Assembly (NCBI GenBank): GCA_009618505.1
Contig: WJOQ01000329.1
Coordinates: forward strand, 1 to 8,342
Reading direction: 5' to 3'
From: Clostridia bacterium
Lineage (GTDB): Bacteria; Aerophobota; Aerophobia; Aerophobales; AE-B3A
Length of the DNA: 8,342 bases
Below the pieces are notes generated by a model. The model was not told the DNA's origin and searched no databases. It worked only from the letters and a program-made list of their open reading frames with translations. The translations under genes and the position numbers were made by a program. This document shows positions 1 to 8,342 of this stretch, in pieces (the first letter of the stretch is position 1; each line of letters starts with the position of its first letter).

Positions 1-88
1 CTCCGGTTCTAATAAGGTGATTATGAACATCGGCTATTCCTAAATCCTCAGCTTCGATTGCCTCCAGAAGGGTTTGAATTTTTTTCAT
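1..88 (-). CDS. Phosphotriesterase-family metal hydrolase, N-terminal fragment (runs off left edge)
   Basis: This is the first 29 codons of a minus-strand gene; the remainder lies outside the window. The translation begins MKKIQTLLEAIEAEDLGIA and continues into DVHNHLI. A short leader, a D-L-G element and then an H-x-H motif (His22 and His24) is how phosphotriesterase-like amidohydrolases start, and the two histidines would be metal ligands of the binuclear centre. The purine-rich stretch GAGAGAAAGAAG directly precedes the ATG. Its start codon overlaps the stop of the uridine-kinase-family gene in an ATGA arrangement, so the two are probably translationally coupled and share a transcript. Only the N-terminus is visible, so substrate cannot be guessed; members include lactonases and sugar-related esterases. 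Another TIM-barrel amidohydrolase subfamily is possible. Confidence 0.6.
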   Translation of the reverse strand, partial: MKKIQTLLEAIEAEDLGIADVHNHLIRTG

Positions 89-675
89 CTTCTTTCTCTC
101 TTTAGTTTAAATTTTGTCCAGTTTGCCAGCATTTCAATAGCGGTATTGCTCCACTGACTCCCATTCATAACAATATCAGCATACCATTTAGACGGCTGAA
201 CAAACTCTTGATGACGAAAACGTACAGAATCCAAATAATAATCAGCTATCTCATCAAAACTTAAGCCCCGTTCTTCCATATTGCGTTTTAACCGACGGAC
301 AATTCTCTCGTCCGCATCAGCCTCAACAAAGACTTTCAGGTCAAGCAATTTGCGTAAGTCACTATTTTGAAGAACCAACAGTCCCTCAATAACAATTACA
401 TCAAATTCTTTAGTTTGAAGAAAATGTTTGATGTCAGTTAATAATTTTTTCATATTCACGGACTGAGGGTGATTATAATCATCATATTTTCGCCGGGAAA
501 ATGGTGCCGTGCATTTAGGAAGCGGTTTTTTGAAATAGGTATCCATACAAACGATTTTTACCTTTGACATTGATCGGGAAAGAGTTTTACTTAGAGCTTC
601 GGTGATACGATGCTTGCCAGAGGCTGAGCCGCCGGCAATTCCAATTATTATTGGTTTACGGTTCTTATGGCTCAT
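85..675 (-). CDS. Uridine kinase-family P-loop kinase with atypical Walker A (GKH)
   Basis: The product is about 196 aa and resembles uridine kinase/phosphoribulokinase-family enzymes, which phosphorylate a nucleoside or sugar using ATP. With the start at 675, the P-loop GIAGGSASGKH lies at residues 12-22. A D-T-Y-F segment follows (usual DSYY region), then a YDDYNHP segment matching the family's YDHPxxFD element, then VIVIEGLL (Walker B-like), then an R-R-L-K-R-N lid-like basic stretch. I chose the ATG at 675 because AAGGAAG (681-687) precedes it at suitable spacing and the family begins just before the P-loop. An in-frame ATG at 711 would add 12 residues and has no clear ribosome site. The Walker A Thr/Ser after GK is replaced by His22, which would alter Mg-ATP coordination. 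The gene start lies inside the end of the upstream chimeric ORF, and its stop overlaps the downstream phosphotriesterase start. True substrate is unknown. Confidence 0.8.
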   Translation of the reverse strand: MSHKNRKPIIIGIAGGSASGKHRITEALSKTLSRSMSKVKIVCMDTYFKKPLPKCTAPFSRRKYDDYNHPQSVNMKKLLTDIKHFLQTKEFDVIVIEGLLVLQNSDLRKLLDLKVFVEADADERIVRRLKRNMEERGLSFDEIADYYLDSVRFRHQEFVQPSKWYADIVMNGSQWSNTAIEMLANWTKFKLKRERR

Positions 676-904
676 TAATTCTTCCTTTTTGAGGAGTATT
701 TTTCTTGTCATAGAAGTTCCAGGCAGATTTAATGATTTCTACTATGTAATCTACTGATTTCCTCAGAAGTTGACAACCCTTTTCTGGAGTAGCTACCTTG
801 GCATTGCCAAAACTGGACAAAGAAGAATGAACTAGAACTACATCTCCTTTCTTAAGCCCTAATTTTCTCAACCCTTTCTTAATATCCTCTTTTGTGAGTC
901 CCAC
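665..904 (-). pseudogene. Chimeric remnant: AAC(3)-family N-terminus fused in frame to a creatininase-like C-terminus
   Basis: This 79-codon ORF starts with GTG at 904, preceded by AAAGG (912-916) at 7-nt spacing. Residues 1-34 (MGLTKEDIKKGLRKLGLKKG, then DVVLVHSSLSSFGN) closely match the start of the AAC(3)/YokD-type N-acetyltransferase family, normally about 260-280 aa, but the match ends abruptly. Residues 38-60 (ATPEKGCQLLRKSVDYIVEI, then IKS) instead resemble the C-terminal helix of creatininase-family amidohydrolases (typically A-[ST]-x-E-K-G then V-E-x-[IL]-V-E-[FL]-I). The simplest reading is one deletion that fused the start of one gene to the end of another without breaking the frame, with the junction near 793-805. 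The AAC(3) part is well supported; the creatininase assignment is an inference from pattern memory. Neither enzyme could be active. The ORF could still be translated and overlaps the uridine-kinase-family start by 11 nt. Confidence 0.6.
681..687 (-). promoter_or_regulatory. Ribosome binding site deciding the uridine-kinase-family start
   Basis: AAGGAAG on the minus strand lies five bases upstream of the ATG at 675. It sits within the coding region of the chimeric ORF, so ribosomes finishing that ORF at 665 could re-initiate here. It supports 675 over the upstream in-frame ATG at 711. Confidence 0.5.
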
Positions 905-938
905 TTTTATACCTTTCTTTTCCTTTAACTAAGATTTT

Positions 939-1055
939 CTATTTTCTATATTTTCCGTATTCTCTAGCCGTTTCGTACACTGCAATGACACTCTCTGGCG
1001 GTGTTTTATGCAAAATAGAATTACTTGTTGCGAAGATATAACCACTGACCTGCCC
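939..1055 (-). pseudogene. 3' remnant of a uroporphyrinogen decarboxylase-family gene
   Basis: The minus-strand reading from 1055 to the TAG at 939 gives GQVSGYIFATSNSILHKTPP, then ESVIAVYETAREYGKYRK. This matches the C-terminal end of the URO-D/MtaA/CmuA methyltransferase family: the G-Y-I-F-A strand, the H-x-x-x-P-P-E-[SN] turn and a final helix ending in Y-E-x-A-R-x-Y-G. Only about 38 of the usual 330-370 codons remain. Upstream the frame closes at a TAA at 1061-1059 and the sequence turns into repeat and IS debris, so the rest has been deleted. The chimeric AAC(3) ORF begins 34 nt downstream in the same direction, so these were probably neighbours in one operon. Assignment rests on a short stretch but the pattern is distinctive. 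Confidence 0.6.
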
Positions 1056-1091
1056 CCATTAATAGTACCACTTGTTTAGTTAGAGTCAACG

Positions 1092-1135
1092 GAATCATGG
1101 CCTCCTGAATCATGGCCTCCTGAATCATGGCCTCC
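1092..1135. repeat. 15-bp tandem repeat, nearly three copies
   Basis: The unit GAATCATGGCCTCCT occurs head to tail at 1092-1106, 1107-1121 and 1122-1135, the last copy lacking its final base. The period is a multiple of three. On the minus strand it lies in a 45-codon ORF (1158-1021) starting MVRRICTPEAMIQEAMIQEA, in which the repeat encodes a five-residue AMIQE unit. That ORF has a strong-looking site, AAAAGGGGG at 1165-1173, six bases before its ATG. It resembles no family I know and overlaps the URO-D remnant out of frame, so I do not call it as a gene. The repeat lies between the IS debris and the decayed operon and may have arisen by slippage during rearrangement. Confidence 0.85.
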
Positions 1136-1220
1136 GGAGTGCATATTCTTCTAACCATTCTAATCCCCCTTTTCGATCCTTAGTCTAACACAATAACTGG
1201 ACCGATTCTGGGAGGGCAGG

Positions 1221-1740
1221 TCACTTGGACGTCTTTACTCTAGAAAAGTAGTGAGGAATTTTAAGCTTGCTGCATGCCTCCTCAAACAGTTTAGTAAACT
1301 CTCTAGCCTTGTCAGTTTGAATGATCTTTATCTTAGTATCCACTAAATAGATAAGTCTGTAAAGGAAATCTCTGGCATTAAAAGAGACGACTCCTTCTCT
1401 TCCTCAGTTTCTCATTCTTGACTGGATGGTAGTAGAAATTGTACTTTTCCATAGTCTTTTGAATCTGCCAGCAGGTTACCTTGTCTTGATAGACCTTCTC
1501 ATAGAGGACTTTAAGCTTTTCTTTCCCATATCTGATCTGCTTCTTCCTGAGAGCCTTAATCCTTTAGCTCTTTCTCAAAAGGAATCATTCTCTTTCTCCT
1601 CCCTTTGGGAGCACGAGACCTGATCTGTAAAGTTCTAAGGTCCCAGGGACTGTATCTTTTCTTCCACTTATAGAAAGTCTTTCTGGAGATGGCAAAGTAG
1701 CAGGGACCTTCTGCATGATGAGGCCTGCACCGGCTCAACT
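1221..1740 (-). pseudogene. Degenerate IS481-type transposase (frameshifted, internally deleted, truncated)
   Basis: Three reading frames together give a recognisable DDE transposase. Segment 1 (1738-1556) holds the helix-turn-helix, with ISRKTFYKWKKRY followed by the LRTLQIRSRAPKGRRKR linker, and ends at TAA. A one-base shift opens segment 2 (1554-1378), containing QIRYGKEKLKVLYEK and KVTCWQIQKTMEKY, the second DNA-binding helix region. Another shift and an internal deletion near 1378-1390 lead to segment 3 (1382-1221), containing ARDFLYRLIYLVDTKIKI, then IQTDKAREF and LKIPHYFSRVKTSK before a TGA. The IQTD Asp is the second catalytic residue. The first Asp falls in the internal deletion and the catalytic Glu (normally after KTPKDNPV) is lost with the C-terminus. 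The usual QTDNGSEF reads QTDKAREF. The extreme N-terminus is also missing. The element is dead. Confidence 0.85.
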
Positions 1741-1767
1741 AGACAAAAGGATTTTATGAAATATAAT
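1740..1767 (+). promoter_or_regulatory. Candidate sigma-70 type promoter for dhaK-rpiB-dhaL
   Basis: TAGACA at 1740-1745 (five of six matches to TTGACA) and a perfect TATAAT at 1762-1767 are separated by 16 nt. Transcription would start around 1774, leaving a leader of roughly 45 nt before dhaK. The -35 hexamer abuts the outer edge of the transposase remnant, so the IS may have contributed half of the promoter. The call is from consensus matching only. Confidence 0.5.
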
Positions 1768-1817
1768 ACAAAGTAGATTGGGGTTAGGATTTCCGAAATG
1801 GTTTAGAGGAGGGTAAA

Positions 1818-2828
1818 GTGTTAAAAAAGTTTATCAACGATCCAAAGGATGTGGTGGAAGAGATGCTGGAGGGTTTTCTGGCGGCTCACCAAAAAGAGGT
1901 GAGGAGATTAGAAACCTCAAGGGTTATAGTGAGAAAAGAGGCTCCCGTCAAGAATAAGGTAGGTCTGGTTACCGGCGGAGGTTCGGGACATAAACCTGCT
2001 TTTATTGGATATGTGGGCAAGGCTCTTATGGATGCAGTGGCGGTAGGTGATATCTTTTCTTCCCCTTCTGCTCAGCAGATTTATGATGCCATTAAAGCGG
2101 TAAATTCAGGCAAAGGTGTTCTCTGTGTATTGGGTAATTACTCTGGAGATGTGATGAACTTTGATATGGCTGCTGAGATGGCTAAAGAGGAAGGGATAGA
2201 GGTAGAACAGGTCATAATTAACGATGACGTTGGCTCAGGCCCTAAAGAGGAGATGGAAAATCGCCGGGGAGTAGCGGGAGAGGTAATCGTCTGGAAAGCT
2301 ATAGGAGCAAAAGCAGAAGAGGGAGTAAGCTTAGAAGAAATAAAAGAGGTAGCAGAAAAGGTCAATGCTAATACCAGAAGTATGGGCGTAGCTCATTCTC
2401 CTTGCGCTGTACCCTCGATGCCCCATGGAGGAAAGCCAAATTTTATCCTGGGTGAAAATGAAATGGAGATAGGCGTCGGTCATCACGGAGAGCCAGGGGT
2501 GGAAAGAGTTCCTATGAAATCAGCTGATGAAACCACAGAAATCTTGCTTAATGAAATCTTGCAAGACCTTCCGTTTAAGCGAGGAGATGAGGTAAGTGTA
2601 TTAATAAGTGGTCTGGGTTCTACTTCTTTATTGGAATTATACATTGTCTATCGCAAAGTGGCGAAAATGCTAAAGGAAAAAGAAATTAGTATTTATACCT
2701 CCTACATTGGAGAATATTTCACTTCTATGGAAATGGGCGGATACTCAGTCACTCTAACCAGGCTTGATGATGAGCTGAAGAGACTCCTGAATGCACCAGC
2801 TCATTCTCCTTTGTTCATACAAAACTAG
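1818..2828 (+). CDS. dhaK: Dihydroxyacetone kinase-like subunit DhaK (ketose-binding subunit)
   Basis: The product has 336 aa, close to the roughly 330-356 of free-standing DhaK proteins. This subunit holds a short ketose as a covalent hemiaminal on a histidine while partner DhaL supplies phosphate. Visible motifs are GGGSGH at 53-58 (His58 in the active site), GNYSGDVMNF with Asp111, IINDDV at 134-138, MPHGGKP near 201-207, and HGEPG with His223 as the substrate-linking residue. The GTG start at 1818 is preceded by AGAGGAGGG (1805-1813). It leads an operon; rpiB starts 9 nt after its stop and the rpiB ribosome site overlaps that stop. The loop after GSGH reads KPAFIGYVG rather than the E-P-A-H-A-G-Y-V-G of classical dihydroxyacetone kinases, suggesting a different ketose, for example erythrulose. 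No DhaM is present, so whether phosphate comes from ATP or a PTS carrier is unclear. Confidence 0.92.
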   Translation: MLKKFINDPKDVVEEMLEGFLAAHQKEVRRLETSRVIVRKEAPVKNKVGLVTGGGSGHKPAFIGYVGKALMDAVAVGDIFSSPSAQQIYDAIKAVNSGKGVLCVLGNYSGDVMNFDMAAEMAKEEGIEVEQVIINDDVGSGPKEEMENRRGVAGEVIVWKAIGAKAEEGVSLEEIKEVAEKVNANTRSMGVAHSPCAVPSMPHGGKPNFILGENEMEIGVGHHGEPGVERVPMKSADETTEILLNEILQDLPFKRGDEVSVLISGLGSTSLLELYIVYRKVAKMLKEKEISIYTSYIGEYFTSMEMGGYSVTLTRLDDELKRLLNAPAHSPLFIQN

Positions 2829-2837
2829 GAGAATTCA

Positions 2838-3287
2838 ATGAAAATAGCTATCGGAAGTGACCACCTAGGTTTAGAACTTAAGAATATAATCAGAGATTTC
2901 TTAAAAGAAAAAGAAATAGAAGTAAATGATTTTGGAACAATGTCCAAGGAGCCCATTGATTACCCTGATATAGCCAAGAAAGTAGCCAAAGCAGTTGCCA
3001 AAGGCGATTGCGAGAGAGGTATCCTTATCTGTGGGACAGGAATAGGGATGGCTATTGCTGCCAACAAGGTAAAAGGGATAAGAGCTGCCGTCTGCCATGA
3101 CCTATACTCTACTGAAAGGTCTAGAAAGAGCAATAATGCTCAAATAATGGCCATAGGAGCTCTAATAATAGGTTCGGAGCTGGCAAAGAAATTGGTGGAG
3201 GTATGGCTGAACTCAGAATTTCAAGGAGGTCGCTCAGAGCGAAAGGTGAAGAAAATAATGGAAATTGAGACGGAAAACTCTTCTTAG
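2838..3287 (+). CDS. rpiB: RpiB/LacAB-family phosphosugar isomerase
   Basis: The product is 149 aa, the normal size for RpiB, which interconverts phosphorylated aldoses and ketoses (ribose-5-P/ribulose-5-P, or other phosphosugars in paralogues). It begins MKIAIGSDHLGLELK with Asp8 and His9. The catalytic-base motif ICGTGIGMAIAANKVKGIRAA follows with Cys65, then HDLYSTERSRKSNNAQIM at 87-104, and a C-terminal FQGGRSERKVKKI phosphate-binding region. AGGAG at 2827-2831 gives a good start at 2838. The usual S-R-x-H-N-[ND]-A motif carries Ser98 instead of His, and the later G-G-R-H motif carries Ser133. The conserved His acts in ring opening in studied ribose-phosphate enzymes, so a substrate that is already linear, such as a tetrulose phosphate, would fit. 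Placement between dhaK and dhaL supports a role downstream of the kinase. In erythritol and threitol pathways an RpiB paralogue isomerises D-erythrulose-4-phosphate. Confidence 0.9.
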   Translation: MKIAIGSDHLGLELKNIIRDFLKEKEIEVNDFGTMSKEPIDYPDIAKKVAKAVAKGDCERGILICGTGIGMAIAANKVKGIRAAVCHDLYSTERSRKSNNAQIMAIGALIIGSELAKKLVEVWLNSEFQGGRSERKVKKIMEIETENSS

Positions 3288-3303
3288 TTCATTCGAAAGA
3301 AAG

Positions 3304-3308
3304 AAGGA
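3304..3308 (+). promoter_or_regulatory. Ribosome binding site supporting the TTG start of dhaL
   Basis: AAGGA lies 7 nt before the TTG at 3316. No ATG occurs in frame until 3358, which would remove 14 residues of the first DhaL helix. This site and the family's N-terminal length both favour 3316. Confidence 0.5.
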
Positions 3309-3315
3309 TAAGTTA

Positions 3316-3999
3316 TTGTTCAAGAAAGAAAATTCATACAGCAAGATAAAGAAAATTATGAAAAGTATTGTCAAGGAACTTGAAGAAAAGAGAGATTACC
3401 TGAATCGACTGGATGGAGAAATTGGTGACGGAGACCATGGAAGAACTATCACCAATGCTTTTAAAAAGGCACAGGAGGTATTGTTAGAGAGTGAAAGTGG
3501 CAGAGAAGATGAAGCTCGCTTGTCATGCGAGAATGCTGACCTAGGAACCCTCTTGAAAGGGATAGGAAGAACTATTGCCTTTTCTACTGGTGCGGCGGCT
3601 GGTCCCCTATATGGAACCGCTTTTATAGAAGCGGGTAAAGCAACAGAGGGTAAAGAAGAACTTCAGCTGGAGGATTGGGCCAAATTAACTGAGGCCGCTG
3701 AAGCAGGAATCATCAAAAGAGGCAGAGGTAAGGTGGGTGAGAAAACCATGCTGGATACCTTACATCCAATGGTTGAAGCCTTGAAGGAGATGCTGGCTCA
3801 GAATAAACCATTAAAAGAAGCTCTTAGGCGAGCTAAAGAGGCAGCCCGGGAAGGCATGGAATCCACCCGGGAGATGGTTTCCAAAAGAGGAAGGTCAAGC
3901 CGACTGGGAGAGAGAACCAAGGGACACATTGACCCTGGAGCAGCTTCCACCTATTATATCATAGAAGCTATCATCGGGACTTGCCTTCAAATATGGTGA
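3316..3999 (+). CDS. dhaL: Dihydroxyacetone kinase-like subunit DhaL (nucleotide-binding subunit)
   Basis: This is the phosphate-donating partner of DhaK (DAK2 domain). The likely start is TTG at 3316, preceded by AAGGA (3304-3308) at 7-nt spacing. It gives 227 aa and places the metal-binding signature IGDGDHG at 36-42 with Asp33, within three residues of its position in E. coli DhaL. An earlier in-frame TTG at 3265 overlaps rpiB, lacks a clear ribosome site and would add 17 lysine-rich residues. Further motifs are GPLYGT at 96-101, GEKTMLDTLHP at 141-151 and RLGERTKGHIDPGAAS near 196-211, all typical of nucleotide contacts in DhaL. The usual Ser before GPLYG is Ala95. As the last gene of dhaK-rpiB-dhaL it lies 28 nt after rpiB. 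Without DhaM nearby, either ATP exchange or an unlinked PTS protein would recharge it. Confidence 0.9.
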   Translation: MFKKENSYSKIKKIMKSIVKELEEKRDYLNRLDGEIGDGDHGRTITNAFKKAQEVLLESESGREDEARLSCENADLGTLLKGIGRTIAFSTGAAAGPLYGTAFIEAGKATEGKEELQLEDWAKLTEAAEAGIIKRGRGKVGEKTMLDTLHPMVEALKEMLAQNKPLKEALRRAKEAAREGMESTREMVSKRGRSSRLGERTKGHIDPGAASTYYIIEAIIGTCLQIW

Positions 4000-4000
4000 T

Positions 4001-4150
4001 TAGTGATTGGTGAATGGTGAATCGCAAACAAGAAAGTAAACGGTTGCAGGGTTTGATTGACAATTCACGATTCACGAAATACGATTCACCAACTCTGTCG
4101 TGCGTGATGCGTATTGCGCAATACGACATACGATATACGCAATACGAGAT
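4001..4150. repeat. Cluster of short direct and inverted repeats between convergent operons
   Basis: The spacer between dhaL and the NIL-ferredoxin gene has two repeat families. The first is built on GGTGAAT/ATTCACC: TTGGTGAAT at 4007-4015 can pair with ATTCACCAA at 4084-4092, and GTGAATCG at 4017-4024 with CGATTCAC at 4068-4075. TTCACGA is repeated in tandem at 4064-4077. The second is built on CGTATTGCG: CGTATTGCGCAATACG at 4110-4125 is a perfect 16-bp palindrome, and CGTATTGCG at 4110-4118 also pairs with CGCAATACG at 4138-4146. The transcript could fold in several alternative ways. The position between convergent genes fits a REP/MITE-like element, and it may help end transcription or protect 3' ends, though no clear U-tract terminator is present. 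An open frame at 4014-4229 here looks like chance. Confidence 0.7.
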
Positions 4151-4201
4151 TGTCCTGAGACGTTTCTTGATAAGTCAGGAAAAGATTACTGAGAACGGCT
4201 T

Positions 4202-4609
4202 TCAAAATAATATCTCTATGGCTTTATAAGGGCAGGCAGGAATACAGGCTCCACAAGCAATACACTTATCTTTATTAAAGGAAATTTCCATACTGTTACG
4301 GTCAACTACAATGGCTTCTGTGGGGCAAAGAGAAACACATACCGTACAATGGGTACACTTCTCCTCAAGCCATCTTATATCCCGAGCCAGGGACTGAATA
4401 TTTACGTTTAACCCGTTGAGATAGTCCATCCCCCTTTTCAAAGCACTTTTCTCGCCGCTGAGCTCAATCATAAGCCGACCTTCCTCTTCTGGGCTAATCT
4501 TTGCCCGGAGGATATTAACTACCAGATCATAATCTTTGATAAGTCTATAGGTAATAGGTTCCTCTACTAACTTGGGGGGGAAAGTCAAAACTAATCTTCG
4601 CTTGGCCAT
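4202..4609 (-). CDS. NIL-domain 2[4Fe-4S] ferredoxin, homocysteine-biosynthesis partner
   Basis: The product is 135 aa. Residues 1 to about 78 form a NIL domain, a small ligand-binding fold also seen at the C-terminus of methionine ABC transporter ATPases. Residues 80-135 form a bacterial-type ferredoxin with two complete C-x2-C-x2-C-x3-CP motifs: Cys85, 88, 91, 95 and Cys116, 119, 122, 126. These would hold two [4Fe-4S] clusters for low-potential electron transfer. AGGAG at 4616-4620 lies six bases before the ATG. It begins 15 nt after the DUF39 gene stop and is last in the sulfur operon. The same DUF39 + NIL-ferredoxin pair in Methanosarcina acetivorans (MA1821/MA1822) is required for O-acylhomoserine-independent homocysteine synthesis, where the ferredoxin is thought to supply reducing equivalents. 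The NIL domain may sense or bind a sulfur amino acid; that is inference. Confidence 0.9.
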   Translation of the reverse strand: MAKRRLVLTFPPKLVEEPITYRLIKDYDLVVNILRAKISPEEEGRLMIELSGEKSALKRGMDYLNGLNVNIQSLARDIRWLEEKCTHCTVCVSLCPTEAIVVDRNSMEISFNKDKCIACGACIPACPYKAIEILF

Positions 4610-4624
4610 TGTAAGCTCCTTGTC

Positions 4625-5830
4625 CTACCTTATTTTTCTTTCCCTGAGAGGTTTAAACGTTATTCCTGAATCAACCGAAGGAAGCAGTTCTACTGGCTCA
4701 GTTAAGAAAAATTCTCCTTTCTTAATCCAGCTTTTAAGAATTCCTGCAATCTTTCTTGCCTTAGCATAACTAGAGAGACTGGCTGTGGGAACTCCTTTTC
4801 CTTGAATGGTTATTTTGCCGCTTTTTAGCCGGGCATAATTTACTTCAGCTAAACTATCCGATTTGCCTTTAGGATAAGCATCACTATAGTCTATAATCTG
4901 GGCGTAAATTTCCTCATCTCTAACTGCTGTCCATTGCACTATTTCCTCATTGAGGATAGGGATCGGGAGTCCAATTCCCACTGTTAGATTCACTCCATAT
5001 CCCGTCAGCGTTGTTCCTCTCAGCCACTCTGGGCTCATTTTCTTTAAGTCACCTATTACAGCAATGGTTCCGGCCCCTGAGCGAGGAACCCCCTTTTTGG
5101 TACGAGGGACGTCAGGATTGTGCTGAGTTCCTTGCCAGGCGATGTAGCCTATTCCGCCTCCCAGAAAAATCCTCGTTCCTATGCCAATAGTCTTATAATA
5201 AGGGTCATTAAATAGGGGAGACAGTTGTCCCGCGCTACAATAATTAGCATTGCCTAATCTCGGCTGCAATATCCCCATATAAGTGTAAATGACTTTATTA
5301 GAGAGATTCACAGCCACATTATAGTTTTGATAAGCATTCCTGGGATTGAAAAGAACCGCTTCATTAAAGTCTTTTATATTGATCCAGGTCTCCAGGTTCT
5401 TGCGTGGATAGCAGTCTGTCCCATAGGCACTGGCCACCAGCTTTACATCTTTACCCGCTACCAAATCTTCAATTACATGTCCTCCTCCATATTTAAATTC
5501 CCCTGGATGGACTCTATTACGGGGATCATTATCAGGAAGGGCAGCAGCTCCCAGGAAAAAATCTACAGCAGCCAGACCCGTATAAACAGGAACTTCGTTA
5601 AGGCAAGTTTGTCCTCCCCCCAGTTTTATCTTGGGCTTAGAATGTCCTGTGTTAAAGTAAGCTCCTGAGGAGCACATTGGTCCAAAGGTGGCACTGGTAA
5701 CAATGTCTATCTGACGAGCAGCTCTCTCAACCCCCTTTTTCTCCACCAGGTCTATGATCTCCTCTGCAGTTACTACTGCTACGTTCCCTTTTTTTATCTT
5801 CTCATTTATTTCAGCAATTGTTTTGGCCAT
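4625..5830 (-). CDS. DUF39/HcyBio homocysteine-biosynthesis protein
   Basis: The product is 401 aa and belongs to the DUF39 (HcyBio) family, which converts aspartate semialdehyde and a sulfide or persulfide source to homocysteine without homoserine activation. Recognisable segments are MAKTIAEINEKI at the start, VTSATFGPMCSSGAYFN at 44-60 with Cys53, KLGGGQTCLNEVPVYTG near 69-85, KYGGGHVIEDLVAG at 113-126, SAYGTDCYPRK with Cys140, and FLGGGIGYIAWQGTQHNPD. Two conserved cysteines were shown to matter for the methanogen protein, with one persulfidated; Cys53 and Cys140 are the best candidates here. No CBS domain is attached, unlike some relatives. The ATG at 5830 is preceded by a GA-rich AGAGAGAGGAA. 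It follows cysK by 55 nt and precedes the NIL-ferredoxin by 15 nt. The neighbouring desulfurase suggests that sulfur may be delivered as an IscS-type persulfide. Confidence 0.9.
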   Translation of the reverse strand: MAKTIAEINEKIKKGNVAVVTAEEIIDLVEKKGVERAARQIDIVTSATFGPMCSSGAYFNTGHSKPKIKLGGGQTCLNEVPVYTGLAAVDFFLGAAALPDNDPRNRVHPGEFKYGGGHVIEDLVAGKDVKLVASAYGTDCYPRKNLETWINIKDFNEAVLFNPRNAYQNYNVAVNLSNKVIYTYMGILQPRLGNANYCSAGQLSPLFNDPYYKTIGIGTRIFLGGGIGYIAWQGTQHNPDVPRTKKGVPRSGAGTIAVIGDLKKMSPEWLRGTTLTGYGVNLTVGIGLPIPILNEEIVQWTAVRDEEIYAQIIDYSDAYPKGKSDSLAEVNYARLKSGKITIQGKGVPTASLSSYAKARKIAGILKSWIKKGEFFLTEPVELLPSVDSGITFKPLRERKIR

Positions 5831-5885
5831 TTCCTCTCTCTCTGGTATTTATTTTATCTAATCATATCAGCTAAGAGTCAATATT

Positions 5886-6809
5886 TCAAGTAAATAATTT
5901 TGTACTCAAATATCTCTCCCCGCTATCAGGAAGAATGACTACAATAAGCTTTCCACTAGTTTCTTTTCTTTTAGCTACCTTCAAAGCAGCAAATGCAGCC
6001 GCCCCGGAAGAAATTCCAGCCAGGATTCCTTCTTCCCGCATTAATCTGCGAGCAGTGAGAATAGCCTCTTCACTCTTCACTTTGACAACCTCATCTATTA
6101 GTTCTAGCTCAAGCACTTCCGGTATGAAGCCAGCCCCAATCCCCTGGATTTTGTGAGAGCCAGCTTTTCCACCAGATAGAACGGGAGACTCTGCTGGTTC
6201 CACAGCTATAGCCTTTAGAGTTGGCTTCTTCTTCTTTATAAATCTGGCAACGCCGGTAATTGTGCCGCCTGTACCTACGCCACTTATCAGGATATCTATT
6301 CTGCCTTTACTGTCTTCCCATATTTCCCTGGCTGTTGTCCGATAATGGACACCAGGATTAGCAGGATTATTGAATTGTTGAGGAATAAAGACTCGGCAGT
6401 CATTAGCTGCTAGCTCCTCTGCCTTCTTTATAGCTCCTTTCATCCCCTCTGAACCAGGAGTTAAGATGAGCTCTGCTCCAAAGGCTTTGAGTAAAGACCT
6501 TCTCTCCAAACTCATAGTGTCAGGCATAGTGAGGATTAGTTTATAACCTTTTACGGCAGCTACAAGAGCTAAAGCAATGCCAGTATTTCCACTAGTTGGC
6601 TCCACAATAATGGTCTCTTTATTAATGAGCTTTTTCTTTTCTGCTGTTTCGAGCATACTCAAGCCGATACGATCTTTTACACTTCCACAGGGGTTAAAAG
6701 ACTCTAATTTTGCCACCACTTCTGCTCCCAAGCCTCTAACTACCCTATTTAGCCTGACCAAAGGGGTCTTTCCTATTAGTTCAGTGATACTATCGGCTAT
6801 CTTAGTCAC
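5886..6809 (-). CDS. cysK: Cysteine synthase (O-acetylserine sulfhydrylase), PLP-dependent
   Basis: The product has 307 aa, the normal size of CysK, which forms cysteine from O-acetylserine and sulfide. The PLP lysine is Lys45 in NPCGSVKDR. The substrate loop TSGNTG is at 72-77, the phosphate-binding GVGTGGT at 177-183, [11 protein letters not shown] at 220-230, and SSGAA at 267-271 supplies the pyridine-nitrogen contact. The C-terminus [10 protein letters not shown] is standard. The GTG start at 6809 is set by GGGAGG (6817-6822), whose first G is the last base of the iscS stop codon. The gap to iscS is 12 nt, so the two are surely cotranscribed. No serine acetyltransferase is in view. Use of O-phosphoserine or another activated serine cannot be excluded from sequence, but the motifs look like ordinary O-acetylserine enzymes. 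It probably supplies cysteine to the adjacent desulfurase. Confidence 0.93.
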
Positions 6810-6816
6810 TACTGCA

Positions 6817-6822
6817 CCTCCC
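6817..6822 (-). promoter_or_regulatory. Ribosome binding site fixing the GTG start of cysK
   Basis: GGGAGG lies 7 nt before the GTG at 6809 and overlaps the last base of the iscS stop codon. It makes the GTG the clear start and implies tight translational linkage between desulfurase and cysteine synthase. Confidence 0.6.
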
Positions 6823-7991
6823 TAATCCTTTTTTTCTGGAAAAAGAGGAGACATTTCTCTCAATCTTCCCACAATCTCAACCAGATTCTCCACCGTATAA
6901 TCTATATCTTCTTCCTTGTTCTCCCTGCCCAGAGAAAACCTTATTGAACCTTGAGCTATTGCCGGTGGAACTCCAATAGCTGAAAGTACATGCGATGGTT
7001 CCAGAGAACCAGAAGCACAGGCTGAACCGGTAGAGACTGCGACTCCTTTCAAGTCTAAATTCAAAACTAAGGATTCTCCTTCTATAAACTCAAAAGAGAC
7101 ATTGGAGGTGTTGGGCAGTCTCTCAGTGGGATGACCATTAAAACGAATATAATCTATATTATCTTTGATTTTATTCTCCAGTTCATCTCGCAACTTCTTT
7201 ACATGACTATACTCTTGTTTCATTTCTTTACCGGCAATTTTAGATGCCTCTCCTAACCCCACTATACCGGGAACATTCTCTGTCCCTGCTCGACGCTTCC
7301 TTTCCTGCTCTCCTCCATGAATCAAGGGATGAATCTTGGTGCCCTTGCGGATATATAAGGCTCCTACCCCCTTAGGGCCGTAGAACTTGTGGGCCGATAA
7401 AGAAAGAAGGTCCATTCCTAACTCATTTACATCTATGGGTATTTTCCCCACGGTTTGAACAGCATCAGTATGAAAATAAACTCCACATTCACGGGCAATT
7501 TTCCCAATCTCTGCAATTGGCTCGATGGTCCCTATCTCATTATTAGCATGGATGATGCTGATGAGAACAGTCTTGTTGGTAATCGCCTCTTTTACCCGGT
7601 CAGGATCAAGCCAGCCATACCTATCTACCGGTAGATAGGTTATCTTCTTACCCATTTTTTCTAAGTATTTACAGGCAAACAGGACAGCATGATGCTCTAT
7701 GGAAGAGGTGATGATATGTCCTCCCTTTCCCTTGAGAGCGGAGGCTACTCCCTTTAGTGCAAAATTATCGGCTTCTGTCCCTCCACTGGTAAAGACTATC
7801 TCTTCCGGTTCGGCTCCGATTAGACAGGCTAATGCCTCTCTGGCATCATCGATTGCTTTCCTTGCCTCTTGCCCGAAAGAGTATATGGTAGAAGCATTAC
7901 CAAAAACACTCTTATAATAAGGTAGCACTGCTTCTAAAACCCCCGGATGAAGGGGAGTGGTAGCATTATAGTCTAAGTATATGCGTCTCAT
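6822..7991 (-). CDS. iscS: Cysteine desulfurase, NifS/IscS family (class I)
   Basis: The product is 389 aa, a PLP enzyme that removes sulfur from cysteine as an enzyme-bound persulfide, giving alanine. Motifs in order are IYLDYNATTPLHP at 4-16, SGGTEADN at 69-76, SSIEHHAV with His100 over the PLP ring, HANNEIGT at 148-155, FHTDAVQTVGK with Asp176 and Gln179, SAHKFYGPKG with the PLP lysine Lys202, RAGTENV at 234-240, and the mobile catalytic loop TGSACASGS with Cys325. The longer Ser-Ala-Cys loop marks the class I (NifS/IscS) type rather than SufS. The ATG at 7991 is preceded by GGAGAGGA. It lies 12 nt after the Rrf2 regulator and 12 nt before cysK. No IscU-type scaffold gene is visible in the operon, so besides Fe-S assembly it may feed persulfide to the DUF39 enzyme. 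Confidence 0.93.
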   Translation of the reverse strand: MRRIYLDYNATTPLHPGVLEAVLPYYKSVFGNASTIYSFGQEARKAIDDAREALACLIGAEPEEIVFTSGGTEADNFALKGVASALKGKGGHIITSSIEHHAVLFACKYLEKMGKKITYLPVDRYGWLDPDRVKEAITNKTVLISIIHANNEIGTIEPIAEIGKIARECGVYFHTDAVQTVGKIPIDVNELGMDLLSLSAHKFYGPKGVGALYIRKGTKIHPLIHGGEQERKRRAGTENVPGIVGLGEASKIAGKEMKQEYSHVKKLRDELENKIKDNIDYIRFNGHPTERLPNTSNVSFEFIEGESLVLNLDLKGVAVSTGSACASGSLEPSHVLSAIGVPPAIAQGSIRFSLGRENKEEDIDYTVENLVEIVGRLREMSPLFPEKKD

Positions 7992-8003
7992 TCAATCCTC
8001 TCC

Positions 8004-8342
8004 TCAAATTTGAAAAATGTATTTGTGCTCAGGCTGCGAAAGGCTGGATGTCTTCCTTGACTTCTCAAGTAAATCCTCCAGACTGGTCTTCTCTAAAACC
8101 TCTTTTATCTTATCCCCTAACTCTCTCCAGAGGAGTCGGGGTGAACAATCTGTTATATATTTACAGTGAGCCTTTTCTTTGTTATCGAGGCAACCAACAG
8201 GAGTTACAGCCTCCTTTAAAGCTTTCATAATATCCATTATTTTGATTTCTCTTGCTCTCAAGCTAAGTAAAAAGCCTCCTCCTGGTCCTCTTACACTCTT
8301 CACTAATCCTGCCTTACGCAGTTGATTGAAGATTTGCTCTAA
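8004..8342 (-). CDS. Rrf2/IscR-family transcriptional regulator, 5' end beyond window
   Basis: The last 112 codons are visible and the frame stays open through the right edge, so about 30-40 N-terminal residues are missing. The visible part starts in the recognition helix (LEQIFNQLRKAGLVKSVRG) and runs into the wing PGGGFLLSL, the signature of Rrf2 winged-helix regulators. Three cysteines follow in GCLDNKEKAHCKYITDC, with spacing C-x8-C-x5-C. These correspond to the cluster ligands of IscR/NsrR-type proteins and precede the usual R-x-L-W helix. An Fe-S cluster is therefore likely, in contrast to CymR, which lacks one. As first gene of a sulfur operon it probably regulates its own transcript in response to Fe-S status, sulfur supply or a redox signal. 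The operator would lie beyond position 8342. Confidence 0.88.
   Translation of the reverse strand, partial: LEQIFNQLRKAGLVKSVRGPGGGFLLSLRAREIKIMDIMKALKEAVTPVGCLDNKEKAHCKYITDCSPRLLWRELGDKIKEVLEKTSLEDLLEKSRKTSSLSQPEHKYIFQI

Follow-up and report, generated by a model that had tools for sequence, protein, structure and literature searches.

The window, by which we mean the whole 8,342-nucleotide stretch analysed here, most probably (probability about 0.7) holds a sulfur-assimilation operon or regulon of an uncultured Aerophobetes-like bacterium, a unit joined by regulation and not by a required persulfide channel. The genes for conversion of sulfide to cysteine, distribution of cysteine sulfur and homocysteine formation are probably regulated together and supply sulfur as a unit; DUF39 might also receive sulfur directly from cysteine. 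The observations behind this reading are the gene order, the protein families, the recurrent linkage, the DUF39 genomes in which NifS is not detectable, and the closest metagenome-assembled genomes (MAGs), in which no MetA, MetX or full-length PF01053 enzyme was found. What we infer from them is how the enzymes act, that sulfide is the donor, that NifS serves Fe-S clusters, and that the genes are transcribed and regulated together. CysE and CysK would convert sulfide to cysteine, while DUF39 and the NIL-ferredoxin, aided by COG2122 encoded elsewhere, would fix sulfide reductively, turning aspartate semialdehyde into homocysteine without an acylhomoserine, with CysK and DUF39 as parallel entry points for sulfide. 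NifS would draw persulfide sulfur from the new cysteine, chiefly for Fe-S assembly and additionally for other thio-pathways, and its customers would include the 4Fe-4S clusters required by the NIL-ferredoxin. The Rrf2 regulator, with its IscR-like three-cysteine signature, may adjust the gene set to Fe-S or cysteine status. Parallel use of sulfide is favoured because DUF39 occurs without detectable NifS and because linked NifS often adjoins other sulfur customers. The features of the locus, all on the minus strand, are as follows.

8004..8342, minus strand: 3' part of an Rrf2-family regulator gene, open at the window edge (Pfam Rrf2).
6822..7991, minus strand: NifS-type cysteine desulfurase, 389 aa (TIGR03402).
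5886..6809, minus strand: cysteine synthase A (CysK, O-acetylserine sulfhydrylase), 307 aa, GTG start (TIGR01139).
5831..5885, minus strand: 55-nt gap from cysK to DUF39, overlapped by a promoter-like match.
4625..5830, minus strand: DUF39/HcyBio, predicted large subunit of L-aspartate-semialdehyde sulfurtransferase, 401 aa (PF01837).
4202..4609, minus strand: ferredoxin with a NIL domain and two 4Fe-4S motifs, predicted small subunit or electron donor, 135 aa (PF09383, Fer4).

The order Rrf2, desulfurase, CysK, DUF39 and NIL-ferredoxin, with gaps of 12, 12, 55 and 15 nt, is exactly that given in the original prediction, and all five Pfam labels exceed their gathering scores. A purine-rich, Shine-Dalgarno-like stretch can be read upstream of every complete gene, and the five genes are likely to lie on a single transcript. 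Among the matches listed, the closest genomes are Candidatus Aerophobetes MAGs, with a DUF39 identity of 97% and cysE upstream. Locus L002 repeats the gene order with identical gaps, and L001 departs from the window spacing solely in a 150-nt gap between nifS and cysK; the order in both is cysE-Rrf2-nifS-cysK-DUF39-NIL-ferredoxin, the cysE of L002 being confirmed by a match to TIGR01172. Since both loci keep the arrangement, the window order is no assembly accident. Control by a riboswitch or T-box was dropped, as no Rfam family reached its gathering score in the window or in 10 related loci, five more being set aside because of their size.

The Rrf2 fragment scores 79 bits in Pfam over profile positions 40-131 of 132, its N-terminus lying beyond the window edge. 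The Rrf2 fragment of the window has the three-cysteine signature Cx8Cx5C, which we take to be IscR-like, and its relatives also carry a three-cysteine signature. The intact copy of L002 (818-1276, 153 aa, overlapping cysE) passes the NCBIfam cut-off for the Rrf2 superfamily (132.1 versus 73.3 bits) and falls below the equivalog cut-offs of both IscR (148.8 versus 207.55) and CymR (116.5 versus 195). The desulfurase had been labelled IscS; its identity as a cysteine desulfurase stands (Aminotran_5, 313 bits in Pfam) whereas the type does not, since it passes the NifS equivalog TIGR03402 (581.2 bits, cut-off 530.75) and fails the IscS equivalog TIGR02006 (469.6 bits, cut-off 643.2). It is 95% identical to the copies in the two closest genomes, G001 and G002. 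CysK (PALP, 270 bits in Pfam) reaches 473 bits against the cut-off of 350.95 for the cysteine synthase A equivalog TIGR01139.

PF01837 (HcyBio/DUF39) is matched at 505.7 bits against a gathering score of 26.2, and the NIL-ferredoxin encoded 15 nt downstream scores 58 bits for PF09383 and 58 bits for Fer4 in two stretches. Cys53 and Cys140 of DUF39 are invariant in all 81 aligned rows, which include 42 of the 43 Omnitrophota-group DUF39 rows, the partial second DUF39 of G068 being left out; by indirect comparison, they may correspond to Cys54 and Cys131 of MA1821 from Methanosarcina acetivorans. The earlier statement that the DUF39 function is known from methanogens was incomplete, as bacterial genetics exists too: PMC5764234 reports that DUF39, NIL/ferredoxin and COG2122 of Desulfovibrio vulgaris turn aspartate semialdehyde and sulfide into homocysteine. 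Sulfide is given as the sulfur donor in both PMC5764234 and PMC8351635. The proposal that homocysteine arises from aspartate semialdehyde agrees with the gene content of G001 and G002, MAGs of unknown completeness, in which neither MetA nor MetX was found, nor any full-length PF01053 match (MetB/C/Y/Z family). Both encode COG2122, the known third component (profile NCBIfam NF003323, which we take to represent it), and proteins of the aspartate-semialdehyde dehydrogenase family PF02774, which presumably also covers ArgC. Homocysteine synthesis here thus appears to start from aspartate semialdehyde. PF01053 was matched in 26 of 26 genomes, in 22 above the Pfam cut-off, and most matches are short or weak and are taken as cross matches from other PLP enzymes. 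Strong matches, scoring above 300 bits and spanning most of the profile, occur only in G006, G019, G020, G021, G026 and G032; G006 is a member of the window's own phylum group. MetX-like matches above 450 bits were obtained in G019, G020 and G026, the family cut-off of 500 being missed even by matching controls, and MetA (PF04204) in none of 25 genomes. The O-acylhomoserine route is thus encoded alongside DUF39 in some genomes, namely G019, G020 and G026.

Linkage was counted in 88 DUF39 rows, comprising the best 80 of at least 468 confirmed loci (a choice leaning to near relatives), L110-L116 and the window, with L003 swapped for its longer contig piece L108. The NIL-ferredoxin is linked to DUF39 in 68 rows, CysK in 40, Rrf2 in 26 and NifS in 17; among rows flanked by 4 kb or more on each side, the corresponding unlinked ones number 8, 20, 25 and 32, the rest being not judgeable. 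CysK is also present in 14 of the 17 NifS-linked rows, and at least six changes of NifS linkage are placed on a quick DUF39 tree. Linkage of DUF39 to cysteine desulfurase and cysK recurs in several phyla and gene orders, so the original prediction is not refuted on the ground of non-conserved linkage; the literature searched yielded no paper linking DUF39 with a cysteine desulfurase. Among 145 genomes of the Omnitrophota group, 42 encode DUF39 and 28 of these NifS (E <= 1e-60); NifS rows in the alignment of this group come from DUF39-bearing genomes only. A co-directional NifS lies within 10 kb of DUF39 in 16 of the 42, compared with about 0.42 expected from rounded genome sizes and with kinship ignored. 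In 11 of the 12 genomes scored as not linked the two genes are on different contigs, so that linkage is unproven rather than excluded, and in the twelfth, G028, they are 14 kb apart. NifS exceeds the cut-off in 24 of 42 DUF39 genomes and 29 of 103 others of this group (Fisher p = 0.0013, kinship uncorrected), an enrichment that speaks against the favoured reading.

The neighbours of DUF39-linked desulfurases include genes for NifU, MnmA, LarE or ThiS-ThiF-FdhD. Among 19 related NifS loci, NifU/IscU lies within 2 kb in five and MnmA within 5.4 kb in eight, MnmA being confirmed in two; the 19 include L124 (a piece of G012 with NifS and without DUF39; in L039, 7.4 kb separate the two), L109 with a partial DUF39, and L026 and L059, whose NifS is cut by the contig end. 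In G003, ThiS-ThiF-FdhD genes follow the desulfurase and similar genes occur in G004, a ThiS-like carrier gene being found with ThiF in both neighbourhoods. Of the 13 Aerophobetes-group genomes with DUF39, 7 gave no NifS-type hit other than one 34-bit partial match, and of the 42 in the Omnitrophota group, 14 gave none at E <= 1e-60. At these thresholds, the desulfurase is not obligatory for DUF39. It should be noted that the genomes which seem to lack NifS are MAGs, their completeness unknown, and that IscU and SufB were also not found in G005 and G006, nor in the NifS-bearing G001; some NifS absences may therefore be assembly gaps.

The original prediction went further and proposed a channel, in which NifS persulfide drawn from CysK-made cysteine would pass to DUF39 and be turned into homocysteine with NIL-ferredoxin electrons; the acceptor in DUF39 would be Cys53, perhaps via Cys140. 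The recurrent linkage and the two invariant cysteines are consistent with such a relay, as is MA1821, whose conserved cysteine was found as a persulfide in vivo (PMC5764234) and whose Cys54 is essential (PMC12068725). In the window, L001 and L002, moreover, nifS is placed between the regulator and cysK and not beside iscU, and a second desulfurase of G002 adjoins a NifU_N-domain protein, which would free the operon copy for another job; the operon nifS may therefore serve a dedicated client. Against the channel stand the many DUF39 genomes without detectable NifS, the other NifS customers nearby, the one O-acetylserine that each persulfide sulfur would cost and the sulfide donor of the literature. 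COG2122, proposed for the persulfide step in PMC5764234, is retained in both closest genomes, a persulfide donor would raise the electron need from 2 to 4 (PMC12068725), and Methanococcus maripaludis, in which a homologue of SufS is missing, obtains its sulfur from sulfide (PMC8351635). The channel is accordingly not supported and appears unlikely, and it is less likely than parallel use of sulfide. Uses of cysteine sulfur are reported in passages that do not mention DUF39: other methanogens can take Fe-S cluster sulfur from it (PMC8351635), and it is the primary sulfur source of methionine in plants and many microorganisms (PMC12647591). A narrower proposal, that in nifS-containing DUF39 operons DUF39 has a dedicated sulfur donor, either the desulfurase itself or a ThiS-like carrier that it charges, is rather improbable; if true, homocysteine could be made from cysteine sulfur by a cystathionine-free route under sulfide scarcity.

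Alternatively, an older Rrf2-nifS pair could merely lie upstream of a self-promoted cysK-DUF39-NIL-ferredoxin group, with NifS unrelated to homocysteine. The Rrf2-NifS pair is indeed 8.0 kb (G003) and 5.1 kb (G004) from DUF39, with other genes in between, and an Rrf2-iscS pair occurs elsewhere (PMC2940859). A promoter-like match (TTGAAA-17-TATGAT, 10/12) at 5889-5861 overlaps the cysK terminus and the 55 nt that follow it, although the number of such matches in the window does not exceed chance (20 versus 15.4 ± 3.8 in shuffled sequence). The 12-nt gaps flanking nifS are retained in L002 and the window, however, and linkage in other orders and groups is far above chance, which makes this account quite doubtful.

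COG2122 was searched in 50 genomes, which represent 50 of the 80 loci and were picked to cover each neighbourhood type, and was found in 43, including 15 of 17 with NifS near DUF39 (the G020 match is partial, at a contig end). It was missed in G015 and G016, with NifS near DUF39, in G022 and G025, with LarE there, and in G042, G043 and G049, with CysK there. That NifS takes the place of COG2122 in delivering sulfur to DUF39 is very improbable: linkage of COG2122 (26 rows) and of NifS or LarE (24 rows) never coincides in the 88 rows and the misses include two NifS and two LarE genomes, but 22 of the 26 COG2122-linked rows belong to one Chloroflexota clade, and COG2122 is kept in most NifS-linked genomes and in G001 and G002, where NifS is therefore no replacement. 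Displacement of COG2122 by NifS or LarE as a general rule is refuted by this genome-wide search.

Compared with the route of M. acetivorans MA1821-22 and Desulfovibrio vulgaris/alaskensis, the window has the same adjacent PF01837 and NIL-Fer4 genes and two invariant cysteines that may be the equivalent ones, and its closest genomes likewise have COG2122 and yielded no MetA, MetX or full-length PF01053 enzyme. It differs in being joined to Rrf2, nifS and cysK, with cysE in relatives, whereas the three route genes of D. vulgaris Miyazaki have locus numbers far apart (DvMF_1464, 0262 and 0044; PMC5764234). The Rrf2-iscS-iscU-trmU cluster of Clostridium perfringens (cpe1786-1783), induced by cysteine limitation, similarly has an Rrf2 gene immediately upstream of a cysteine desulfurase and a cysteine-responsive logic, and in Bacillus the regulatory pair CymR-CysK likewise ties CysK to an Rrf2 regulator (PMC2940859). 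No DUF39 is named in the C. perfringens cluster, and the relatives of the window Rrf2, with their three-cysteine signature, fall below the CymR and IscR equivalog cut-offs. The DUF39 route is hereby placed in Aerophobetes and Omnitrophota, and the recurring cluster of cysK, nifS, DUF39, NIL-ferredoxin and Rrf2 provides a compact test set for parallel sulfide use versus a persulfide relay. PMC5764234 describes the route as missing from pathway databases in 2017; automatic annotation of these two groups may yield false predictions of methionine auxotrophy. Finally, methanogenesis marker 16 (COG1900d), a coenzyme M synthase, is a distant relative of DUF39, the window protein matching TIGR03287 at 111 bits, below the cut-off of 364, and it differs from DUF39 in conserved cysteines and substrate (PMC12068725).

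The five minus-strand genes of the sulfur operon were recovered by gene calling exactly in the order originally predicted, with gaps of 12, 12, 55 and 15 nt:

8342 (open) to 8004, minus strand, Rrf2 regulator, incomplete, cut by the window edge
7991 to 6822, minus strand, cysteine desulfurase
6809 to 5886, minus strand, CysK
5830 to 4625, minus strand, DUF39 protein (PF01837)
4609 to 4202, minus strand, NIL-ferredoxin

Profile searches agreed with the predicted families, apart from the desulfurase, which is of the NifS type instead of IscS: it scored 581 bits against TIGR03402 (NifS), above the cut-off of 530.75, and 470 bits against the IscS model, below the cut-off of 643. In the nearest relatives, the Candidatus Aerophobetes MAGs G001 and G002, the DUF39 copies (loci L001 and L002) are 97% identical to that of the window, and the same operon is headed by a serine acetyltransferase gene overlapping the Rrf2 gene, confirmed in L002 as CysE by TIGR01172. 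The gaps in L002 are again 12/12/55/15, and one gap in L001 differs, at 150 nt.

The neighbourhood survey was based on the best 80 of 468 confirmed DUF39-similarity matches, around which CysK, Rrf2, NIL-ferredoxin, NifS, LarE, a COG2122-type protein (PRK04334/NF003323, which we take to be COG2122), Thi4 and MnmA recurred. Each neighbour was placed, over 88 rows, in one of three classes, given below in this order: linked, unlinked where both flanks extended for 4 kb or more, and not assessable:

NIL-ferredoxin: 68, 8, 12
CysK: 40, 20, 28
Rrf2: 26, 25, 37
COG2122: 26, 24, 38
NifS: 17, 32, 39
LarE: 16, 31, 41
CysE: 7, 37, 44

On a quick DUF39 tree, linkage changed at least 6 times for NifS (49 assessed rows) and at least 10 times for CysK (60 assessed rows), implying that both associations were gained or lost repeatedly. 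Gene order also varies: Rrf2-NifS stands upstream of DUF39 in the group of the window, LarE-NifS downstream in several Omnitrophota, and genome G051 has DUF39-NIL-ferredoxin-NifU-NifS-MnmA. In a less biased sample, the 145 Omnitrophota-group genomes (phylum of G028), DUF39 was present in 42, and 28 of these had NifS at E ≤ 1e-60. NifS lay within 10 kb of DUF39 in 16 of the 42, always on the same strand, compared with about 0.42 expected if kinship is ignored. Given this excess, the repeated changes and the varied orders, the linkage is real and beyond chance, and that of DUF39 to cysK and the desulfurase gene recurs in several phyla.

DUF39 occurs in 13 of the 17 genomes in the phylum group of G002. 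With the window NifS as query, a desulfurase was detected in six of them (G001-G004, G051 and G057), and in five of the six its gene shares a contig with a DUF39 gene; at E ≤ 1e-5 the remaining seven gave nothing except one 34-bit partial match (G007). Moreover, no NifS at E ≤ 1e-60 was found in 14 of the 42 Omnitrophota-group DUF39 genomes, a threshold below which SufS could score. IscU and SufB were likewise not found in G005, G006 or the NifS-bearing G001, so incomplete assembly may account for some of the missing desulfurases. To the extent that MAGs allow a judgement, DUF39 does not need the desulfurase. G005 and G006, in which NifS, IscU and SufB all escaped detection, are either incomplete MAGs or use an unrecognised Fe-S assembly route.

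Cysteine that is made and then stripped of its sulfur costs one O-acetylserine per sulfur. Furthermore, the excerpted text of PMC12068725 gives an electron need of two for the homocysteine reaction with sulfide, doubled to four with zero-valent sulfur, and M. maripaludis, described in an excerpt of PMC8351635 as having no SufS homologue, uses sulfide. Because of these three points, a model in which sulfide would be used in parallel and the genes would be joined by shared regulation (probability about 0.72) is rated over the originally predicted channel, in which NifS hands cysteine sulfur to DUF39. The channel is given a low probability. It may nevertheless operate in lineages with tight linkage, and the persulfide reported on MA1821, the Methanosarcina acetivorans DUF39 protein (PMC5764234, in part), speaks for such a transfer.

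Regarding the shared regulation, NifS also neighbours other sulfur clients. Of 19 related NifS loci, 5 have IscU/NifU no more than 2 kb away and 8 have MnmA at a distance of up to 5.4 kb. In G003 the gene order is Rrf2, NifS, ThiS-family carrier, ThiF protein, FdhD, and similar genes keep this order in G004. The G051 NifS adjoining DUF39-NIL-ferredoxin stands between a full NifU and MnmA, and a second desulfurase of G002 adjoins a NifU_N-domain protein, near a TusA protein. A three-cysteine pattern, a feature of Fe-S-sensing IscR-like regulators, is present in 28 of the 33 Rrf2 rows of DUF39 loci; the truncated Rrf2 of the window, not among the 28, carries Cx8Cx5C, and four intact copies scanned fell below both the IscR and CymR cut-offs. 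As excerpted from PMC2940859, Clostridium perfringens induces its Rrf2-iscS-iscU-trmU cluster when cysteine is limiting; in Bacillus, CymR acts together with CysK. A general sulfur-supply regulon is favoured on the basis of these neighbours, the two parallels and the three-cysteine Rrf2.

Genome-wide statements rest on G001 (~1.2 Mb) and G002 (~2.4 Mb), the completeness of both being unknown. In agreement with the predicted loss of metA/metX/metY/metB, searches of these two genomes found no MetA and, apart from a partial match of 28 bits in G002, no MetX. Nor did the PF01053 family yield a full-length enzyme, its best match, again in G002, scoring 33 bits and covering 125 positions. As both genomes also encode PF02774 proteins (aspartate-semialdehyde dehydrogenase family) and COG2122, the known three-protein homocysteine route fits their gene content. 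The DUF39 route is not exclusive in every genome: G019, G020 and G026 have MetX and a PF01053 enzyme in addition, and G006, from the phylum group of the window, has a PF01053 enzyme. In D. vulgaris all three proteins are needed and homoserine is no intermediate, according to the part of PMC5764234 available. Cys53 and Cys140 of DUF39 are invariant in 81 of 81 aligned rows and may correspond to the conserved Cys54 and Cys131 of the Methanosarcina protein, of which the former is essential and the latter is not (excerpt of PMC12068725). The pathway and every gene family are already known; no description of the combined Aerophobetes operon or of its recurrence turned up in the literature searched, most subscription papers being outside its scope, and the two provide a useful conserved context for the known DUF39 route.

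LarE, a sacrificial sulfur transferase, is near DUF39 in 16 of the 88 rows (loci L007, L009, L015, L025, L036, L038, L039, L046, L047, L049, L052, L055, L062, L065, L067 and L077), often directly behind NIL-ferredoxin and ahead of NifS; the slot behind NIL-ferredoxin is that of the COG2122-type gene in Chloroflexota. Second DUF39 genes were observed in G002 (L110, contig 98, 10144-11337), with no NIL-ferredoxin match on that contig, and in G051 (L112, contig 37, within the NifU-NifS-MnmA cluster), a hint that the two copies serve different substrates or donors.

The remainder of the window contains:

1818 to 3999, plus strand, dhaK-rpiB-dhaL, convergent to the sulfur operon, genes overlapping or close
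665 to 904 and 1556 to 1738, minus strand, short fragments with weak family matches only
1092 to 1135, 2.9 perfect tandem copies of a 15-bp repeat, GAATCATGGCCTCCT, where no clear gene lies

Here, rpiB (ribose-5-phosphate isomerase B) lies between the dihydroxyacetone kinase subunit genes, and the set also adjoins the sulfur operon in L002. One fragment resembles only the first ~35 residues of an AAC(3) acetyltransferase (26 bits, far below cut-off), the other matches a winged helix-turn-helix model below cut-off, and the region 900-1800 looks like gene debris.
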